A stretch of 61,984 nt of DNA from Methanoregula sp. (GTDB taxonomy: Archaea > Halobacteriota > Methanomicrobia > Methanomicrobiales > Methanospirillaceae), in NCBI RefSeq assembly GCF_028712425.1, contig NZ_JAQTQD010000015.1, positions 1-61,984 of the forward strand, given 5' to 3'. The position numbers were made by a program, and so were the translations under genes. Positions 1 to 61,984 of the stretch are shown here, piece after piece. How positions within the stretch are numbered: the first letter of the stretch is position 1; every line of letters begins with the position of its first letter. The notes beneath the pieces are model-generated. The model worked only from the letters and a program-made list of their open reading frames with translations. It did no database searches and was not told the DNA's origin.

Positions 1-1
1 A

Positions 2-151
2 TACACAAAAGAACCCGCGGAAAAACCGGACCTGGTCAGTTCTCTTGCGCAAAAAAGCCGCACAACCCCCGTCACGCTCCTGTTCTCCGCGCACGATGTC
101 CGGCACAACAGCGCCATTGTCTTAAAAAGGGTCCTGGAACAACAGGGGTAG
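2..151 (+). CDS. DUF488 family protein, C-terminal fragment (runs off left edge)
   Basis: Reading frame 2 is open from the left edge to TAG at 149-151 and gives 49 residues. The segment PVTLLFSAHDVRHNSAIVLK resembles the conserved end of DUF488 proteins, where a similar stretch (VTLLYSARDEEHNNAVVL type) closes the domain. Only the last third of such a protein of about 120 residues is present. DUF488 proteins are small cytosolic proteins without a settled function. The gene is cut by the window, so its start cannot be seen. The identification rests on recalled family appearance and is fairly secure. Confidence 0.7.
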   Translation, partial: YTKEPAEKPDLVSSLAQKSRTTPVTLLFSAHDVRHNSAIVLKRVLEQQG

Positions 152-185
152 ATGGCAGTTATCCCCCCTCCGTTTCATTGCCATC
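151..185 (+). terminator. Hairpin after the DUF488 gene
   Basis: GATGGCA at 151-157 pairs with TGCCATC at 179-185 around a pyrimidine-rich loop, directly after the DUF488 stop codon. It lies where a transcription end is expected before the encapsulin locus. No clear T-run follows at once, so its role is uncertain. Confidence 0.35.
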
Positions 186-234
186 CATACCTGCCCGTGA
201 TGGCCGATGTTTCACTTTTTGTTTCATAGCCTGA

Positions 235-246
235 CTTTTACAAAAG
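235..246. promoter_or_regulatory. Small palindrome upstream of the encapsulin locus
   Basis: CTTTTACAAAAG at 235-246 is a near-perfect dyad about 95 bases before the cargo gene start. It may be an operator or a chance feature. The region 152-341 otherwise shows no open gene. Confidence 0.25.
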
Positions 247-341
247 AGCCTATACCCTCCCGTTGTGCATCTGCATAAAAGCGGGGGGCAGGCAAAAGGC
301 CCGCACCCCACCTTGCGATTAACCAGTGGAGTGTGAAAAAA

Positions 342-707
342 ATGCCGGAATTTGTCAATCCGTTCTCCGGGATGGTCCCGGAACGGAACCTGTCGTTAGC
401 AGAACTGGTCCGGGCGCTGCGCCTTGACCTGGCCTCCGAGCACGAGGCGGTCCATACCTACCTTGCCCACGCCGATGCAACGGACAATCCCCTTGCAAAG
501 GCGGTGCTTATCGATATCGCGAACGAGGAGCGGGTGCATGCCGGTGAATTTTCCCGGCTCATCGCCATCCTGACCGGTGACGAGGACGACCACCTGAAGG
601 AAGGCGCATCGGAAGTCGATGCCCTGATCGCCTCGATGGCCGCCCCGGACCTCGCATCCCCGCAGGGTGCGGGTGAGACAACCATTGGATCCCTGAAACG
701 ATCCTAG
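342..707 (+). CDS. Encapsulated ferritin-like protein (encapsulin cargo)
   Basis: This 121-residue protein resembles the EncFtn family, ferritin-like proteins that oxidise Fe(II) and store iron inside encapsulin shells. Helical segments carry SEHEAVHTY (residues 32-40) and EERVHAGEF (62-70), which supply the Glu and ExxH-type metal ligands expected at the di-iron ferroxidase site of a dimer interface. The last nine residues, TTIGSLKRS, match the well-known cargo-loading peptide that docks inside the shell. ATG 342 is preferred over GTG 333 because TGGAG at 327-331 sits about ten bases before it. The shell gene follows 11 bases downstream, so the two are surely co-transcribed. The family call is strong. 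Iron storage in this organism is inference from the family. Confidence 0.9.
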   Translation: MPEFVNPFSGMVPERNLSLAELVRALRLDLASEHEAVHTYLAHADATDNPLAKAVLIDIANEERVHAGEFSRLIAILTGDEDDHLKEGASEVDALIASMAAPDLASPQGAGETTIGSLKRS

Positions 708-718
708 GAGGAAAAACC

Positions 719-1507
719 ATGGAGAAAGATTACCTGGGGCGAAACGAAGCGCCCATCAGTGCCGGGACCTGGAAACTGCTCGATACCACCATGATCGAAG
801 CGGCAAAGAGCCAGATGACCGGAAGGCGGCTTGTCGGCATCGAGGGCCCTTACGGGCTCGGGCTCAAGGTCATCCCCCTGAGCGACTGCGAGATCGGGGA
901 AGGTATCAGGAGCAGCCCGTTCATCCCGGTCCACCTGGTCAGCAGCTCGTTCTTCTTAAGCAAGCGCGACCTTGCAGCGAGCGAGAAAGACCAGATGCTC
1001 CTCGACACGGAACCGGTTGCGTCAGCCGCGATCGAGTGTGCCCGCGTTGAGGACGGGATCATCTTCTCCGGGATCCAGGACACCCCCGGGCTCCTGGGTG
1101 CCGGGGGACCAGCCTCGCTTGCCCTGACCAAATGGGACAAGATCGGCACGGCAGCGGACCAGATCATCAAAGCAGTGACCATGCTTGACGATGCAGGGCT
1201 CCACGGCCCGTACTGCATGGGGCTTGCGCCCTCCCAGTACAACCTCCTCCTGCGCCGGTACCCGCAGGGCGATGGCACCGAACTCGACCATATCCGGTCT
1301 ATCCTTGGCGGGGACGTTGTCAAGGCGCCCGTCTTGAAAAAGGGCGGTGTCCTGCTCGCATCCGGCCGCCAGTACTGCTCGCTCGTGATCGGCCAGGACA
1401 TGACCATCGGGTTCAACGGCCCGGCCGGGGATTCTCTGGAGTTCACGGTATCCGAGAGCCTTGCCCTTCTGGTCCGGGTGCCGGAGGCAATCTGCGTCCT
1501 GACCTGA
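719..1507 (+). CDS. Encapsulin shell protein, family 1 (HK97 fold)
   Basis: At 262 residues this has the usual length of family 1 encapsulins, the HK97-like capsid proteins that self-assemble into protein nanocompartments. The N-terminal stretch (NEAPISAGTWKLLD, about residues 8-21) matches the region that binds cargo peptides in this family. GRRLVGIEGPYGLG (about residues 35-48) is the other diagnostic segment, and the C-terminal part ends in a typical E-loop/A-domain pattern. AGGAGG at 708-713 is an ideal ribosome site for ATG 719. It follows the ferritin-like cargo gene by 11 bases, so cargo and shell form one operon. Archaeal encapsulins are much less studied than bacterial ones. The shell is presumably cytosolic, and its size (T number) cannot be read from sequence. 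Confidence 0.93.
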   Translation: MEKDYLGRNEAPISAGTWKLLDTTMIEAAKSQMTGRRLVGIEGPYGLGLKVIPLSDCEIGEGIRSSPFIPVHLVSSSFFLSKRDLAASEKDQMLLDTEPVASAAIECARVEDGIIFSGIQDTPGLLGAGGPASLALTKWDKIGTAADQIIKAVTMLDDAGLHGPYCMGLAPSQYNLLLRRYPQGDGTELDHIRSILGGDVVKAPVLKKGGVLLASGRQYCSLVIGQDMTIGFNGPAGDSLEFTVSESLALLVRVPEAICVLT

Positions 1508-1535
1508 AGAGGGATGGTATGCACGAGGTGACACC

Positions 1536-1886
1536 ATGAAGGAATCAACAAAAGCACTCTTAAAAAAGTTCGAACAGGAGAACGAGGTCTATGTCAGCGC
1601 GACCGAGAAACTGACCTACTGGCTCGTGTACGCACGGGTCCCAAAGAGCAATGCAGAGGGCGTCCACCGCCTGCACCACGGCATCAAGTACGTGTCCGGC
1701 CCGGCCCAGGACGGCAATGTCCTTGTCCTCAGGGACCCGTTCATCTCCGATGCCTATAGTGCCGAGACCTGGGGAACGCTGGAGAGTATCGACGATTTCG
1801 TGGAGAAGGCACTTGCCCGGATCCGTGAAGAGATGACTGCCGGTGAGACGGGCAGCGCGGAATCCTGCGGGACCGGGTGTTCATGA
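1536..1886 (+). CDS. Small unknown protein downstream of encapsulin
   Basis: A 116-residue acidic protein with no family I recognise. It begins with a predicted charged helix (ESTKALLKKFEQENEVY) and ends in ESCGTGCS, a CxxxC pair that could bind metal or form a disulfide. There is no signal peptide or membrane segment. A good ribosome site (GAGGTG, about 1524-1529) precedes ATG 1536, only 28 bases after the encapsulin stop, so it probably belongs to the same transcript. It lacks a recognisable SLTIGSLK-like loading peptide, so it is not an obvious second cargo. Codon use looks like its neighbours. Real gene likely; function unknown. Confidence 0.65.
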   Translation: MKESTKALLKKFEQENEVYVSATEKLTYWLVYARVPKSNAEGVHRLHHGIKYVSGPAQDGNVLVLRDPFISDAYSAETWGTLESIDDFVEKALARIREEMTAGETGSAESCGTGCS

Positions 1887-1911
1887 CGGAGCAGATCCTG
1901 AGGTGGAGATC

Positions 1912-2196
1912 ATGAACCCGTTACCCCCGTCATCGAAGACCATGCTGAAGATCCTGGGCAAAGAGGGTGCGCTGACCCACAAGGACCTGGTGAAAAAGTC
2001 CAAGTGCTCCCCGAGGACCGTGCGCTTTGCCCTGCAGAGGTTAAAAGAGAACCAGCTGATCATCGAAAAGGCGAACATGCAGGACATGCGCCAGATCATC
2101 TACCAGGACATCAGGGTCCCGGTACGGAAGAACTGGCTGACAGAGTTCGGGCTGCGCTGCATGAATATACCCGACAGGGAAAAAGGCACCAGCTGA
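1912..2196 (+). CDS. Winged-helix transcriptional regulator (MarR/ArsR-like)
   Basis: This 94-residue protein is almost entirely a winged helix-turn-helix. KTMLKILGKEGALTHKDLVK is helix 1-2, SPRTVRFALQRLKENQLI is the recognition helix and following turn, and the wing carries the IYQDIRV strand. ATG 1912 is chosen over upstream codons because GGTGGAG at 1902-1908 precedes it. It lies 25 bases after the unknown gene of the encapsulin operon and may autoregulate that locus. It has no ligand domain beyond the wing, although one Cys near the HTH (KSKCSPR) could be redox- or metal-sensitive. The regulator call is good. Its target is inference. Confidence 0.75.
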   Translation: MNPLPPSSKTMLKILGKEGALTHKDLVKKSKCSPRTVRFALQRLKENQLIIEKANMQDMRQIIYQDIRVPVRKNWLTEFGLRCMNIPDREKGTS

Positions 2197-2259
2197 GTGC
2201 CGGGGAAAATGACCTTTCCTCGACAATGGAGAACAACATGATAAAACGAGTGATACCTG

Positions 2260-2829
2260 ATGCCGCCTCACTGTGACACCCGTGATGGTCCCGTTGTCAG
2301 GGCCGCGATAACGGCGCTGAAGACAGGGAATATCAACCATGTATTGATCTGGATTCCCCGCGAATCGGAAAAAGAATTGAAGAACATCTTTGAGAAGACC
2401 CTCAGGGCAAGAAAAACCGGAAAAGAGGCCCAGGATGTAGCTGACGACTGGTTCTTCGAAAACGCCATCCGGCTCCACCGGGCCGGGGAGGGCGCACCGT
2501 ATACCGGCATGAAACCTGCAGGACTCAGTGAAGGCCCGGTTGTCCCGGTGGCAGAGAAAGCGATCGGGACCGGTGATCCCACTGAGACGATCCAGCTCAT
2601 CACAAAAACCATTGAGGAAGACCTTACCCACCGCTTCTCCCACGTGATGGCGAAGAAAAAGTTCGATGTCAATGACGTGGCCTCCGGCCGGGAGTACATT
2701 GAAGCGTTCATCGGCTGGGTGGTTTATTCCCACCACCTGTACATGTCGGTTGTTGAAGCAGGCGGACACGGGAAAGAGCATACGAAGGGATGCAAATGCC
2801 AGGAGCATGCGCCCGGTACTGGTGAATAA
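2260..2829 (+). CDS. DUF6448 family protein
   Basis: A 189-residue protein whose start, MPPHCDTRDGPVV, and middle segment, HRAGEGAPYTGMKPAG, match the DUF6448 family as I recall it. The predicted structure is helical. The conserved HCD near the N terminus and scattered His/Glu residues suggest a metal site, but no activity has been established for the family. The tail (HGKEHTKGCKCQEHAPG) is Cys/His-rich and looks metal-binding. It has no signal peptide. It is followed two bases later by a ferredoxin gene, so the two proteins are probably translated together and may form a redox pair. The family call is good; function unknown. Confidence 0.75.
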   Translation: MPPHCDTRDGPVVRAAITALKTGNINHVLIWIPRESEKELKNIFEKTLRARKTGKEAQDVADDWFFENAIRLHRAGEGAPYTGMKPAGLSEGPVVPVAEKAIGTGDPTETIQLITKTIEEDLTHRFSHVMAKKKFDVNDVASGREYIEAFIGWVVYSHHLYMSVVEAGGHGKEHTKGCKCQEHAPGTGE

Positions 2830-2831
2830 CC

Positions 2832-3056
2832 ATGAAGGTCCATATCGACCGGGACAACTGCACAAGTTGCGGCACCTGCTGGGATACCTGTCCGGCATTC
2901 TTCGAGATGAAGAAAGAGGACGGATTCAGCCAGGTCATCGAACAATTCCGGCTCAACGGTGATATTGCCCGGGGCACGCCACCGGATGACCTCGAGGCCT
3001 GCGCCCAGGAAGCCGCGGACCTCTGCCCTGTGCAGATCATCAGCGTAGATGACTGA
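2832..3056 (+). CDS. Single-cluster ferredoxin
   Basis: This 74-residue cytosolic protein carries CTSCGTCWDTCP near residues 10-21, followed by a second conserved Cys-Pro at LCPVQII near the end. This is the pattern of a ferredoxin with one [4Fe-4S] cluster (C10, C13, C16 and a distant Cys before Pro). An additional C20 could make a disulfide or alternate ligand. It lies two bases after the DUF6448 gene and is probably its electron partner or an operon mate. The start ATG 2832 directly follows the previous stop, which suggests translational coupling. The second cluster of bacterial 2[4Fe-4S] ferredoxins is absent. Confidence 0.88.
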   Translation: MKVHIDRDNCTSCGTCWDTCPAFFEMKKEDGFSQVIEQFRLNGDIARGTPPDDLEACAQEAADLCPVQIISVDD

Positions 3057-3077
3057 AAGGAGAAGACGGGTAGGGAT

Positions 3078-3713
3078 ATGTTCATCGGGCACTTTGCGGT
3101 TGCCTACCTCCTCATCGCGCTCTTCCCGACAGTCCCGCCCCTTGTCATCCTCTTCGGGGTCAGCTTCCCCGACCTGCTCTGGCCGGTCCTGATCCTTACC
3201 GGCAGGGAGACGGTTACGGTCAGCCCCGACAGCCCGCTCCAGAATGCCATCGGGTTCACCTCGTACCCGTACTCCCACTCGCTCGTCACGGGCACGCTGA
3301 TCGCGGCTATCCCCGGGCTCGCCATTGCGTATTTCGTGAGCCCGCTCGCGGGTGTTGTGTTTGTCGCAGCCTCGGCCTCGCACTGGCTCCTCGACGTGGT
3401 AACGCACCGGAAGGATCTCCCGGTCCTCGGCACCGGCAACGATACAAAGGTCGGCCTCGGGCTCTGGAATTATCCCCGGCGGGCGTTTGTCATCGAACTT
3501 ATCTTCTATGTTGGCGTCACGGTCCTTGCGGTCCCGCCGGCGCTGGTCGTTCCGCTGCTCGCTCTCGGCCTCGCGTTCCACCTGATTAACGCGAACTCCT
3601 TCCTCGGGTTCTCGAAGAAGAATCCCTTCACCGCCCGGGGCTATGCGGTTGCGGCGCTTCTCGGGTTCCTCGCGTTCATCGGGATTGCCGCATGGATCTT
3701 TGGGGGCATGTGA
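3078..3713 (+). CDS. Membrane-bound metal-dependent hydrolase-like protein
   Basis: This 211-residue integral membrane protein has about five hydrophobic segments. GHFAVAYLL at the start, SFPDLLWP, YPYSHSLV and SASHWLLDVVTHRKD give the spaced His/Asp residues typical of the YdjM/DUF457-type family annotated as membrane-bound metal-dependent hydrolases. Substrate and reaction are unknown for the archaeal members. It follows the ferredoxin gene by 21 bases and almost touches the CPBP gene downstream, so all three may be one transcript. ATG 3078 is the first start in the frame. Confidence 0.7.
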   Translation: MFIGHFAVAYLLIALFPTVPPLVILFGVSFPDLLWPVLILTGRETVTVSPDSPLQNAIGFTSYPYSHSLVTGTLIAAIPGLAIAYFVSPLAGVVFVAASASHWLLDVVTHRKDLPVLGTGNDTKVGLGLWNYPRRAFVIELIFYVGVTVLAVPPALVVPLLALGLAFHLINANSFLGFSKKNPFTARGYAVAALLGFLAFIGIAAWIFGGM

Positions 3714-3715
3714 CC

Positions 3716-4576
3716 ATGACGGGGGATGCCGGTCCGGGGGAGAGGGCCCACCTGCCGGAGAAACGGTCGCCCTGGACATTCTTCCTCCTCGTCTACCTGC
3801 TCTCGCTCCCGTTCTGGGTGACGAATCTTGTCTTCCCGCTGCACCTGCCGGTCGACAACCTCCCCGTGACCGACATCGGGGCAACGTTCACGCCGCTGCT
3901 TGCCGCCGTGATCCTTGTCTGGCACGAGGGAGAGCCCGGGGGTGTGCGCCGGTTCCTTGCCCGGGCGTTTGACTACCGGCGGATCACGAAGAAAACATGG
4001 TACCTGCCCGTCATCATCCTGATGCCCGCCCTCTACGTGCTGACCTATGGTGCGATGCGCCTCGCCGGGCTGCCGGTCCCTACCACCTGGGACATCCCCG
4101 TGTTCCTGCCGCTGGTATTCGGGCTGTTCTTCATCGCGGCAATCGGTGAGGAGATGGGGTACTCCGGGTACGCGACCGACGCCCTGCAGGCCCGGTACCC
4201 TGCGCTCACGGCCGCCCTCATCATGGGATCGATCCATGCGGCCTGGCACTGGCCGTCCATGATAGCGCTCGGCCAGCCCCCGGGGCTCTTTGTTATGGGC
4301 TCGCTCCTGACCGTGGGCTTCCGGGTCCTGACCGTCTGGCTCTACAACAACACCGGCGGCAGCGTCTTTGCAACGATCCTGTTCCACGCGGTGACCAACA
4401 CCGGCCGGAGCATCTTTCCCGGGAGCCGGTCGGCCTACGAGATGGGCGATGGCGTGATCGGCTACGGCCTTATCCTGATTGCGGCCGTGGTTGTCGTGTT
4501 TCTCTGGGGCGGAAAGACGCTGGCCCGGTTCCGGTATGCCCGTGTGAAGCCTGACCGTTCGGGCCTGCACGGGTAA
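3716..4576 (+). CDS. CPBP-family intramembrane metalloprotease
   Basis: A 286-residue membrane protein with about eight hydrophobic segments. It has the CPBP (Abi/CAAX protease-like) signature: IGEEMGYSGY with the paired glutamates in the middle, then HAAWHWP and later FHAVTN with the conserved histidines. These form the intramembrane glutamic/metallo-protease site in the family. ATG 3716 lies two bases after the previous stop and is preferred over the upstream ATG 3692, which sits inside the preceding gene. Substrates of archaeal CPBP proteins are generally unknown. Confidence 0.85.
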   Translation: MTGDAGPGERAHLPEKRSPWTFFLLVYLLSLPFWVTNLVFPLHLPVDNLPVTDIGATFTPLLAAVILVWHEGEPGGVRRFLARAFDYRRITKKTWYLPVIILMPALYVLTYGAMRLAGLPVPTTWDIPVFLPLVFGLFFIAAIGEEMGYSGYATDALQARYPALTAALIMGSIHAAWHWPSMIALGQPPGLFVMGSLLTVGFRVLTVWLYNNTGGSVFATILFHAVTNTGRSIFPGSRSAYEMGDGVIGYGLILIAAVVVVFLWGGKTLARFRYARVKPDRSGLHG

Positions 4577-4589
4577 AAAAGGGAGATGC

Positions 4590-4835
4590 TCAGATCCCGG
4601 CCCGCTCAACAACGACATCGGCAACGGCCTTTGCGCTCCTGAACGGGAAGTCCGATGCTTTCAGCAGCAGTGCGGCTTCGCCAGCCGTCATCTTCAGGTC
4701 GCCTACCTGGCAGGTTGTGTTCTCCCCGTCCGGGAATGCTGCAATGAGGTCTGCCGGGGTCTTTACCGGGAACTTCGCGCCTTTGAGTGCCCCAACAATC
4801 TGTTCATGGACCTGTTTTTTCACAGACTTTGTCAT
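4590..4835 (-). CDS. MTH865-like family protein
   Basis: An 81-residue protein that matches the archaeal MTH865 family (PF07747). It is a small helical protein with KKQVHEQIVGALKGAKFPV at the N terminus, a conserved TCQVGDLKMTAGEAA block and a C-terminal helix. A structure of a family member exists, but the function is unknown. The preferred start is the ATG read at 4835-4833, preceded by AAGGAAGGTG on the minus strand. A GTG four codons upstream is the alternative. It is transcribed convergently to the CPBP gene, with 13 bases between the stops. The single Cys in the conserved block could be functional. Confidence 0.8.
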   Translation of the reverse strand: MTKSVKKQVHEQIVGALKGAKFPVKTPADLIAAFPDGENTTCQVGDLKMTAGEAALLLKASDFPFRSAKAVADVVVERAGI

Positions 4836-5030
4836 GTTCTCGTTCACCTTCCTTTGATGAATGCCGGAAGATCACCGGGACATGAGAAAAACCCGGGGCC
4901 GGTTCTCATCTTTTGATGCAAACCCTGAAGGGATGGGGTGGCCCTGTCCCATGGCGGTTATGCGAGGGAATCGACGGCATTCCCTGGCGCCGGCTGATGC
5001 ACCTTTTGGATGTTCTTACAAAATTTGAAA

Positions 5031-5942
5031 GGTTATTGCTTAATAACGACCACCACGATAAACTCAGGTGGTTGGATGGATGAACCTCATAGATCTCCAA
5101 CGATACACGATATCCGAAGAGAAATCAGAAGAGTTCCTTCAGGTACAAGGCATTCTTCAACGATTTGAACAGTATCCCTATTGTGGGAACACCCGGATTG
5201 GTAGAGTCCGGCGTGGTAAGTACAAGTGTTACGGTTGCCGGAAGGAGTGGGGGCCTAGGCGAGGAAGTATCCTTGAAGGATTGAGAGTTCCCCTGGTCCG
5301 TGTCTTAATCTCCATCAAACTTTTCGAGTTGGATACATCCGTTCGTGAGGCTGCTCACCAGTTAGATCTGTCATATAACACAGTTTATGATCTCTTCGAT
5401 CTGTTCAGGCAATCGATTGTCCGGGCGGACAATGATTCTTCATTCATTCTCTCCGGAGAGACAGAGATGGATGAGTCGTACTTTGGGGGGAGAAGAAAAG
5501 GTAACCGGGGCCGGGGTGCAGCCGGGAAGATCCCGGTGTTCGGTATCCTGGAGCGCGGAGGAAAAGTCCGAGTTGAAGTAGTTCAGAATGTTACCGGTGA
5601 GACTCTCCTTACCATGGCCATCAAGAAGGTGAAACGCGGAAGTCTCATTTACACCGATAAATTCCGAAGTTATAACGGCCTTATTTCATACGGTTTCCGT
5701 CATATGAGAATCGATCATGGGAAACGATTCGTCAATGGGAAGGTCTATATCAATGGTATCGAGGGTTTCTGGTCTTTCGCCAAAGAACGATTGATGAAAT
5801 ATCACGGGGTGAATCCAGGAAAATTCCAGCTCTATCTTAAAGAGTTGGAGTTCAGATATAATCACCGTCATCACGACCTTTATGATGATCTAGTGAAATG
5901 TATCTCTGAGTATTCTCGGGTGGCTTCTATTCAGTAATCACC
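5031..5942 (+). mobile_element. IS1595-type insertion sequence with terminal inverted repeats
   Basis: Imperfect terminal inverted repeats of about 24 bases bound the element: GGTTATTGCTTAATAACGAC at 5031-5050 and the reverse complement of 5919-5942 (GGTGATTACTGAATAGAAGC). Both end in CCACC on the inside. The heptamer TTTGAAA occurs directly outside each end (5024-5030 and 5943-5949), and the match could extend to TTTGAAAGGT. This looks like a target-site duplication of the roughly 8-base kind made by the IS1595 family. The element lies between MTH865 and the DUF2193 operon, about 80 bases before the DUF2193 start, so it may have displaced that promoter. Confidence 0.8.
5080..5937 (+). CDS. 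IS1595 family transposase (ISXO2-like)
   Basis: This 285-residue transposase has the ISXO2-like order: an N-terminal zinc-ribbon-like segment, a helix-turn-helix region (SVREAAHQLDLSYNTVYD, about residues 86-103), and a DDE-type core with TEMDESYFGG, LIYTDKFRSYN and NGIEGFWSFAKERL supplying the acidic residues. In the zinc ribbon the usual first CxxC reads YPYC, so its first cysteine is replaced by Tyr, while the second pair (CYGC) is kept. ATG 5080 follows AGGTGG at 5066-5071, and a GTG at 5068 is an alternative start. The frame is intact, so the element may still be mobile if the altered zinc site is tolerated. Confidence 0.88.
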   Translation: MNLIDLQRYTISEEKSEEFLQVQGILQRFEQYPYCGNTRIGRVRRGKYKCYGCRKEWGPRRGSILEGLRVPLVRVLISIKLFELDTSVREAAHQLDLSYNTVYDLFDLFRQSIVRADNDSSFILSGETEMDESYFGGRRKGNRGRGAAGKIPVFGILERGGKVRVEVVQNVTGETLLTMAIKKVKRGSLIYTDKFRSYNGLISYGFRHMRIDHGKRFVNGKVYINGIEGFWSFAKERLMKYHGVNPGKFQLYLKELEFRYNHRHHDLYDDLVKCISEYSRVASIQ

Positions 5943-6024
5943 TTTGAAAGGTGAACGATCCTTTATGGCCGCCACCGGCGATACCACGCAGTAGTCCGGT
6001 ATACTGAGTTACCAGGAGGTTATT

Positions 6025-7527
6025 ATGGAACAGGAAATTATCAAAAAAATGATCCGGGAGGCAATGGCTGCCCAGCACGCTGACGTGAACCAGGTGAAGA
6101 AGAAGCGCGGGCAGGCCTTTGTCATCGACGACACGAAGGCCTATGTCGATGCCGTCAAGGGGATGAAACCCGCCGGGAGCCAGAGCAAGGCGGTTTTTGC
6201 GCTGCACACCGACTCGGTCAATGCCCATTATGCGATCCTGAAAGGCCTGACAAACACGATCCGGCCCGAGGACGACCCGTTTGTCGAGCACTACCAGACG
6301 CCGGTCATCATGGAGATGCTCTACGATGCGGACCCGAAGTTCCGGAAGAGCGTGGATGCATTCATCAAGGCGGTCGGGAAGGCCGAGGCGCTCATCGGGA
6401 AGGAGTCGGCCCGGCGCTATGCCGGGTTCTACGGGCCCACCTGCGTCGTGGACTTCGCCCTGATCCCGGGGAGCAGCAGCAACATCGTCAACCAGATCTT
6501 AAAGACTGTCGACATCCCCGTTCCCCACAAGCAGACGATCCTTGCCGCGAAATCGTGGGCCATGAACACCTCGTACGGCATCGGTGATGTCTTTGCCCAC
6601 GCGGTGGAAGGCGGGGCTACCCTTGCCGATGCGGTGAAGCAGGAAGTCTCGATGGTCCAGTCCATCTACGACACGCCGGTCGATGCGCAGGCAAAGCTGA
6701 TGGACAGTGTCGGCCAGAACTCGTTCGACTGCCGGAAGTACATGAAGGAGTACCGGAAGAAGATGGAGGGTGCGGTGAAGGCCTCGCTCGATGAAGGCGT
6801 CCACTACGGCAACATCGTGACCGTGCCGGCCTACTGCGTTGGCGACATCGCCCACCACATCTCGCAGTCCACGTACAACATGTGCAAGGACGACGTGATC
6901 ATGGCGGTCATCGAGTCCGTGACCGAGGTTATGGACAAGACCCTTTCTGCAGCTGCACCGAAGATGAAGACCGAGCACGAGGTGCTCTCGGTTGCCACCG
7001 GCTCGTCGGCGAGCGCTGCGGAGTACATCCTCGAACTCGACGGGTTCAACGCCATCATGGTCGTGGACATGCTCACGAAACGCTACCACAACTACGTCCA
7101 GCTCTACCCGAAACGCAGCGCCGCCATCGAGCTCCACAACTGCGACTTCATGGACATGATCTACCGGGGCTGGAAGATGGTGGACAAGGCCCGGCGCATG
7201 CAGGCAGCCGATGCCGGCCCGGTTGTCCCGAAGGTGGGCGGCTTCGCCATTGATCTCTCGCCGATCCACAAGAACGAGGTGCTGGCAAACCCGCAGAGGT
7301 ACGCGTACCCTGCCTGCGCGATGACGGTCCGGTTCTCGGCCATGATGCGCCTCTCCGATTACCCGTGTCTCCTGACGAGCGAGCCGGTGACAGCAACCTT
7401 AATGACTAATATCATCGCACTTCACAAAGAGGCTGCAGCGGCTCCTGCACGGATCTGCAAGGACTGCGCATCTGCGGCCCTGATGGATTTCCGGCACTGC
7501 TCCTGCCAGTGGAAGGATGCGGTCTGA
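6025..7527 (+). CDS. DUF2193 domain-containing protein
   Basis: A 500-residue cytosolic protein that matches the archaeal DUF2193 family in length and pattern. It has no signal peptide or membrane segments. It ends with a cysteine cluster (ICKDCASAALMDFRHCSCQW) that looks like a metal or Fe-S site. Several conserved His/Cys residues (HISQSTYNMC, ELHNCDFMD) occur in the middle. The family has no assigned activity. AGGAGG at 6014-6019 positions ATG 6025. A DUF2180 zinc-ribbon protein follows within 43 bases and an aquaporin after that, a grouping I associate with methanogen genomes. An IS1595 element has inserted just upstream, so its promoter may be altered or supplied by the IS. Confidence 0.8.
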   Translation: MEQEIIKKMIREAMAAQHADVNQVKKKRGQAFVIDDTKAYVDAVKGMKPAGSQSKAVFALHTDSVNAHYAILKGLTNTIRPEDDPFVEHYQTPVIMEMLYDADPKFRKSVDAFIKAVGKAEALIGKESARRYAGFYGPTCVVDFALIPGSSSNIVNQILKTVDIPVPHKQTILAAKSWAMNTSYGIGDVFAHAVEGGATLADAVKQEVSMVQSIYDTPVDAQAKLMDSVGQNSFDCRKYMKEYRKKMEGAVKASLDEGVHYGNIVTVPAYCVGDIAHHISQSTYNMCKDDVIMAVIESVTEVMDKTLSAAAPKMKTEHEVLSVATGSSASAAEYILELDGFNAIMVVDMLTKRYHNYVQLYPKRSAAIELHNCDFMDMIYRGWKMVDKARRMQAADAGPVVPKVGGFAIDLSPIHKNEVLANPQRYAYPACAMTVRFSAMMRLSDYPCLLTSEPVTATLMTNIIALHKEAAAAPARICKDCASAALMDFRHCSCQWKDAV

Positions 7528-7569
7528 ACCCGTTCCGGGATGATCCCGTGCCGGCATGAGGTGAGATTC

Positions 7570-7779
7570 ATGAAGTGTTATGTCTGTGCCAGGGAAGGCA
7601 AGGAGAGCGACGCCGTAGCAGTCTGCGTTGCCTGTGGTATGGGGACCTGCATGAAGCATACGGTCCGCAGGGAGATCGATGTATGGGAAGGCGGCTATCC
7701 TATCCCCTCCCGTAAATTGCCAAAGAAGATGCCGCGGATGCTCTGCCCGGACTGCAGTGCGGCCTTAAAGGAGGGATAA
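7570..7779 (+). CDS. DUF2180 family zinc-ribbon protein
   Basis: A 69-residue protein with four Cys pairs or Cys/His sites: CYVC (2-5 region), CVACGMGTC, a following His, and CPDC near the end. This is the layout of the small archaeal DUF2180 family and probably binds zinc. The start ATG 7570 is preferred over ATG 7540 because the GAGGTGAG sequence at 7558-7565 lies just before it and the family begins with MKCYVC. It sits between DUF2193 and an aquaporin, with only three bases to the next start, so all three are one operon. It may act as an adaptor for the DUF2193 protein, but that is inference. Confidence 0.8.
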   Translation: MKCYVCAREGKESDAVAVCVACGMGTCMKHTVRREIDVWEGGYPIPSRKLPKKMPRMLCPDCSAALKEG

Positions 7780-7782
7780 CCG

Positions 7783-8523
7783 GTGGCAACGCTGGCGAAC
7801 CGCAGTATCGCTGAGGCTGTCGGGACGGCACTTCTTGTGTACTTCGGTGCCGGGGCAGCAGCGATCACGCTGATGATCGCAAACGGGACAAAACCCGCAA
7901 CCCCGTTCAATATCGGGATCGGGCAGCTCGGGGGGCTCGGCGACTGGTTTGCCATCGGCCTCACGTTCGGTATCGTGATCGCCGTGGTCATCTATGCCCT
8001 TGGCCGGGTCTCCGGGGCCCACATCAACCCTGCGGTGACCATCGCCCTCTGGGCAACGAAGCGCTTCCCGGCCGGGGATGCCGTTGCGTATATCATCGCC
8101 CAGCTCATCGGCGCTGCGGTGGGAAGCCTGCTCTTCTTCCTGACCGTGGGGATGGACGCAGTCACCATCGGCGGCCTCGGGGCTACCACTCCCTTCCCCG
8201 GCATCGGGTACGGGCAGGCGATCCTGGTCGAAGCGATCGCGACCTTCGTGCTGATGCTTGCCATCATGGGCACGGCCGTGGACAAGAAAGCCCCGGCAGG
8301 GTTTGCCGGGCTTGTCATCGGCCTGTCCGTGACCGCGATGATCACCTCGACCGGGAACATTGCCGGAGCCTCCCTGAACCCGGCCCGGACGTTCGGGCCG
8401 TACCTCATGGATTTCCTGCTCGGCGGCTCGAACCTCTGGGGTTTCTTCCCGATCTACATCATCGGCCCGGTTGCCGGTGCCCTGCTCGCGGCATTCTTCT
8501 ACGACCGGATCGCGGCAGAATAG
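7783..8523 (+). CDS. Aquaporin / MIP-family channel (AqpM-like)
   Basis: A 246-residue membrane channel with the two family NPA boxes: HINPAVTIA at about residues 83-91 and SLNPARTFGP at about 198-207. It has six transmembrane segments plus the two half-helices. Members in methanogens (AqpM) pass water, glycerol and possibly small gases or acids. The start is GTG 7783, preceded by GGAGGGA, three bases after the DUF2180 stop. The context suggests a role linked to the DUF2193/DUF2180 proteins, for example import or export of a small neutral substrate, but this is not shown by the sequence. Confidence 0.92.
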   Translation: MATLANRSIAEAVGTALLVYFGAGAAAITLMIANGTKPATPFNIGIGQLGGLGDWFAIGLTFGIVIAVVIYALGRVSGAHINPAVTIALWATKRFPAGDAVAYIIAQLIGAAVGSLLFFLTVGMDAVTIGGLGATTPFPGIGYGQAILVEAIATFVLMLAIMGTAVDKKAPAGFAGLVIGLSVTAMITSTGNIAGASLNPARTFGPYLMDFLLGGSNLWGFFPIYIIGPVAGALLAAFFYDRIAAE

Positions 8524-8650
8524 AAATTCAGATCCTTTTTTCACGCACAGGCACGTTCCGGAAGCGTCTTTTGCCGTCGTAACCATTGGCACTATCCAAA
8601 CGGTTATTGAAGCAGCAGGGGATATGCCGGGTATCCGAAGGTGAAAGACT

Positions 8651-9262
8651 ATGCCAGCTGCAAAAGACGGAAAACTGGAACTGCTGAACGAGAAGAACAG
8701 CGCCCTGGTGCTCGTGGACTTCCAGCCCACGATGTTCTCCGGGATTGGGTCAAGCGACAAAACGATCATCCGGAACGCCGCTTACTGCTCGGCGAAGGCC
8801 GCAAGCATCCTCGGGGTTCCGGTCGTGCTCTCGACCATCAACCCGGACCACAACGGGAAGTTCATTGGCGATATCCAGAAGCTCTTCCCCAAAGAGGAGG
8901 CGATTGCGAGGAAGGTGCCGAGCTTCGACGCGTTCGAGGACGAGAAGACCTATGCCGCGTTTAAGAAGACCGGCCGGAAGAAAGTCGTTGTTGCCGGGCT
9001 CTGGACGAGCATGTGCTTCTGCTATACTGCGCTCCATGCCCTCCGCGACGGGTACGAGGTGTACGGCCTGGTGGACGCAGCGGGCGATTCAACCCCTGAT
9101 GCCCACAAGTACGGGATCAAGCGGATGCTCCAGGCCGGGGTCATACCCATCACGACCGAGTCGCTGGTCTCGGAATGGATGCACGACTGGGGCAACCCGA
9201 AGGCCATGGACCTGGTCCGGGACGTGTACTCGCACTACGGGTACATGATCGGGCTGCAGTAG
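8651..9262 (+). CDS. Isochorismatase-family cysteine hydrolase
   Basis: A 203-residue protein of the isochorismatase/nicotinamidase superfamily. The start of the fold shows ALVLVDFQPTMF with the catalytic Asp, and GLWTSMCFCYTALHALRDGY carries the nucleophilic Cys after the typical cis-peptide region. A Lys between them completes the expected Asp-Lys-Cys triad. Substrates across the family include isochorismate, nicotinamide and ureido compounds, and no substrate can be chosen here. The gene has its own promoter region of about 125 bases after the aquaporin. ATG 8651 follows GAAGGTGAAAG. Confidence 0.85.
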   Translation: MPAAKDGKLELLNEKNSALVLVDFQPTMFSGIGSSDKTIIRNAAYCSAKAASILGVPVVLSTINPDHNGKFIGDIQKLFPKEEAIARKVPSFDAFEDEKTYAAFKKTGRKKVVVAGLWTSMCFCYTALHALRDGYEVYGLVDAAGDSTPDAHKYGIKRMLQAGVIPITTESLVSEWMHDWGNPKAMDLVRDVYSHYGYMIGLQ

Positions 9263-9309
9263 GAACGGGGAGGATCTCCGGATTTCCAAATCCTTTTCCG
9301 GGTGATGGA

Positions 9310-9367
9310 GGGGGTACCTGCTTCACCGCATGTGCCGGACCAGAACCGGCACACTACGAGTACCCCC
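9310..9367. other. Nested stem-loop structure after the hydrolase gene
   Basis: GGGGGTAC at 9310-9317 pairs with GTACCCCC at 9360-9367, and between them GTGCCGG (9332-9338) pairs with CCGGCAC (9346-9352) around a seven-base loop. The structure lies 48 bases after a stop codon and 105 before the next start. It could be a terminator, a mobile-element end or a small structured RNA. No T-run follows. Confidence 0.45.
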
Positions 9368-9471
9368 CTGTTCCTGCAGTGTCGTTTCACAGGATCTGTC
9401 ATCCTCCTCCTGCCAGGCCTGTTCAGTTTATCCCTGTGCCCGTGGTATTGATGGAATGAGGATTCCGGAGC

Positions 9472-10095
9472 ATGTTCCCTGAGATTCCCCCGCTTTCCCC
9501 CAGGGCATGGCGGTTTTTTGCGCTTCTTTTCCCGGTAGCGGTTGCCGTCGCCTTCGTGGTCGTTCTTTTCCTCACCCTCCCGCAGGAGTTGTTCCTGATC
9601 CTTGACGGGCTCATTGTGGCCTATCTCCTTCCCCCTGCCGGCAAGGAGAGCGTGATCCCGGTCGGGATTGCCCTTGGCATTCCCTGGTGGTGCATGGCCC
9701 TTGCCATTGTTGCGGTTGACCTGATTGCCGCCCTCTTCATGGCGCTGAACTTCGATCTCCTGTACCGGCTCCCGTGGCTCGGGCGGCGGCTGTCCGATCT
9801 CACGAAAAAGACCCGGCAGCTCCTCCTCTCCCGCCGGTGGCTGGCAAGTCTCTGGTTCTTTGCTATAGTGCTCATGGTGATGGTCCCGGTACTGGGAAGC
9901 GGAGGCGTCCGCGGATCGATTGCCGGCCGGCTCCTTGGCCTCCCCACCCTGCTCACGATCCTTGCCATTGCCGCGGGATCGCTCATCGGGTGTTTTGGTA
10001 TTGCCCTTGGTTCGGACATGGCACTCTCCTGGCTCTGCACAAACGGGACGCTCCCGCCTGAGGTTGTTGGGGCGGTGTGCGGGAGTGTACCTTGA
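9472..10095 (+). CDS. Putative small multidrug export protein (COG2426-like)
   Basis: A 207-residue integral membrane protein with about five hydrophobic helices. The pattern (long first helices, a charged cytosolic loop RRLSDLTKKTRQLLLSRR, then MVPVLGSGGVRGSIAGRLLG) fits the COG2426 small multi-drug export family by recollection. Biochemical evidence for that name is weak, so this is best read as a conserved membrane protein. It stands alone, with 200 bases of non-coding sequence before it and about 500 after. ATG 9472 is the first available start. Confidence 0.6.
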   Translation: MFPEIPPLSPRAWRFFALLFPVAVAVAFVVVLFLTLPQELFLILDGLIVAYLLPPAGKESVIPVGIALGIPWWCMALAIVAVDLIAALFMALNFDLLYRLPWLGRRLSDLTKKTRQLLLSRRWLASLWFFAIVLMVMVPVLGSGGVRGSIAGRLLGLPTLLTILAIAAGSLIGCFGIALGSDMALSWLCTNGTLPPEVVGAVCGSVP

Positions 10096-10550
10096 GTCGC
10101 GGTTGTAGCGTGGTGACCGGGGCCGGGTACCTGCCTGCCGGTACGGTGGGGGGTCCGGAAAATCCCATCGCCGGTCCCCCGCACACACCAATCTCTGGAT
10201 CGTAAACAGATCCTCAAACCGGGAGTTCCTATACTGTCATTTTTCCGGGGCAGTTTCAGCCCCTGTAGGGGGAAATGTATTCGGAAATCAGCCCGTTCCA
10301 AATCACTGTACTCTAATTCGCCAAAAAGTGCGATCCTCCGGAGACCGGTTTTTTAAAATGGACTCCGATTCGAAAAATAAGCCCGTAGCGTTGAGATACC
10401 TTTTCCGGAAATCCGACCTCGAAGAACGCTGATACGTTCTTCTCGACCTCCTGGTCTGACGACCAGTCGGTTTTCCAAAATAGCCTCCGAATCGAAAACG
10501 GAGCGATTAAAACGGATTTTCATTTATTGCTATTCCTGTAACAATGCCAA
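10096..10550. other. Non-coding stretch with structured repeats
   Basis: About 450 bases with no credible open frame. The first 200 bases show nothing I can identify. The second half contains two similar 32-base direct repeats and two perfect hairpins, which are listed separately. The composition is more AT-rich than that of neighbouring genes. Confidence 0.5.
10346..10499. repeat. Pair of 32-base direct repeats enclosing two hairpins
   Basis: The copies are at 10346-10377 and 10468-10499. Both begin CGGTTTT, contain AAAAT near the middle and CTCCGA then TCGAAAA near the end, and agree at roughly 26 of 32 positions. Between them lie GAAGAACG (10421-10428) pairing with CGTTCTTC (10435-10442), and CTGGTC (10451-10456) pairing with GACCAG (10461-10466). 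It could be a degenerate mobile element, a small RNA or a regulatory region. Confidence 0.5.
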
Positions 10551-10590
10551 GGTTTTAACCATTTATGCGCATATGTGTAGTAAATAGCCT
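10551..10590 (+). promoter_or_regulatory. Promoter with TATGCGCATA operator (copy 1)
   Basis: A TATA-like GGTTTTAACC (10551-10560) is directly followed by TTTATGCGCATATGTGTA (10562-10579), which contains the perfect palindrome TATGCGCATA. The same 18-base block, with at most two changes, recurs at 10989 and 12149, each time just after a TATA-like box and just before a small gene. The operator lies between the TATA box and the expected start of transcription, so a protein bound there would repress. The neighbouring DUF134 protein is the best candidate binder (inference). Confidence 0.75.
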
Positions 10591-10950
10591 ACGATCATCT
10601 GTGTTACTGCAAAAGGACCCACTCTGGACAGCCTCTTCGAACCGCATTTTGCCAGGGCGCCCTATTTTATTTTTTTTGATACCCGGACCCGGAAATCCGA
10701 AGCGATCAGAAACGGCTTCATTGTCCACGATACAAAGATCGGCCAGAATGCGGTACGGCTCCTCATCACCCGCAAAACCAAAACGCTGGTGACCGGGAGT
10801 GTCGGCGATAATGCCGGATGGCTCCTCCGCGGGGCCGGCATCAATCTCTGCCATTATGAAACCGCAGGTACCGTATCAGAAGCGCTGAGCACCCTGGTCC
10901 CCGGAAGTCCTGGAAAAAGCCGGGCACGGAAAGAGATACAGCAACGGTGA
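10591..10950 (+). CDS. NifX/NafY-like iron-molybdenum-cofactor-type protein with ACG in place of the start codon
   Basis: The frame from 10591 to TGA at 10948-10950 encodes 119 residues of the dinitrogenase iron-molybdenum cofactor biosynthesis (NifX/MTH1175-like) fold. CVTAKGPTLDSLFEPHFARA and PYFIFFDTRTRK open the domain, ITRKTKTLVTGSVGDNAG gives the central strands, and LLRGAGINLCHYETAGTVSEAL is the conserved glycine-rich end. The family normally begins M-x-I-x-V-T. Here the first codon is ACG, and an in-frame TAG lies four codons upstream with no ATG, GTG or TTG between. Either ACG is used, the start was lost by a T-to-C change, or there is a sequence error. Everything after it is intact, which argues against an old pseudogene. 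A possibly leaderless transcript would start close to this codon. Confidence 0.75.
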   Translation, partial: TIICVTAKGPTLDSLFEPHFARAPYFIFFDTRTRKSEAIRNGFIVHDTKIGQNAVRLLITRKTKTLVTGSVGDNAGWLLRGAGINLCHYETAGTVSEALSTLVPGSPGKSRARKEIQQR

Positions 10951-10977
10951 GAGGTTCTATCTGTGTCACAGAACAAC

Positions 10978-11021
10978 ATTTTAAATGATTTATGCGCATA
11001 TGAGTAATTATCGTACGACAA
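10978..11021 (+). promoter_or_regulatory. Promoter with TATGCGCATA operator (copy 2)
   Basis: The TATA-like ATTTTAAATG (10978-10987) is followed by TTTATGCGCATATGAGTA (10989-11006). The similarity to copies 1 and 3 continues with TAATTATC and GTAC (about 11005-11017). It drives the Cys/His-rich peptide, a small paralogous protein and the DUF134 regulator. The arrangement implies autoregulation if DUF134 is the binding protein. Confidence 0.75.
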
Positions 11022-11040
11022 GCGTACGGTTGGTGAACAC

Positions 11041-11262
11041 ATGCCAGAAGAGACCACACACACAACACCACAGCAAAACGACGATGACAATCTCCCCCTG
11101 CATACCTGTGCATGTGGAGAACAGCACCGGCACCGCCCGGGCAGCCGGAGCCACCGGGAAGAATGCACGTCCGAGAAAAAATTCGGCGACTCCTGCTGCT
11201 GCGGACCGGCGGCCGGTTCGGGAAACCAGCACCGCTGCGGCCACGGGCCCCGGTGCCAGTGA
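11041..11262 (+). CDS. Cys/His-rich small protein, probably metal-binding
   Basis: A 73-residue hydrophilic protein with no family I recognise. It contains CACGEQHRHRPGSRSH in the middle and CCCGPAAGSGNQHRCGHGP toward the C terminus, so Cys and His are clustered in pairs and triplets. This composition suggests binding of several metal ions or an Fe-S cluster. It is the first gene after the second TATGCGCATA operator. ATG 11041 follows TGGTGAAC. Overlapping frames are open too, but this one has the strongest residue pattern. It may be a metal or cluster chaperone for the nearby NifX-like, NBP35 and AtwA proteins (inference). Confidence 0.55.
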   Translation: MPEETTHTTPQQNDDDNLPLHTCACGEQHRHRPGSRSHREECTSEKKFGDSCCCGPAAGSGNQHRCGHGPRCQ

Positions 11263-11295
11263 ACTCCCCTCACCCTTTTTTTGGAGCCTTCGGCC

Positions 11296-11610
11296 ATGCA
11301 ACGTCATCCGGAAGTCCCCGAGCTGCTGGAGCAGTACATGGAAGCATCCAGAACAGCAGAGTGCTGGATAACGGTCCGGGAATTCCGTTCCTTTTTCCGG
11401 ATGGACGAATCGGCAGGCCCCGCTATTTCGGGATTTCTCCAGCGGATCCACCATGGGCCGTTCTATGCGTGCCGTTACCGCGTGGCCCGGATGGAGAAGT
11501 TCCGCGACACTGCCCCGCCGTACCGGATCATCAAAAAGTACCTGGTACAGGCCCGGCCAGCCCCGCGGTCATCCCACATAAAGGGTGGAGTGCATAAGGA
11601 AAACCGGTAA
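11296..11610 (+). CDS. Small conserved protein, paralog of the protein at 14926
   Basis: A 104-residue protein whose first 75 residues align with the protein at 14926-15237. Shared blocks are PELLEQ[YF]M, W[IV]TV[RQ]E[FL]R, [IV]SGFL[QR]R[IL]H and PP[YR]R near the end. The helix pattern (short helix, TVREFRSFF, then SGFLQRIHH) resembles a winged helix-turn-helix, so DNA or protein binding is possible. GGAGCC at 11283-11288 supports ATG 11296 over TTG 11281. It is co-transcribed with the Cys/His-rich peptide and DUF134. I do not recognise a named family. Confidence 0.7.
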   Translation: MQRHPEVPELLEQYMEASRTAECWITVREFRSFFRMDESAGPAISGFLQRIHHGPFYACRYRVARMEKFRDTAPPYRIIKKYLVQARPAPRSSHIKGGVHKENR

Positions 11611-11655
11611 ACCTGTTATACTATTCAGGCTCCAGTATTATTCAGGAACAGCGAT

Positions 11656-12015
11656 ATGGCAGCAGAAGAGAATCCCGTAATGAACGAATGCCCACGGCGG
11701 GGGAGGCCCCGGGTGCAGCGGACGATTGCCGGCAACGCCGAGTCCCGCTGCTACAAGCCCTGCTGCTGCGAGGGGGAGGGCGAAGGGATCACCCTCCAGC
11801 CGGAGGAGCTCGAACTGATCCGGCTTATCGACCTCGAAGGCCTGGAACAGGAGGCGGCAGCCGAGCGGATGGGCGTTTCCAGGAAGACGGCGTGGCGCGA
11901 CCTTCACGAGGCGCGCCGGAAGATTGCCGATGCGCTCGTGAACGGCAAGAGTATCGAGATGGGCGGGTGCACGAAAGCAGCCGAAGGCCGGTGCCCGAAG
12001 TGCCCGCGGGAATGA
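11656..12015 (+). CDS. DUF134 family DNA-binding protein
   Basis: A 119-residue protein of the DUF134 family, which often neighbours NifX-type genes in archaea and anaerobic bacteria. CPRRGRPRVQRTI is the basic N-terminal arm, CYKPCCCEGEG carries the family cysteines, and LELIRLIDLEGLEQEAAAER plus GVSRKTAWRDLHEARRKIAD form a sigma-factor-like helix-turn-helix. The tail GRCPKCPRE adds another CxxC. The cysteines probably bind an Fe-S cluster or metal and make DNA binding sensitive to it (inference). It is the best candidate for the protein that reads the three TATGCGCATA operators around it. Confidence 0.9.
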   Translation: MAAEENPVMNECPRRGRPRVQRTIAGNAESRCYKPCCCEGEGEGITLQPEELELIRLIDLEGLEQEAAAERMGVSRKTAWRDLHEARRKIADALVNGKSIEMGGCTKAAEGRCPKCPRE

Positions 12016-12140
12016 TCCCGGAACAAAGAATCCTCTTTTTACCAAGCGGGCGGGATTGCCCGGTGCGCCGGATGCCCGGTAAGGCACCCGGGAGATGCAC
12101 ACCGGCGCCCGTTCCGCATGACTCCTCTTTGCTCCCGATC

Positions 12141-12181
12141 CTTAAATCTTTATGCTCATATGTGTAATAATTCCGTACAAG
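12141..12181 (+). promoter_or_regulatory. Promoter with TATGCTCATA operator (copy 3)
   Basis: CTTAAATC (12141-12148) as TATA box is followed by TTTATGCTCATATGTGTA (12149-12166), one base different from copy 1. TAATAATTCCGTACAA then runs to 12180, resembling copy 2. It precedes the DUF5320-like peptide and, seven bases after that gene, atwA. AtwA expression is therefore probably under the same control as the NifX-like and DUF134 genes. Confidence 0.75.
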
Positions 12182-12189
12182 GAAGTATC

Positions 12190-12345
12190 ATGCCGAATTA
12201 TGACGGGACCGGGCCGCTGAAACGGGGACGAGTGGTTGGGAGGGGAATGGGCCCCTGCCACCGCAGCCCTGACAGCTGCATACGAAAGGAAGAGCAACCG
12301 GATTGCCCTGCAAAGGACCGGGTGGAAACACCTCCCCGGGAGTGA
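12190..12345 (+). CDS. DUF5320-like small protein
   Basis: A 51-residue peptide starting MPNYDGTGPLKRGRVVGRGM, close to the MPGFDRTGPMGMGPMTGRGMG-type start of DUF5320 proteins, which occur beside NifX/NifB-like genes. A CxxxxxxC pair (CHRSPDSC) and one later Cys follow. Family members are thought to be accessory to metal-cluster proteins, but no role is proven. It is the first gene after the third operator, and atwA starts six bases later. Confidence 0.7.
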   Translation: MPNYDGTGPLKRGRVVGRGMGPCHRSPDSCIRKEEQPDCPAKDRVETPPRE

Positions 12346-12351
12346 GAAGCC

Positions 12352-13947
12352 ATGCCACAACCGTTTATCAGCGTGTCCGATCTCTGTATGGACTTTGACG
12401 ATACCCGGGTCTTAACCAACGTATCCTTCGAGATCCCGGAGGGAGAGGTTCTCGGGGTCATCGGCAGGAGCGGCGCCGGGAAGAGCGTGCTGATGCACCT
12501 CCTCCGCGGCGTGGAACAGCCCCCGACCAAAGGATCGATCGTCTACCACATGGCAGCCTGCAACCGCTGTGCGTTCATGGATGTGCAGAGCCGGGCCGGA
12601 GGGAAATGCCCCGAATGCGGCGGGGAGCTTGTCGCGGTCGATGTCGATCTCTGGGACGAGAAGACAGACGGGATGAAGTCCCGGGTCATGAACCGGACCG
12701 CCATCATGTTCCAGCGCACGTTCGCCCTGTACGGCGACGACCGGGTGATCGAGAACGTGCTCCACGCGCTCGACGACATCCGGTACCCGCAGGAGCATGC
12801 GATCAACCGTGCTGCCGACCTCATCGACCAGGTGAAACTCTCGCACCGGATGATGCATATCGCCCGCGACCTCTCGGGAGGGGAGAAGCAGCGGGTGGTC
12901 CTGGCCCGGCAGCTGGCCAAGAACCCGGCCATGCTCTTTGCCGATGAACCCACGGGCACGCTCGACCCCGAGACGGCACAGCTCGTGCACGCAATGCTCC
13001 TTGAGGCCGCACAGAAGAACGCGATGGGCATGGTCGTTACCTCGCACTTCTCGCAGGTGATCGAGGATATGGCTAACCGGGCCATCCTGCTCTCCGATGG
13101 CGGGATCGCGGCCATCGGGTCCCCGAAGTCCGTCATCAAAGCCTTTGCAAAGGACTACCACGAGATCGAGGACGCGGGGCCGGCGGAGATCGGGGAGAAG
13201 ATCCTTGCAGCGCGGGACGTGACCAAGCGGTATATCTCGGTTGACCGTGGCGTGGTGAAAGCTGTAAACAGCGTGACGTTCGATGTGGCAAAGAAGGAGA
13301 TCTTCGGGATCATCGGGAAGAGCGGCGCCGGCAAGACCACGCTCTCGCGGATCATCTCCGGCATCATCGAACCCACGAGCGGGGAGATGAATGTCCTGAT
13401 CGGTGAAGACTGGGTGGACATGACAAAGCCCGGCATCGACCAGCGGGGCCGGGCAAAGGAGTACATCGGCCTCCTCCACCAGGAGTACGACCTCTTCCCG
13501 CACCGCTCGGTCATCGACAACCTGACCGATTCGATCGGTCTCGAGTTCCCCAAGGAACTTGCAGTGCGAAAGGCCGTTGTCACGCTCCGGATGGCCGGGT
13601 TCTCCGAGGAGAAAGCAAAGGCCATCCTGAACCGGCTCCCCGGCGAACTCTCGGACGGTGAACGGCACCGGGTCGCCCTTGCCCAGGTGCTCATCCGCGA
13701 GCCCCGGCTTGTCATCCTCGATGAGCCGACCGGGACCATGGACCCGATCACAAAGCAGGACGTGAAGCACTCGATCCTGCATGCCCGCGACGAGATGGAC
13801 GAGACCTTCATCGTGGTCTCGCACGACATGGACTTTGTCCGCGATATCTGCGACCGGCTCGCCCTGATGCGGGGCGGGAAGATCCTCTCCATCGGCCCCA
13901 CGGAGCAGGTCCTGGCCCAGGTGACTGACGAAGAGGAGGCAGACTGA
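12352..13947 (+). CDS. atwA: Methyl-coenzyme M reductase activation component A2 (ABC-type ATPase)
   Basis: A 531-residue soluble protein with two ABC ATPase domains in tandem. Domain 1 has Walker A GRSGAGKS (about residue 38) and LSGGEKQR. Domain 2 has GKSGAGKT (about 322) and LSDGERHR. Domain 1 carries an insertion with CNRC...CPEC, a zinc-ribbon-like element found in component A2. This ATPase supplies the energy that reduces F430 nickel to Ni(I) to activate MCR. It starts six bases after the DUF5320-like gene, under the operator at 12149. NBP35 follows 48 bases later. A placement next to NifX- and NBP35-type genes suggests a link to Fe-S cluster supply for activation. Confidence 0.9.
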   Translation: MPQPFISVSDLCMDFDDTRVLTNVSFEIPEGEVLGVIGRSGAGKSVLMHLLRGVEQPPTKGSIVYHMAACNRCAFMDVQSRAGGKCPECGGELVAVDVDLWDEKTDGMKSRVMNRTAIMFQRTFALYGDDRVIENVLHALDDIRYPQEHAINRAADLIDQVKLSHRMMHIARDLSGGEKQRVVLARQLAKNPAMLFADEPTGTLDPETAQLVHAMLLEAAQKNAMGMVVTSHFSQVIEDMANRAILLSDGGIAAIGSPKSVIKAFAKDYHEIEDAGPAEIGEKILAARDVTKRYISVDRGVVKAVNSVTFDVAKKEIFGIIGKSGAGKTTLSRIISGIIEPTSGEMNVLIGEDWVDMTKPGIDQRGRAKEYIGLLHQEYDLFPHRSVIDNLTDSIGLEFPKELAVRKAVVTLRMAGFSEEKAKAILNRLPGELSDGERHRVALAQVLIREPRLVILDEPTGTMDPITKQDVKHSILHARDEMDETFIVVSHDMDFVRDICDRLALMRGGKILSIGPTEQVLAQVTDEEEAD

Positions 13948-13995
13948 TCACGAATAACCCCCCTGTTTTTTTGAAATTTTCCCTGAGATGAGACT

Positions 13996-14895
13996 ATGAC
14001 ACAAGAGAAAGAGACACGAAAAAATCCCGATACCTGCGATGAGAACTGCACCGAGAACTGCGAGACCTGCCCGTCAAAGAAGACCGCAGGAGCGCCCAAA
14101 GGCCTGCCCCCGAAAGCAAAGATCGACGTGAAGCACGTCATCCTCGTGCTGAGCGGGAAAGGCGGGGTGGGCAAGTCCACCGTCTCCGTCAACCTCGCGT
14201 TCGCGCTTGCAAACCAGGGGAAGAAGACCGGCATCCTCGACCTCGACTTCCATGGCCCGAACATACCCAAGATGCTGGGGATCGAGGACCAGCGGCCGGC
14301 GGTTACCACCAATACGATTGAACCGGTCCCCGTGACCGGCAACCTCTCGGCGATCTCGATGGCGTTCCTGCTGCCGGATACGAGCACGCCGGTGGTCTGG
14401 CGCGGCCCGATGAAGATGACGGCAATCCGGCAGTTCCTTTCTGAAGTGCACTGGGGGGCGCTTGACTATCTCGTGGTCGACCTCCCTCCCGGTACGGGTG
14501 ACGAGGCACTCACGATTGCCCAGCTCGCCCCCAATGTCCGCGGCGCCGTGATCGTGACAACCCCTCAGGAAGTCGCGGTCATGGACGCCATGCGGGCGGC
14601 AAAGTTCATCGAGAAACTCGATCTTCCGGTCCTTGGCGTGATCGAGAACATGAGCGGGATGGTCTGCCCCCACTGCGGGGGTTTTGTCGATCTCTTCTCC
14701 ACCGGTGGCGGGAAGAAGGCAGCAGAGGACCTCGGCGTCCCGTTCCTCGGGGCGATCCCGCTGGACCCCGAGATGGTGAAGGCCGGCGACGACGGGCGCC
14801 CCTATATCCTGCGGCACGCGGACTCCCCCACGTGGAAGGCCGTAGATGCCGTAATGGAACGGCTGGTCCGGGAGATCGATGCACCAAAGGCATAG
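13996..14895 (+). CDS. NBP35/Mrp-family Fe-S cluster carrier ATPase
   Basis: A 299-residue P-loop ATPase of the Mrp/NBP35/ApbC family, which binds a [4Fe-4S] cluster at a dimer interface and hands it to target proteins. GKGGVGKST at about residue 54 is the deviant Walker A, and DLPPGTGDE and the CPHC motif (about 226-229) are diagnostic. The N terminus carries extra cysteines (CDENCTENCETC), like the eukaryotic NBP35 N-terminal cluster site. It follows atwA by 48 bases and could share its transcript. Cytosolic. Confidence 0.93.
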   Translation: MTQEKETRKNPDTCDENCTENCETCPSKKTAGAPKGLPPKAKIDVKHVILVLSGKGGVGKSTVSVNLAFALANQGKKTGILDLDFHGPNIPKMLGIEDQRPAVTTNTIEPVPVTGNLSAISMAFLLPDTSTPVVWRGPMKMTAIRQFLSEVHWGALDYLVVDLPPGTGDEALTIAQLAPNVRGAVIVTTPQEVAVMDAMRAAKFIEKLDLPVLGVIENMSGMVCPHCGGFVDLFSTGGGKKAAEDLGVPFLGAIPLDPEMVKAGDDGRPYILRHADSPTWKAVDAVMERLVREIDAPKA

Positions 14896-14925
14896 ATCCG
14901 GCCTCCCATTTTGTTTTCAGGAGCC

Positions 14926-15237
14926 ATGAGAAAATATAACGGCATCCCGGAACTGCTGGAGCAGTTCATGCAGGCAGACGGCTCTGACAAGCGGTGGGTG
15001 ACGGTGCAGGAACTGCGCGACTATTTCGGCCTGACCCGGTACCAGTGCAACACGGTATCGGGGTTTTTGCGCCGGCTGCATGCCGGGCAGTTCGGGCAGT
15101 GCCCCTATGTTGTTGTCCGCGTTGATCGGGTGGCAGGGCACAAACCGGGCGATCCGCCACGGTACCGGTACCTGGTAAGCCGGAAGAACGATAGTACTCA
15201 GTCAATAACGGGAAAAGAAAAACCGGCAGAAGTATAA
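14926..15237 (+). CDS. Small conserved protein, paralog of the protein at 11296
   Basis: A 103-residue protein homologous to the one at 11296: PELLEQFMQA, WVTVQELRDYF, TVSGFLRRLHAGQFG and PPRYRYL occur in the same order. The pattern TVQELRDYFGLTRYQCNTVSG looks like a helix-turn-helix. AGGAG at 14920-14924 supports ATG 14926 over TTG 14911. It closes the AtwA/NBP35 island, so the pair brackets the island at both ends. Function unknown. The C-terminal 25 residues are polar and divergent. Confidence 0.7.
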   Translation: MRKYNGIPELLEQFMQADGSDKRWVTVQELRDYFGLTRYQCNTVSGFLRRLHAGQFGQCPYVVVRVDRVAGHKPGDPPRYRYLVSRKNDSTQSITGKEKPAEV

Positions 15238-16497
15238 GCTCTGCCTGGAATCGATCCGGTTGTTACTGCCATCCCCGTCCATACTCGCCTGCACCGCGGA
15301 TGCAGACAAATCTCCCGTCTTTCACCCGGGCACGGTGTTCGGCAACTCTCTCCCCGCAGGTGGCGCACGGGGATGTTCTGTGGGGATATAATTCCGCATA
15401 AATATCCATCTTTTTTTGGGTTATTATCCATCGGCATCTTACTATTTTGAAGGGATAGAGCCACACACATATCCGGTCCCACACAGATTCCTCCCATCCG
15501 GGGGGTTAACTGACACCCCTCCCCCAGTTTCGTTTGAACGTGATCATACCCCCCTGCCCTAAGGGTGGGGGGGTGTCCGGTATACCCCTCCCCCCTTTGA
15601 CCGAAAGAGACCCCTCGGTCCCCTGTTTGAGCAGGGTTACCCTGACAGTTCATCGACGGGGAACTGGTCCGGAAATACCGTTCAATAATGCACATCTCCC
15701 AAAAAAGTGGTGGGGGGTATCCGGCATACCTCCCCCCCATGGTGCGCTGCAAACCGATCATACCCCCCCACCCGGGGCCAGGGGGGGATGCCTGACACCC
15801 CCTCATGCAGCTTGAAATTGTACGGTTATGGCGGTTCCGAGTGATCGCAGGCGTGGAGTCTTACGTCGTGTGAGGATGGTGAGAAGGTGGGTTGGCGCCG
15901 AGACTGAGGGAAGGGGGGGTATGCGGGAGACCCCCCCTGCCTGTTGCGGTTCAAACTAATCATACCCCCTGCTGGTTGATCCATGGGCTGGATTCCCTTT
16001 GGGGAGTATTGCATGAATGGTCAATCCTGATTGGTAGACGATTGCGTTAGAAACTCTATATGCCTTGTCTGACAATTTTATTGTGTCGCGATGCGATATG
16101 CACCAGAAGTATCGATTGGGCCCCCCGGCTGGGTGTACGTTGCATTGTGACTGATTATCGGGCGGGGGAATAGTTCGTCACTCCTCTGTCCGTCTCTTTT
16201 TTTACAGACGGGGTTGTGTTGCGGGATCAATCCGGAAAAGCGAGGGTGGTACTTCCTTTTTGTTGCGATTTCAGACAATCATACCTCCCTGCCAGTTCCC
16301 GGATCGGGCACTCTTCCCGTCCCTTCGTGAGTTCCCGCGTGCTATGCTGAGCAAACAAAAAACGTAGCACCCGGTACTACCGTTCTCTTAACAGTGCATA
16401 AAAAACGCGAAAATCCGGGTTGAATCTTAATTTTAGCGTTAAATTGAGGTTGTAATGACAAAAAAGGATTAATATAAGCACGTTTTTAGTATCTGCT
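15238..16497. repeat. Non-coding region with array of G/C hairpins and degenerate repeats
   Basis: There is no credible gene in 1260 bases, although several frames stay open by composition. Four copies of a degenerate unit share ATCATACC followed by a C-rich run: 15543-15550, 15757-15764, 15959-15966 and 16278-16285. The last two also share TGTTGCG 16-17 bases upstream. Between them stand hairpins of the form G6-7, about ten bases, C5-7: 15567-15595, 15712-15738, 15781-15802 and 15913-15937, three with a CCGG or GCGG turn. Spacing is irregular (about 200-320 bases), so this is not CRISPR. A related G/C block lies at about 16990-17030. Confidence 0.7.
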
Positions 16498-16875
16498 ATG
16501 CCAGCAGGAATCATGGTACCCGGGCTCCGCTATCCTGTCCGAGTTAACCAGACCCCGGAAAAGGACGCGGCACGCCGCATTATTGAGCTCGTGCTCATTC
16601 TTGGCTCATTGTTCCTGCTCGATATCGTGACAACGGAGATCATCCTCCTGATGGGCGGCGTCGAGCTCAATTTGTTCATGGTCGCCGTTGTGGCAAGTCC
16701 CCTGGTCCACCTGGCACTCAAGGCTGCAATCCTGGCCGTGATTATTATCGTTGCACTGGTTGCAGAGAGGCAGGTGCGGGGCTCGGGGGTGTTCTTCTAC
16801 TGCATGCTCATCACGATGTACATCTTCGTTGTCGTGAACAACGTGTTCGTGATCCTGCCGCAGGTACTGGGGTGA
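16498..16875 (+). CDS. Small membrane protein (DUF5658-like)
   Basis: A 125-residue protein with three or four hydrophobic helices. The pattern LLDIVTTEIILLMGGVELN resembles the DUF5658 family, where an acidic residue and an N follow the first helix, and a pair of helices and a YCML...NNVFV segment close it. Function unknown. A TATA-like AATATAAG at about 16471-16478 lies 20 bases before ATG 16498 with little or no leader, so the message may be leaderless. No obvious operon mates. Confidence 0.6.
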   Translation: MPAGIMVPGLRYPVRVNQTPEKDAARRIIELVLILGSLFLLDIVTTEIILLMGGVELNLFMVAVVASPLVHLALKAAILAVIIIVALVAERQVRGSGVFFYCMLITMYIFVVVNNVFVILPQVLG

Positions 16876-17101
16876 AATGCAGGGAAAAGTCCCGGTTAAC
16901 AGGATTTTTGCTCATTTTGTGGGTTTTGTCCGGGGTTGGTAATTATGCGAAATACCGGCCGGGCTTAGTCTGTCATTTATGATTATACGGGTGGGGGAGG
17001 TAGCACCCCCTCCTGGGGGGCAAGGAGGGGTGGATAAGGGATCCATCATTTGGATTTTAAAACAGTATGGTTGGGGGAACCTTCAGCTGGGGGCGGAAGG
17101 A

Positions 17102-17521
17102 CTATGACAACGATACCGTTGTGATCCGGACGGACTCAATCCCCTTCTTTTCCGCCAGTGAATCGGCCAGTTCACGAAGTTCCGTACTTGTTCCCCTGAC
17201 AACCATGATCTCTACCCGGCGTTCTTCCGATACCTGTCGCATGAAGATTGTCTGGATTGCGTCCCTGTACTGATTCCGGATATCGGAAATGAACTCAAAA
17301 AGATTCGCGGTCCTGAAATTGTAGACGATTGTAATGACACCTTTACGGAGGCCCGTTGAATCGGAAATCCACTGGTTGTTGATGGTATAGATCCGGATAG
17401 CATCGCGTATGCCTTCGGAACGGGATGTGTATTGTCGGTATTTCAGGATTTCATCGAATTGCCCGAGCAGGTTATTGGGGAGGGATACTCCAATACGGCA
17501 GAGATAGTCTTCGGTTATCAT
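17102..17521 (-). CDS. NikR-like ribbon-helix-helix regulator lacking nickel ligands
   Basis: A 139-residue protein with an N-terminal ribbon-helix-helix (RIGVSLPNNLLGQFDEIL and SRSEGIRDAIRIY) and a C-terminal ACT-like half ending in VEIMVVRGTSTELRELADSL, the NikR architecture. In E. coli NikR nickel is held by His76, His87, His89 and Cys95. The aligned positions here appear to be Tyr or Asn, Phe, Arg and Arg (IRNQYRDAIQ, TIFMRQVSEERRVEI). No high-affinity nickel site remains, so it may sense something else. The start at 17521 is preferred. ATG codons upstream give a longer N terminus. The gene precedes the [Fe]-hydrogenase island, whose genes respond to nickel in other methanogens. Confidence 0.75.
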   Translation of the reverse strand: MITEDYLCRIGVSLPNNLLGQFDEILKYRQYTSRSEGIRDAIRIYTINNQWISDSTGLRKGVITIVYNFRTANLFEFISDIRNQYRDAIQTIFMRQVSEERRVEIMVVRGTSTELRELADSLAEKKGIESVRITTVSLS

Positions 17522-18100
17522 GGTTATAGGTAGTCTCTCTTTTCTCTCCACCATTTCAATCTTATGAAATCTTATTTTTTTAATACTATATAAGAATACT
17601 ATACATAATCTCAATTACTATCCGACCGGTTTATACCGGATATCTTGAGGTCTTCATGATTGTTCTCCGGGTGGGTGCCGTAGCAGGTTCCGGGATATCA
17701 TCCAGCATCAGCAAAAATCTCCAATATCTTTATAAATGTAATATATAATCATACAAAAAAGAAAAAACTTAATACTTTATATGCTGAATTTTGTACGGTG
17801 ACGGAATATAAGCCTCACCGGAAATCACTCCGATGTTCACGGGTTTCTCCCAGTCTACTGGCGAAAGGTAATTTTTGCACGTCCCTTTTTTTTATATCGC
17901 CCATGAAGAACCCGGATCCCGTTTTCTTGTCGGATTGACCGATGAATTCGGCGATCAGCGATCTCTGTCACGCCACGGTCCGGGATTACCGGCGTCATAA
18001 TCCCCCTCTCATTCAAATACCACGACCTGCCCGGGGTAGAGTGCCTGCCTGCAAGATCCCGTTTCCGGCCGGGGAAAAATGTGCCGCTGTGGATTTCAGT
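17522..18100. other. Intergenic region with promoter of the NikR-like gene
   Basis: On the minus strand two TATAGTATT units (complement of AATACT at 17582-17587 and 17595-17600) lie 60-80 bases upstream of the regulator start, a possible autoregulatory site. A further AATACT is at 17771-17776. CGGTG (about 17798) can pair with CACCG (about 17817). Otherwise the region is AT-rich and holds no gene I can support. Confidence 0.4.
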
Positions 18101-18652
18101 TCAGTTGTCTCCGGTGAGCCCGATAGCGGTTTTTTGGAGGATGCAACAGAGCGGGCAGCTGGTGTCCATGTCCAGAAGCTCCAGGACTGTTCTGGTTGCC
18201 ATGGGGATCGCCCGGGCAACCTCATCGGAAAGGTCAATTTTCAATTCAGGCCAGGTATTCTCCCGTGGCTGGCACCCGATAATCGTGATTTTGATATGCG
18301 GAGCAAGATCGCTCAGAGCTGCGATTATCCCCCCCGGCTGCGCATCACGGATACCGGCAGGAACGGGATATGACAGGTTGAAAACACGGATTGTCCCGGG
18401 TTGTGCACCAAAATCGGCGCAATCGATGACGATAAGGTGTTTTGTGGCAGCCGGATCGAGGATATCGAAGATCATTGCCGGCCCGCTGGTCCCGGCATCG
18501 ATTACCCTGATGTTCTCCGGGAAGTAAAATCTCTGCAAGGCTTCGGCAACAGCAGGCCCGAACCCGTCATCGCCAAAAAGCGGGTTGCCGCATCCTGCGA
18601 TGACTGTCTCAGTATACAGAAGAAATTCCCTGTTATCGGTATCCCCTTTCAT
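18101..18652 (-). CDS. Hydrogenase maturation protease (HyaD/HycI/FrhD type)
   Basis: A 183-residue protein of the [NiFe]-hydrogenase maturation endopeptidase family, which clips the C terminus of the large subunit after nickel insertion. AGCGNPLFGDDGFGPAV (about residues 19-35) holds the conserved Asn and the first metal-binding acidic residue, and LIVIDCADFG and IIGCQP give the second acidic residue and the region of the conserved His/Cys. The type looks like the F420-reducing hydrogenase proteases. It stands next to the Hmd island although Hmd itself is nickel-free and needs no such cleavage. The target hydrogenase is not in this window. Confidence 0.88.
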   Translation of the reverse strand: MKGDTDNREFLLYTETVIAGCGNPLFGDDGFGPAVAEALQRFYFPENIRVIDAGTSGPAMIFDILDPAATKHLIVIDCADFGAQPGTIRVFNLSYPVPAGIRDAQPGGIIAALSDLAPHIKITIIGCQPRENTWPELKIDLSDEVARAIPMATRTVLELLDMDTSCPLCCILQKTAIGLTGDN

Positions 18653-18747
18653 CGGGCCATCTCCATTATGTCATTTTGCATATAATGTTATTAAATTTTG
18701 CTACGTTTTAACAAATTTTTAATACTGTGCCTTTGCAATACTGGGTT

Positions 18748-19488
18748 ATGTATGATGTGCCCGGACAAGGCCAGGACTCCCTTTTGCGTATGGTTAATGG
18801 ACACGAAATATGGCTGGAGGTTGCACAGCGCGCTGATCGCGGCTTGGATATCGAGATACTCTACGGGGACTGCATGCGTACAGACGGCAGTATTGACATG
18901 TCCCGGATCGTGTCCCGGGTATTTGATCCGGATGGATTGGAGATTATACCGGAAATGAAGAGTGTCGATACGCGCCATTTCCTGGAACTGAAGGCAGTCA
19001 AAGACGGGTATTATACATCGTTTGCCGATCTCAATCCGGTGCTTATATCCATTTCCCAGACTGCCGGTTGCAAACTCGGGCCCCGGAGGTGTTATGATGA
19101 TATCGTGTATGCCGGAGCGTTTCGCCAGATGGCAAAAATCATCATTCCTTTCGGCAATACCGGGGGCGCCCCTCCCGGGCACATTCATGGAATCCTCGAC
19201 ATTATTCCCCGGTCCGCACATCTGGTTGCCGGAAGGGAGATTGCCCTTTCCCTGGTGTACGAGGGAAATCCGGTTTCCGGTGTCTGCGTGGAAGCCGTTT
19301 CAAAAGAGCAGGGCCGTATCGCTGCACGGGGGAAAACGGGTGCAGACGGGATTGTTTGTCTCCCGGTTTCCGGCCCGGGTACCTGGATGTTCCTCGCCCG
19401 CCATCGGGACCGTGCAAAATCGATGGCAGATGAATTCGATGAAACGGTCTTTGTCACGACCCTGGTTATGGGGACTGCTCCTGTATGA
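18748..19488 (+). CDS. DUF4198-like protein (nickel-uptake-type), without signal peptide
   Basis: A 246-residue protein resembling DUF4198, a family annotated as part of nickel transport. NGHEIWLEVAQ begins the first beta domain, and the last 90 residues form a carboxypeptidase-regulatory-like beta sandwich (PVSGVCVEAVSKE, TGADGIVCLPVSGPGTW). Family members are usually exported. Here no signal peptide or lipobox is seen with either start (ATG 18748, or GTG 18727). Two AATACT boxes at 18721 and 18737 lie before ATG 18748, which favours that start. The gene directly precedes hcgA, so the product may serve the hydrogenase system in the cytosol, or the start may be misplaced. Confidence 0.6.
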   Translation: MYDVPGQGQDSLLRMVNGHEIWLEVAQRADRGLDIEILYGDCMRTDGSIDMSRIVSRVFDPDGLEIIPEMKSVDTRHFLELKAVKDGYYTSFADLNPVLISISQTAGCKLGPRRCYDDIVYAGAFRQMAKIIIPFGNTGGAPPGHIHGILDIIPRSAHLVAGREIALSLVYEGNPVSGVCVEAVSKEQGRIAARGKTGADGIVCLPVSGPGTWMFLARHRDRAKSMADEFDETVFVTTLVMGTAPV

Positions 19489-19604
19489 TCGATAGAATCG
19501 CCGCCGATCCTGTCCGGTATCACGGTGTCCGGGTAAAGATAGAATAATGTATATTGTATCACTTCTTAATAATATTTTATTTATTCATCATACGTGGTGT
19601 TAAT

Positions 19605-20645
19605 ATGATTAAGAAAATTATTAAAAAAATCCGGGGGGGAGAACGGCCGGATACCCATGAGATACTAGCGCTCTTCCATATCACGCGCGACGAAGATCTC
19701 GCCAGCCTGAGCAGGGCTGCATTCCTGATTAAGAAGGAGCATGGAAAGACCATCAAGCTGACCTCGACAGTCCATCTCACCAACCAGTGCCAGGTTACCC
19801 CAAAATGCCATTACTGCGGTTTTGCCGCAGGGACCTCTCCTTCCGGTTATTTCCACCCGTTTTTCAAGACCGATGATGAGATCCGGGAAGCAGTAATGAA
19901 TATCGGGAGGTCGGGCATACCCCGGGTAAGCTGCTCCGGTGCACATGGATATGGGGGCAGGCAGGCCGTGAATGCCGCCCGGATCGTCAAGGAAAATTCT
20001 TCGCTTGAACTTCTGATCAACGTGGGTTCCGATCTTACGAAGGAGTCCGTTGCATCTCTTGCACGCTATGGGACAGACACGGTCTGCTGCAACCTGGAGA
20101 CGGTAAACCGTTCCATTTTCCATGCAATAAAACCAGGTGAGACCCTGGACCGGCGTATAAATGCCTGCCGGATGATCTCGGACAACGGGATCGAGCTCTC
20201 CTCTGGTCTGTTGATTGGTATCGGTGAATCCTGCGAAGACCGGGTACGGCACCTGGACTATCTCTCCGCTTTCGATACTCTCGGGGAGATCCCCATCATG
20301 GGGTTCAATCCCTATGCCGGCACACCCATGGAGAATCATCCCCCGTGTTCCCTGAAGGAGCAGATCAAGACGATTGCCATCACAAGGATCCTCTACCCGG
20401 AGATACGGATCACCGTTCCGACCCCTACGATAGGCCCGGAGAACCTGAAGTACCCGCTCCTTGCCGGGGCAGACAATGTGGCAACAGTGATTCCGGATCA
20501 ATACCCCCTCCCTATCAAAGGTGTGGGGTCGCCGGCCTTTGGAACCCTGGCCGGGGTGCTGAAGGTAATCCGGGATCTCGGCCTGGATCCCCAGATAACC
20601 CGGCAGGAAATCCGGCACGACGCCGGTCTGCCTACCCTGAGCTGA
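19605..20645 (+). CDS. hcgA: HcgA/HmdB, radical SAM enzyme of FeGP-cofactor synthesis
   Basis: A 346-residue radical SAM protein. The cluster-binding cysteines are C62, C68 and C71 in CQVTPKCHYC, the unusual CX5CX2C spacing that marks HcgA and sets it apart from the CX3CX2C of BioB and most radical SAM enzymes. It is needed for the iron-guanylylpyridinol (FeGP) cofactor of [Fe]-hydrogenase. The BioB-like second half carries SSGLLIGIGES and MGFNPYAGTPM. ATG 19605 is chosen. An upstream in-frame ATG at 19554 would add a hydrophobic leader not typical of the family. hcgB follows within ten bases. Confidence 0.92.
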   Translation: MIKKIIKKIRGGERPDTHEILALFHITRDEDLASLSRAAFLIKKEHGKTIKLTSTVHLTNQCQVTPKCHYCGFAAGTSPSGYFHPFFKTDDEIREAVMNIGRSGIPRVSCSGAHGYGGRQAVNAARIVKENSSLELLINVGSDLTKESVASLARYGTDTVCCNLETVNRSIFHAIKPGETLDRRINACRMISDNGIELSSGLLIGIGESCEDRVRHLDYLSAFDTLGEIPIMGFNPYAGTPMENHPPCSLKEQIKTIAITRILYPEIRITVPTPTIGPENLKYPLLAGADNVATVIPDQYPLPIKGVGSPAFGTLAGVLKVIRDLGLDPQITRQEIRHDAGLPTLS

Positions 20646-20655
20646 GGTGGCCCTC

Positions 20656-21150
20656 GTGTTTATGGAGGATCTGATACGGGGAGCATACCATGAATCCCTG
20701 GCAGGCGCCCGCAAAGGCGATACCGATGCTGAACTGGAAGCAATCCGCCATTATATCCGCGGCGCAAGGACCATCATCGTTCCTAATCGTAACACCGTCA
20801 AGATATCCGTTATCAATACCGTCCTTGCCGAATTCGGGCTGCCCCGTGCCGTTCACCTGCACTGTGACACCAACTGCTGCGATATAAGCCGGATGCCGGC
20901 ACTGACGAAAGCGCTTATGGCGCTTGATATATCGGGGTGCGACCTGGTCATTGCCCGGGGACGATTAGGCATGCCCGGATCGGGATCGATGCTTGTAATC
21001 CTCGACAACCGGGGCCGGATACTGACGGCGGGACTCTCGCCATCCCACAGTATCCATAAAAAACCCGTGGAACTGGCCGTCCATGATGAGATGGTGATGG
21101 CGCTGGAGCGTATCGGGCTCACCAGTCAGTTGGAGAGGCAGGATCCGTAA
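20656..21150 (+). CDS. hcgB: HcgB, guanylyltransferase of FeGP-cofactor synthesis
   Basis: A protein of about 164 residues that matches HcgB, the enzyme that joins GMP from GTP to the pyridinol precursor. Diagnostic blocks are HLHCDTNCCDISRMP in the middle, and ARGRLGMPGSGSMLVI followed by GLSPSHSIHKKPVE. GAGGTGG at 20644-20650 favours GTG 20656. ATG 20662 is the alternative. The stop overlaps the hcgC start (TAATG), so the two are translationally coupled. Confidence 0.9.
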   Translation: MFMEDLIRGAYHESLAGARKGDTDAELEAIRHYIRGARTIIVPNRNTVKISVINTVLAEFGLPRAVHLHCDTNCCDISRMPALTKALMALDISGCDLVIARGRLGMPGSGSMLVILDNRGRILTAGLSPSHSIHKKPVELAVHDEMVMALERIGLTSQLERQDP

Positions 21151-22046
21151 TGGCAAGATCTTCTCTGCCGGAATACGGTATCACCCATGCGGTGCGTACC
21201 TGCACCTCCCGCGTAATGCTGGCCCATGTGATGAACTCCGTCATATCGACCAAGGCCCGGGCAGTGGCCGCCTGGCTGGCCGATCGCGGACGGGAACCCC
21301 GCAATGCTCTCATCATCGGAACGTATCTTACCGGCGCGGGAATTGCAAACAGGCTTATCGGAAAATGCCCGGTAACCGTCCTTGATGTCCATCCTCACCT
21401 GAACTGCCTGCTCCACCCGGGAGTATCGTTCACTACCTCTCTTGAAGAAGTAACGGGCCGGACCTGGGATTTTGTCATTGATACCAGCGGGATTGGGGGT
21501 ATATCCCCGGAGGATATCCATCGTCTTCCCCGTTGCAGGACATTCGTGACAGAGGACCCGGCATCCGACGGGAGCGATACGATGATCCGCCAGGTACGGC
21601 AGTGCTGGGAGAGAGCCGGGAGTATCCTGGCCGAGGAAAAGGGCATCCTGCGTACCGGCGGCCTGGCTGCGAAAACGTCCGGGACAATGACTCTCTCGAT
21701 GGGCGTGCTACGGCATGCCATGGCCGCCGCGCATCGGCAGGAGGGGGTCCTTTACTGTACCGCACCGATGGAATTCTCCGAACGGATCCTTTTTGGGGAC
21801 CGGGACCCTGCACGTTTTTTCGAGAGCCTGGAACGCCCTGCGCTTACCGTTTCCTCGCTGACAGATGTGGATTGCGATGCCCTTGTCTGGGGAACCCTTG
21901 AACGGCTGAAGTCATATGTTGCCGGTGTCCGGGGAGGTGATATGCTTGAAGGCAACGACATTGTTCAGAAATGTGGAGGAAATCATCCCCTTGGATCTGT
22001 CGTTGGCGGGAGATCGGGTTGGTTTTATCGGCCCGGGAGACGCTGA
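21150..22046 (+). CDS. hcgC: HcgC, pyridinol methyltransferase of FeGP-cofactor synthesis
   Basis: A 298-residue protein at the HcgC position with a Rossmann-type core: NALIIGTYLTGAGIANRLIG, then VTVLDVHPHLNCLL and FVIDTSGIGGIS. HcgC transfers a methyl group from SAM to the guanylylpyridinol ring. The C terminus (KCGGNHPLGSVVGGRSGW) runs through the start of hcgD in another frame, giving about 100 bases of overlap. ATG 21150 shares a base with the hcgB stop. The call rests on sequence recall plus position, and is firm in this context. Confidence 0.88.
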   Translation: MARSSLPEYGITHAVRTCTSRVMLAHVMNSVISTKARAVAAWLADRGREPRNALIIGTYLTGAGIANRLIGKCPVTVLDVHPHLNCLLHPGVSFTTSLEEVTGRTWDFVIDTSGIGGISPEDIHRLPRCRTFVTEDPASDGSDTMIRQVRQCWERAGSILAEEKGILRTGGLAAKTSGTMTLSMGVLRHAMAAAHRQEGVLYCTAPMEFSERILFGDRDPARFFESLERPALTVSSLTDVDCDALVWGTLERLKSYVAGVRGGDMLEGNDIVQKCGGNHPLGSVVGGRSGWFYRPGRR

Positions 22047-22689
22047 CGGCCTGGCAGTCCGACACATCCTCATCTCTCTTGATTATCCCCTGGAAAAGGA
22101 TCTTGGCGGGACAGATCTGGGGGAGTATGATCTCCTTATCCTGCACCATCCTCCGGTATGCGAACCGGAGATCCCCACCTATGTCATCCATTCCAACTGG
22201 GACGTGCTGAAAGGCGGTGCCTGCGATGCACTGGCGGATTGCCTTGATATCGCGGTCGACGGTGTCATGGATCCCGCGACCGGGATTGGGAGAACCGGTA
22301 CAATCCGGGGCGGACCGGTACCGCTCCCGAGGTTCACCTGGGAAGTCATGGGCAGACTCCGGACCGATGATATACGGATTGTCAATTACCGGCATGACTG
22401 CAGGATCGGGACTGTCGGCCTTGTTTCAGGGTTCGGGTTAAATCCCGATCTCATTGCCCTTGCAAAGGAGTGCGGCGTCGATCTTTTCCTTTCAGGGGAT
22501 CTCACCCATAAGGGAGCGGTACTGGCACAGAATCTTGGCATCGTACTGCTGGATGCCACCCACCAGGCAACCGAACTCCCCGGGCTTGTCCGGCTGGCTG
22601 AGGTGATCTCCCGTGCAGGCCGGGTTACGGTACGGCTGGCCGAATCATCCCGTCCATGGAGGTCCGCGGCCCTGAAACATAATTTTTAA
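21946..22689 (+). CDS. hcgD: HcgD, NIF3-like protein of FeGP-cofactor synthesis
   Basis: A 247-residue NIF3-family protein. LLILHHPPVC, DATHQATE and the SGDLTHKG segment supply the His/Asp/Glu residues of the di-metal site. HcgD is proposed to bring iron to the FeGP cofactor. The likely start is TTG 21946: GGAGGTGA at 21933-21940 lies five bases before it, and the family begins near KATTLFRNVEEIIP. An in-frame ATG at 21916 would add ten residues without a good ribosome site. It overlaps the 3' end of hcgC in a different frame. Confidence 0.85.
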   Translation: MKATTLFRNVEEIIPLDLSLAGDRVGFIGPGDADGLAVRHILISLDYPLEKDLGGTDLGEYDLLILHHPPVCEPEIPTYVIHSNWDVLKGGACDALADCLDIAVDGVMDPATGIGRTGTIRGGPVPLPRFTWEVMGRLRTDDIRIVNYRHDCRIGTVGLVSGFGLNPDLIALAKECGVDLFLSGDLTHKGAVLAQNLGIVLLDATHQATELPGLVRLAEVISRAGRVTVRLAESSRPWRSAALKHNF

Positions 22690-22719
22690 CAGAATCCGGC
22701 GTGCAAAAACGATATCCTC

Positions 22720-23343
22720 TTATTTTTTTACCGCTGCAACTACATGTTCCCCCAGCATCCTGCCTTTCCGGTATGCCTCATCGAGAATTTCAGGGAACCT
22801 GTTCAGGTCTTTTTTCCCGTCCATGTCCCGCACCAGAATTTCGTCAGTGAGGGGACAGTCGATGATATCGCAGAATGCCTGAGCTGACTGCCTTACCCCA
22901 TCGAAGTTATCCGGGAGGTTCATTCCTGCAATGGAGATGAGGAGGGTATTCCGGTATTTTCGTTTCTCCGGTGCGACAAGCGGGGAGTTCCGCAGGTATT
23001 TTGCACAATAAAAGACCTGAAAGCGATCCATGAATGATTTGAGGGCGCCGGGGACTCCCATGGTCATGACCGGTGTAGCGATGATGAGGCTGTCGAGTGA
23101 GGCGAAGAGCGGATAGAGGCCGGTGATGCCGTCCTGCAATTTGCACCTGTCATTGTCGCGGCAGAAGTAGATCTCGCGGCATGGCGAAAATTCGAGTGAC
23201 GGCACAATGACTGTCGTAACAGTGCATCCTGCCTCCCGCGCCCCGGCCACAGCGCGGCTGAGAAGCAGGGCCGTGTTTCCCTGCCGACGCGGGCTGCCGA
23301 GGAGGGCGCAGATTGCAGGCTTTTCGTTATTTCCGGGTGACAT
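22720..23343 (-). CDS. NADPH-dependent FMN reductase-like flavoprotein
   Basis: A 207-residue flavodoxin-fold protein. ALLGSPRRQGNTALLL binds FMN phosphate, and TPVMTMGVPGALKSFMDR is the typical second loop. Cysteines in FSPCREIYFCRDNDRC resemble the compact motif of iron-sulfur flavoproteins of methanogens, but the spacing differs, so an Fe-S cluster is possible rather than shown. It lies on the opposite strand within the hcg cluster, between hcgD and hcgE, and converges on hcgD. It might reduce a cofactor intermediate (inference). Confidence 0.8.
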   Translation of the reverse strand: MSPGNNEKPAICALLGSPRRQGNTALLLSRAVAGAREAGCTVTTVIVPSLEFSPCREIYFCRDNDRCKLQDGITGLYPLFASLDSLIIATPVMTMGVPGALKSFMDRFQVFYCAKYLRNSPLVAPEKRKYRNTLLISIAGMNLPDNFDGVRQSAQAFCDIIDCPLTDEILVRDMDGKKDLNRFPEILDEAYRKGRMLGEHVVAAVKK

Positions 23344-23582
23344 TTCCGGATTTGTTATTACAATTTTTACAATATTTAATACTTTATGTTATCTCAATTG
23401 AAACAATAACCGGTATCGTCCCCCTTCCCCGCCAGAATGGTTAACACAGGGCGAAATCATCTTATGTTTTTAAAAGGGTCTTCAATGCCAAAAACTATAA
23501 TTTTCCGGACTGCAAGGGATCCTATCATATTGTATTATGAAAATATGATTTTGTAACATTTATTCATAAAATATGGTGGAAT

Positions 23583-24221
23583 ATGGATCTGGCAGAGATG
23601 GAGAAGAGGAAGGCGCCGTGGGGTGACGTTACCCTGATCGGGCTTGGCAGGCTTGGTCTGAGGACTGCCCTGAACCTGATGCAGGCGCACCGGGGAGGCC
23701 CGTCCCGCATCACGGCAATAGACGAACAGACAATATCGCCGGACGACCTGATCTTCCGGTCCCTCGGTGGCATCGTGGGGGAGTATAAGGTCAGTTTTCT
23801 TGAAAAACTGGCCGGTCGCGGGTTTGGCAGGGATATCCAGGGAATTCCCCTCTATATCTCAGAAGAAAACCTGGACCTGATTCGCGGCGATGTGGTATGT
23901 ATCGAGATCGCCGGGGGCGATACCCTGCCGGTGACCGTGCAGATTATCAGGCACGCCCAAAAGAACGGCATCGCTACAATCAGTACCATGGGGGTTTTCG
24001 GTGTCGGGGATGTGCCAGTACGGGTCCTGGAGATCGATGAAGCAGATACCAAAAATCCTATTGTTGATTACCTCAGGCAGAATGGAGTGAAGAATCATCG
24101 GCTTGTCGGCACCGGCAAGCTGATCCGGGACTGGGAGCCGGTCATCCCACCGGTCCTGGACCGTGTATCGCTTGCCATGGCATCAGAAGTCTTAAAAATG
24201 CTTCACGAAAAGAGATCATGA
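23583..24221 (+). CDS. hcgE: HcgE, E1/ThiF-like adenylyltransferase of FeGP-cofactor synthesis
   Basis: A 212-residue ThiF/E1-like protein. TLIGLGRLGLRTALNL is the nucleotide-binding loop, and the acidic and Arg residues follow in ITAIDEQTISPDDLIFR. HcgE adenylylates the carboxyl group of the guanylylpyridinol precursor before thioester formation by HcgF. The stop overlaps the hcgF start (ATGA at 24218), so translation is coupled. It has its own promoter region, 180 bases AT-rich, shared with the divergent FMN reductase, with AATACT at 23378-23383. Confidence 0.9.
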   Translation: MDLAEMEKRKAPWGDVTLIGLGRLGLRTALNLMQAHRGGPSRITAIDEQTISPDDLIFRSLGGIVGEYKVSFLEKLAGRGFGRDIQGIPLYISEENLDLIRGDVVCIEIAGGDTLPVTVQIIRHAQKNGIATISTMGVFGVGDVPVRVLEIDEADTKNPIVDYLRQNGVKNHRLVGTGKLIRDWEPVIPPVLDRVSLAMASEVLKMLHEKRS

Positions 24222-24745
24222 TCCGCATTGCCACGGCCGAATGTTTCACCCATGGGCTAATCGGGAGGGAGATCCACGCATTCTCCCGAGGCTATCCCCG
24301 CCAGTATTCCTGGAAGCTCGACCCTCGCCGGTACCGGCTCTCGCTTGTCTGCGGGCTTTTCATCCCCACCCTTTCCGGGGTCCGGAGCATCCTTCGGATC
24401 TCCCCGGTCCCCCCGTTCGAAATCCTGGACGGTATCAAAGTGTATGACCAGGAATCCGACGATGTTATGGCGTTGCGGATGGCGGAGGCGGTACGGGAGA
24501 TCACCCGGGCCCACATCGGTATCGGTACGACCGCCGGAATCGGCAGGGGAAGCATCGCTGTTGCCGGTAAAGAGTTGAAACTCCTGACCCGGAGCGATGT
24601 ATATGCCGACCTGCGTTCATCCGATCCATCCGTTATCCTTGCCCGGCAGGAATCCGGGATCCGGAAGTGCCTCCATCTCCTGGAAGACCTGATCGGTAAT
24701 GACCTGCAACCATCAAAAGACGGAAACGTCATCAGGTTTCCCTGA
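24218..24745 (+). CDS. hcgF: HcgF, thioester-forming enzyme of FeGP-cofactor synthesis
   Basis: A 175-residue protein of the HcgF (UPF0254) family. Cys9 in IATAECFTHG is the residue known to form a thioester with the guanylylpyridinol carboxyl group. ITRAHIGIGTTAGIGRGSI is the glycine-rich block typical of the family. It overlaps hcgE by four bases and is clearly co-translated with it. Length matches the family. Confidence 0.92.
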   Translation: MIRIATAECFTHGLIGREIHAFSRGYPRQYSWKLDPRRYRLSLVCGLFIPTLSGVRSILRISPVPPFEILDGIKVYDQESDDVMALRMAEAVREITRAHIGIGTTAGIGRGSIAVAGKELKLLTRSDVYADLRSSDPSVILARQESGIRKCLHLLEDLIGNDLQPSKDGNVIRFP

Positions 24746-24888
24746 TGGGGAGAACTGCCGGATACAAAAAGAGTAGTACGTATTAATCTAATTGTAATAT
24801 TTTTTTATACATTTTTCTTTATTTGTAATAATTTTTATATGGCTTGGCGGGTAAGGGATAACATACACTTTCTGGGGCAGGAACAAAA

Positions 24889-26406
24889 ATGCTGGAAATC
24901 ATAAGAGAGGCGGTTCATGATCCGGATGCAGCGTGGGAACTCTGCCGGATGAAAAAAGATCCCGCCGAGATAGTCTCTTCCGTGACCGGGCTTGAGAGGG
25001 ACGAGGCTGTCAGCCTGGGGAACAACTTCAAGCAGTTCCCGCTGGGATGCGACCTTACGGAGATCTTTGTCGGGACCTGTGCATCCGATATGGAAAAGAT
25101 CGATATCCTGGGCAATTGCCAGCTCTCCGATGCCATCGGTGCATCCATCCATGTCTGTGCCTATGCGTTTGCCGATATTGCCGAAGCGCATGGTATGAAA
25201 GGCATTGACCTGTACCGGGAAGTGCGGGAACTTACCGAAGTCCCGCTCGATCTGGATCATTTCGGGAGTTTCGGGCCCATGAGGCTCCCCAAGGATATCA
25301 TCGGCTGCCAGGGACAATGTTATAATACCGGGCCCCCGTTCTCCGGCTGTCCGCGCGACCGGATCCATTCCCGGCTGCTGGACAAAGAAAAGGAAGCGAT
25401 CGCTGACCGGGAAGAGTGGGTGAAGATCTCCTCATCTGTTGCAGTGAACGTGAGTTGTGTGCAGGGCGCACAGGGTCATGCTGCCCCGCTCGAAGAGGCG
25501 CGCGAGATCGCAGAACTGGCAATAAAATTCGGTAAGGTGGTTGAGGCGATCCTCTTCGTGGGCGATGGGGACGAGGATCTGCTACGCGGGTTTACTGCCG
25601 CACTGGAACTGGGTGCCGACGTCTTTGTCATCGAAGGCGGCCCGTTCAATTGTGCAAAAAACCGCCTGGATGCTTTTGCCCGCGCGGTTGCAGCCGCACG
25701 CATCCTTGCTCCCGGAAAGGTCGTGGCAACCAATGGTGCGTACGAGGATGAATGCCGCATCGGCCTTCGAGCAGGGCTCAACGCGATCATCACCGGGTTC
25801 CCGAAAAACCATCACGGGTACATGTGCGGGTATGCCCCGGGAACGGCCCGGCGGGGAAATTTCGGTTTGCCCCGGGTGCTCCGGATAATCCGGGAGGAAG
25901 TGAGGAGCGGGCAGACGCGGGCTCCGATAATGAAGGAGGAGGTGGAGGCGTTGGCCCGTGCAGTTAAGATCGTTGGCCCGGAACATGTCTACCCTGAAAA
26001 GATCGGGGATTGCGCTGTCGGTGACGCCCACTGGGTCTGCCTGCAGTCAACGCCACTCTATCGGCGGGTCAGGGTAGGGAAGACAGCAGCCGATATTTCC
26101 GCAATGGCAAAAGAGGGATTGCTTGGCGATACTGTTGCGCTTCTTGGCGGCAGGTTCGTCTCATGGGTCCTTGCCCGGGAACTGGAAGGGTACGTTGACC
26201 GGATTATTATCAGCGACACCGATCCCCGGGTTGAGAACGTGACGGTTGAGAACCTGCGGAGCGCACTCAGGATGGATATCGAGCAGGGCGGGTCGGACGA
26301 CCTGTTGTCAGCAAACCGGTCCGATACCGCGATCGTCTGTTCAACTATCCCGTCAATTAACCGGAAGATTTCCCTGGGTGTCAGGAACCCGATCTCCCTT
26401 CTTTGA
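24889..26406 (+). CDS. hcgG: HcgG/HmdC, FeGP-cofactor synthesis protein
   Basis: A 505-residue protein of the HmdC/HcgG family, required for the FeGP cofactor and thought to act in the late steps with CO ligands and iron. Cysteine-rich stretches LGCDLTEIFVGTCASDM, GCQGQCYNTGPPFSGC and VNVSCVQGAQGH occur in the first 200 residues, and a fibrillarin-like Rossmann domain (GLLGDTVALLGGRFVSW, IIISDTDPRVENV) forms the last 120. It has its own promoter region 140 bases long, with AT-rich runs. hmd follows 265 bases later. Confidence 0.9.
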   Translation: MLEIIREAVHDPDAAWELCRMKKDPAEIVSSVTGLERDEAVSLGNNFKQFPLGCDLTEIFVGTCASDMEKIDILGNCQLSDAIGASIHVCAYAFADIAEAHGMKGIDLYREVRELTEVPLDLDHFGSFGPMRLPKDIIGCQGQCYNTGPPFSGCPRDRIHSRLLDKEKEAIADREEWVKISSSVAVNVSCVQGAQGHAAPLEEAREIAELAIKFGKVVEAILFVGDGDEDLLRGFTAALELGADVFVIEGGPFNCAKNRLDAFARAVAAARILAPGKVVATNGAYEDECRIGLRAGLNAIITGFPKNHHGYMCGYAPGTARRGNFGLPRVLRIIREEVRSGQTRAPIMKEEVEALARAVKIVGPEHVYPEKIGDCAVGDAHWVCLQSTPLYRRVRVGKTAADISAMAKEGLLGDTVALLGGRFVSWVLARELEGYVDRIIISDTDPRVENVTVENLRSALRMDIEQGGSDDLLSANRSDTAIVCSTIPSINRKISLGVRNPISLL

Positions 26407-26538
26407 TCCACCCGGCCATTTTTTCAGGAAGAGTCCGTTATTCATATCCTGTCTTCTGTACGGGCCCCGGTCGATAGATGGAGGATACAATAGCGGATAT
26501 CAAATCAAAAAATATATTACTGAATAAGTAGAGTCGAT

Positions 26539-26585
26539 CATACTACTTGTAAAAGTCGTAAGATTACATGCTACTTCTTTTACAG
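26539..26585 (+). promoter_or_regulatory. Direct and inverted repeats upstream of hmd
   Basis: CATACTACTT (26539-26548) recurs as CATGCTACTT (26567-26576), 28 bases apart. Between and after these, TTGTAAAAG (26547-26555) can pair with CTTTTACAG (26577-26585). The region 26407-26671 holds no gene. It probably contains the hmd promoter and operator, with AT-rich TGTTAAAAATACG near 26607-26619 as a possible TATA region. Confidence 0.45.
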
Positions 26586-26671
26586 GTATTGGGAAAAATT
26601 GTTACACTGTTAAAAATACGTGATAACGCGTTTTACAAGGATTTGGCAGCGTGACAATGCGGAGACTTACA

Positions 26672-27709
26672 ATGAGCATAAAAAAAGTTGCAATACTCGG
26701 TGCAGGATGTTATCGTACCCACGCAGCCGCGGGAATCACGAACTTTGCACGAGCCTGTAAAGTTGCAGAGCAGGTTGGAAAGCCGGAAATTTCCATGACC
26801 CACTCAACCATCATCATGGGCGCGGAACTCAAGTACCTGGCAGGAATCAATGATATCACAATATCGGATCCCGTTTTTGACGGCCAGTTCACCGTGATCA
26901 AAGACTTCGATTACAAAGAAGTCATGAAAGCCCACAAGAGCGGCAATCCCGAATCGATCATGCCGCAGATCCGGAAGAAAGTGAAGGAAGTGGCAAAGGA
27001 CCTGCCCAAGCCCCCGAAGGGTGCGATCCATTTCACCCACCCCAAGGATCTGGGCTTCAAGATCACGACCGACGATGCCGAAGCGGTGAAGAATGCCGAC
27101 TGGATCATCACCTGGCTCCCGAAAGGGGACATGCAGAAAGCCATCATCGAAAAGCATGCCGATAACATCAAGGAGGGCGCCATCATCACCCATGCCTGCA
27201 CTATCCCGGCTACGAAGTTCCAGCATATCTACGACGATCTCGGGCTCCTGAAGAAGAAGAAGGTGCAGATCTCGTCGTACCACCCCGGTGCAGTCCCGGA
27301 GATGAAAGGACAGGTCTTTGTCTCGGAAGGATATGCATCCAAGGACACCATCGATGCGCTGATGAAGATCGGCAAGACCGCCCGCGGCGAGGCCTTCACC
27401 CTGCCGGCAGAGATGCTCGGACCGGTCTGCGATATGTGCGCCGCCCTGACCGCCATCACCTACGCCGGTCTCCTCACCTACCGCGACTCGGTCATGAAGG
27501 TGCTCGGCGCTCCGGCCGGGTTCACCCAGATGATGGCAAAGGAGTCCCTCGAACAGGTCAATGCCCTGATGAACAAGGTGGGCATCGACAAGATGGAGGA
27601 GCACCTCAACCCCGGTGTATTCCTTGGCACAGCGGATTCCATGAACTTCGGTGCGGTCGGCGAGGTCCTTCCCACGGTCCTGAAGACCCTCGAGAAGCGG
27701 AAGAAATAA
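26672..27709 (+). CDS. hmd: [Fe]-hydrogenase, 5,10-methenyl-H4MPT hydrogenase (Hmd)
   Basis: A 345-residue protein matching Hmd along its whole length. It reversibly reduces methenyl-H4MPT+ with H2 to methylene-H4MPT using the FeGP cofactor, with no nickel and no Fe-S cluster. Cys176 in ITHACTIPATKF is the iron ligand and agrees with the numbering in other methanogens. The H in AILGAGCYRTH binds the pyridinol side, and His204 in SSYHPGAVPEM is at the active site. ATG 26672 is preferred: GGAGA at 26661-26665 precedes it. It lies downstream of hcgG with its own promoter. Confidence 0.97.
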   Translation: MSIKKVAILGAGCYRTHAAAGITNFARACKVAEQVGKPEISMTHSTIIMGAELKYLAGINDITISDPVFDGQFTVIKDFDYKEVMKAHKSGNPESIMPQIRKKVKEVAKDLPKPPKGAIHFTHPKDLGFKITTDDAEAVKNADWIITWLPKGDMQKAIIEKHADNIKEGAIITHACTIPATKFQHIYDDLGLLKKKKVQISSYHPGAVPEMKGQVFVSEGYASKDTIDALMKIGKTARGEAFTLPAEMLGPVCDMCAALTAITYAGLLTYRDSVMKVLGAPAGFTQMMAKESLEQVNALMNKVGIDKMEEHLNPGVFLGTADSMNFGAVGEVLPTVLKTLEKRKK

Positions 27710-27757
27710 TCCATCCCCCTTTTTGTTCACCTCGGTAATTATGTCAGGGCCGCATCC

Positions 27758-28579
27758 ATGAATCCCCTTTTTTTGCACCATCACGACCATGCTGTCCCCC
27801 CTGATGCACCGGGAGGAAAGATCGCAGGGTCTTCCCCGTTCACTATCGCAGTCTCCGGTAAAGGCGGGACCGGCAAGACCACCATCTGCTCACTCCTTAT
27901 CAGGGAACTGGTTGCGGCAGGACACGGTCCGGTCCTTGCCGTCGATGCCGACCCGAACGCAAACCTGCACGAAGCGCTCGGCATGGAACTGTACGAGACA
28001 CTCGGCAGCATGCGGGAAGAGGCATTCTCCCGGCAGATCCCCGCCGGTATGGGGCGCCGCGAGTATCTTGCCTTCCGATTCCACCAGGTGCTTGCCGAGG
28101 CCGAGGATATCGACCTTGTGGCGATGGGGAGGCCGGAAGGGCAGGGCTGTTACTGTTTCGCAAACGATGTTCTGCGGGAATGTATGCAGCAACTTGCGCA
28201 CCATTACCGGTTCATGGTCATGGATACGGAAGCCGGCCTGGAGCATATCAGCCGGGGGACCGTCGGCCACCCGGACCTGCTCCTTGTTGTCAGCGATCCC
28301 GGTGCCCGGGGCCTCCGGACCATCGACCGTATCCGGACGACTGCAACGCAGCTGGGGCTTGAGAACGGCCGGATCCTGACCATCGTCAACCGGTATAAAA
28401 CCGGCATGGCTCCGGCCGGGATGAGCGCACCGTTCTGGGTCGTCCCGTACGATCCGGAGGTTGAATCGGCGGACATGGGCGGGACACCGGTCTCCCGGAT
28501 CCCTCCGGAGAGCCCGGCACGGGTTGCAGTCCGGGAGCTGACCGGGAAGATCAGGGAGCTGGCCTCCGGGAAAAGATGA
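27758..28579 (+). CDS. CooC-like P-loop ATPase with His-rich N terminus
   Basis: A 273-residue MinD-superfamily ATPase of the CooC type (nickel-insertion ATPase of CO dehydrogenase). GKGGTGKTT is the deviant Walker A, VDADPNANLHEALG the next motif, and GQGCYCFANDVLRE carries the CXC pair that binds nickel or zinc in CooC. The first 12 residues include LHHHDH, an added His-rich arm of the sort found in nickel-storing chaperones. It starts 48 bases after hmd and is probably co-transcribed. No CODH gene is in the window, so it may serve a distant CODH or a role with Hmd (inference). Confidence 0.85.
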   Translation: MNPLFLHHHDHAVPPDAPGGKIAGSSPFTIAVSGKGGTGKTTICSLLIRELVAAGHGPVLAVDADPNANLHEALGMELYETLGSMREEAFSRQIPAGMGRREYLAFRFHQVLAEAEDIDLVAMGRPEGQGCYCFANDVLRECMQQLAHHYRFMVMDTEAGLEHISRGTVGHPDLLLVVSDPGARGLRTIDRIRTTATQLGLENGRILTIVNRYKTGMAPAGMSAPFWVVPYDPEVESADMGGTPVSRIPPESPARVAVRELTGKIRELASGKR

Positions 28580-28766
28580 TGAACGGGTACATGAGGCTTC
28601 ATTATTCTCCCGAAGGCCGCCCCTTCCTGAACGCAAAACAGCGTGCCGGATATCATTCAGGGGATCGTTGCACCCTGCCTGATTCGCTGGTATGGACGGC
28701 CCCGGGAACCTCCCGGGAGAATGATCCGGAAATCCGTCCGGCAGTTCCCTTGAAAAGGTGATAACC

Positions 28767-30002
28767 ATGGCAGTCATTGCAGAAGAAATCGAACTCAAAG
28801 GCCACATCATCGACTCGCTGATCCTGCCGAGGGTCCTCGACACGATCATGGATATGCGGGGGACGTTTGAGATCCTGCAGCTCGATGTGGGCAGGAGTAA
28901 GAACGATGAAAGCTATTGCAGGATCCAGGTCCGGGGTCCGGACCGGATGTTTGCCGAACTGGAGAACCTCGGTGCCCTTCTCCCCCGGAAAGCAGTGAAG
29001 ACCACTCCTGCACCGGAAGACGGCGTCCTGCCCTCCGGTTTCTATGGCACAACGCACCACCCGACATTCGTATTCCTTAAGGGCCGGTGGAGGGAAGTCC
29101 GGGACATCGAAATGGACTGTGTAGTAGTCATCAGCGGCGTAACGGCGGTCTGCCGCCGGCAGGGCGTGGTCCGGAAAGGCGACCGCATTGTTGTCGGTTT
29201 TGACGGCGTGAGGGTGGAACCGCCCCAGCGGTCGCGGTCGCCCGCCGATATCTTCGGGTTCATGTCCAGCCAGGTATCCCCGGAGAAACCGATCAAATAC
29301 CTGATCCGGGACCTTGCCCTCGAAATGAAGAAGATCCATGACCGGAATGGCTTCATCATCCATGTCATGGGCACGGCGATGGTGCACACGGGGGCGGACG
29401 AGGCGCTGCAGGACCTGGCCCGGATGGGCTATGTCCAGGCACTGTTCGTCGGCAACGGCTTCGCGGTCATGGATGTCGAGAAGCAGTTGTTCGGGACAAC
29501 GCTCGGGATGGATAAAAAGACCGGCAAGGTCCTGAAAAGCGGGTACAAGAGCCATCTCGTTGCCATCAACGAGATCACCCGGGCGGGCGGCCTGCGCCAG
29601 GCGGTCAGGAAGGGCGTGCTGAAAAGCGGCGTGCTGTACGAGTGCGTGAAGAAGGATATCCCCTTTGTCATCGGCGGCTCGCTGCGGGACGACGGCCCCC
29701 TGCCGGACACGATTACCGACGTCATGCGGGCGCAGGACGAGATGCGCAGGCACGTGCGCAAGGCCGACATGTGTATCATCTGCGCGTCCATGCTCCACGG
29801 GATCGCGGTCGGGAACATGCTGCCCTCGCGGGTGAAGACCGTTGCCGTGGATATCAATCCCTATGTCGTGACCCGGTTGCAGGACCGGGGGACAACGCAG
29901 GCGCTGGGGCTGGTCACGGATCCTGCGCTGCTGCTCCCGCACCTCGCGGCGGAGATCAAGAGCCTGGAAGGGATTACGGACAGATCATCCGGAAAAACCT
30001 GA
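28767..30002 (+). CDS. LOR/SDH-type ornithine cyclodeaminase (TIGR00300-like)
   Basis: A 411-residue protein matching the archaeal family called LOR/SDH bifunctional domain or TIGR00300, a member of which has been reported as an ornithine cyclodeaminase making proline. The N-terminal domain (EIELKGHIIDSLILPRVLD) is followed by a GTTHHPTFVFL segment and a Rossmann-like C-terminal half (ALFVGNGFAVMDVE, KTVAVDINPYVVTRL). ATG 28767 follows AGGTG and is preferred over GTG 28758. Its link to the hydrogenase island is unclear and may be chance. Between the CooC gene and this one lie 187 bases with only a weak 61-codon frame. Confidence 0.8.
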   Translation: MAVIAEEIELKGHIIDSLILPRVLDTIMDMRGTFEILQLDVGRSKNDESYCRIQVRGPDRMFAELENLGALLPRKAVKTTPAPEDGVLPSGFYGTTHHPTFVFLKGRWREVRDIEMDCVVVISGVTAVCRRQGVVRKGDRIVVGFDGVRVEPPQRSRSPADIFGFMSSQVSPEKPIKYLIRDLALEMKKIHDRNGFIIHVMGTAMVHTGADEALQDLARMGYVQALFVGNGFAVMDVEKQLFGTTLGMDKKTGKVLKSGYKSHLVAINEITRAGGLRQAVRKGVLKSGVLYECVKKDIPFVIGGSLRDDGPLPDTITDVMRAQDEMRRHVRKADMCIICASMLHGIAVGNMLPSRVKTVAVDINPYVVTRLQDRGTTQALGLVTDPALLLPHLAAEIKSLEGITDRSSGKT

Positions 30003-30644
30003 TCTGGTGAAATCATTGATTACTGATAAAACGCTCCCGTGGGCTCCACAATCCAGGATACTTTTGAGAGAATCGTCTCCACTTTTTTTAGCAGTCCCTG
30101 CCGCTCTGACAATTCTCGGTTACGAGTTGCCGTCCGGTACATATAGTGCATTTGCATTGCAATGTGCCCCGATTTGAAGGGCATGCTTTGTAGAAATCAT
30201 TTCCTGAATGAAGATACTCCGGGGGGCGTCGCCAAACGGCTCCGCCCCCGCCGCTGTGGCGCCCCAGTTGCGATAGTGCGGTATTACCTGTACAAGAAAA
30301 TTTGAGAAATCAGATTTTATAATACAACGAAGGTTCCGGTACAGGAAATGCGGAGACATCGCAAGCGCCCCCGCCCCCTCGGGGGCAGGGCTGGCGCAAA
30401 GGGGGGCATTACCCATTAATGAAAGGGTTTCTCCAGAGCAGAAGGGCGCTATGTAATCATGAGTAAGGCACTGCCATTCTCTTGTCGCATGTCTGATAAT
30501 TCACGGCGGTTCTGATAGATTACGCGTTGATCTTCAGGCTGTATCCTGTCAAAAAAAACCTACTCCAAAAAAAATCCTGAATTGTTTTTCCCGGCGCATG
30601 TTGCAGTATTACTATTTTAAATAATTGTAGCAAAGAATCCTGGT
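30003..30644. other. Non-coding region containing a MITE-like element
   Basis: About 640 bases without a gene. The part 30185-30439 is a MITE-like element listed separately. The rest is unremarkable, with an AT-rich region before the DUF3795 gene (about 30600-30640) that probably contains its promoter (TATTTTAAATAATT). Confidence 0.5.
30185..30439. mobile_element. MITE-like element 1
   Basis: The left end GCTTTGTAGAAATCATTTCC (30185-30204) and the right end (reverse complement GCTCTGGAGAAAC) form imperfect terminal inverted repeats. The left 19 bases, CTTTGTAGAAATCATTTCC, are identical to the left end of the element at 34372. The interior is GC-rich and contains the blocks also found at 34745-34852. 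No transposase is encoded, so it would depend on a transposase elsewhere. Confidence 0.6.
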
Positions 30645-31073
30645 ATGGATAACCCATTGGAAGCTCCCTGCGGGCTCCATTGCGGGGTGTGTTTCCTTTA
30701 CCGGGCAGGGAGCGATGAAGCACTAAGGGCCATGATATCGGAAAAATTCAATCTCCCTATGGAGAAGGTCGTCTGTCCCGGGTGCCGGGCCGTCAGCGGC
30801 TTCTGCCCGGTGATTAACGAACAATGCGCAACATATCTCTGTGCGAAAGATAAAAGCGTCGCGTTCTGCTCGGAGTGCAGGGAGTTCCCCTGCCGGAAAC
30901 TGATGCCGTGTGCCGACCAGGCATCCGCACTCCCCCAGAACATCAAGATCTTCAGTCTGACCATGAGGAAGAACAGAGGTGCCGGGGAGTGGGAAAGATC
31001 GATTATGGATGTGTACAACCTCTACTTCAAGGGGAAAATGATCATCGGCCGTGGCCCGGTGCCAAAGGATTGA
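30645..31073 (+). CDS. DUF3795 domain protein
   Basis: A 142-residue cysteine-rich protein with the DUF3795 start APCGLHCGVCFLY, then VVCPGCRAVSGFCPVINEQC, AFCSECREFPCRKL and further single cysteines. DUF3795 proteins are small cytosolic proteins of archaea and anaerobic bacteria, probably zinc- or Fe-S-binding, without a known reaction. It has its own AT-rich promoter region. ATG 30645 is the natural start for the family. Confidence 0.85.
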   Translation: MDNPLEAPCGLHCGVCFLYRAGSDEALRAMISEKFNLPMEKVVCPGCRAVSGFCPVINEQCATYLCAKDKSVAFCSECREFPCRKLMPCADQASALPQNIKIFSLTMRKNRGAGEWERSIMDVYNLYFKGKMIIGRGPVPKD

Positions 31074-31258
31074 TGGAGTTGCTGCTGGATTTGAAAACCT
31101 TACCCATCAATCTTCAAGTTTTTCTTGGGAAAATAATTTTAACGCTTGATATTGAGTCAGAACCGGTCAATCGTTGCCATTATGTCTGCAATGAATTTAA
31201 GATATTCAACAAGATGAGATAATAATAGTCAACACTGAATACAACACAACCAGATTAT

Positions 31259-31534
31259 TTATTTTTCCGTTTTTACTCTCATCTGGTTCAGCACGATCTT
31301 AATTTGGGTCTGGATCCACTTTTCGCCTTCTTCCGAGGTCAGCCATTCGATTATTTGTTCTTTACAACCGGAGTTGTGATCCGTGAAAAATAATATCAGG
31401 GCGGTGGTAATGACATCATTTCTTGATGCATATTCCCCGTTTTCAATCACTTCATTCATTCTCTGCAGAAGATCATGCGGGCATTTGTACGATATTTGCT
31501 CTTTTGGTTTCCCTTTAATCGGTGGCATCCACAT
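31259..31534 (-). CDS. Ribbon-helix-helix (CopG-like) regulator
   Basis: A 91-residue protein. The N-terminal strand (KEQISYKCPHDLLQRMNEVI) and the helices EYASRNDVITTALILFF fit a ribbon-helix-helix DNA-binding domain. The C-terminal part (SEEGEKWIQTQIKIVLNQ) is helical, with no ligand domain. Target unknown. It is divergent from the small gene at 31665, so it may control that intergenic region or the kinase downstream. Confidence 0.65.
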   Translation of the reverse strand: MWMPPIKGKPKEQISYKCPHDLLQRMNEVIENGEYASRNDVITTALILFFTDHNSGCKEQIIEWLTSEEGEKWIQTQIKIVLNQMRVKTEK

Positions 31535-31664
31535 AAGAATGCGACAGAGATGTAAACAATTTTTGTAAGTCTCATGAGGTTTTAGAGAACTTTTTATACT
31601 TTAAATTATCTATATGCCGTTGATAATATCAATGCGCATTAATCACGTGGAATCGTTAAATAAA

Positions 31665-31988
31665 ATGAATGATAGCGAAACGATCATACGTACATACCGG
31701 ATACATATTTCATGGAATATCAGACAGTTGCTTCCTGGAGTAATTCGTACCCGAGAGGATATAACCGCATTATGGAGAATGTTTTACGATAAAATATCTT
31801 CCTGGGGGATACAGGGAAAAAAACATTCAGATTTATTCTGGCAGCGGTTGCCAGAACAGAATGTCTTAAATCCGGTAACAACCGGGAAAACAGTATTTCT
31901 TCTGATCAAAGAACCGGAGAAGAATGTCCGGATTTGCCAGCGGGATCCCCGGCCTCCTGAATACTGCAGAGGGAAGACTTGGTTCTAA
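31665..31988 (+). CDS. Unknown small protein before the histidine kinase
   Basis: A basic frame of 107 residues from ATG 31665 that overlaps the start region of the kinase frame. I recognise no domain, signal peptide or membrane segment. Codon use is poorer than in neighbours and the sequence is AT-rich. In-frame ATG codons at 31614 and 31632 give longer versions. It might be a short leader gene or a chance frame. Confidence 0.35.
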   Translation: MNDSETIIRTYRIHISWNIRQLLPGVIRTREDITALWRMFYDKISSWGIQGKKHSDLFWQRLPEQNVLNPVTTGKTVFLLIKEPEKNVRICQRDPRPPEYCRGKTWF

Positions 31989-32029
31989 CGGATAACAGAA
32001 TTCCCGCTCTGGTATCCGGGGAGTGTCCT

Positions 32030-33925
32030 ATGGAAGTGCAGGATGCGCAGAGAACATTGGTGCCAGATAGCAGGAATTCAATTTCCCTGCTCTATGTTGA
32101 CGACGACCCTACTCTTCTGGAAATATGTAAACTGTTCTTAGAACATTCAGGCCGGTTCCATGTTGATACGCTCTCATTCGCCCCGGAGGCGCTGGAAAGA
32201 CTGACCTCGTTTTCCTACGATGCAATCATTTCCGATTACCAGATGCCAGTGATGGACGGCATCGCTTTTTTGAAAATGCTGCGATCACTGGGAAATTCTA
32301 CACCATTTATTTTATTTACCGGGAAAGGACGGGAGGAGATCGTCATTGAGGCACTCAACAACGGCGCCGATTTTTATCTCCAGAAAGGGGGCGAGCCGGA
32401 GGCCCAGTTTGCCGAGCTGGAACATAAAATCAGAATGATTGTCGAACAACGAAAAATAAAAAACGAGCTGATCGAATCCCAGCGGCGGGTCTCCGATATC
32501 ATTGATTTCCTGCCGGATGCAACCTTTGCAATTGACCTGGCCGGGATGGTCATTGCGTGGAACCGGGCAATGGAAGAAATGACCGGCGTAAAAAAAGGGG
32601 AGATCCTGGGGACCGGAAACCATTCCTACTCCATTCCGCTTTATCAAGAGAGACACCCCCTCCTCCTCGATCTTGTCCTGGCGGATGACAAGATAACGGA
32701 AGAGAAATACCCCTGGATCAGAAGGAAAGATCATAAGTTGATCTCGGAAATTTTCATCCCAACACTGTACGAAGGGAAAGGGGCTTTCCTCTGGTTTACC
32801 GCATCGCCGTTTTATGACATGAAAAACAATGTTGTCGGCGCAATAGAATCGATCAGGGATGTTACCGATCAAAGGAAGGCTGATGAAGCACTTGCGCAGA
32901 GTGAGCGCAGATACCGGAATGTCGTCGAAGACCAGTCAGAATTCATCTCGCGTTTCCTCCCCGATGGAACACACGTTTTTGTCAACGGGGCATATTGCCG
33001 GTATTTCAACAGGGAGCCTGACAGCATCCTCGGGAAGCGCTTTATACCGAGAATTCCCCAGGAGGATCTCGTTCTTCTCAAGAAACATTTGACATCGCTG
33101 ACACAGGAAAAGCCGGTGGCGGTTATCGAACACCGGACCATCATTCCTCCCGGGGAAATCCGCTGGCAGCGGTGGACCGACCGGGCAATTTTCGATACCA
33201 AGGGAACGATCGCAGAGTACCAATCGGTAGGGAGGGACATAACTGAGCAAAAAAAACTTGAGGAATCTCTCTGGCAGACTAATAAGAAACTCAACCTCCT
33301 GAATAATATCACCTGCCACGACATCCTCAATCAGCTGACTGTGCTACTCGCCTACCTTGAGTTTGCCAAAGAAAAAACCAGCGGGTCCGAAGCGCTGGAC
33401 TTCCTGAAAAAAGGAATCCTGGCGGTGAATAAGATCCAGACCCTGATCCGGTTCACCCGGTATTACCAGGATCTCGGTATCGTTATGCCGGAATGGCAGA
33501 ACCTCCGTAACGTCTGTATGAGAGCTATTCCTACCGGTCGAGACGGAATTACGGTAGCCTATCCCTCCGGCGATCTCGAAATCTATGCCGACCAGTTACT
33601 GGAAAAGGTACTCTGCAACCTGTTCGACACTGCTGTCGGCCACATGAAACAGATGTCCGAGATATCGATAACCTTCTGTGAAAACCCGGAACCGGGCGGG
33701 GTTACTGTCATAGTGGAGGATAATGGGACCGGCATCCCGGACAATGTGAAGGAGAGAATCTTCGGACGCGGGTATGAGACAAATACCGGCTTTGGCCTCT
33801 TCCTGGCCCGGGAGATCCTGCTGATCACGGGGATTACGATACGTGAGACCGGGATATGGGGTGAGGGAGCGCGCTTTGAGATCCAGATTCCCCCGGGGGG
33901 TTTCCGGTTCGTTCCACCAGTGTGA
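32030..33925 (+). CDS. Response regulator-PAS-PAS-histidine kinase hybrid
   Basis: A 631-residue cytosolic signalling protein. A receiver domain comes first (about residues 18-135: LLYVDDDP with the acidic pair, ISDYQMPVMDG with the phospho-Asp). A PAS domain (DIIDFLPDATFAIDLAG, about 150-270) and a second one (RRYRNVVEDQSEFISRF, about 285-405) follow. The histidine is in NITCHDILNQL, the archaeal HDI type, and the ATPase domain has VEDNGTGIPDNVKERIF and GFGLFLAREI. No membrane segment. GGGGAG at 32018-32023 fixes ATG 32030. The usual partner genes are not next to it. Confidence 0.9.
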   Translation: MEVQDAQRTLVPDSRNSISLLYVDDDPTLLEICKLFLEHSGRFHVDTLSFAPEALERLTSFSYDAIISDYQMPVMDGIAFLKMLRSLGNSTPFILFTGKGREEIVIEALNNGADFYLQKGGEPEAQFAELEHKIRMIVEQRKIKNELIESQRRVSDIIDFLPDATFAIDLAGMVIAWNRAMEEMTGVKKGEILGTGNHSYSIPLYQERHPLLLDLVLADDKITEEKYPWIRRKDHKLISEIFIPTLYEGKGAFLWFTASPFYDMKNNVVGAIESIRDVTDQRKADEALAQSERRYRNVVEDQSEFISRFLPDGTHVFVNGAYCRYFNREPDSILGKRFIPRIPQEDLVLLKKHLTSLTQEKPVAVIEHRTIIPPGEIRWQRWTDRAIFDTKGTIAEYQSVGRDITEQKKLEESLWQTNKKLNLLNNITCHDILNQLTVLLAYLEFAKEKTSGSEALDFLKKGILAVNKIQTLIRFTRYYQDLGIVMPEWQNLRNVCMRAIPTGRDGITVAYPSGDLEIYADQLLEKVLCNLFDTAVGHMKQMSEISITFCENPEPGGVTVIVEDNGTGIPDNVKERIFGRGYETNTGFGLFLAREILLITGITIRETGIWGEGARFEIQIPPGGFRFVPPV

Positions 33926-34174
33926 TCGCGGGGCGGACAGGAAAAGCCCTATGAAAAAAATGACCGGGTGCGATTATCGAATTACAGCCTCGTGCTGATA
34001 CGAATCATAAACCCGGTAACCTTTCGGCAGGTTGTGAGGGCAATGAGAGGATGTGGGCGTGGAGCGTTGGGAATTGGTCTCCTGCTTTTTCCCGGGATAA
34101 ATCTGAATGCGCCTTTGGGCATATCAGCATCTGTTATTATCTGTATACTGAAGCTAGGCGGAGCGCTATCATAA

Positions 34175-34366
34175 AGGAGCAACGTTGAATCAACCAACAC
34201 GGCAATTAAGAGGAAGTTCGGTGAGACGCTGAAATCAAAGAACCAGATCGTTCAGGTAAATGAATTGCTGGCAAAGATCATCGCGTACAATCTTACCGTC
34301 GTTATTCTTGAGACGGACGAGAATGGAATCTCCCCGGATTTCCTGAATGGGGTTAAGGTCACCTGA
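34175..34366 (+). pseudogene. Transposase C-terminal remnant
   Basis: Between in-frame stops at 34172 and 34364 the frame encodes SNVESTNTAIKRKFGETLKS and then VNELLAKIIAYNLTVVILE. This looks like the end of a DDE transposase, in which NVEST...IKRKFG and the NE-LL-K-I--N segment follow the catalytic Glu. No start codon or upstream domain is present, so it is a decayed fragment. It abuts the MITE-like element at 34372. Confidence 0.7.
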
Positions 34367-34371
34367 AATTG

Positions 34372-34601
34372 GGCTTTGTAGAAATCATTTCCACAACGCA
34401 CTCAGTGGAATTACGAGGGTGACCCCCTCTCTCCCCCAGAGGGGGAGGCAACCCAAGGGGGCCCGCCCCCTTGACCCCCAGTTTCATTTTTTTTCAGGCC
34501 CATATACGGCCATGTACCACGGGGCGAGGGTCGGCAGACCCCAAGCCGCCCGTGGCTCCATCACTATCCAATACTCTCCCGCATAGGTTTTCTACAGAGC
34601 C
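34372..34601. mobile_element. MITE-like element 2
   Basis: GGCTTTGTAGAAATCATTTC at the left (34372-34391) and TTTTCTACAGAGCC at the right (ending 34601) are inverted repeats (GGCTCTGTAGAAAA on the other strand). The element is about 230 bases and has no coding capacity. It shares its left end with the element at 30185. The interior has a C/G hairpin (CCCCCTCTCTCCCCCAGAGG region, about 34423-34450). Confidence 0.65.
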
Positions 34602-34724
34602 TGGGTATACTAACCTTTTTATCACCTACCTCTAATGGAAATTACGAAAGAAAACATTGTCAGTATATTGTTTTGAAATGTAAATCGGAAACAGTGTTCC
34701 GGATCTTAGAGATAAAACGCATAC

Positions 34725-34865
34725 GCTCCGGGGGCTCCGCCCCGCCGCTCTGGCGCCCCAATTGCGATGGCGTCGTACTACCGAGCACTAACCTCCTGGT
34801 AATACGGAAGAATCGCATATGCCCCCGCGCCGATGGGGGCAGGGCTGGCGCAGGGAGGGTATACG
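34725..34865. repeat. GC-rich repeat matching the interior of MITE-like element 1
   Basis: Two blocks are shared with 30251-30398. The first is 34745-34768, matching 30251-30274 at 22 of 24 bases. The second is GGGGGCAGGGCTGGCGCA at 34835-34852, identical to 30381-30398. The spacing between blocks differs (about 67 against 107 bases) and the intervening sequence is unrelated. It may be a separate repeat family or a mobile-element core. Confidence 0.65.
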
Positions 34866-34989
34866 TTTGAGCAAAAAAATAGTCGCTGAAGGGTGACTAT
34901 ACCCAAAATGATTTTTTCAGAGCAAAGAAATCCTAATCACCTGACAACTTGTCAGATCCCCTGCCGGAAACCTGGTTACAGCAGGAAAA

Positions 34990-35361
34990 TCACGGGTCCG
35001 GCACCTTCGCCAGCATGGGTATCCGGTAGCTGAGGAAAAGCAGGTTATACTCCTTTGCCCAGTGCAGCAGCGGCCCGATGGCCACCCTCAGGCTCCGGCC
35101 GTGTTCCGTGAGCCGGTACTCGACCCGGGGAGGGACCTCGGCATAGCAGACCCGCTCGATCAGCTCCGCGTTCTGGAGTTCTTTTAAGACATCTGCAAGC
35201 GACTTGGGGCTGATCTTCCCGCAGTCCTTCATCATCTCGGAGAAGCGCATGGACGGGCGCCGGCCAAGTTCGACAATGATGCAGATCGCCCATTTCTTCG
35301 CAATCGTTGGCATGATGCCGCGCAGGCAGCAGATGCACAGGGGGTCGCTTTCCTCCTCCAT
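34990..35361 (-). CDS. HxlR-family transcriptional regulator with N-terminal Cys cluster
   Basis: A 123-residue winged-helix protein of the HxlR family. KKWAICIIVELGRRPSMRFSEM is the first half, SPKSLADVLKELQNAELIER the recognition helix and RVEYRLTEHGRSL the wing and start of the last helix. The N-terminal segment DPLCICCLRG has Cys9, Cys11 and Cys12. HxlR regulators often sense redox change or electrophiles through such a cysteine. It is divergent from mcrBDGA across 184 bases, so control of that operon is likely but not proven. Confidence 0.85.
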   Translation of the reverse strand: MEEESDPLCICCLRGIMPTIAKKWAICIIVELGRRPSMRFSEMMKDCGKISPKSLADVLKELQNAELIERVCYAEVPPRVEYRLTEHGRSLRVAIGPLLHWAKEYNLLFLSYRIPMLAKVPDP

Positions 35362-35373
35362 AGTTACTGCAAT

Positions 35374-35390
35374 ACTATAAAGTTTATACT
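35374..35390. promoter_or_regulatory. Near-perfect palindrome between HxlR and mcrB
   Basis: ACTATAAAGTTTATACT is a dyad with one mismatched pair (half-sites ACTATAAA and AGTATAAA). It lies 13 bases before the HxlR start and 156 before mcrB. It overlaps a TATA-like sequence in both directions, so it fits either a divergent promoter pair or an operator for the HxlR protein. An AATACT box overlaps it at 35372-35377. Confidence 0.5.
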
Positions 35391-35545
35391 ATTAATAATC
35401 CGGTCACGTTTGTACTATGAAATCATACAGATTTTTCACCAGGTGTTACCAATGACAGGTTTTTCGATCCTATCACACCGGCGTGCAGCATGCATGGTCC
35501 GGTACATGGACATGATATCCGGCACAGCCCCGGGAGAGGAGACCC

Positions 35546-36850
35546 ATGGCGCATTACCCTGAGACCATCGACCTCTATTCCGATGACGGGAAACTGCTGA
35601 AGAGCAACGTGCAGCTGCACCGCATCAGCCCGCTCCTGAATCCTGCAGCCCGGAAGATCGTAGATCTGACCAAGCGGACGATCAACGTGAACCTTGCCGG
35701 CATTGAAGAGGCATTAAAGACTGCGAAACTCGGCAAGGGCCGTATCCCCGGCCGGGAACTCGACCTCCCGATCATGGAAAGAAAAGAAGCCCTGATCGAG
35801 AAGATCAAAACGATGGTGCAGGTAGAGGATGATGATGATACGGACATCCAGCAGTTCAACGGGGGCAAACTCCTGCTCGTGCGGGCGCCCACCCTGCGGC
35901 TGACCGGAGCATCCACATACGATGCAGCCATCACGGCGGTTGCCTCCGCGGTGACTTATGCAATTGTCGATGAGTTCGACATCGACGCGTTCAATGCTTC
36001 GACCGTCAAGGCAGCCGCGTGGGGCAGTTATCCGCACACGCAGGACATGGAAGGCGCCCTTGTTACGTCCATCCTGACCATCCCGCAGAACAACGAGGGG
36101 ATCGGCTATGCTCTGCGCAACATCAGCGTCAACCATTTCGTCATGATGACGAACCGCAACGCCCTCCAGGGTGCTGCACTTGCGTCAACGTACGAAATGG
36201 CCGGTGTTTTCGAGATGGGCGGGGCCATCGGACCGTTCGAGCGCAACCAGCTGCTCTGTTACGGGTACCAGGGGCTGAATGCCAACAACATGGTCTACGA
36301 TATTGTGAAGGAGAACGGGCAGACCGGTACGGTCGGCTCCGTTGTCCAGTCGCTCGTAGACCGTGCAATCGAGGACCGGGTCATCACTCCCGGCAAGAAA
36401 GGCGGGTACTTCCAGTTCTACGACACGAAGGACCCGATGCTCTGGAACGCGTACGTCTCGGCCGGCACCCTTGCGGCAAGCATTGTCAACTGCGGTGCAG
36501 GCCGGTTCGTGCAGGCAGTCTCTTCAACGCTCCTCTACTTCAACGACTTAATCGAGCACGAGACCGGCCTTCCGGGCGCTGACTTCGGGCGCGTGATGGG
36601 AACGGCAGTCGGTTTCTCGTTCTTCAGCCATTCGATCTATGGTGGCGGCGGGCCAGGCATCTTCAACGGCAACCACGTGGTCACCCGGCATGCCTACGGC
36701 ATGGCGATCCCCTGTGTCGTTGCCGCAGCCGCGATGGATGCCGGCACCCAGATGTTTTCCCCGGAAGGAATGTCGAAGATCATGGGCGAGACCTACGGGA
36801 AGATGGATGTCTTCTCTAAACCGATGCACCAGATCGCGCTGGAGGTCTGA
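35546..36850 (+). CDS. mcrB: Methyl-coenzyme M reductase beta subunit
   Basis: A 434-residue protein matching McrB. TIDLYSDDGKLL opens the chain, LLLVRAPTLRLTGASTYDAA lies in the first half, and GAIGPFERNQLLCYGYQG and FSHSIYGGGGPGIFNGNHVV are subunit signatures that line the coenzyme B channel. MCR catalyses the last step of methanogenesis, methyl-coenzyme M plus coenzyme B to methane and heterodisulfide. AGGAG at about 35538 precedes ATG 35546. It leads the mcrBDGA operon. Confidence 0.96.
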   Translation: MAHYPETIDLYSDDGKLLKSNVQLHRISPLLNPAARKIVDLTKRTINVNLAGIEEALKTAKLGKGRIPGRELDLPIMERKEALIEKIKTMVQVEDDDDTDIQQFNGGKLLLVRAPTLRLTGASTYDAAITAVASAVTYAIVDEFDIDAFNASTVKAAAWGSYPHTQDMEGALVTSILTIPQNNEGIGYALRNISVNHFVMMTNRNALQGAALASTYEMAGVFEMGGAIGPFERNQLLCYGYQGLNANNMVYDIVKENGQTGTVGSVVQSLVDRAIEDRVITPGKKGGYFQFYDTKDPMLWNAYVSAGTLAASIVNCGAGRFVQAVSSTLLYFNDLIEHETGLPGADFGRVMGTAVGFSFFSHSIYGGGGPGIFNGNHVVTRHAYGMAIPCVVAAAAMDAGTQMFSPEGMSKIMGETYGKMDVFSKPMHQIALEV

Positions 36851-36852
36851 CC

Positions 36853-37353
36853 ATGGATACTGCCACAGACCATCCCCAGTGCCGCATCGTCCCGATGCGT
36901 ATGCTGGGTCCGGATACAACGAAGAGGCTGCTTGAGCAGATTGTTGTCGTTCCCGGCATCCACCGGATGCTCCTCAACGGCCAGAACATCCCGCTCCTGG
37001 TGCCCTACGGCCCTGCCCGGGGTACGGAGAATAAAACGAACCTGCGCAAGACCATCGAGGTTGCCGGCAATGCCGTTGACCTCCACGTGCAGGTCGGCAG
37101 CATCACCCTTGAGGTGGAAAACCGGAAGGTCATCGATACATTCCGCAAAATCTGCGACGCATTCTTTGTCGATTTCCCGTATCACATCCAGGAAGGTAAA
37201 TTCATGAAAACCCATCCTACCCTCGTGGACTATGCACGCTATGGTCCCGGTGCTGACCGGAACCTCATCGGCCTTGTCGACCCGAAGCGGAAAGACAAAC
37301 CAACGCTCATCAGTATCTCAAATGAACGCGTCTGCGGGGGATACGAGATATGA
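36853..37353 (+). CDS. mcrD: Methyl-coenzyme M reductase operon protein D
   Basis: A 166-residue protein matching McrD, encoded in mcr operons but not part of purified MCR. It is thought to bind the apo-enzyme and assist F430 insertion or activation. IVVVPGIHRMLLNGQNIPLL and VDLHVQVGSITLEVENRKV are recognisable, and the C terminus ends in DPKRKDKPTLI. It lies three bases after mcrB and overlaps mcrG by four bases (ATGA). Confidence 0.9.
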   Translation: MDTATDHPQCRIVPMRMLGPDTTKRLLEQIVVVPGIHRMLLNGQNIPLLVPYGPARGTENKTNLRKTIEVAGNAVDLHVQVGSITLEVENRKVIDTFRKICDAFFVDFPYHIQEGKFMKTHPTLVDYARYGPGADRNLIGLVDPKRKDKPTLISISNERVCGGYEI

Positions 37354-38114
37354 CGCGGACACCCCAGTACGGGCCGGGAACGTCGGTGGTTGCGATGAAC
37401 CGCCGCAAACAGATGGATCCGAATCACACCCTCACAAAAATGCGGAACATCACCGATGAGGATATCGTGCTCCTCCTCGGGCACCGGGCTCCCGGGGCGA
37501 GCTTTAAAACCATGCATCCCCCTCTTGCGGAGCAGCAGGAGCCGGACTGCCCGATGCGGCAGCTGGTGAAACCCACGGAAGGGGCAAAACATGGCGACCG
37601 GGTCCGGTATGTCCAGTTCGCCGACTCGATGTTCAACGCACCCTGCCAGCCGTACCAGCGGACCTATGCGGAGATGTACCGCTTCCGCGGCATCGATCCT
37701 GGCACCCTGTCGGGACGACAGATTGTGGAGTGTCGCGAGCGCGACCTCGAACAGTACTGCCGGCTCCTGATCGAGACCGAGATGTTCGACCCGGCGCTCG
37801 TGAGCCTCCGGGGCGCTACGGTCCACGGGCACTCGCTCCGGCTTTCCGAGGACGGGATGCAATTCGATGCGCTCCAGCGCTGCGTGCTGGGCGGGGACGG
37901 GATGGTCCGGTACGTCAAGGACCAGATCGGCCTCCCGCTCAACCGTCCGGTCGAGGTGGGTAAGCCCCTCGACAGTAAGTGGCTGAAGGAACATTCCACG
38001 ATCTTCCATTCCCTTGTCGGGACACCGCTCCGCGACGATCGGGAATATGTTGAATACCTGCAGCGGATCCACATGCTGCGGACACGCTACGGCTTCATGC
38101 CGAAGGAGGCCTGA
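37350..38114 (+). CDS. mcrG: Methyl-coenzyme M reductase gamma subunit
   Basis: A 254-residue protein that is McrG, not Mcr[19 protein letters not shown] opens it, [12 protein letters not shown] and [20 protein letters not shown] are subunit signatures, and the C terminus runs [19 protein letters not shown]. Usual McrG length is about 250. mcrD and mcrG are joined by a four-base overlap with no room for mcrC. Many mcr operons are BDCGA, while the mrt isoenzyme operon is BDGA. Confidence 0.95.
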
Positions 38115-38119
38115 CCATC

Positions 38120-39826
38120 ATGGCATCCGTAGAAAAATCCCAGAAACAGTTCCTCAAAGCACTCAAAGAGAAGTTTAAAGGTCAGGACGTTGAATCGCAG
38201 AAGACCGGCTTCTACAAGTTCGGGGGTCTTGCCCAGTCGCCGAGAAAGCGCGAGTTCATGGCGGAAACCCAGAAGATCGTGGCCGACCGCGGGATCTCGA
38301 TGTACGATCCCGAGCACTGCCACCTCAACGGCATCCCGATGGGCCAGCGGCAGTTGATGACCTACGAGGTCTCGGGCACCGGGACGTTCGTTGAAGGCGA
38401 CGACCTCCACTTCGTGAATAACTCGGCCATGCAGCAGATGTCAGACGAGATCAAGCGGACGATCATCGTCGGCATGGACATCGCCCACAATACGCTCCAG
38501 AAAAGACTGGGTAAAGAAGTGACGCCCGAGACTATCAACGAGTACCTTCATATCTTAAACCACGCGATGCCGGGTGGGGCAGTTGTGCAGGAGCACATGG
38601 TCGAGACCAATCCCGGCCTTGTGGATGACTGTTATGTCAAGGTCTTTACCGGTAACGATGAGGTTGCGGACGATATCGAGCCGCAGTACCTGCTTAACAT
38701 CGAGAAACTGTTCCCGAAGAAGCAGGCCGAGGCGCTTAAGGCCGAGATCGGGAAATCAATGTACCAGGCCATCCACGTCCCGACCATCGTGGTCCGGACC
38801 TGCGATGGAGGAACAACCAGCAGGTGGTCCGCAATGCAGATCGGGATGTCGTTCATTGCCGCATACCGCACCTGTGCGGGAGAAGCCGCGGTTGCCGATC
38901 TCTCGTTTGCAGCCAAGCATGCCGGTGTGATCCAGATGGGGTCACACCTCCCGGCCCGCAGGGCACGGGGCCCGAATGAGCCGGGCGGCATTAAGTTCGG
39001 CATGTTCTCCGATATGATCCAGGCCGACCGGATTCATCCTGACGACCCGGCAAAGGCCTCGCTCGAAGTCGTGGCGGCAGGTGCCGTGCTCTTCGACCAG
39101 ATCTGGCTTGGCTCCTACATGTCGGGCGGCGTCGGGTTCACCCAGTATGCGACTGCTGCATACACGGACAATATCCTTGACGATTTCACGTATTACGGCA
39201 TGGATTATATCAAGGACAAGTACGGGTACAATTACCGCGAGCCGGGACCGGGCAAGATCATAAAACCCACGCAGGAGATCGTCAGCGATATCGCGACCGA
39301 GGTAACGCTTTACAGCATGGAACAGTACGAGAAGTTCCCGACCCTGATGGAGGACCATTTCGGAGGCTCCCAGCGGGCGGCCGTGATCGCTGCTGCTTCC
39401 GGGCTTACCACATCCATCGCCACCGGCAACTCGAACGCCGGCCTGAACGCGTGGTACTGCTCGATGATCATCCACAAGGATGGCTGGTCACGGCTCGGGT
39501 TCTTCGGGTACGACCTGCAGGACCAGTGCGGGTCGGCAAACTCGCTCTCGATGGAGCCTGACCGCGGGGCAATGGGTGAGCTCCGGGGCCCGAACTACCC
39601 GAATTATGCGATGAACGTGGGGCACCAGGGCGAGTATGCGGCAATTGTCGCCAGTGCGCACATCGGCCGGGCCGATGCGTTCTGCTTCGATCCCCGGGTC
39701 AAGATCACCTTTGCCGACCCCTCGATGAAGTTCGACTTTGCGGAACCGAGAAAGGAGTTTGCCCGCGGGGCTATCCGGGAGTTCGAGGCGGCCGGGGAGC
39801 GGTCGCTGATCATGCCGGCGCGGTAA
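38120..39826 (+). CDS. mcrA: Methyl-coenzyme M reductase alpha subunit
   Basis: A 568-residue catalytic subunit. Key residues are visible: Gln157 in AVVQEHMVE is the F430 nickel ligand, His267 in FAAKHAGV and Arg281 in LPARRARG are the positions methylated in other species, Tyr343 in [10 protein letters not shown] lies in the active site, Gln418 in GGSQRAAV is a further modified position, and Gly463 in [11 protein letters not shown] is the thioglycine site, with Cys470 near it. The length is somewhat above that of the best-known enzyme, with about eight residues inserted between residues 343 and 418. It may be the mrtA type, which needs a phylogeny to decide. It closes the operon. Confidence 0.97.
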
Positions 39827-39853
39827 GCGTTGCTCCGGGTTGCACGCCCCCTT

Positions 39854-39880
39854 AGCGGAAATATCCCGCTTTTTATTTTT
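39854..39880 (+). terminator. Terminator after mcrA
   Basis: AGCGG (39854-39858) pairs with CCGCT (39866-39870), followed by TTTTTATTTTT. It lies 28 bases after the mcrA stop. The short hairpin with T-run fits an archaeal terminator, where the T-run matters most. Confidence 0.7.
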
Positions 39881-40324
39881 CTTGTCCTGTATGCCCTGTT
39901 TTTAACCTCAAAAGGGGTCGCTGTCTGTATTCAAGACCAGTCGGCTAAAGGATTTTACTTAAAGATTCATACGAATGTAATAGTTTTTTTAATAATAGTC
40001 ATACGTGTCCCCATGATAATACGGGAATATCTTTACCCGCGTCTCTCATTATTATCGATAAAATTGCATCTCCGCTTTAGGCAAATCATTCCCGTTTTGT
40101 TTTTGCACAAATGTATTCGCACAAAGGAAAAATGTTTATTAATTCATACGATTTTGAAAAAATTTAATATCATGTCCAACATATGGGATAGCAGGGATGA
40201 TGATTCCTGCATCTGGTCGATCCGTCCACCCGATACCATTCGTGGTCATTCCCTTGATGGATCCCCTGCAGGGTTTATCATCCTCTCGTAGTATGAATAA
40301 TTTTTATTCCGGAGTGAAATATCG
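39881..40324. other. AT-rich non-coding stretch
   Basis: About 440 bases of AT-rich sequence. A long frame from 39830 (153 codons) crosses it but has no family resemblance and its composition follows the base bias, so I do not call a gene. The last 100 bases probably hold the promoter of the Lys-rich peptide gene. Confidence 0.4.
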
Positions 40325-40471
40325 ATGGTTGAAACCAGGAAAGCAAAAGGTGCCAAGAGCACACCGGTAAAGAAAGCAGAACCCAAAAAGGAAGTACCCA
40401 AGAAAGCTTCCTCAAAGACAGCAGTTGCAGGAAAACCAACTGCCAAACCTGCCGCCAAAACAAAAAAATAA
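40325..40471 (+). CDS. Lys/Ala/Pro-rich basic peptide, histone-H1-tail-like
   Basis: A 48-residue peptide starting MVETRKAKGAKSTPVKKAEP and ending KTKK. It is made almost wholly of Lys, Ala, Pro, Thr and Ser, with repeats of KKA and KPxAKP, and has no Cys, Trp or long hydrophobic run. This is the composition of histone H1-like tails, which bind DNA without a fixed structure. GGAG about 12 bases upstream of ATG 40325 may be the ribosome site. It stands alone. The codon pattern, with no stop and clean lysine repeats, argues for a real gene. Confidence 0.6.
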   Translation: MVETRKAKGAKSTPVKKAEPKKEVPKKASSKTAVAGKPTAKPAAKTKK

Positions 40472-41257
40472 TTTCTTTTCTTTTTAATCATCGATAAGGT
40501 CAGTCGGACCGCCAGATAACAACAGCGGGAAGACTCAGGTATTCCCGCAATTAACGGTTGCCTGAAATATCGGGACGATCCGCTGTACGTGGGAATCCCG
40601 GGATGGCCGGGATGGCAGGTTTTTCTGAACTACGAAATCGATAAAAAAGATGCCGGACGGGTGTATCCCCGGTCAATACTTCGGAAGGTACCAAAGATAC
40701 TGATGGGAAAACACTGCCCGATGCTTGAAGAACGAGAGTACCGGTGTATTCCTTTCTGACATAGTCCCCGTAACGTGACAAGGTCTCCCTCCTTTTTGAT
40801 AATTGCGATCCTGTCTGCTCTTATCGCAGGAGTGAGGCAGACTTGTCAACAGCGGTATTATTGTACTCTTTTCTCATGGTAATGATCTTCTCCGGGCACC
40901 TCCCTCTTCCGGTAACCGGAAGTGTGTGATGAGATCCTGTGTTCTCGTGTGTTTGTTTCAGATATGCAGGTCTCCAGGTTGACCCGGGAGACCCTGTATT
41001 CCGGATCTGACCCGGACAATGTTAAACTTTTTGATTTTTATGTGAAATAATGTGAATTTTTTTACCATTACTACTATTATCAACGATAACCCGGTTGCGG
41101 TGCAGGTAGTCCGTCCCGGGACCCGGCTCGTGGGCGTGTCGATGGTGAAACAACGAACGATTATCCGGTCCGGAAACGACAAGTCTGTGGTCCGTGAATA
41201 TGGATTGCGCACCATTGTCCAGAGAAAAGGAAGAGATGGGGGATGTGCAATGATGAG
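40472..41257. other. Non-coding stretch without identified features
   Basis: About 785 bases with short open frames on both strands (for example 40551-40781 minus and 41052-41294 plus) that show no family resemblance. The sequence around 41035-41060 is AT-rich and might hold a promoter. I see nothing else I can support. Confidence 0.4.
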
Positions 41258-41593
41258 TCAGAACTCTTCTGCTATCCCGTATCCCCAGCGGTAGAGTGTT
41301 GCAATGGGATCGCTTTTCGGGAACAGGTTGCAGATAAGTCCTTTTCCCCGCAGGAAGCGTTCTGCGCTCGCCGGTGAAACCGGTATTATCTTGTCCTTAA
41401 CGGTACGGTCGGTTGACCAGAGATGGAGGTAGTAGGTGATCCGTTTTTCCGGATCGGTATGGATGTAGAGATCTTTTCCCTGGTGCTGGAACCCGTTGGA
41501 TCGTTTCCGCGGCCGGGGGGCTGCATAGAGGCGTTCATCAGACCGTGTATCGATCTCGGCTCTCCTGCTGCCATCAAACAATGTTGTCTTCAT
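41258..41593 (-). CDS. Unknown protein of about 111 residues
   Basis: From the ATG at 41593-41591 this frame gives a basic soluble protein with no domain I recognise. LYAAPRPRKRSNGF and KDLYIHTDPEKRITYYLHLW look ordered, and the end is SDPIATLYRWGYGIAEEF. GAGGGA lies just before the chosen start. Longer versions start at 41698 or 41731 but their extra residues look non-coding. The AT-rich sequence at 41720-41790 probably holds its promoter. Confidence 0.5.
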   Translation of the reverse strand: MKTTLFDGSRRAEIDTRSDERLYAAPRPRKRSNGFQHQGKDLYIHTDPEKRITYYLHLWSTDRTVKDKIIPVSPASAERFLRGKGLICNLFPKSDPIATLYRWGYGIAEEF

Positions 41594-41878
41594 TCCCTCA
41601 ACTCCCGTTGTACCGGGAATCGGTTTCCCCACCGCTCCAGTACAACGATTGGTTATCTGTTTTGTCGAAAGTGCGGGTGTTTCTGGATGTCCAGACATAC
41701 CCTGTATCTCATGTGGGCTCCGAACATACATATACTTTTTTATTTTTGTATGAAAAAATGTGTAAAATATTTAAATATGTAATACTAAGCCAGTGCGACA
41801 TCCAATCCTCATCACGATAATCACAGTGCACTTTGGATAGGCTGATGTCTGTCGGACGGATCCCGTATCCCCGGGGCA

Positions 41879-42817
41879 CTAGTGGGCGCCGACCGTGATG
41901 TCTGTCGTCACCCAGAGCAGGGTGGTGTTGGATGAAGGGGCGATCTTCAACTGTAGCCAGCGCTGATCGTCATTCGTCTCCAGGGATTCGATATTGTTGC
42001 AACTGGTGTGGATCTCCTGTGCACTGCTGTTCAGGTTCTCCCACAGGGTTTCCCGAAAACCCCCTATTAGTTCCGGTCTCGGAACACTCATGCTGATGCC
42101 GGTCACGTTGTAAACAGGGGGCTGTCGGTGGATCCGGCTCTTCAGGACCAGCATGCTGTTCCCATTCCCGCTGACCCGATCGTGGTGTGGTTCCGGCGTA
42201 ATGTTGGCGGTACGGATGGTGATGACGGAACAGCCCGCCGAGCTGGTATATACTGATGGTTCGAACACGATGAACGAGCCGGCCAGGTCATCGAACCTGA
42301 TATCATCCATCGAGGCCTTATTCAGGGGCGCAATCAGGTTCCGCTCGGTGTTATTGACAAAGAGGTTCCCAAACGACCAGACATACCCCTGCCCCTGCCA
42401 GAAATTATTTGTCGGTGTGTAGGAGAACTTGACCAGGCTTGAATAATAATCGGGCGAAAGAGCTGTTGGCGAACCCAGTTCCGGGCCGGTCCTGTTTGTC
42501 CAGTTTGCCTGGAGATATGCGTCTGATGCTGCGCTCCAGACCTTCAGTTCTCCTCCCGATTTGACCGGATCGAACGTGAAGTCTCCCCCGCCGAGAGGGA
42601 TCGTTTCCGAGAGGGTGATATCCTGCCTGAGGGATATGGCAGACATGAGATCTCCGGAAAACCGGGAGAAACCGGATTCAACCTTGCTGATGTGATCGAT
42701 CTCGGACTGCTCTTTCATTGATGGGACGAAGTATGCGTTCCACGCTGCAAAGAACGTCACGATGACCGCGAGGATGAGCATGACTGCTACAACAGGGGCT
42801 ACAGCGTCATCGGTCAT
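41879..42817 (-). CDS. Type IV pilin-like secreted protein, long form
   Basis: A 312-residue protein with the euryarchaeal pilin N terminus, DDAVAPVVAVMLILAVIVTF, a short charged leader followed by a hydrophobic helix as in class III signal peptides cleaved by prepilin peptidase. The rest is a beta-rich extracellular domain with many Asn/Thr sites (N-x-S/T) that may be glycosylated. It overlaps the upstream pilin-like gene by four bases, so the two are co-translated. It could be an adhesin-like pilin tip or surface protein. Confidence 0.75.
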   Translation of the reverse strand: MTDDAVAPVVAVMLILAVIVTFFAAWNAYFVPSMKEQSEIDHISKVESGFSRFSGDLMSAISLRQDITLSETIPLGGGDFTFDPVKSGGELKVWSAASDAYLQANWTNRTGPELGSPTALSPDYYSSLVKFSYTPTNNFWQGQGYVWSFGNLFVNNTERNLIAPLNKASMDDIRFDDLAGSFIVFEPSVYTSSAGCSVITIRTANITPEPHHDRVSGNGNSMLVLKSRIHRQPPVYNVTGISMSVPRPELIGGFRETLWENLNSSAQEIHTSCNNIESLETNDDQRWLQLKIAPSSNTTLLWVTTDITVGAH

Positions 42818-43233
42818 ATGCTGGTTCTCCCGGTATAGATCACGGTACGGGGGGTGATCAGCTTTATTGTCTCGTTTCCTTCAGGCGATCCAGGCATTGT
42901 TACCGTCACGTTGCTGCCAAGGTCAAACACCGTTTTGTCGGGAACAACGACGAGGTTGCCGGACTTCTGGCTGAATGTTTTCTTCCAGGTCTCGTTCACG
43001 ATCACCACGCTCAGGTCTTCGACCTTCACCCAGTCGCCTCCCTTGTGCCAGAACGTGAAATTACCGGTTGTATCGCTTGTCATCATGATGGTGACCGTTG
43101 GTTCGCGGTCCGCCGGCAAGTAATTGAAGAGCGCTGCGGAGAAGACTGCGAGCAGCACAACGACCAGGGCGATCATGAGCATCTCCCCGACAACCTCCGA
43201 GACTCCCAATTCATTATACTCCTTTGGGTTCAC
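42814..43233 (-). CDS. Type IV pilin-like protein
   Basis: A 139-residue protein with LGVSEVVGEMLMIALVVVLL near the start, the pilin N-terminal helix. The external part has an immunoglobulin-like beta pattern (TVTIMMTSDTTGNFTFWHKG, GSNVTVTMPG). It is the first gene of a two-gene unit with the long pilin-like gene. About 300 bases separate it from the divergent pilins on the plus strand. Confidence 0.75.
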   Translation of the reverse strand: MNPKEYNELGVSEVVGEMLMIALVVVLLAVFSAALFNYLPADREPTVTIMMTSDTTGNFTFWHKGGDWVKVEDLSVVIVNETWKKTFSQKSGNLVVVPDKTVFDLGSNVTVTMPGSPEGNETIKLITPRTVIYTGRTSI

Positions 43234-43539
43234 GATGGGGCACGTCCTGTTGCTTCTGGATTTGTATGGTAAAATGCTGCGGGATACCCGGCAGCCCGCA
43301 CCTGCCGGATTTCGTTCATGGGTTTTACTATGTTTGTCCCAGCGTAATTAAGCATAAAGTAATAAAAAATTTTCTTTTTGTGTTATTCTGGCAGAGGCGT
43401 TTTTCCGGAATACCTGTCATAAAAAATTATACGAATCTGCGTACCGGGAAATGTCAAATAGTCATATTCATATAACATTGAGTGTTACTTTATGAAAAAT
43501 AAGTATAATTTTTCTTTGAATGTTGGTGGGAGGAAGACT

Positions 43540-44181
43540 ATGTGCCGCAACGAACACGCCGTATCCCCTGTTGTCGGTGTCATGCTGATGCTTTCGGTGA
43601 CAATCATCATCGCCGCCATTGTCAGTGCAACGGCAGGCAGTTATTCAGGAACGCAAAAGTCCGCGCCCTCCGGTGTTCTCGAAGTCCATTTTTACGAGAA
43701 CCGTTCGTATGGAAGTTTTTCAACTCATACCATGACCATCGAGCATATCAGCGGCGCCCCCCTCCAGACAAAGGACCTGAGCATCTCCACCTATTTCCGG
43801 AATGAGTCCGGCCAGTTGATCAAAGGCACACTCTCAGGGGAGATGTCCGTGGAGATCGATTCGGGTCATTACTCTGCGCCCCTCTTCATCAATGACCAGG
43901 ACCGGTTCGAGGGATCGCCCCTCCAGCATTCCTCATCAGCCCGGCACAGGAGCTGGTTTGGGAATTCATCTGCTGTCCTGATGGCCGGTGATGTCCTCGT
44001 CACTCCGGCTCAGTTCTGTGGATCGGTGGACGGCCACGAGAACCCCGGCCTGAATACCCTCCTGAATCTTGGCGAGAAGGCCTCGGACGACGGGTACAAG
44101 GCCGGGGACGTCATCACGGTGAAGATCGTCCATATCCCGAGCGGGCAGGTGATCTTTGACAAGGACGTGGTGGTTGTTTGA
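43540..44181 (+). CDS. Type IV pilin-like protein
   Basis: A 213-residue protein with the pilin N terminus HAVSPVVGVMLMLSVTIIIA and a beta-rich exterior. GGGAGG at 43528-43533 fixes ATG 43540 rather than ATG 43492, giving the short leader MCRNE. The C terminus ends IPSGQVIFDKDVVV, and GDVITVKIVHIPSG is a motif also common in archaeal pilins. It overlaps the next pilin gene by four bases. Confidence 0.8.
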   Translation: MCRNEHAVSPVVGVMLMLSVTIIIAAIVSATAGSYSGTQKSAPSGVLEVHFYENRSYGSFSTHTMTIEHISGAPLQTKDLSISTYFRNESGQLIKGTLSGEMSVEIDSGHYSAPLFINDQDRFEGSPLQHSSSARHRSWFGNSSAVLMAGDVLVTPAQFCGSVDGHENPGLNTLLNLGEKASDDGYKAGDVITVKIVHIPSGQVIFDKDVVVV

Positions 44182-44687
44182 GGTCCCGGTCCGATCATGA
44201 CACGGCCGTGTCACCGGTTGTCGGCGTCATGCTGATGTTATCGGTTACCGTCCTGATTGCGGCGATCGTGAGCACCTATGCCGGAGGTTTTACCGGTGGC
44301 GCGGAGAAGAGCCCCCAGAGTTCGATCAAGGCAAGCCCGAACCTGCTCCAGCACCGGATCTATTTCGAGCACAATGGCGGCGACTCGTTCATGCTCAGCT
44401 CTGTCCAGGTAGTGCTGCGCGAGCATGACAACAAAACCGCACTCTCCCTCATCGATGCAAAGAGCAGCCGTGTCCAGAATTTCACTGAAGTGGGTATCAA
44501 GGACCTGAACACCGATACTACGATCCAAGCCGGAGATACATTTTATGTCGAAAGTGTGGATTGGGACACCGATGATTCGTGGATGAAATTCGGGAACCTG
44601 AACCTGACGCAGGATAAAAAGATCTCCTGGCTCCTTGTCGACAAAGGGACGGGAAAGACGATCTCGACCGGGTCGTTCTACCTGTAA
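44178..44687 (+). CDS. Type IV pilin-like protein (TTG start)
   Basis: A 169-residue protein with DTAVSPVVGVMLMLSVTVLI, nearly the same helix as the preceding pilin, so the two arose by duplication. The start is TTG 44178, which shares TGA with the previous stop (TTGA), a coupled start. The exterior has alternating beta strands (NTDTTIQAGDTFYVESVDWD). A pilus or surface role is likely. Confidence 0.8.
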   Translation: MRSRSDHDTAVSPVVGVMLMLSVTVLIAAIVSTYAGGFTGGAEKSPQSSIKASPNLLQHRIYFEHNGGDSFMLSSVQVVLREHDNKTALSLIDAKSSRVQNFTEVGIKDLNTDTTIQAGDTFYVESVDWDTDDSWMKFGNLNLTQDKKISWLLVDKGTGKTISTGSFYL

Positions 44688-44862
44688 TCCTTCACTGGTT
44701 CTGTAGCCGGATTCTTTACTTTTCTCTTGTTTTGCTGGATGTTGTAAGATTGTATATCAGTATATTCTATCTGATGGGCATCCGGTTAATGGACATATAA
44801 ATACGAAAAAATTTCATAAAAAATAATGAATCAATAGAAATTATTATTACAATTATTTTCAT

Positions 44863-45192
44863 ATGGTTGGTTTGGAGAGTGTCATGCGATCTCAGAGGAA
44901 GTTACCTCCGGATCAACGGGATTGGTTGGGTCGTCCAAAAAACCAACGTATTTCAGCCAGTACGATTGCTTTTATCCTTGGTATCCTGATTTTGGTAGGG
45001 ATGATATATCTGGCATATATCACACCAGAAATCGTGGAATCCCTGATGCGATCCATTCTTGGTGATAATTCAGTGTTCCTGCCAGGCAGTATCTACAACA
45101 ACACCAGCACCACATTCCAGATTAACGGGATGACATATGATACAAGAGAATTAGTCATTCAATTTTTCCAGACTGGGAGAGTCCCTGATTGA
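44863..45192 (+). CDS. Single-pass membrane protein, unknown
   Basis: A 109-residue protein with a basic N terminus (RSQRKLPPDQRDWLGRPKNQ), one transmembrane helix (TIAFILGILILVGMIYLAYI, about residues 34-53) and a short external tail with Asn-Thr-Ser sites (NNTSTTF). ATG 44884 is an alternative start. It follows the pilin genes after 175 AT-rich bases. It might be an accessory of the pilus system (context inference). Confidence 0.6.
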   Translation: MVGLESVMRSQRKLPPDQRDWLGRPKNQRISASTIAFILGILILVGMIYLAYITPEIVESLMRSILGDNSVFLPGSIYNNTSTTFQINGMTYDTRELVIQFFQTGRVPD

Positions 45193-45282
45193 TTTGCTTG
45201 CTCCTACAGCGATACATTGCGCTTTTTATGATCATATGAAAATTGGGTTTCGCCTCTTCCTCTTCCCAAGTCTGCTTGATGG

Positions 45283-46059
45283 TTAATTGGACGCCCGCGC
45301 CCGGAACGGTACTAAAAATTTCCCCTGCTCGTTCTCGACAACAAACGAGTCCACGCCATAGACCCTGTTGATGCACTCCGGGGTAAGGATCTCCTGCGGT
45401 TTGCCATAACCGGCCATCTTTCCCCCGTGCAGTACAACAACGGTGTCCGCGTAGCGGTATGCAAGGTTGAGGTCGTGGACCGCGATGATCATGCCGGCCC
45501 CGCGTTCCCACGTGATCTCCCGCATGGTCTCCATCACTTCGATCTGGTACCGGATGTCGAGCGCACTGGTTGGTTCGTCGAAGAGGAAGAGCTTCGGGTC
45601 CTGGGCGAGAGCCCGGGCAATGAAGACCTTCTGCCGCTCTCCCCCCGAGAGCTGGTCCATGTAATTCCCTGCCATGTGCTCCATCTCCAGTGCTTCGAGC
45701 GAGTGCTGGACCCGCGAGAGTTCCTCGTCCGAGACCGACCACTTGATGTGCTGGCGACGGCCAAGGAGGACGGTCTCGAAGACCGTGGAGTACAGCGTAA
45801 AGGTGAAATGCTGGGGGACGTACCCGATGCATTTGGCGAGCTCAATGGGATCGATCTTCCGGATGTCGGTCCCGTCGATGCCGATACTCCCTGATGTCTG
45901 GCTGTGAACCCCCGCGATGGTCTTGATCAGTGTCGACTTGCCGGAACCGTTCGGGCCGACGAGCGCGACAATCTCGGATTTCCCCAGAGAGAATGAGATC
46001 GTGTCGAGTACCCGTCTCCCGCTATATTCCTTACTGACGCTTTCAATGACGATATCCAT
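45283..46059 (-). CDS. ABC transporter ATPase, BtuD/FepC type
   Basis: A 258-residue ATPase of the vitamin B12/siderophore import class. GPNGSGKST is Walker A, LSGGERQKVFIARAL the signature and LFLFDEPTSALD Walker B. It is encoded ten bases after the FecCD permease gene and is surely its motor. The transported compound is probably a corrinoid, heme-like compound or metal chelate, given the chelatase genes next to it. Confidence 0.92.
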   Translation of the reverse strand: MDIVIESVSKEYSGRRVLDTISFSLGKSEIVALVGPNGSGKSTLIKTIAGVHSQTSGSIGIDGTDIRKIDPIELAKCIGYVPQHFTFTLYSTVFETVLLGRRQHIKWSVSDEELSRVQHSLEALEMEHMAGNYMDQLSGGERQKVFIARALAQDPKLFLFDEPTSALDIRYQIEVMETMREITWERGAGMIIAVHDLNLAYRYADTVVVLHGGKMAGYGKPQEILTPECINRVYGVDSFVVENEQGKFLVPFRARASN

Positions 46060-46069
46060 GCAGCACCCC

Positions 46070-47242
46070 CTAATACAGTCCCCTGCCTTTGCCCCGCATG
46101 ATCAAAAACAGGAAAAACACGCCCCCGATAGCGTACATGATGATCCCGACCGGGATCTCGACCGGGCTCATGATTGTCCGTGCAACGGTATCGGAAAGGA
46201 GCAGGATCGCTGCACCCATCAGGCCGGCGCAGGGGATGAGATACCGGTGGTCGCTGCCGATGATCATCCGGCAGATGTGCGGCCCCATGAGGCCGATGAA
46301 CCCGATGATCCCGGTAAAGGCAAGGCAGCAGGACGCGGCGAAGGTCGCGATCATCAGGCCGGAGAGTCGGAGTCGTTCGACATTGATCCCGAGGTTCTTT
46401 GCTACGTCGTCCCCCGCCGACAGGGCATTTAAGTCCCATGCCCTGCGTTCGAGCAGGAAGAAACAGATGACGACAAGCGGGATGAGGAGAAGGACTGCGC
46501 TCCAGCTCGCCCCCCACATCCCCCCCATCAGCCAGACCATGAGTTCGCGGAGTTTCTCGTTGTTGGTGATGTACTTGAGCGCCATCACTCCTGCCGTGAA
46601 GAGATAACCGATCACGACCCCGGCAAGAATGAGTGTGGACTGCGTTGTGCCCCGGGAACGGGAGATCCAATAGACGAGGAGCATGGACAACCAGCCGAAC
46701 AGGAAGGCGAAGACCACGATCCACATGTCATAACTCATCAGGAAGTAGGAGACAAGGACACCCGGCCCGATGACGATTGCCAGCGCAGCTCCGAACGATG
46801 CTGCGGAGGAGAGCCCGAGCGTGAACGGGCTTACGAGGGGATTTCGCAAAAGGCCCTGCATGACTGCACCGGCCACCGCAAGGCTGATCCCCGTAAGGAT
46901 AGCGAGGAAGATCCGGGGCAGCCGGAACCCGACCACGATCAGCTCTGCCTGCGGGTTCGAGGGCGCCGGGATCGTGAACGGGATTGTGTCGTACCATCCT
47001 GCTACCGATGGGAGGTACGTGTGCAGGAAGTTCTGGAGGGACACTGCACAGGAATGGCCGATGGCAAGAATGGTATCCTGCGGCATGATGGAAACCGTGC
47101 CGATCCCTGCGGACAGGATAGCGGCAACAATCACGAAGATCGAGAGCCCGGTGATGAGGGCGATGCGCCGGGTGCTGTTTGCTTTGTACAGTGTATGAAC
47201 GGATACGTTTACCGGATCTTTTTCCTGCTTTGTCTCTGTCAT
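46070..47242 (-). CDS. ABC transporter permease, FecCD/BtuC type
   Basis: A 390-residue membrane protein with about ten helices and the FecCD signature: GFRLPRIFLAILTGISLAVA, GLLRNPLVSPFTLGLSSAAS, and FIGLMGPHICRMIIG near the end. The N terminus (about 30 residues, rich in Lys/Glu) is cytosolic. The importer lacks a substrate-binding protein beside it. The BtuF-like lipoprotein at 52273 could serve it. Confidence 0.92.
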   Translation of the reverse strand: MTETKQEKDPVNVSVHTLYKANSTRRIALITGLSIFVIVAAILSAGIGTVSIMPQDTILAIGHSCAVSLQNFLHTYLPSVAGWYDTIPFTIPAPSNPQAELIVVGFRLPRIFLAILTGISLAVAGAVMQGLLRNPLVSPFTLGLSSAASFGAALAIVIGPGVLVSYFLMSYDMWIVVFAFLFGWLSMLLVYWISRSRGTTQSTLILAGVVIGYLFTAGVMALKYITNNEKLRELMVWLMGGMWGASWSAVLLLIPLVVICFFLLERRAWDLNALSAGDDVAKNLGINVERLRLSGLMIATFAASCCLAFTGIIGFIGLMGPHICRMIIGSDHRYLIPCAGLMGAAILLLSDTVARTIMSPVEIPVGIIMYAIGGVFFLFLIMRGKGRGLY

Positions 47243-47301
47243 GAACCCTCCCTGCCGCCCGTTGTTTTCTTTCTTTCAAGGATGCCAGGGATCCTGCGCA
47301 T

Positions 47302-49251
47302 TTACATCCCTATCCCTTTCACCACATCGGCGATCTGATCTGCCTGCAGATCCTCGAGTTTTAAGTATTTTGCCCCCATCTCCTGCGACAGGGTCTGCGC
47401 AAGCCCGAAGGCGATATACCCCTTCTCCGAATCGATGACGAGCGAAGAGATCCCTGCATCCTTTATGCGGGCAGCAACCTCGTTTGCGTCATCCAGTGGG
47501 GAACCGGATCCCAGGCTCACGTTCGCCTTCCCGTCCGAGATGAGGATGAGCCGGGGAATGGTGTGCCGGTTGATCATCTTCTCGCGCTGCAGCACTTCGA
47601 AGGCTTTCGAGAGCCCGTGGGCAAGCGGGGTCTTTCCCCCGACCGGCAGCTGCTGCATGTATTTCCGGGCCAGTTCCACGCTGGACGTCGGGGGAAGGAG
47701 GACTTCGGCAGTCTTTCCCCGGAATACTACGAGGCCGACGCGGTCCCGCTTCTGGTAGGCATCGATAAGGAGCGAGAGGATGGCACCCTTGACGGCAGTC
47801 ATCCGCTGTTGGGCGCCCATGCTGCCGCTCGCATCGACAACGAAGAGGATGGTATTTCCCATCTTTCGTTCCCGCACTTTTTCCCGGAGGTCGGAGGATT
47901 CGATTTTAACTGCAAGCGGCCCTTTCCGGTCCTTCTGGTGAGGAGCTGCCGCCCGGATCGTGGCGTCCAGCGCAATGTCCGGTCCTATGGTCTTTGGAAT
48001 CCGGCTTCGGACATATTTCCCGTCCCGGGACTCGGTCACGCTCCTCCTGCCGCTGCCATCCCGTTTGAATGAATCGATTCGCCGCGGTGTGGCCAGCGGT
48101 TTCTGGCTGACTTTGAACGGCTGCCCTTCGGCGAACTGCGTCGTCGTCGACCCGTCGGGTGTCGTGTTCTCTTTTGGTTTCTGGTTCTCGGGGTTCTGCT
48201 GCTGCTGTTCGGGCTGCTTCTTTTCCTGCTGGGATTTCTCTATGGACTGCTCCACCTTCTCCTTGTCCATCTGCTGGTCGGAGAATGGCTGCCTGTGCAT
48301 ACGGTGGGAGAGGACGAGTTCGGCTGCCTCGCGGACATCCTCTTCCGTTACTTCTGTCCTGCCCTTGAACGCGGCGATCGTTGCGGAAGTTTTCAGCATC
48401 ACGAGATCGGCACGGTGGCCATCCACCGCCATGTCGATACAGATCTGGGCGATCATCGTGAGCATGTCTTCCGATGCCGTAACCTGCGGGAGGAGTTCCT
48501 TTGCCGTCAGGATACGTTCCCGCAGATCCTCTTCTTCCCTTTGCCACGATGTGATGAACGGGTCGGGGGCATCATCGTACGCTTTTCTCCTGCGCACAAC
48601 CTCAACCCGGGTATCGGCATCGTGGATTCCCTCGATATCCACGCAGAGCCCGAACCGGTCGAGGAGCTGGGGCCGGAGTTCTCCTTCCTCGGGGTTCATT
48701 GTCCCGATCAGGATAAATGCGGCCGGGTGGACATACGAGACCCCCTCCCTCTCGATGATATTTACCCCCATCGCCGCTGCATCGAGCAGCACATCCACGA
48801 TATGATCGTTGAGGAGGTTCACTTCGTCGACATACAGGATGTTGTGGTTCGCTTTGGCAAGCACCCCGGGCTCGAACTTCCGCTCCCCATGTTTTAAGGC
48901 ATGTTCAATATCCAGGCTGCCGACCACCTTGTCTTCCGTGGCACTGATCGGGAGCTCGATCACCTTCATCTTCCGGGGGATTGCAACAAGATCCGGGTAT
49001 TTCTTCTCGCAATCCTGGCAGAGGCCCCGGTAATCCCCGGGATCGCACCCGAAGGCACAACCTTCAACAACGGGATGTTCGGGCAGGAGGCGGGCAAGGG
49101 CCCGGGCGGCCGTGGATTTTGCCGTCCCCTTCTCTCCCTTGATGAGGACTCCCCCGATACGGGGGTTGATGGCATTGAGGAGCAGCGCCTTCTTCATCTG
49201 CTCCTGTCCTACGATTGCGGAGAACGGGTAGATATCGTCGAAATGGTGCAT
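47302..49251 (-). CDS. Magnesium-chelatase-type AAA plus VWA protein (BchI/ChlD-like)
   Basis: A 649-residue fusion. An AAA domain comes first (about residues 1-340) with Walker [10 protein letters not shown] and [21 protein letters not shown] Gln/Pro/Glu/Lys-rich linker ([20 protein letters not shown]) follows, then a VWA domain with the MIDAS motif DASGSMG (about residue 475). This is the ChlI-ChlD arrangement that drives metal insertion by a BchH/CobN-type subunit. CobN lies at the right edge. The next gene duplicates the AAA part. Confidence 0.9.
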
Positions 49252-49284
49252 TCGTGTACCTTGGTTGAATTGCGAGACCGGTGC

Positions 49285-50370
49285 TCAGTGCTGGTGGGTA
49301 TGCGTATGGGTATGCTGCTGTGCGGCTGCGACACCGGCTTTCTGCCCCTGGGTCCGGAGGATGGACTGCTCCATCTTTCCCGTATCCATCTTCTGCTCGG
49401 AGAACGGCCTCCGGCGCATGCGGTGGGAGAGCACCAGTGCTGCCGCTTCCCGGATATCTTCATCAATCACGGCGTTCCTGCCGTTATATGCCGCAATGGT
49501 TGCCGCGGTCTTCATCATCGTGATATCTGCCCGGTGTCCATCGACTGCCATGTCGATACAGATCTGGGCGATCATCTTCAGCATATCATCCGACACGGCA
49601 ACGTCCGGCAGCAGTTTCTGTGCCCGGACAATCCGCTCGCGCAGTTCCTGCTCCTGCGGCTCGTACGACCGGATAAATTCTTCCGGTGTGTCCTCGTACT
49701 TCTGTCTCCTGCGGATTACATCGACGCGCGTCCCGGCATCGTGAATCCCCTCGATATCCACGCAGAGCCCGAACCGGTCGAGGAGCTGGGGCCGGAGTTC
49801 GCCTTCCTCCGGGTTCATCGTCCCGATCAGGATGAACGCGGCCGGGTGGACGTAGGACACTCCTTCGCGCTCGATGAAGTTCATCCCCATGGCCGCAGCG
49901 TCCAAGAGTACATCGACGATATGGTCGTTGAGCAGGTTGACCTCGTCCACGTACAGAATGTTCCGGTGCGCCTGCGCAAGGATGCCGGGCTCGAACCTCT
50001 TCTCTCCCTTCTTCAGCGCATGCTCGATATCCAGGCTTCCCACCACCTTGTCCTCTGTTGCGCTGATGGGAAGTTCAACGACTCTCATCCGTGAATTTTT
50101 TACCGGGAGCGGGAGAGCCAGTTTCTGGCAGTCGAAACAGAGCCCCTTCGCATCCACGGGGTCGCACCCGAATATGCACCCGTCGACAACCTGCCGGTCC
50201 GGGAGGAGGTGGGCGAGGGCGCGGGCCGCCGTTGATTTTGCAGTCCCCTTTTCGCCCTTGATGAGGACTCCGCCAATGCGGGGATTAATCGCGTTGAGGA
50301 TGAGGGCTTTCTTCATCTGCTCCTGGCCTACGATGGCGGTAAACGGGTAAATGTCGTTGAAGTGGTGCAT
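49285..50370 (-). CDS. Magnesium-chelatase-type AAA protein with His-rich tail (BchI-like)
   Basis: A 361-residue paralog of the preceding protein's AAA domain ([20 protein letters not shown] start, GEKGTAKST Walker A), lacking linker and VWA. The chain ends in [11 protein letters not shown], a repeated His-Thr tail that would bind nickel, cobalt or zinc. It probably arose by tandem duplication and partial loss. Partner chelatase subunits (CobN) and the VWA protein are nearby. It might be a metal-tuned ATPase subunit. The start is divergent from the ABC exporter at 50599. Confidence 0.88.
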
Positions 50371-50467
50371 AAGGGGTCTCCATAATCTGGCGTGGTATCA
50401 GGATAGAAATACAAAATAATCCTGATACGCATCATGCATTAGATCAACTAAAGATATTTTAGCATTT

Positions 50468-50496
50468 AGTATTACCTATTTTGCTTTTGTAATACT
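50468..50496. promoter_or_regulatory. Inverted repeat between the chelatase and exporter genes
   Basis: AGTATTAC (50468-50475) is the exact reverse complement of GTAATACT (50489-50496), 13 bases apart, in the 228-base divergent intergenic region. A dyad of this size between two divergent metal-related genes is a likely operator. The surrounding sequence is AT-rich with TATA-like runs on both strands. Confidence 0.55.
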
Positions 50497-50598
50497 GAAT
50501 CTAACGATTAAATATAATTTTAATATTTGAGAGGAAAAGATCTCACAACTGATATGGACAAAATTTTAAGTCAGTGCTTGACAGGAGAGTAATCCAAA

Positions 50599-51555
50599 TT
50601 GAACTCAATTGAAACACATAATCTGACAAAATATTACGGAGATCTTTGTGCCGTAGATCACCTGACGTTGTCCGTGAACAATGAAATCTTCGCACTCCTC
50701 GGGCCAAACGGTTCCGGTAAAACAACGACTGTGCTGATGCTGACGACGCTGCTTGGCCCCAGCGAAGGACGTGCAGAGGTGTGCGGGTTCGATATCCTGA
50801 AGGAAGGTGAGCAGGTACGGAAATCCCTAAGTTATGTTCCGCAGGATATGGCCGTTGACATCAAACTGACCGGGCGGGAAAATGTCCGGTTCTTTGCCGA
50901 TTTGTACGGCGTCCCGAATGCAGGAAACCGTGTTGACGAAGTCCTTGCTGTTATGGAGCTGACTGACCGGGCAGACGATCTCATCAGGACATATTCTGGG
51001 GGGATGCGCCGGAGGCTGGAACTTGCCCAGGCGCTTGTCCATGAACCCAAGGTCCTCTTCCTCGATGAACCCACAATTGGGCTCGATGTTGCAGCACGGA
51101 AGAAGATCTGGGAGCATATCCAGACTCTGCGAAAGAAAGGGATGACGATCTTCGTCACCACGCATTATATGGACGAGGCGGACCAGTTCTGCGACCGGGT
51201 CGGCATCATCAGCAAAGGCCGGATCGCTGCCCTTGGTACGCCTAGGGAACTCAAGGCACGGCTGATGAAGGATGTCATCACTGCCAAAGTCGAAGGGACA
51301 TTTGTCCCCCCGGAGCTGGACGGAATTGTATATCTCGGCAGCAATAATGACGAGGTCTCCTTCACCGCAGAGAACGGGCAGGAAGCGCTCCCGGCTCTTG
51401 CAGATGCTCTTGGAAAATCCGGGGGGATCGTCCGATCGATGTCGTTGCGGGAACCTACTCTTGATGACGTATTTATTCAGGCTGTCGGGCAGCAGGAAGA
51501 GTCCCACGGTTTTGACTATAACAAGTTCAGGATCATGCTGCGGAGGAGAAAATGA
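50599..51555 (+). CDS. ABC exporter ATPase (DrrA-like)
   Basis: A 318-residue ATPase: GPNGSGKTT Walker A, YSGGMRRRLELAQALVH signature and LFLDEPTIGLD. The C-terminal 90 residues form the extra domain of drug-exporter type ATPases, ending SLREPTLDDVFI. The start is TTG 50599. Its permease overlaps by four bases but is frameshifted. A BtuF-like lipoprotein follows, unusual next to an exporter. Confidence 0.9.
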   Translation: MNSIETHNLTKYYGDLCAVDHLTLSVNNEIFALLGPNGSGKTTTVLMLTTLLGPSEGRAEVCGFDILKEGEQVRKSLSYVPQDMAVDIKLTGRENVRFFADLYGVPNAGNRVDEVLAVMELTDRADDLIRTYSGGMRRRLELAQALVHEPKVLFLDEPTIGLDVAARKKIWEHIQTLRKKGMTIFVTTHYMDEADQFCDRVGIISKGRIAALGTPRELKARLMKDVITAKVEGTFVPPELDGIVYLGSNNDEVSFTAENGQEALPALADALGKSGGIVRSMSLREPTLDDVFIQAVGQQEESHGFDYNKFRIMLRRRK

Positions 51556-52276
51556 ACGGCACTATTACCTATATGAAACGCGATTTTGTCAAATGGGGCC
51601 GGGGGAAAGTCGCGGTCATATCCGCACTGATCATGCCGGCTGCCTGGCTTGTCTTTGTAGGGCTGGCCCTGCCGGTGAAGTTTACCGGGAATTATCTTGA
51701 TTTCATGTGCCGGGGATTCTTGTCATGACTATGCTCTCTGCAGGGCTCTCCGGGGGGGCGCTCCTGATGTTTGACAAGATCCTCGGATTCCTCAACAAGT
51801 TCCTTGCTCTCCCGATTCCCCGGAGCAGCATCCTTATCGGAAAGATTCTCTTCATCACCGGCCGCGGGTTGATCCAGGCTACCATCATCCTCGCCATCGC
51901 GCTCCTCATTGGCGCAACCCTGATGAATCCCGTTCAATACTGCCTCACGTACTTCATCCTCTTTCTCTTCGGTGTCATGATCTCGGCATTTGCAACAACT
52001 ATTGCATTATATCTCGAAGATCACGATTCCTATTCCGCCTTCAACACGATGATCTCGATGCCGCTCTTTTTCACGTCCAGCGCCTTGATGCCATACAGCG
52101 TGATGCCGGCCTGGCTTGCAACGATCGCTCATCTCAATCCGCTCAGTTATGCTATCGATGCAGTGCGGGATGTGACTGCGGGCGGATTCCCTGCGATCCT
52201 TATCCTTATTCTTTTCGCACTGACTGCGGTTCTGCTCGCTGCCTGCATGCAGGTCTTCCGGAGGGTGACACTATGA
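51552..52276 (+). pseudogene. ABC-2 type permease, single frameshift
   Basis: The frame from ATG 51552 encodes the first 58 residues (helix VAVISALIMPAAWLVFVGLA) and stops at 51726. From about 51707 the -1 frame continues as PGILVMTMLSAGLSGGALLM, then five more helices, to 52276. Joining the two at 51705-51709 (FM|PGILV) gives a normal ABC-2 permease of about 241 residues. One missing base explains it. Whether this is a sequence error, a recent mutation or real split genes cannot be told here. GTG 51707 could in principle start the second part. Confidence 0.75.
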
Positions 52277-53358
52277 ATGCCTCATACACGACCCATTGTG
52301 CGTTGATTAGTATCATATTGCTTATTCTGGCGGCAGGATGTGTGGGACCGGAAACAGTGCAACCGATAAGCCCCTCCCCATCGTTGGAGCCGGTTGCTGT
52401 TGATGTTTCAAGCCAGGTCACCGGGGCCTGTACGACTGTCACGATCACCCAGACGGACGGTACAGAGATAACCCTTCCATGTCACCCTGAGCGGATCATC
52501 GTTACCAACAGTAATGCCGCCGAGATGATGATCGCGATCGGGGCCGGGGATAAGATTGTGGGTGTCACCCAGTCCACGACCAACGTCTCGTATATCATGG
52601 AGAAGATCCCTCAAGCGGAGAACATCGGGGACTGGCAAATTCCCAATGTTGAGAAGATCCTGGCACTCCACCCGGATATCGTGATCGTGTATGCCAGTTC
52701 GAAACCCAAAAACATGGATCAGCTTACCTCGGCAAATATCACGCTGGTGTATCTCGACTGCTTCCGACTCACGACGCTTGCGCACGATGCCCGTGCCCTT
52801 GGGACGCTGACCGGACACAAGAATGAGGCAGAAGTGTACGCCCGGCTTGTCGAGGATACTGTGGCGGACGTGACCGCAAAGGTCAAAACGATCCCGGAGG
52901 ATTCGTACCCGGCCGTGTACTCGGAATCGTACATGGATTATACGGCAGCCGGCCGGGGGTCCGGCTCGGACGAACTCCTCACGCTTGCCGGGGGGAGGAA
53001 CATTGCTGAGGACGTGGCCTCGTCATCCGCGAAGATCAGTACCGAGTGGGTGGTTGCCCGGCAGCCCTCGTACATCTTCAAGGTGATCTCTTCCGGGAAC
53101 TCAAAACCATTCCCGGAGACCCATGCAACGCTCGTGAACCGGACCGGGTGGGATACGATTTCAGCCGTGAAGAACGACCGGGTCTATCTCTTTGCAAACG
53201 ATGTCCAATACGGCCCGCGGGCGTACATCGGGCTCGTGTACACGGCGCAGCTCCTCCACCCGGACGATTTCCGTGACCTGCACCCGCGTGCGATGCTGGA
53301 TGAGTACGCCTCGCGCTATGTTTCCGGCACGAACCGGACCGGGATGGTGTACCCGTAA
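52273..53358 (+). CDS. Periplasmic-binding-type lipoprotein, BtuF/FepB-like
   Basis: A 361-residue secreted protein. The hydrophobic leader ends in the lipobox LILAAGC, so Cys23 is probably lipid-anchored. The mature domain has the B12/siderophore binding fold: ERIIVTNSNAAEMMIAIGAG, DWQIPNVEKILALHPDIVIV, SDELLTLAGGRNIA. It overlaps the permease remnant by four bases. It may work with the FecCD/BtuD importer at 45283-47242 or with the neighbouring exporter. Confidence 0.9.
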   Translation: MNASYTTHCALISIILLILAAGCVGPETVQPISPSPSLEPVAVDVSSQVTGACTTVTITQTDGTEITLPCHPERIIVTNSNAAEMMIAIGAGDKIVGVTQSTTNVSYIMEKIPQAENIGDWQIPNVEKILALHPDIVIVYASSKPKNMDQLTSANITLVYLDCFRLTTLAHDARALGTLTGHKNEAEVYARLVEDTVADVTAKVKTIPEDSYPAVYSESYMDYTAAGRGSGSDELLTLAGGRNIAEDVASSSAKISTEWVVARQPSYIFKVISSGNSKPFPETHATLVNRTGWDTISAVKNDRVYLFANDVQYGPRAYIGLVYTAQLLHPDDFRDLHPRAMLDEYASRYVSGTNRTGMVYP

Positions 53359-53762
53359 TTACATATTTTTAGAATATTCCCCGGGATATTTCCGATCCAG
53401 CCTGTGCCAGCGGCTATAACATAACCATCACCATCATACTATTTTATTAATTACAATATAATAAAAATTATTTCACGATTGTTTCCGGAATTTTACCGGC
53501 AGCCGGGCGCTCCCGGATGATCCAGCCGGATGCAGCGATACAGCAGTCGGCCCGGTATTTCCGGGAATACCGGGTACTTTGAAGGAACAGGAAGACATCA
53601 TGCAGGAACGAAAGAGCAGACAGCGGATGTGCCGGGCAGGCACCGGCCGGGCAGCGTGCGGACACGAAACGTTTCACACACGGGTGGAGGTCCGGCCATG
53701 AAGCGGGGAAAGTCCGCGACCCGGGGCCCTGACAATACCGTAACGATTGCGCGGACCCGCGG
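53359..53762. other. Non-coding stretch after the binding lipoprotein
   Basis: About 400 bases. The section 53420-53470 is AT-rich and might contain a promoter. A frame from 53530 (130 codons) overlaps the next gene but has no family match, so I do not call it. Confidence 0.4.
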
Positions 53763-54464
53763 GTGTACGATGCGGATGTGGGCATGGGATCTCACCGGGA
53801 TCGGGTGGGATGGTCTGCCGGCTCCGGCGCCCGGACAACCGGCACGCATGGAGTTACCAATGACAAGGAATCAGCGGGCGAATGCTCCGGAACAACCGGG
53901 GCAGAGGGAGATGGTACGATAGCCCGCGGACGCCGCCCGCTCATTGCACTGGGCGAGGCAGAATCCATTGCGGAGAAACGCGGCGAGGTCCGGCATTTCC
54001 GGAACGAACCGGACATGATCTGCAGCTTCGTGATCTACATGATCGGGCTCGTTGCGCATGTCCGGATCAAGCGTGTCGAGCGCATCCGCATCACACCAGA
54101 CTGGCTGGAGCGGGCGGCGGCGGACGATATTGCAGCGCTCCGGTTCATTGTATCGTCGCCCGAGATCTCCCGCGAACTCTGGATCTATACGCCGAAAGGC
54201 ACGTTCCGGTTCTTCCGGGTCCTGGCCGGTTCGCTTGTGGAGCTCGATCGATACGGCCAACCGATGCCGGATCAGCCACCGGTCCCGAAGCGGAGGAAGG
54301 CCTCAGCGGCTCCGGTCGGAAAACCTGGCGACCCGGAACCTGCACCGGATCCAGCAGGAACCGTAGTGGATGCGTCGTTTCACCTCCTCCCTGAAGGCAC
54401 CCCGGAACCTGCCGATGCACCGGGAGTCCCCGACGTTCGACAGGTTGTCAGGTCTGGAGGATGA
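53763..54464 (+). CDS. Conserved hypothetical protein, start uncertain
   Basis: The central part, IALGEAESIAEKRGEVRHFR to YTPKGTFRFFRVLAGSLVEL (about residues 61-178), looks well ordered, with charged helices and beta strands. I believe similar proteins of unknown function occur in Methanoregula relatives. The N-terminal 60 residues are Gly/Thr-rich and may not be translated. The C terminus is Pro-rich. No domain, signal peptide or membrane anchor is recognised apart from one short hydrophobic stretch (CSFVIYMIGLVAHV). Confidence 0.55.
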   Translation: MYDADVGMGSHRDRVGWSAGSGARTTGTHGVTNDKESAGECSGTTGAEGDGTIARGRRPLIALGEAESIAEKRGEVRHFRNEPDMICSFVIYMIGLVAHVRIKRVERIRITPDWLERAAADDIAALRFIVSSPEISRELWIYTPKGTFRFFRVLAGSLVELDRYGQPMPDQPPVPKRRKASAAPVGKPGDPEPAPDPAGTVVDASFHLLPEGTPEPADAPGVPDVRQVVRSGG

Positions 54465-54991
54465 GGAAAGTTCGCAGGACTCTCCGATATCTGACAGGCT
54501 ATCAGAAGTCAAAGGTCGGCTTCGCCTCCCTTCGCCTCGTCGGGGTTCTGCAAACCCCTCCGACGGAGAAAATACCTCGTATGAGCGTAAGGAGGAGACC
54601 GGGGGTGATTCTCCGAAACGGCCTCCTTTTGCAAAACGGGGCTCTTATGTGGCGATTTAAAAAACCGTGCTGGTTTTGGCCCTCCGGAAATCCGGGGAAT
54701 TCAGGAAAAACGGTACAATGAGGAGATTTCCGGGGCTGTATCAGGCCTGGACCGGATTTTCCTCGTCGTAGATTAAATCCGGGCTAATACACGCAAATGG
54801 ACGGTAAAAGTCCGTCCCGGTCAGGCTGGAGCAGGGTAAACGGAAAGGAGAGGGGGTTTGCCGGTCGGGAGCTCTCCTGGGAAACAGGGAGAACGAGTGA
54901 ATGGAGATGAGGACATCCGGAGTAATGTGGAGATCCACAATCCCCTGTATGGAATTCTCCGGCGTATGAGATCAGATAAACGAAGCATCCG
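54465..54991. other. Non-coding stretch with a strong hairpin
   Basis: About 530 bases with no convincing gene. CGTCGGGGTT (54538-54547) pairs with AACCCCTCCGACG (54553-54565), a strong hairpin with one bulge and a short loop. Short frames here follow base composition only. Confidence 0.5.
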
Positions 54992-55336
54992 TTACAAGAG
55001 GAACAACCCGAGCAGATATGACAAAGCGTTCATTGTGATCGAACACAGCATCGCTTTTTTCAGATCCAGTCCGAGCACCCGGTTGAGGATGCCCGCCTCA
55101 ACAATCACAACAAGTGTCTCACCGATCAGCGGATAGTACGCTGCATCGACAACCGGTGGCAGCACGAACCAGAGATACGGCAGCGTTAGCGCCGTGCAGA
55201 CCAGGCCGGCGAACAGCATCCGGGAGATTGGCAGAGATCTGTCACGGAAGACAACACGGATGAGGGCAACAAGTACCGGGATCTCGATGGCCCAAGTCGT
55301 GATCAGCGCCAGTAGGAACTGCGTTTCATAGAGCAT
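54992..55336 (-). CDS. Small membrane protein, unknown
   Basis: A 114-residue protein of about four hydrophobic helices (FLLALITTWAIEIPVLVALI, MLFAGLVCTALTLPYLWFVL, ETLVVIVEAGILNRVLG, SITMNALSYLLGLFLL). The ATG at 55336 lies just after the stop of the kelch-like gene, and GTG 55348 is an alternative. It is probably co-transcribed with that gene. Function unknown. Confidence 0.6.
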   Translation of the reverse strand: MLYETQFLLALITTWAIEIPVLVALIRVVFRDRSLPISRMLFAGLVCTALTLPYLWFVLPPVVDAAYYPLIGETLVVIVEAGILNRVLGLDLKKAMLCSITMNALSYLLGLFLL

Positions 55337-55338
55337 GG

Positions 55339-57612
55339 TCACGTGCACTTTCCGCCAAAGAGTTCAATGATACTGCAGTAGAGGGATTCGACCGGGCTTC
55401 GATTTTGTTTATCAAAGACCTGTTCTATGTGAGAGGAGGTGCCTTCAGGTCCGGCATTTAGAGAAGATGGTGAAAGACTAACGGGCACAACTCCATCGGT
55501 TTCCTTCTGCCAAAGACCCGGTCCTGCAGGCTGGAGCCGCCATACGCTGCTCCGAAATTCGTCGTCTATCACCACAATACTGCCATCCGGCATGATAACG
55601 CTGCTGTGCCTATAGTGGAAGTTCCATCCGGCATTTGTGGTTATCTGCGTCCATGTTCTGCCATAATCGATCGACCGCCATACATCGTTCAGATTGCTAT
55701 GGCCGTTCTCGCCGCCCGTCACTATAATGCTGCCATCCGGCATGACAACGCAGCTTTGACCAAAACGTGGCGACCATTCGGCATGTGCGGTCATCTGGGC
55801 CCATGTTGCACCTCTATCCGTTGACCGCCACACCTCATTCCCATTACCTCTGGAGGTTATGGTCTTACGGGTAATGCCATTCATCAGTACGATGCTCCCA
55901 TCCGGCATGGCTGCGCTACAGTAACCGGATCCTGCGGGCCATCCGGAACTCCCATTCACGAGAACCCATGTCCTGCCATAATCGGTCGAACGCCATGTAT
56001 CGTTATATGAGGTACCCTGCGATTTGATGCTGCTGTAGCCGCCCATCAGTACAATACTACCATCCGGTAATACAACGCTGTTGTGACGGGATCGTGCCGA
56101 CCATCCGGAACTCTCATTCACGAGAGACCAAGTCCTGCCATAGTCAGTCGATCTCCACGTGTCATTTTTATAGGGAGATTTCGTCTCGTCCGACCCTCCC
56201 ATGAGAATAATACTGCCGTCCGGCATAACGACACTGCTGTGACCGGATCGTGCCGACCATTCAGCATTTGCAGTCATCAGCATCCATGTTGCACCATAAT
56301 CAACCGAACGCCATACGTCAGGTGTATCTAACCGGGCATTATTTCCCCCCATGAGCACGATGCTGCCATCCGGCATGACTACACTGCTGTGGCTTTGTCT
56401 CAGCTCAGGGCCGGTTTTATTGCTGACCTGCGTCCATGACTTTTTAAATGCTTCGTTGCTGAAATAACCCGCTTGTCCGGGCACATTCTGCCACGGGAGT
56501 ATCCTGGCAGCGATCAGGTTCGTTACCCAGACATCCGGACGGAAGGCATTTTTCTCTATAACCTGAGCTGCCTGTGCGGAGATATCTCCAGATCCGTACA
56601 CTACCGGGGATGATAAAAGACCAGAAGGACTATTTTCATCGGGAATTGTGAAATATGCGTTGGCAATCGTATCAGCCACTGAACAATCTTCGTAACAATG
56701 ATCGCGTGCATCGGGCCGGTCACTTTCCGGGATAACCAGCGATGAATTCTTTCCAATGAGGAACCGGTCGCAGGGGTTTACCTGCAGATGTGTGGCGTTT
56801 TGGCGGAACGGAAAGAGCTCCGTATACGTTTTCATTGGTTTGCCGTCAAGGATCCACCCGCCACATTCCTTATCAGATAACGGGTCGCAGGTGTCCAGAT
56901 ACTGGTTGAAACTGACCTCGTCCATCCGGTCGCGGGTTAAATTTACAAATCTGGTATAATTGTAAGTTCCCCCGGTTACCGCACCACGTCCTTCGAATAT
57001 ACTGAAACATTGTTCATCTGTCCCACTGGTGCACGAAGTGTAAATCCTGGTTTCAGCACTAGTATTCCGCCCTGGTTTTATTATGGAGTTTGCATGACCT
57101 ATACATGCCTGGTACTCCGGAGTTATATAATAATGATACCGGTACTCTTCATTTTCCTCGTATGCTGATCCAGATACGCTGGATCGAACCGAGATACTGC
57201 GGGGCGTGTTAGTAGACCATTCGGAGTAGGGTTTTGTGGAGAAGTTGCGGATATTAAAAGGACCTTCAGCGGTCTTTCCCTCAAGATCGCACCAGTCGAT
57301 ATGAGTGTACTTCAGGTAATACTGCGGGTAGATCGTGCATCCGTATTCTTCGCATGTGGCGGAATAATGATAGACGAGTTCCGGCGTGATGGGACCGGTT
57401 TGTTCAGCAGGGTATGAGGCATACAAATAATGTCCGTAGCAGTTGATCGAGTAGTCAACACTATCGTTGTAGGGTAGTCCTCCTTTCTCAAAATATACGT
57501 GGGTGATGGTGGGTATGAGATAATCTGCCTGGACCGGTGGCATTACCAGCCCGGTTAATGCAATCAACGAAATGGTGAGAATCAGGTTTCCTGTTCTCCG
57601 GTTCATTCGCAT
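55339..57612 (-). CDS. Secreted kelch-like repeat protein
   Basis: A 757-residue protein with an N-terminal signal peptide (LILTISLIALTGLVMPPVQA) and, in its second half, six repeats of about 50-55 residues. Each contains a SSVVMPDGSIVLMGG-type strand pair and ends WRSTDYGRTW, a kelch/BNR-like beta-propeller. The first 350 residues have several Cys pairs (YLDTCDPLSDKECGGWILDG) that suggest disulfides. The C terminus ends PVESLYCSIIELFGGKCT. A cell-surface binding role is likely, without a known ligand. A shorter paralog lies upstream (57603). Confidence 0.8.
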   Translation of the reverse strand: MRMNRRTGNLILTISLIALTGLVMPPVQADYLIPTITHVYFEKGGLPYNDSVDYSINCYGHYLYASYPAEQTGPITPELVYHYSATCEEYGCTIYPQYYLKYTHIDWCDLEGKTAEGPFNIRNFSTKPYSEWSTNTPRSISVRSSVSGSAYEENEEYRYHYYITPEYQACIGHANSIIKPGRNTSAETRIYTSCTSGTDEQCFSIFEGRGAVTGGTYNYTRFVNLTRDRMDEVSFNQYLDTCDPLSDKECGGWILDGKPMKTYTELFPFRQNATHLQVNPCDRFLIGKNSSLVIPESDRPDARDHCYEDCSVADTIANAYFTIPDENSPSGLLSSPVVYGSGDISAQAAQVIEKNAFRPDVWVTNLIAARILPWQNVPGQAGYFSNEAFKKSWTQVSNKTGPELRQSHSSVVMPDGSIVLMGGNNARLDTPDVWRSVDYGATWMLMTANAEWSARSGHSSVVMPDGSIILMGGSDETKSPYKNDTWRSTDYGRTWSLVNESSGWSARSRHNSVVLPDGSIVLMGGYSSIKSQGTSYNDTWRSTDYGRTWVLVNGSSGWPAGSGYCSAAMPDGSIVLMNGITRKTITSRGNGNEVWRSTDRGATWAQMTAHAEWSPRFGQSCVVMPDGSIIVTGGENGHSNLNDVWRSIDYGRTWTQITTNAGWNFHYRHSSVIMPDGSIVVIDDEFRSSVWRLQPAGPGLWQKETDGVVPVSLSPSSLNAGPEGTSSHIEQVFDKQNRSPVESLYCSIIELFGGKCT

Positions 57613-58130
57613 TTTCCTCCAAAGGTCTGCACGATGCTGCAGTACAGCGATTCAACCGGACTTCCTTGAACTGACGGGGGAATGGATTGCAACGGCATCA
57701 ATGGAATTCCGACTGTCGGAGTTGTCCCAGAAAAAGATTCCTGGACCGGGGATGAATTTCCAGACGGGATAATAAACCGGTCTTCGCAGATCTGCATCGT
57801 ATAATTGCACGCATACGCACACGCATGGTTCCAGGGGTCCTGTTCTGTGAACGGCATAATCAGCGAGGGATCGGCCGCTACAAGGAACGTGTCGCAGGGA
57901 TGATCTTTAAGATGCGTTGCATTATTCTTCAGGGGCCGGTATTCCGTGTACTGTTTCAGCGGCTTTCCGTTGAGGGTCCACCCGCTGCAGTTCCTGTCAG
58001 TTGCGGGATCGCAGGTTTCGAGATATCCGATGTACTGGGCAGGCGTCATGGCAATATCCGTCTTGTTGACATATACATGACTCCATTGAGGGTGATCATA
58101 TCCTGTACCCGTTTGTGAAAGCATATGCAC
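57603..58130 (-). pseudogene. 5'-truncated paralog of the kelch-like protein
   Basis: The frame encodes about 175 residues that align with the middle and extreme end of the neighbouring kelch-like protein: YLETCDPATDRNCSGWTLNG, then ATHLKDHPCDTFL, and the tail PVESLYCSIVQTFGGKCE. Signal peptide, first 250 residues and the whole propeller are missing. The start region overlaps the ABC permease 3' end, so homology probably begins near 58070. A deletion or recombination left this piece. Confidence 0.6.
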
Positions 58131-58860
58131 TAAGCAAGACCATTATGGTTGCAGTTACGATCAGGACTATACAATCAGTGATGATTGGAAGTGCAGATAC
58201 ACCAATTAACAGGCCCCTTATTGCATCCACTCCATAGGTCAGAGGATTAAAAACAGAAAAAAATGGTATACCCAATGGGAGATTTTGGATGGGGAACATG
58301 GCACCGGAAAGTAAGAAAATAGGGAAAAGCAAAAAGTTCGTGATATTATAATAGTCATGGACATCGCGCAATCGTGATGCTAAAATCAGCCCCATACTGA
58401 TAAAGATGACCGATATTAACAGCATCACGAACAGTGATGCGATAAGCTGGGCAAATCCCATAATCTGGAAACTCATCACCATTGCAATAATAATGATAAT
58501 AACTGCCTGAAGTATCGCAGTTGTTGCACCACCGAGAGTACGACCCAGCATGATCGAGACCCGGCTTGCAGGAGTTACCATAATCTCTTTTAAAAAGCCG
58601 AATTGTCTTTCAGACAAGACTGATAATCCGACCATTGATGCCGTAAACAGCAGGGTCATCCCGATTATCCCCGGGACAAAATACTCGAAATACCCGATAT
58701 CCGGGGGTATCCCCGGAATATTTATCTGACGGAATCCAAATCCCAAAAATATCAGCATAAAAAGTGGCATCGCGATGGCGTTGAAAATCCTGAATTTTGT
58801 ACGAGAGAATTTTATCATTTCGCGGAGCCAGAGCACGTAAATCGCTTTAACGTCAATCAT
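58096..58860 (-). CDS. ABC-2 type permease
   Basis: A 254-residue membrane protein with six helices. Recognisable features are MIDVKAIYVLWLREMIKFSR at the start, SERQFGFLKEIMVTPASR (the conserved loop before helix 3) and NPLTYGVDAIRGLLIG near the end. It pairs with the ATPase at 58860, which its start overlaps by one base. The exporter type (drug, lipid or other) is not specified by sequence. Confidence 0.9.
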   Translation of the reverse strand: MIDVKAIYVLWLREMIKFSRTKFRIFNAIAMPLFMLIFLGFGFRQINIPGIPPDIGYFEYFVPGIIGMTLLFTASMVGLSVLSERQFGFLKEIMVTPASRVSIMLGRTLGGATTAILQAVIIIIIAMVMSFQIMGFAQLIASLFVMLLISVIFISMGLILASRLRDVHDYYNITNFLLFPIFLLSGAMFPIQNLPLGIPFFSVFNPLTYGVDAIRGLLIGVSALPIITDCIVLIVTATIMVLLSAYAFTNGYRI

Positions 58861-59852
58861 TATCCCATTTTCCTCCTGATATACGCCCGACTTTGATCCT
58901 TATAAGAGCCTTTTTGTTCCCGGATTGCCGTTCCGGTGTAGGATATAAATGCCTCCTCAAGACTCGGTTTTATTGCACTCGCCGAGTGCACAACATGACC
59001 TTTTGAAAGAATCAGTTCAATAAATTCCGGAAGATGCTTTTCTGCATCTGATATGGAAACAGAAATACAGCAATCGGTCGTGGTAATTTTTTTTACTCCC
59101 TCGAATTCCATGAGGAGTTTTTTTACCTGCTCAACTTTTTTTTCATCGACTTCAATATTCACAATATCTTCGCGTATTTTATTTTTCAGGTTCAACGGTG
59201 TATCAAGTGCGACGATTTTTCCATGATCTATGATGGCGATTCGATCGCAAAGATAATCTGCCTCCTCAAGATAATGGGTTGTTAATATCACCGTAATACC
59301 CAGTTCCCGGTTGAGTTCACGAATATATTGCCAGATTTTTCTCCGGGTCTGGGCATCAAGTCCTAATGTCGGTTCGTCAAGAAAAAGGATGCGGGGGTGG
59401 TGCATGAGTCCTCGTGCAATTTCCAGTCGCCTCCGCATCCCACCTGAGAATTCGTGAACCAGTTGATCCGCCCTATCGGACAGATCAACCAGTGCCAAGA
59501 CTTCATCGATGCGCTGTTTTCTCTCATCTGTGGGCATATCGTACATCATGGCATGAAAATTCAGATTTTCCCTTCCGGTTAATTCAACGTCGAGAGAAGG
59601 ATCCTGAAATACAATCCCGATTATTCTCCGGATATTTTCGGGGTCTGCATGAATATCATGCCCCGCAATAAGCGCAGTTCCCTCACTTGGTTTATCCAAA
59701 GTCGTGAGAATATTGATGAGTGTTGTTTTTCCCGCACCATTGGGTCCAAGAAGTCCAAACAATTCTCCCTCATGTACGGTCACGGAAATATTGTCAACTG
59801 CCACTAATGATCCAAATGATCTTGTTAAATTATCGAGAACGATTGCATCCAT
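58860..59852 (-). CDS. ABC exporter ATPase (DrrA-like)
   Basis: A 330-residue ATPase with GPNGAGKTT, FSGGMRRRLEIARGLMH and LFLDEPTLGLD, and the extra C-terminal domain (about 90 residues) of this class. GGAG just before the ATG at 59852 on the minus strand supports this start over one eight codons upstream. It lies 32 bases after cobN, on the same strand, so cobN and the exporter may be one transcript. Confidence 0.92.
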   Translation of the reverse strand: MDAIVLDNLTRSFGSLVAVDNISVTVHEGELFGLLGPNGAGKTTLINILTTLDKPSEGTALIAGHDIHADPENIRRIIGIVFQDPSLDVELTGRENLNFHAMMYDMPTDERKQRIDEVLALVDLSDRADQLVHEFSGGMRRRLEIARGLMHHPRILFLDEPTLGLDAQTRRKIWQYIRELNRELGITVILTTHYLEEADYLCDRIAIIDHGKIVALDTPLNLKNKIREDIVNIEVDEKKVEQVKKLLMEFEGVKKITTTDCCISVSISDAEKHLPEFIELILSKGHVVHSASAIKPSLEEAFISYTGTAIREQKGSYKDQSRAYIRRKMG

Positions 59853-59884
59853 TTGTACTCCGAGAATTGCAGGCAATAAAAAAA

Positions 59885-61984
59885 TTAATGTGGGCGGTTT
59901 GCTTTCACTTTGGCTAATGCCTCCTTCATGGAATCTCCCCAGGATCCAATGTCCTCATGAGTGAAGATATCGACATTCCCTCCCTGGTGATCGCCTTCAG
60001 TCACCTGATCCTCCATCCACGATTCAATCTCCAGATAATTATTCTTAAGATCCTGCAGGGTTTCCTCATCTGCCTCCCAGAGTCCACGCTGCTGGGCTTC
60101 AAGGAGCCGGCGGGCAATCTCTTCGAGAGCGTAGGGATTATTTTCTTCAAAGAACTCCCGCATCTCCTCATCATTCACAAATGTATTTGCAATATCGTCA
60201 AATATCCAGTCATCAACTTCCTGAGTCGATGCCTCCCAGCCGTAGACATGGGTGACCCGCCTCATAATATCGGCTGCTCCCTTGTACCCGTGCTCTTTCA
60301 TCCCTTCAATCCATTTTGGGTTCAAGAGTTTTGTACGGACAACGCGCCGGAGTTCATCGGCAAGATCCCGTACTTCAACGTTTTCCGGTTCTCGTGTATC
60401 CCCGTAATACGGTTTGACCTCTTTTCCGGAATAATGGCGAGCAGCTGCAGTCATTCCCCCCTGCGTGCCAAAGTAGCAGCAGCAGCCGAGAAGATCATAT
60501 TCATCTGATATGACACTGTTGAATGTCACTGCTACCGTTGAAAGGCTTGATGCCAGATGTTCATGGGCAGCTTTTCCTTGGATATCTTTTCCATAAGCAT
60601 AACCATTCCAGACTACAAAAATATCAGCAAGGTCAGCCTCGGTTTTCCACGCACTGGCAAGGACCGCAAGATTCACACCGCTGGAATACGTGCCGGGCGG
60701 AGATGAGAAGATGCGAAGTGTGGCATCCCTCCATGTCGTGCCTTCGGCCTCCTGCATTTTTTCCAGGGCATGTTTTCGGACGAAATTCATTTCGGGGGGT
60801 TCGTCCAGGGCGGCTACTGCTTGCACAGCCTCGTCAAGCAATTCGTAACAATTCGAGAAATTATCCCGTAAGATACCTGATGATCTGATCGTGATATCAA
60901 TCCGGGCACGGCCGAGTTTTTCCAAAGGAACAATGGAAAATGCACGTACCTGGCCATTGGATTGCCAAATCGGTTCAACACCCAGTAGTGCCATCAGCTG
61001 TGCATACATCTCCCCATCGGATGACATGACATCCGTGCACATCCAGTAAAAGCCGATATTTTCCGGAAGTTTTCCTTCTTCTTTTTGATATTTTTCAAGG
61101 AGTGACTCAGCAAGCCTCTTTCCAACCCTCCACGCGGGTTTGGTGGGAACCTTATACGGGTCCAGCGAATAGAAATTCCGACCGGTTGGAAGTACTTCTT
61201 CATGTCCCCGTGAGATCTGGCCGGAAGGTCCTGCTGGTACATATCCCCCTTTCAGACCGTTAAGGAGAGATTCGATCTCTTTTGAATCATCTACCCTTCT
61301 GTTGATATCGAGAACTCTGGTACGGATCTGCTCAAGTGCCTTTTCCTGTGCAAGGGTGATCGGTCGGTTGAATAATTCTGAAAACGATGCCGGAGAACTG
61401 GCAAGAACCGCTTCAATGAATTTTTTTGAAGTGCTTTCGAGCTGTTCCAGGAGTGCTCCGTAGGATGCATGATGCTCATCAGAATATTTATTCTGGTTTG
61501 TGAGCAATTCGGTGAGATCAAACCCCATCACTTCTGCTATGATTCGACGAGGGGATGGGTCGCCGGTGTCGAACCGTATGATTGAGTTGATGAAATCGAG
61601 TCGTTTCTCCCCTTCAGGAAGTTCCCCGAAAATATGCATCCCGGATTGTATCTGGGTATTACGGATTTTCGACAGCGCTTCATGAGCCCGGCTTACAACT
61701 TCTGCTAGAGGCAGATCGTTGGTAAGGTGCATATCCTTGTCCAGATTAATCGCAGTTACTGCTTCGATGATCAAGTGCTGGAGGGCGTGGGCCCGGGCCG
61801 GATCAATTTTTGCCGTTTCATACTGGCTGAGGAGATTATCCAGTTCCTCCAGCCCCTCATAAAGACCGCCCTGAGTCATTACGGTCTGCATATGGTCGAC
61901 AAGGACCGCATATGCCCGTCGTTTTGCAATAGTCCCTTCCGGGGGATTGTCTGAATTGTAAATGTAGATGTACGGGACTGTGCC
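59885..61984 (-). CDS. cobN: CobN/BchH-type chelatase large subunit, C-terminal part (runs off right edge)
   Basis: The frame is open to the window edge, giving 699 residues of the C-terminal half of a CobN-family protein. These insert cobalt (or another metal) into a tetrapyrrole with the help of ChlI/ChlD-type ATPases. PYIYIYNSDNPPEGTIAKRR at the cut edge, TDVMSSDGEMYAQLMALLGV, RIDITIRSSGILRDNFSNCY and the end region (ATHVYGWEAST-like) fit the family. The N-terminal half is outside. Two chelatase ATPases lie at 47302-50370. Which metal is used cannot be decided from sequence. Confidence 0.92.
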   Translation of the reverse strand, partial: GTVPYIYIYNSDNPPEGTIAKRRAYAVLVDHMQTVMTQGGLYEGLEELDNLLSQYETAKIDPARAHALQHLIIEAVTAINLDKDMHLTNDLPLAEVVSRAHEALSKIRNTQIQSGMHIFGELPEGEKRLDFINSIIRFDTGDPSPRRIIAEVMGFDLTELLTNQNKYSDEHHASYGALLEQLESTSKKFIEAVLASSPASFSELFNRPITLAQEKALEQIRTRVLDINRRVDDSKEIESLLNGLKGGYVPAGPSGQISRGHEEVLPTGRNFYSLDPYKVPTKPAWRVGKRLAESLLEKYQKEEGKLPENIGFYWMCTDVMSSDGEMYAQLMALLGVEPIWQSNGQVRAFSIVPLEKLGRARIDITIRSSGILRDNFSNCYELLDEAVQAVAALDEPPEMNFVRKHALEKMQEAEGTTWRDATLRIFSSPPGTYSSGVNLAVLASAWKTEADLADIFVVWNGYAYGKDIQGKAAHEHLASSLSTVAVTFNSVISDEYDLLGCCCYFGTQGGMTAAARHYSGKEVKPYYGDTREPENVEVRDLADELRRVVRTKLLNPKWIEGMKEHGYKGAADIMRRVTHVYGWEASTQEVDDWIFDDIANTFVNDEEMREFFEENNPYALEEIARRLLEAQQRGLWEADEETLQDLKNNYLEIESWMEDQVTEGDHQGGNVDIFTHEDIGSWGDSMKEALAKVKANRPH

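Follow-up and report, generated by a model that had tools for sequence, protein, structure and literature searches.

A conserved dyad at NifX-like, DUF134 and atwA promoters of Methanoregula is a candidate operator for the orphan regulator DUF134

Three promoters in a 61,984-nt stretch of Methanoregula sp. DNA (hereafter the window) carry near-identical 18-mers, with a TATA-like box just ahead of each. From the comparative evidence set out below, we consider it likely that the DUF134 (UPF0251) protein encoded behind one of them is an autorepressor acting at all of these sites, coupling carriers of iron-sulphur clusters to component A2 of the methyl-coenzyme M reductase (MCR) system. The sites and the genes that they precede are as follows.

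10553..10558, + strand: TATA-like box of promoter 1 (TTTTAA), read from sequence; spacing conserved in 109 family sites
10562..10579, + strand: operator copy 1, TTTATGCGCATATGTGTA (exact match); dyad 14-mer at 10566-10579
10588..10950, + strand: NifX-like gene (Nitro_FeMo-Co domain); Pfam PF02579, 43.1 bits; frame check
10979..10986, + strand: TATA-like box of promoter 2 (TTTTAAAT), from sequence and the family-site matrix
10989..11006, + strand: operator copy 2, TTTATGCGCATATGAGTA (exact match); dyad at 10993-11006
11041..11262, + strand: gene for a Cys/His-rich peptide of 73 aa, which opens the DUF134 unit; ORF kept behind the operator in relatives
11281..11610, + strand: wH1, small protein of unknown family, paralog of 14911-15237
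11656..12015, + strand: DUF134 (UPF0251) regulator, 119 aa; PF02001, 81.7 bits; recognition helix SRKTAWRDLH
12141..12147, + strand: TATA-like box of promoter 3 (CTTAAAT), from sequence and the family-site matrix
12149..12166, + strand: operator copy 3, TTTATGCTCATATGTGTA (exact match); dyad at 12153-12166
12190..12345, + strand: DUF5320-like small protein; PF17253, 30.2 bits
12352..13947, + strand: atwA, component A2 of the MCR system; TIGR03269 equivalog match, 856 bits (cut-off 517)
13996..14895, + strand: Mrp/NBP35-type Fe-S carrier ATPase; PF10609, 334.5 bits
14911..15237, + strand: wH2, paralog of 11281-11610, from the distribution search

An earlier note on this DNA had reported the three 18-mers at 10562, 10989 and 12149, and exact matching finds them there, with pairwise differences of 1, 1 and 2 positions. 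At up to three mismatches they are the sole matches inside the window, against a chance expectation of 0.01 from dinucleotide shuffles, and three matches occurred in 0/100 shuffles. The whole 2.67 Mb genome holds five matches at up to one mismatch, together with one three-mismatch match within a coding ORF; the reversed pattern, searched across the same genome at up to three mismatches, gave 0 matches. All five sites are at NifX, DUF134 or atwA promoters, so the motif is not scattered at random. The two sites beyond the window (one mismatch each) lie on the minus strand of contig C51, at 34141 and 39172, and each precedes a further NifX-like gene; the cluster there, the second in this genome, also has DUF134, a radical-SAM protein, and Mrp and MinD-type ATPases. 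The idea of a regulon thus has comparative support, but not the description of it as local: given the sites on C51, it comprises five.

Pfam and NCBIfam models bear out the downstream units described in the note, namely the NifX-like gene, the Cys/His-rich peptide with DUF134, and the DUF5320-like gene with atwA, and the Mrp/NBP35-type ATPase is probably in the same transcription unit as the last of these. The NifX-like frame (window 10585-10950) has no in-frame ATG, GTG or TTG after an in-frame TAG. The residues PTIICVTAKG stand in place of the MKIC(V/F/I)TA(K/R)G of relatives, so the start of the gene looks mutated from ATG to ACG, by what would seem to be either start loss or a base error. 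In Methanoregula, a gene for a metallo-beta-lactamase-fold protein is often divergent from the Cys/His-DUF134 promoter (four loci and others).

The symmetry of the motif is centred on CATATG (TRCKCATATGWGTA), between the T and A of CAT/ATG, at position 10.5 of the 18-mer; the half-site is ATG-W-GYA and the full dyad TRC-K-CAT/ATG-W-GYA, with the stroke marking the centre. The palindrome had previously been placed on TATGCGCATA, which lies away from the centre and loses its symmetry at the T of the atwA copy (operator copy 3), a variant that is conserved at the atwA promoters of relatives. A matrix built from 109 unique family sites reads TTTWAA - 4 bp - TTTATGCKCATATGWGTAATWAT. The TATA-like box noted just upstream of each 18-mer is therefore a conserved feature, with TTTWAA 4-9 bp upstream of the motif in this set. 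Of two proposed extensions, TAATWAT is conserved across the family but missing at 10562, and GTAC is not part of the conserved motif. If TTTWAA is the TATA box, the usual archaeal TATA-to-start spacing predicts a transcription start near motif positions 18-22, in which case the operator would occupy the stretch from TATA box to start. This is the arrangement that the earlier note had proposed, and the conserved TATA-like box supports it, with the start position as a prediction.

Across Methanomicrobiales, the sites precede NifX, DUF134-operon and DUF5320-atwA genes; the operator is thus present in orthologous promoters. The genomes sampled are partly incomplete, and some counts here are of the matches listed. 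A family scan at up to two mismatches gave matches in 71/100 genomes, against 4 matches in all for the reversed pattern. The strict family pattern missed seven genomes in which a variant site is present at a regulon gene. In 80 fetched stretches, 111/130 sites have a cluster gene no more than 420 bp downstream, this gene being NifX in 42 cases, DUF5320/atwA in 35, the Cys-His/DUF134 unit in 31 and another gene in 3. DUF134 loci not used before, from the order and from motif-less genomes of the family, yielded 29 matches to the position weight matrix at a score of at least 15, where 0.35 were expected. An exact 23-mer scan of 84,980 GTDB genomes returned 29 stretches, only from Methanoregula, Methanoregulaceae or Methanomicrobiales records.

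Presence of the operator follows presence of DUF134. Among 55 genomes of the order, drawn from a 295-genome sample of the phylum, the strict 18-mer occurs in 47/50 that encode DUF134 and in 0/5 that lack it (one-sided exact hypergeometric p about 1.6e-5, a value that ignores kinship and, since relatives are not independent, overstates certainty). In the three DUF134-encoding genomes without the strict 18-mer, a regulon gene has a variant of the site. Given that atwA is present in every methanogen searched among these genomes, its promoter serves as a control independent of loss of the cluster. In six genomes without DUF134, representing four genera, the atwA promoter has no operator, either by whole-genome scans with the 18-mer or by the matrix at the atwA loci, and these promoters keep their TATA-like boxes. 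Two genomes (G229 and G255) each have two full-length atwA copies with the operator at one only; such copies may form a natural constitutive/regulated pair.

DUF134 proteins split into subtypes by recognition helix, and the operator changes with the helix. Proteins of the SR[KR]TxW[RK]D (SR[KR]TxWRD) type have a CATATG operator within 2.5 kb in 89/95 loci and TGAATATATATTCA in 0/95, and SQPTFHR-type proteins have TGAATATATATTCA in 17/17. The present genome encodes an SQPTFHR paralog at C51:35344, and its single TGAATATATATTCA lies 300 bp away from that gene; this genome and some relatives (three loci) contain both subtypes or both kinds of operator, each paired with its own site. A second DUF134 on C51, with the same kind of recognition helix as the window protein, may share the CATATG sites. 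We predict TGCKCATATGWGTA as the target sequence of the window protein. In the 295-genome sample of the phylum, 71 genomes contain exact TGAATATATATTCA and about 4 its reversed form, and the exact palindrome often lies next to one of the DUF134 genes listed; in family f9 (L289-L297), some exact palindromes have no DUF134 within 1.5 kb. For Methanosarcina-type proteins (SRRAFW), a search of 3-kb loci and upstream regions turned up weak TCTCACATGAGA-like candidates but no clear dyad in common, and at four f9 loci with an SKATVW helix the promoters carry repeated GAAAYATGTTTC-like elements, a possible fourth operator type.

The association extends to bacteria, where DUF134 genes carry TGRCATATGYCA sites. 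Roseburia and Selenomonas have the CATATG site as TTGACATATGTCAA, enterobacteria as GGCATATGCCA. CATATG lies within 160 nt upstream of DUF134 in 9/13 bacterial plasmid records (binomial P 1.6e-10, which assumes independence and overstates it, since the 13 loci are plasmid-borne and partly related). For six of the seven Firmicute or spirochete records, the first half-site is the TTGACA -35 box of a promoter whose -10 box also fits. At four loci on enterobacterial and Aeromonas plasmids, DUF134 overlaps a NifB/NifX-family gene and tandem CATATG-type sites lie upstream of it; the Citrobacter, Enterobacter and Providencia plasmids among these are conjugative. A direct binder would be expected to show such a tight link of operator to helix, which here holds between paralogs of a single genome as well as between archaea and bacteria. 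Together with the co-occurrence, this link gives strong comparative support to the earlier suggestion that DUF134 is the protein that would bind these sites.

We propose that DUF134, probably as a dimer, binds the dyad and, lying between the TATA box and the predicted start, would block RNA polymerase, repressing the operon that encodes it as well as the units of the NifX-like genes and of DUF5320-atwA-Mrp. Since the site falls between TATA box and predicted start, DUF134 is most likely a repressor, and the position of the site in archaea and bacteria alike points to repression and autorepression. That DUF134 binds but activates, or switches between activation and repression with a ligand, is rather unlikely: its fold resembles sigma-70 region 4, and atwA and Mrp would be plausible targets for induction on demand, but a site downstream of the TATA box, or on the -35 box of consensus-like Firmicute promoters, is the classic place for a repressor, and an activator would be superfluous at autoregulated sites whose core promoters are good.

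Repression through DUF134 also has to be weighed against other proteins. Because most DUF134 genes are among their own targets, adjacency alone could fit another linked factor, and co-occurrence alone cannot separate DUF134 from an unlinked transcription factor that co-occurs with it. We regard an unlinked reader of the sites as improbable, since two DUF134 subtypes in one genome each have their own operator type and similar dyads lie upstream of DUF134 in bacterial phyla. The linked candidates are wH1 and wH2, small proteins that we label winged-helix-like from a reading of their sequence; they are encoded in the same units, in two copies in this genome, and neither matches a Pfam or NCBIfam model. 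Their distribution largely refutes them as binders: the family is present in 7/56 genomes and 2/19 genera of Methanomicrobiales, yet the operator is in nearly all, and they would leave both the helix/operator code and the bacterial sites unexplained, which makes this reading very improbable. Among the genomes searched, these paralogs are restricted to Methanoregula and one sister genus. Equally hard to credit is a core-promoter or RNA element of the gene family, a reading suggested by the AT-richness of the motif and its place at the core promoter, since the motif has dyad symmetry, is gone from atwA promoters upon loss of DUF134 while TATA-like boxes are kept, and occurs in like form in bacteria with different core promoters.

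With DUF134 as the likely repressor, the target set makes sense, because the A2 complex holds the cluster that NifX-type proteins carry. The ATP-driven complex that activates MCR, of which A2 is a member, contains three nitrogenase-like L-clusters whose synthesis probably involves NifB (PMC12176620). NifX-type proteins carry and deliver NifB-co/L-cluster in nitrogenase assembly (PMC13128457), and Mrp/NBP35 proteins take part in Fe-S biogenesis (PMC6345978). The regulon would thus join A2 to proteins that carry complex Fe-S clusters, namely the NifX-like ones and Mrp, and we suggest that it tunes cluster supply to MCR activation. Co-control of atwA and NifX fits the 2025 finding of nitrogenase-type clusters in the activation complex, and for methanogens it would place the activator of the methane-forming enzyme under a candidate transcriptional control shared with NifX-like cluster carriers.

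What DUF134 might respond to is a guess: metal, an Fe-S cluster or redox, perhaps through its Cys-rich ends. Most Methanomicrobiales forms have C[YF]xPxC and a Cys-rich tail and some do not; as the Cys pairs are missing in some operator-carrying species, a Cys-based sensor is weaker as a general rule. A wider reading, which we offer only tentatively, is that DUF134 is an archaeal and bacterial repressor family with a helix/operator code that senses supply of complex Fe-S (L-cluster) or metal, and that in Methanomicrobiales it matches cluster trafficking to MCR activation. The type of mechanism is ordinary, an HTH protein on a dyad operator, and the family assignment, the operator code and the atwA link appear to be new. 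An orphan regulator family spread over archaea and several bacterial phyla gains a concrete candidate operator and target set, and a natural code ties its recognition helix to a DNA site.

The window protein matches the PF02001 profile over residues 13-104 (cut-off 27 bits) and is thus a member of DUF134/UPF0251, a family annotated as of unknown function to which we assign a putative operator and regulon. In the openly available papers searched, we found neither a DNA site or function for DUF134/UPF0251 nor the TGAATATATATTCA palindrome. Its structural model is of high confidence only over residues about 44-102 (a strand, three helices and a strand), with pLDDT about 95 for the HTH at residues 51-90. 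The protein scores as a sigma-70 region 4-like HTH (Sigma70_r4_2, 32 bits; Foldseek matches to region 4 of SigR, SigD and SigE). The nearest solved folds in Foldseek are sigma-70 region 4 and the DNA-binding domains of KorA and DeoR, all with weak E-values, and a sequence search of the PDB returned designed TIM barrels for the most part, plus an ECF sigma factor. As in palindrome-binding autoregulators, a dyad operator lies at its own promoter and is conserved across relatives.

Archaeal repressors of the LrpA, MDR1 and Phr type bind between the TATA box and the transcription start. The system proposed here would resemble them in the predicted position of a palindromic site and in the logic of negative autoregulation, and it is by site position that we liken them; they have Lrp, DtxR and wHTH folds, whereas DUF134 has a sigma-70-region-4-like HTH. 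The plasmid regulator KorA would be alike as a compact HTH dimer on a short palindrome, although its fold match to DUF134 is weak (E about 0.1) and its regulon is unrelated. The nearest parallel in gene content is with the ORP/MrpORP clusters of anaerobes, in which Mrp/NBP35 and MinD-type ATPases and NifX-like proteins are likewise encoded together (PMC6345978), and a Peptoclostridium cluster of this type includes DUF134. The window Mrp falls below the cut-off of the MrpORP model NF041136 (356 vs 450 bits, profile positions 3-251 of 365), and, unlike the ORP/MrpORP clusters, the cluster in the window is joined to atwA.

Follow-up and report, generated by a model that had tools for sequence, protein, structure and literature searches.

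A NifX-like gene of a methane-making archaeon, with ACG at its initiator position, is probably a recently silenced copy

Near-cognate start codons exist in bacteria, where sigR is reported to start with GTC (PMC5472188). For archaea, a study of haloarchaeal short-leader reporters (PMC4574771) gives AUG as 5-37 times more efficient than GUG, and product from UUG as below detection. Our literature search, which covered titles and abstract openings, returned no work on ACG starts in archaea. Structures are available for NifX-type proteins of the PF02579 family: the PDB sequence matches of the frame described here had E-values of 2.7e-11, 1.6e-10 and 2.2e-4, with ORP (2wfb), the TM protein (1rdu) and MTH1175 (1eo1) among the solved relatives.

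The stretch of DNA analysed here, called the window, is 61,984 nucleotides long. It is contig C55 of a draft genome of Methanoregula sp., order Methanomicrobiales, which comprises 2.67 Mb in 56 contigs. An initial annotation had reported an intact NifX-like frame of 119 codons starting with ACG, with TAG upstream in frame and no ATG, GTG or TTG between the two. Each of these observations was reproduced. The codon order is TAG (10585-10587), CCT, ACG (10591-10593), ATC, ATC, TGT and so on to TGA (10948-10950), and the frame matches the PF02579 profile with E 5.7e-11 and 43 bits, above the gathering cut-off of 26.3 bits. A significant match over 119 codons rules out a chance open frame. That annotation did not include the missing Shine-Dalgarno sequence, the shorter leader, the intactness of the operator or the two further NifX-like copies on contig C51. 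The features of the locus are as follows.

10340-10512, no strand assigned: interspersed repeat upstream of the promoter, ending short of the start region
10553-10558, plus strand: TATA-like element TTTTAA, with the spacing to the motif found in relatives
10561-10575, plus strand: direct repeat ATTTATGCGCATATG, first copy, left end of the deletion in genome G033 by junction alignment
10566-10579, plus strand: operator TGCGCATATGTGTA preceding the NifX-like gene; the genome has six such sites when up to one mismatch is allowed
10580-10590, plus strand: shortened leader without Shine-Dalgarno, 11 nt from motif to ACG
10591-10950, plus strand: open NifX-like (PF02579) frame of 119 codons and a TGA stop; ACG stands where the initiator codon is expected
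10988-11002, plus strand: direct repeat ATTTATGCGCATATG, second copy, in the promoter of the next gene, right end of the G033 deletion
10993-11006, plus strand: second window operator, before the 73-aa gene
11041-11262, plus strand: 73-aa Cys/His-rich protein (MPEETT...), next gene, same regulon
11656-12015, plus strand: DUF134 protein with a sigma-70 region 4-like helix-turn-helix (PF02001, E 6e-23), probable regulator
12153-12166, plus strand: third window operator TGCTCATATGTGTA, before the DUF5320 gene (12187-12345)

Inspection of the frame found no ATG, GTG or TTG between the TAG at 10585-10587 and the conserved core. The whole protein lacks methionine, and the sole in-frame GTG, at about 10791, would leave roughly 53 residues. 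The alignment of relatives begins at residue 3 (ICVT/ICIT), which places ACG exactly at the initiator position; together with the frame reading, it rules out a wrong register in the initial annotation. One relative (L030, genome G052) reads GTG ATC ATC TGT GTC ACC where the window reads ACG ATC ATC TGT GTT ACT. ATC is a rare start in NCBI translation table 11, and since codons 2 and 3 are both ATC, ACG is not the sole near-cognate candidate. Family membership suggests a role in FeMo-cofactor or iron-sulfur handling, and the gene looks like an accessory one, of small iron-sulfur type, in a methane-making archaeon.

Matches to the NifX-like frame were found in 30 of 60 relatives, in 14 of 39 genomes of the genus and, at E up to 1e-20, in 10 of 108 genomes of the family, the last two counts including the window's own genome. 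No copy closer than 58% identity was present in these three sets, and no closer copy was found in plasmids, genome_contigs or viral_contigs, searches from which records of the own genome were possibly excluded. The own genome carries two further copies on contig C51: one at 39820 (53% identity), intact and of the same subfamily, HFARAP, and another at 38855 (44% identity).

Start codons were scored in 34 relatives, two of an original 36 having been dropped beforehand. At the codon homologous to ACG, 32 of the 34 have ATG, GTG or TTG; the remaining two, from G040 and G045, are fusions that join two NifX-type domains in frame. A near-cognate codon was the only start in none of the 34, so that the start is not conserved as near-cognate. 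Among family members fetched beyond this set, L103, L104 and L106 have ATG and L105 is a remnant. Counted within the HFARAP subfamily (n=10), seven copies have ATG and three have no start: the window copy and those of G017 and G151. In the two fusions (L018 in G040, L008 in G045) a Shine-Dalgarno-like AAGGAG persists at the old start of the second domain, where the start codon is now GTC or ATA.

Most relatives show the order promoter, operator, Shine-Dalgarno, ATG. In the window the promoter and the palindromic operator are exact and the translation signals are gone. The element TTTTAA at 10553-10558 is taken by us, following the archaeal rule, to be the TATA box, which would presumably put the transcript start near 10578-10583. 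The resulting leader of about 8-13 nt makes the predicted message short-leadered and not leaderless. As a conserved feature, the non-AUG start on a leaderless message proposed in the initial annotation is not supported by the start codons of the relatives. The distance from motif to start is 11 nt in the window versus 17-25 nt in the 22 relatives with the motif within 75 nt, a shortening of 6-14 nt. The pairing energy with the anti-Shine-Dalgarno is -1.7 for the window versus a mean of -6.3 for 32 relatives, of which only one (L024), an ATG gene, is as weak or weaker. Random 17-mers from the window average -3.3, and no strong Shine-Dalgarno offsets the weak ACG.

When positions 10340-10600 were compared with the own genome, 39 matching places were obtained including the query itself, nearly all spanning query positions 5-180 only. 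This interspersed repeat, of intergenic type, has several copies on contigs C20 and C36 and is present also in G033; AATAGCCTACGATC shows, by eye only, a short resemblance to part of it. Repeat-mediated damage to the start was rejected, the repeat stopping near 10512, short of the start.

Selection on the gene was analysed with a codon model in our own implementation (15 sequences, 108 codon columns). Fixing omega at 1 on the window branch fitted worse than a free omega (2d = 20.96), so neutral evolution is rejected; the remnant of G017, used as decay control, gave omega 0.66, with 2d 0.48 from 1. The gene was under purifying selection in the past. With synonymous substitutions saturated on the window branch (branch length at the upper bound, 12), the omega estimate of 0.015 is not reliable as a point value; what can be used is that omega 1 is rejected and that the length of a neutral tail is limited. 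With tails of none, 0.01, 0.05 and 0.1 the log-likelihood was -3712.75, -3712.95, -3713.80 and -3714.99, which disfavours tails longer than about 0.09 synonymous changes per codon. The tree place of the window copy is weakly supported (bootstrap 47-56 at neighbouring nodes).

All 16 columns invariant across a wider set are kept in the window copy. Among columns invariant in the other intact subfamily members, 10 of 46 are changed in the window, versus 0-4 of 36-40 in those members, making it the most deviant full-length-frame member of the subfamily at conserved columns; the value for the G017 remnant is 5 of 29.

The sister genome G033, the closest relative, is 89-92% identical to the window in long syntenic blocks. 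Searched together with the relatives and genus genomes, it gave no NifX-like match. Its locus (L095, about 10613-10575) is 427 bp shorter than that of the window, and the junction links the left half of the nifX promoter, via ATTTATGCGCATATG, with the right half of the promoter that serves the next gene. The next gene's promoter is of the type TTTAAATGATTTA in the window and most other species, and the G033 state is therefore derived, a deletion from a window-like order. G033 keeps a hybrid promoter after the precise loss of 427 bp between two operator copies.

The HFARAP subfamily is lost repeatedly. In G017 the subfamily copy is 5'-truncated and without a start, its frame otherwise open, so that an open frame alone is no proof of a working gene. 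In G151 (L105, match at 1501-1794) an HFARAP-type remnant has no start and an internal TAG. This remnant stands about 650 bases before an operator site.

In our reading, to which we give a probability of roughly 60%, the window holds an additional copy of an accessory NifX-like gene that was silenced recently. A small deletion most likely removed the Shine-Dalgarno sequence and shortened the leader; with the start codon now reading ACG, what is left are the transcription signals, namely the TATA-like box, the operator and the DUF134-linked cluster. Transcription from the intact promoter, governed by the operator, is likely. With neither a start codon nor a Shine-Dalgarno, little or no translation is expected. 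The missing translation signals, the shorter leader, the kept promoter, the past purifying selection, the deletion in G033 and the remnants elsewhere are observed; the absence of a useful product, a deletion as the origin of the leader change and the sequence in which the lesions arose are inferred. A recent loss would explain why the frame is still open. The sister lineage lost this gene through recombination between the operator copies on either side of it.

The standard start in 32 of the 34 relatives, the weak anti-Shine-Dalgarno pairing, the short distance from motif to start, the deletion in G033, the start-less copies of G017 and G151, the intact copy of the same subfamily on C51 and the 10 changed columns speak for silencing. 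Against it count the rejected neutral evolution and the limited neutral tail, the 16 invariant columns that are kept, the exact promoter and operator, the existence in the family of an ATG gene without Shine-Dalgarno (L024) and the state of the frame, where no stop, frameshift or further disabling lesion was found in the 119 codons. A recent loss of function would leave no signal of relaxed selection. Window and G033 differ by 0.289 synonymous changes per codon (2079 codons), or about 0.145 per lineage; with the neutral tail limited to about 0.09, the death of the gene, if it is dead, probably post-dates the split from G033. The initial annotation had offered a silencing point mutation. Silencing is the best supported explanation, but with the Shine-Dalgarno gone and the leader shortened it amounts to more than a single point mutation. 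As a silenced copy, the locus would be an early step of gene loss caught in progress, with a clean deletion between operator repeats to be seen in the sister genome.

The main rival reading is a functional gene, translated at low level from ACG or from one of the ATC codons (10594, 10597), its leader being short and free of a Shine-Dalgarno. Purifying selection over most of the branch, the intact frame and family-invariant residues, and the exact promoter and operator agree with this, and sigR offers a bacterial precedent. Yet no relative relies on a near-cognate codon, the two relatives without ATG, GTG or TTG being the fusions, and compensation by a Shine-Dalgarno is absent. As UUG was undetectable in the haloarchaeal short-leader reporters, ACG is a poor bet as a start. 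We regard low-level translation as somewhat unlikely. That ACG (or ATC) is the true start on a very short Shine-Dalgarno-free leader behind a DUF134-controlled operator, yielding a third NifX-like protein at trace level, is in our estimation unlikely. If true, a start of low efficiency would have evolved naturally in a methanogen, and the gene would be a rare natural test of archaeal ACG initiation.

A sequence error, also raised in the initial annotation, or a strain polymorphism is a lesser rival; that the living cell carries a working gene with ATG at 10591 is quite unlikely. A single transition turns ATG into ACG, the assembly is a draft, and selection seems intact until recently; but one wrong base leaves the Shine-Dalgarno loss and the shorter leader unaccounted for, though ATG without Shine-Dalgarno does occur, in L024.

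Recoding from an upstream ATG (10573 in frame, in ATG TGT AGT AAA TAG CCT ACG; or 10565 out of frame), with the TAG at 10585 read as pyrrolysine or by readthrough, or with a frameshift, is very improbable: the operator motif contains both ATGs, they precede the position predicted for the transcript start, and across relatives the frame of this ATG relative to the gene is not constant; pyrrolysine readthrough is unsupported, the genome (about 97% complete) giving no match over the TIGR02367 (PylS, pyrrolysyl-tRNA synthetase) cut-off and four weak ones; and a frameshift from the 10565 frame at CAAAAGG was ruled out by inspection, as it would skip the conserved ICVTAKG.

The operator was searched for beyond the window. 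In the own genome TGCGCATATGNGTA occurs six times at up to one mismatch versus once for the reversed control, and each of the six lies ahead of a gene in one of two clusters: that of the window (ACG gene, 73-aa protein, DUF5320) and that of C51 (the two NifX-like copies and one more NifX-type protein). Among the matches listed for TGCGCATATGNGTAAT in 150 genomes of the order there were 33 in 28 genomes, and none for the control. The palindrome TGCNCATATGNGYA was present in 115 of the 150 genomes versus, by our own count, 14 of 150 for the control.

DUF134 is found in 119 of the 150 genomes. By our own count, the motif occurs in 104 of these 119 versus 11 of the 31 without DUF134 (Fisher p 2e-8, an optimistic value because the genomes are related). 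In 49 of 69 genomes typed for both (50 with the left-out G114 row) a site lies within 10 kb of a DUF134 gene on the same contig; in the other 19-20 the motif and DUF134 are mostly on different contigs. This co-occurrence and proximity make DUF134 the probable regulator binding an order-wide operator, and the palindromic operator before the NifX-type, DUF5320 and 73-aa genes probably marks a DUF134 regulon. The same cluster holds two related proteins of about 108 aa (11281-11610 and 14911-15237) without a Pfam match, the first also without an NCBIfam match. The titles and abstract openings searched held no work on DUF134 function, and in Pfam the family is still named 'protein of unknown function'. 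The shared operator and its link to DUF134 open the idea of a small, order-wide NifX-type regulon to direct testing, and this side result may merit more attention than the ACG itself.

Like sigR (PMC5472188), the window has a near-cognate codon at the initiator of a frame that was under selection; on the window side this codon is not shared by relatives and lacks a Shine-Dalgarno. The frame belongs by sequence to the same family as 2wfb, 1rdu and 1eo1. Unlike them, the window copy has neither start codon nor Shine-Dalgarno, and it is a divergent member of a subfamily, HFARAP, that occurs in few genomes. From start-codon-loss pseudogenes it differs in that its frame has no other lesion and no sign of long relaxed selection, whereas it resembles them in the standard start of its relatives, the redundant copy elsewhere in the genome and the deletion of the gene in the sister genome.
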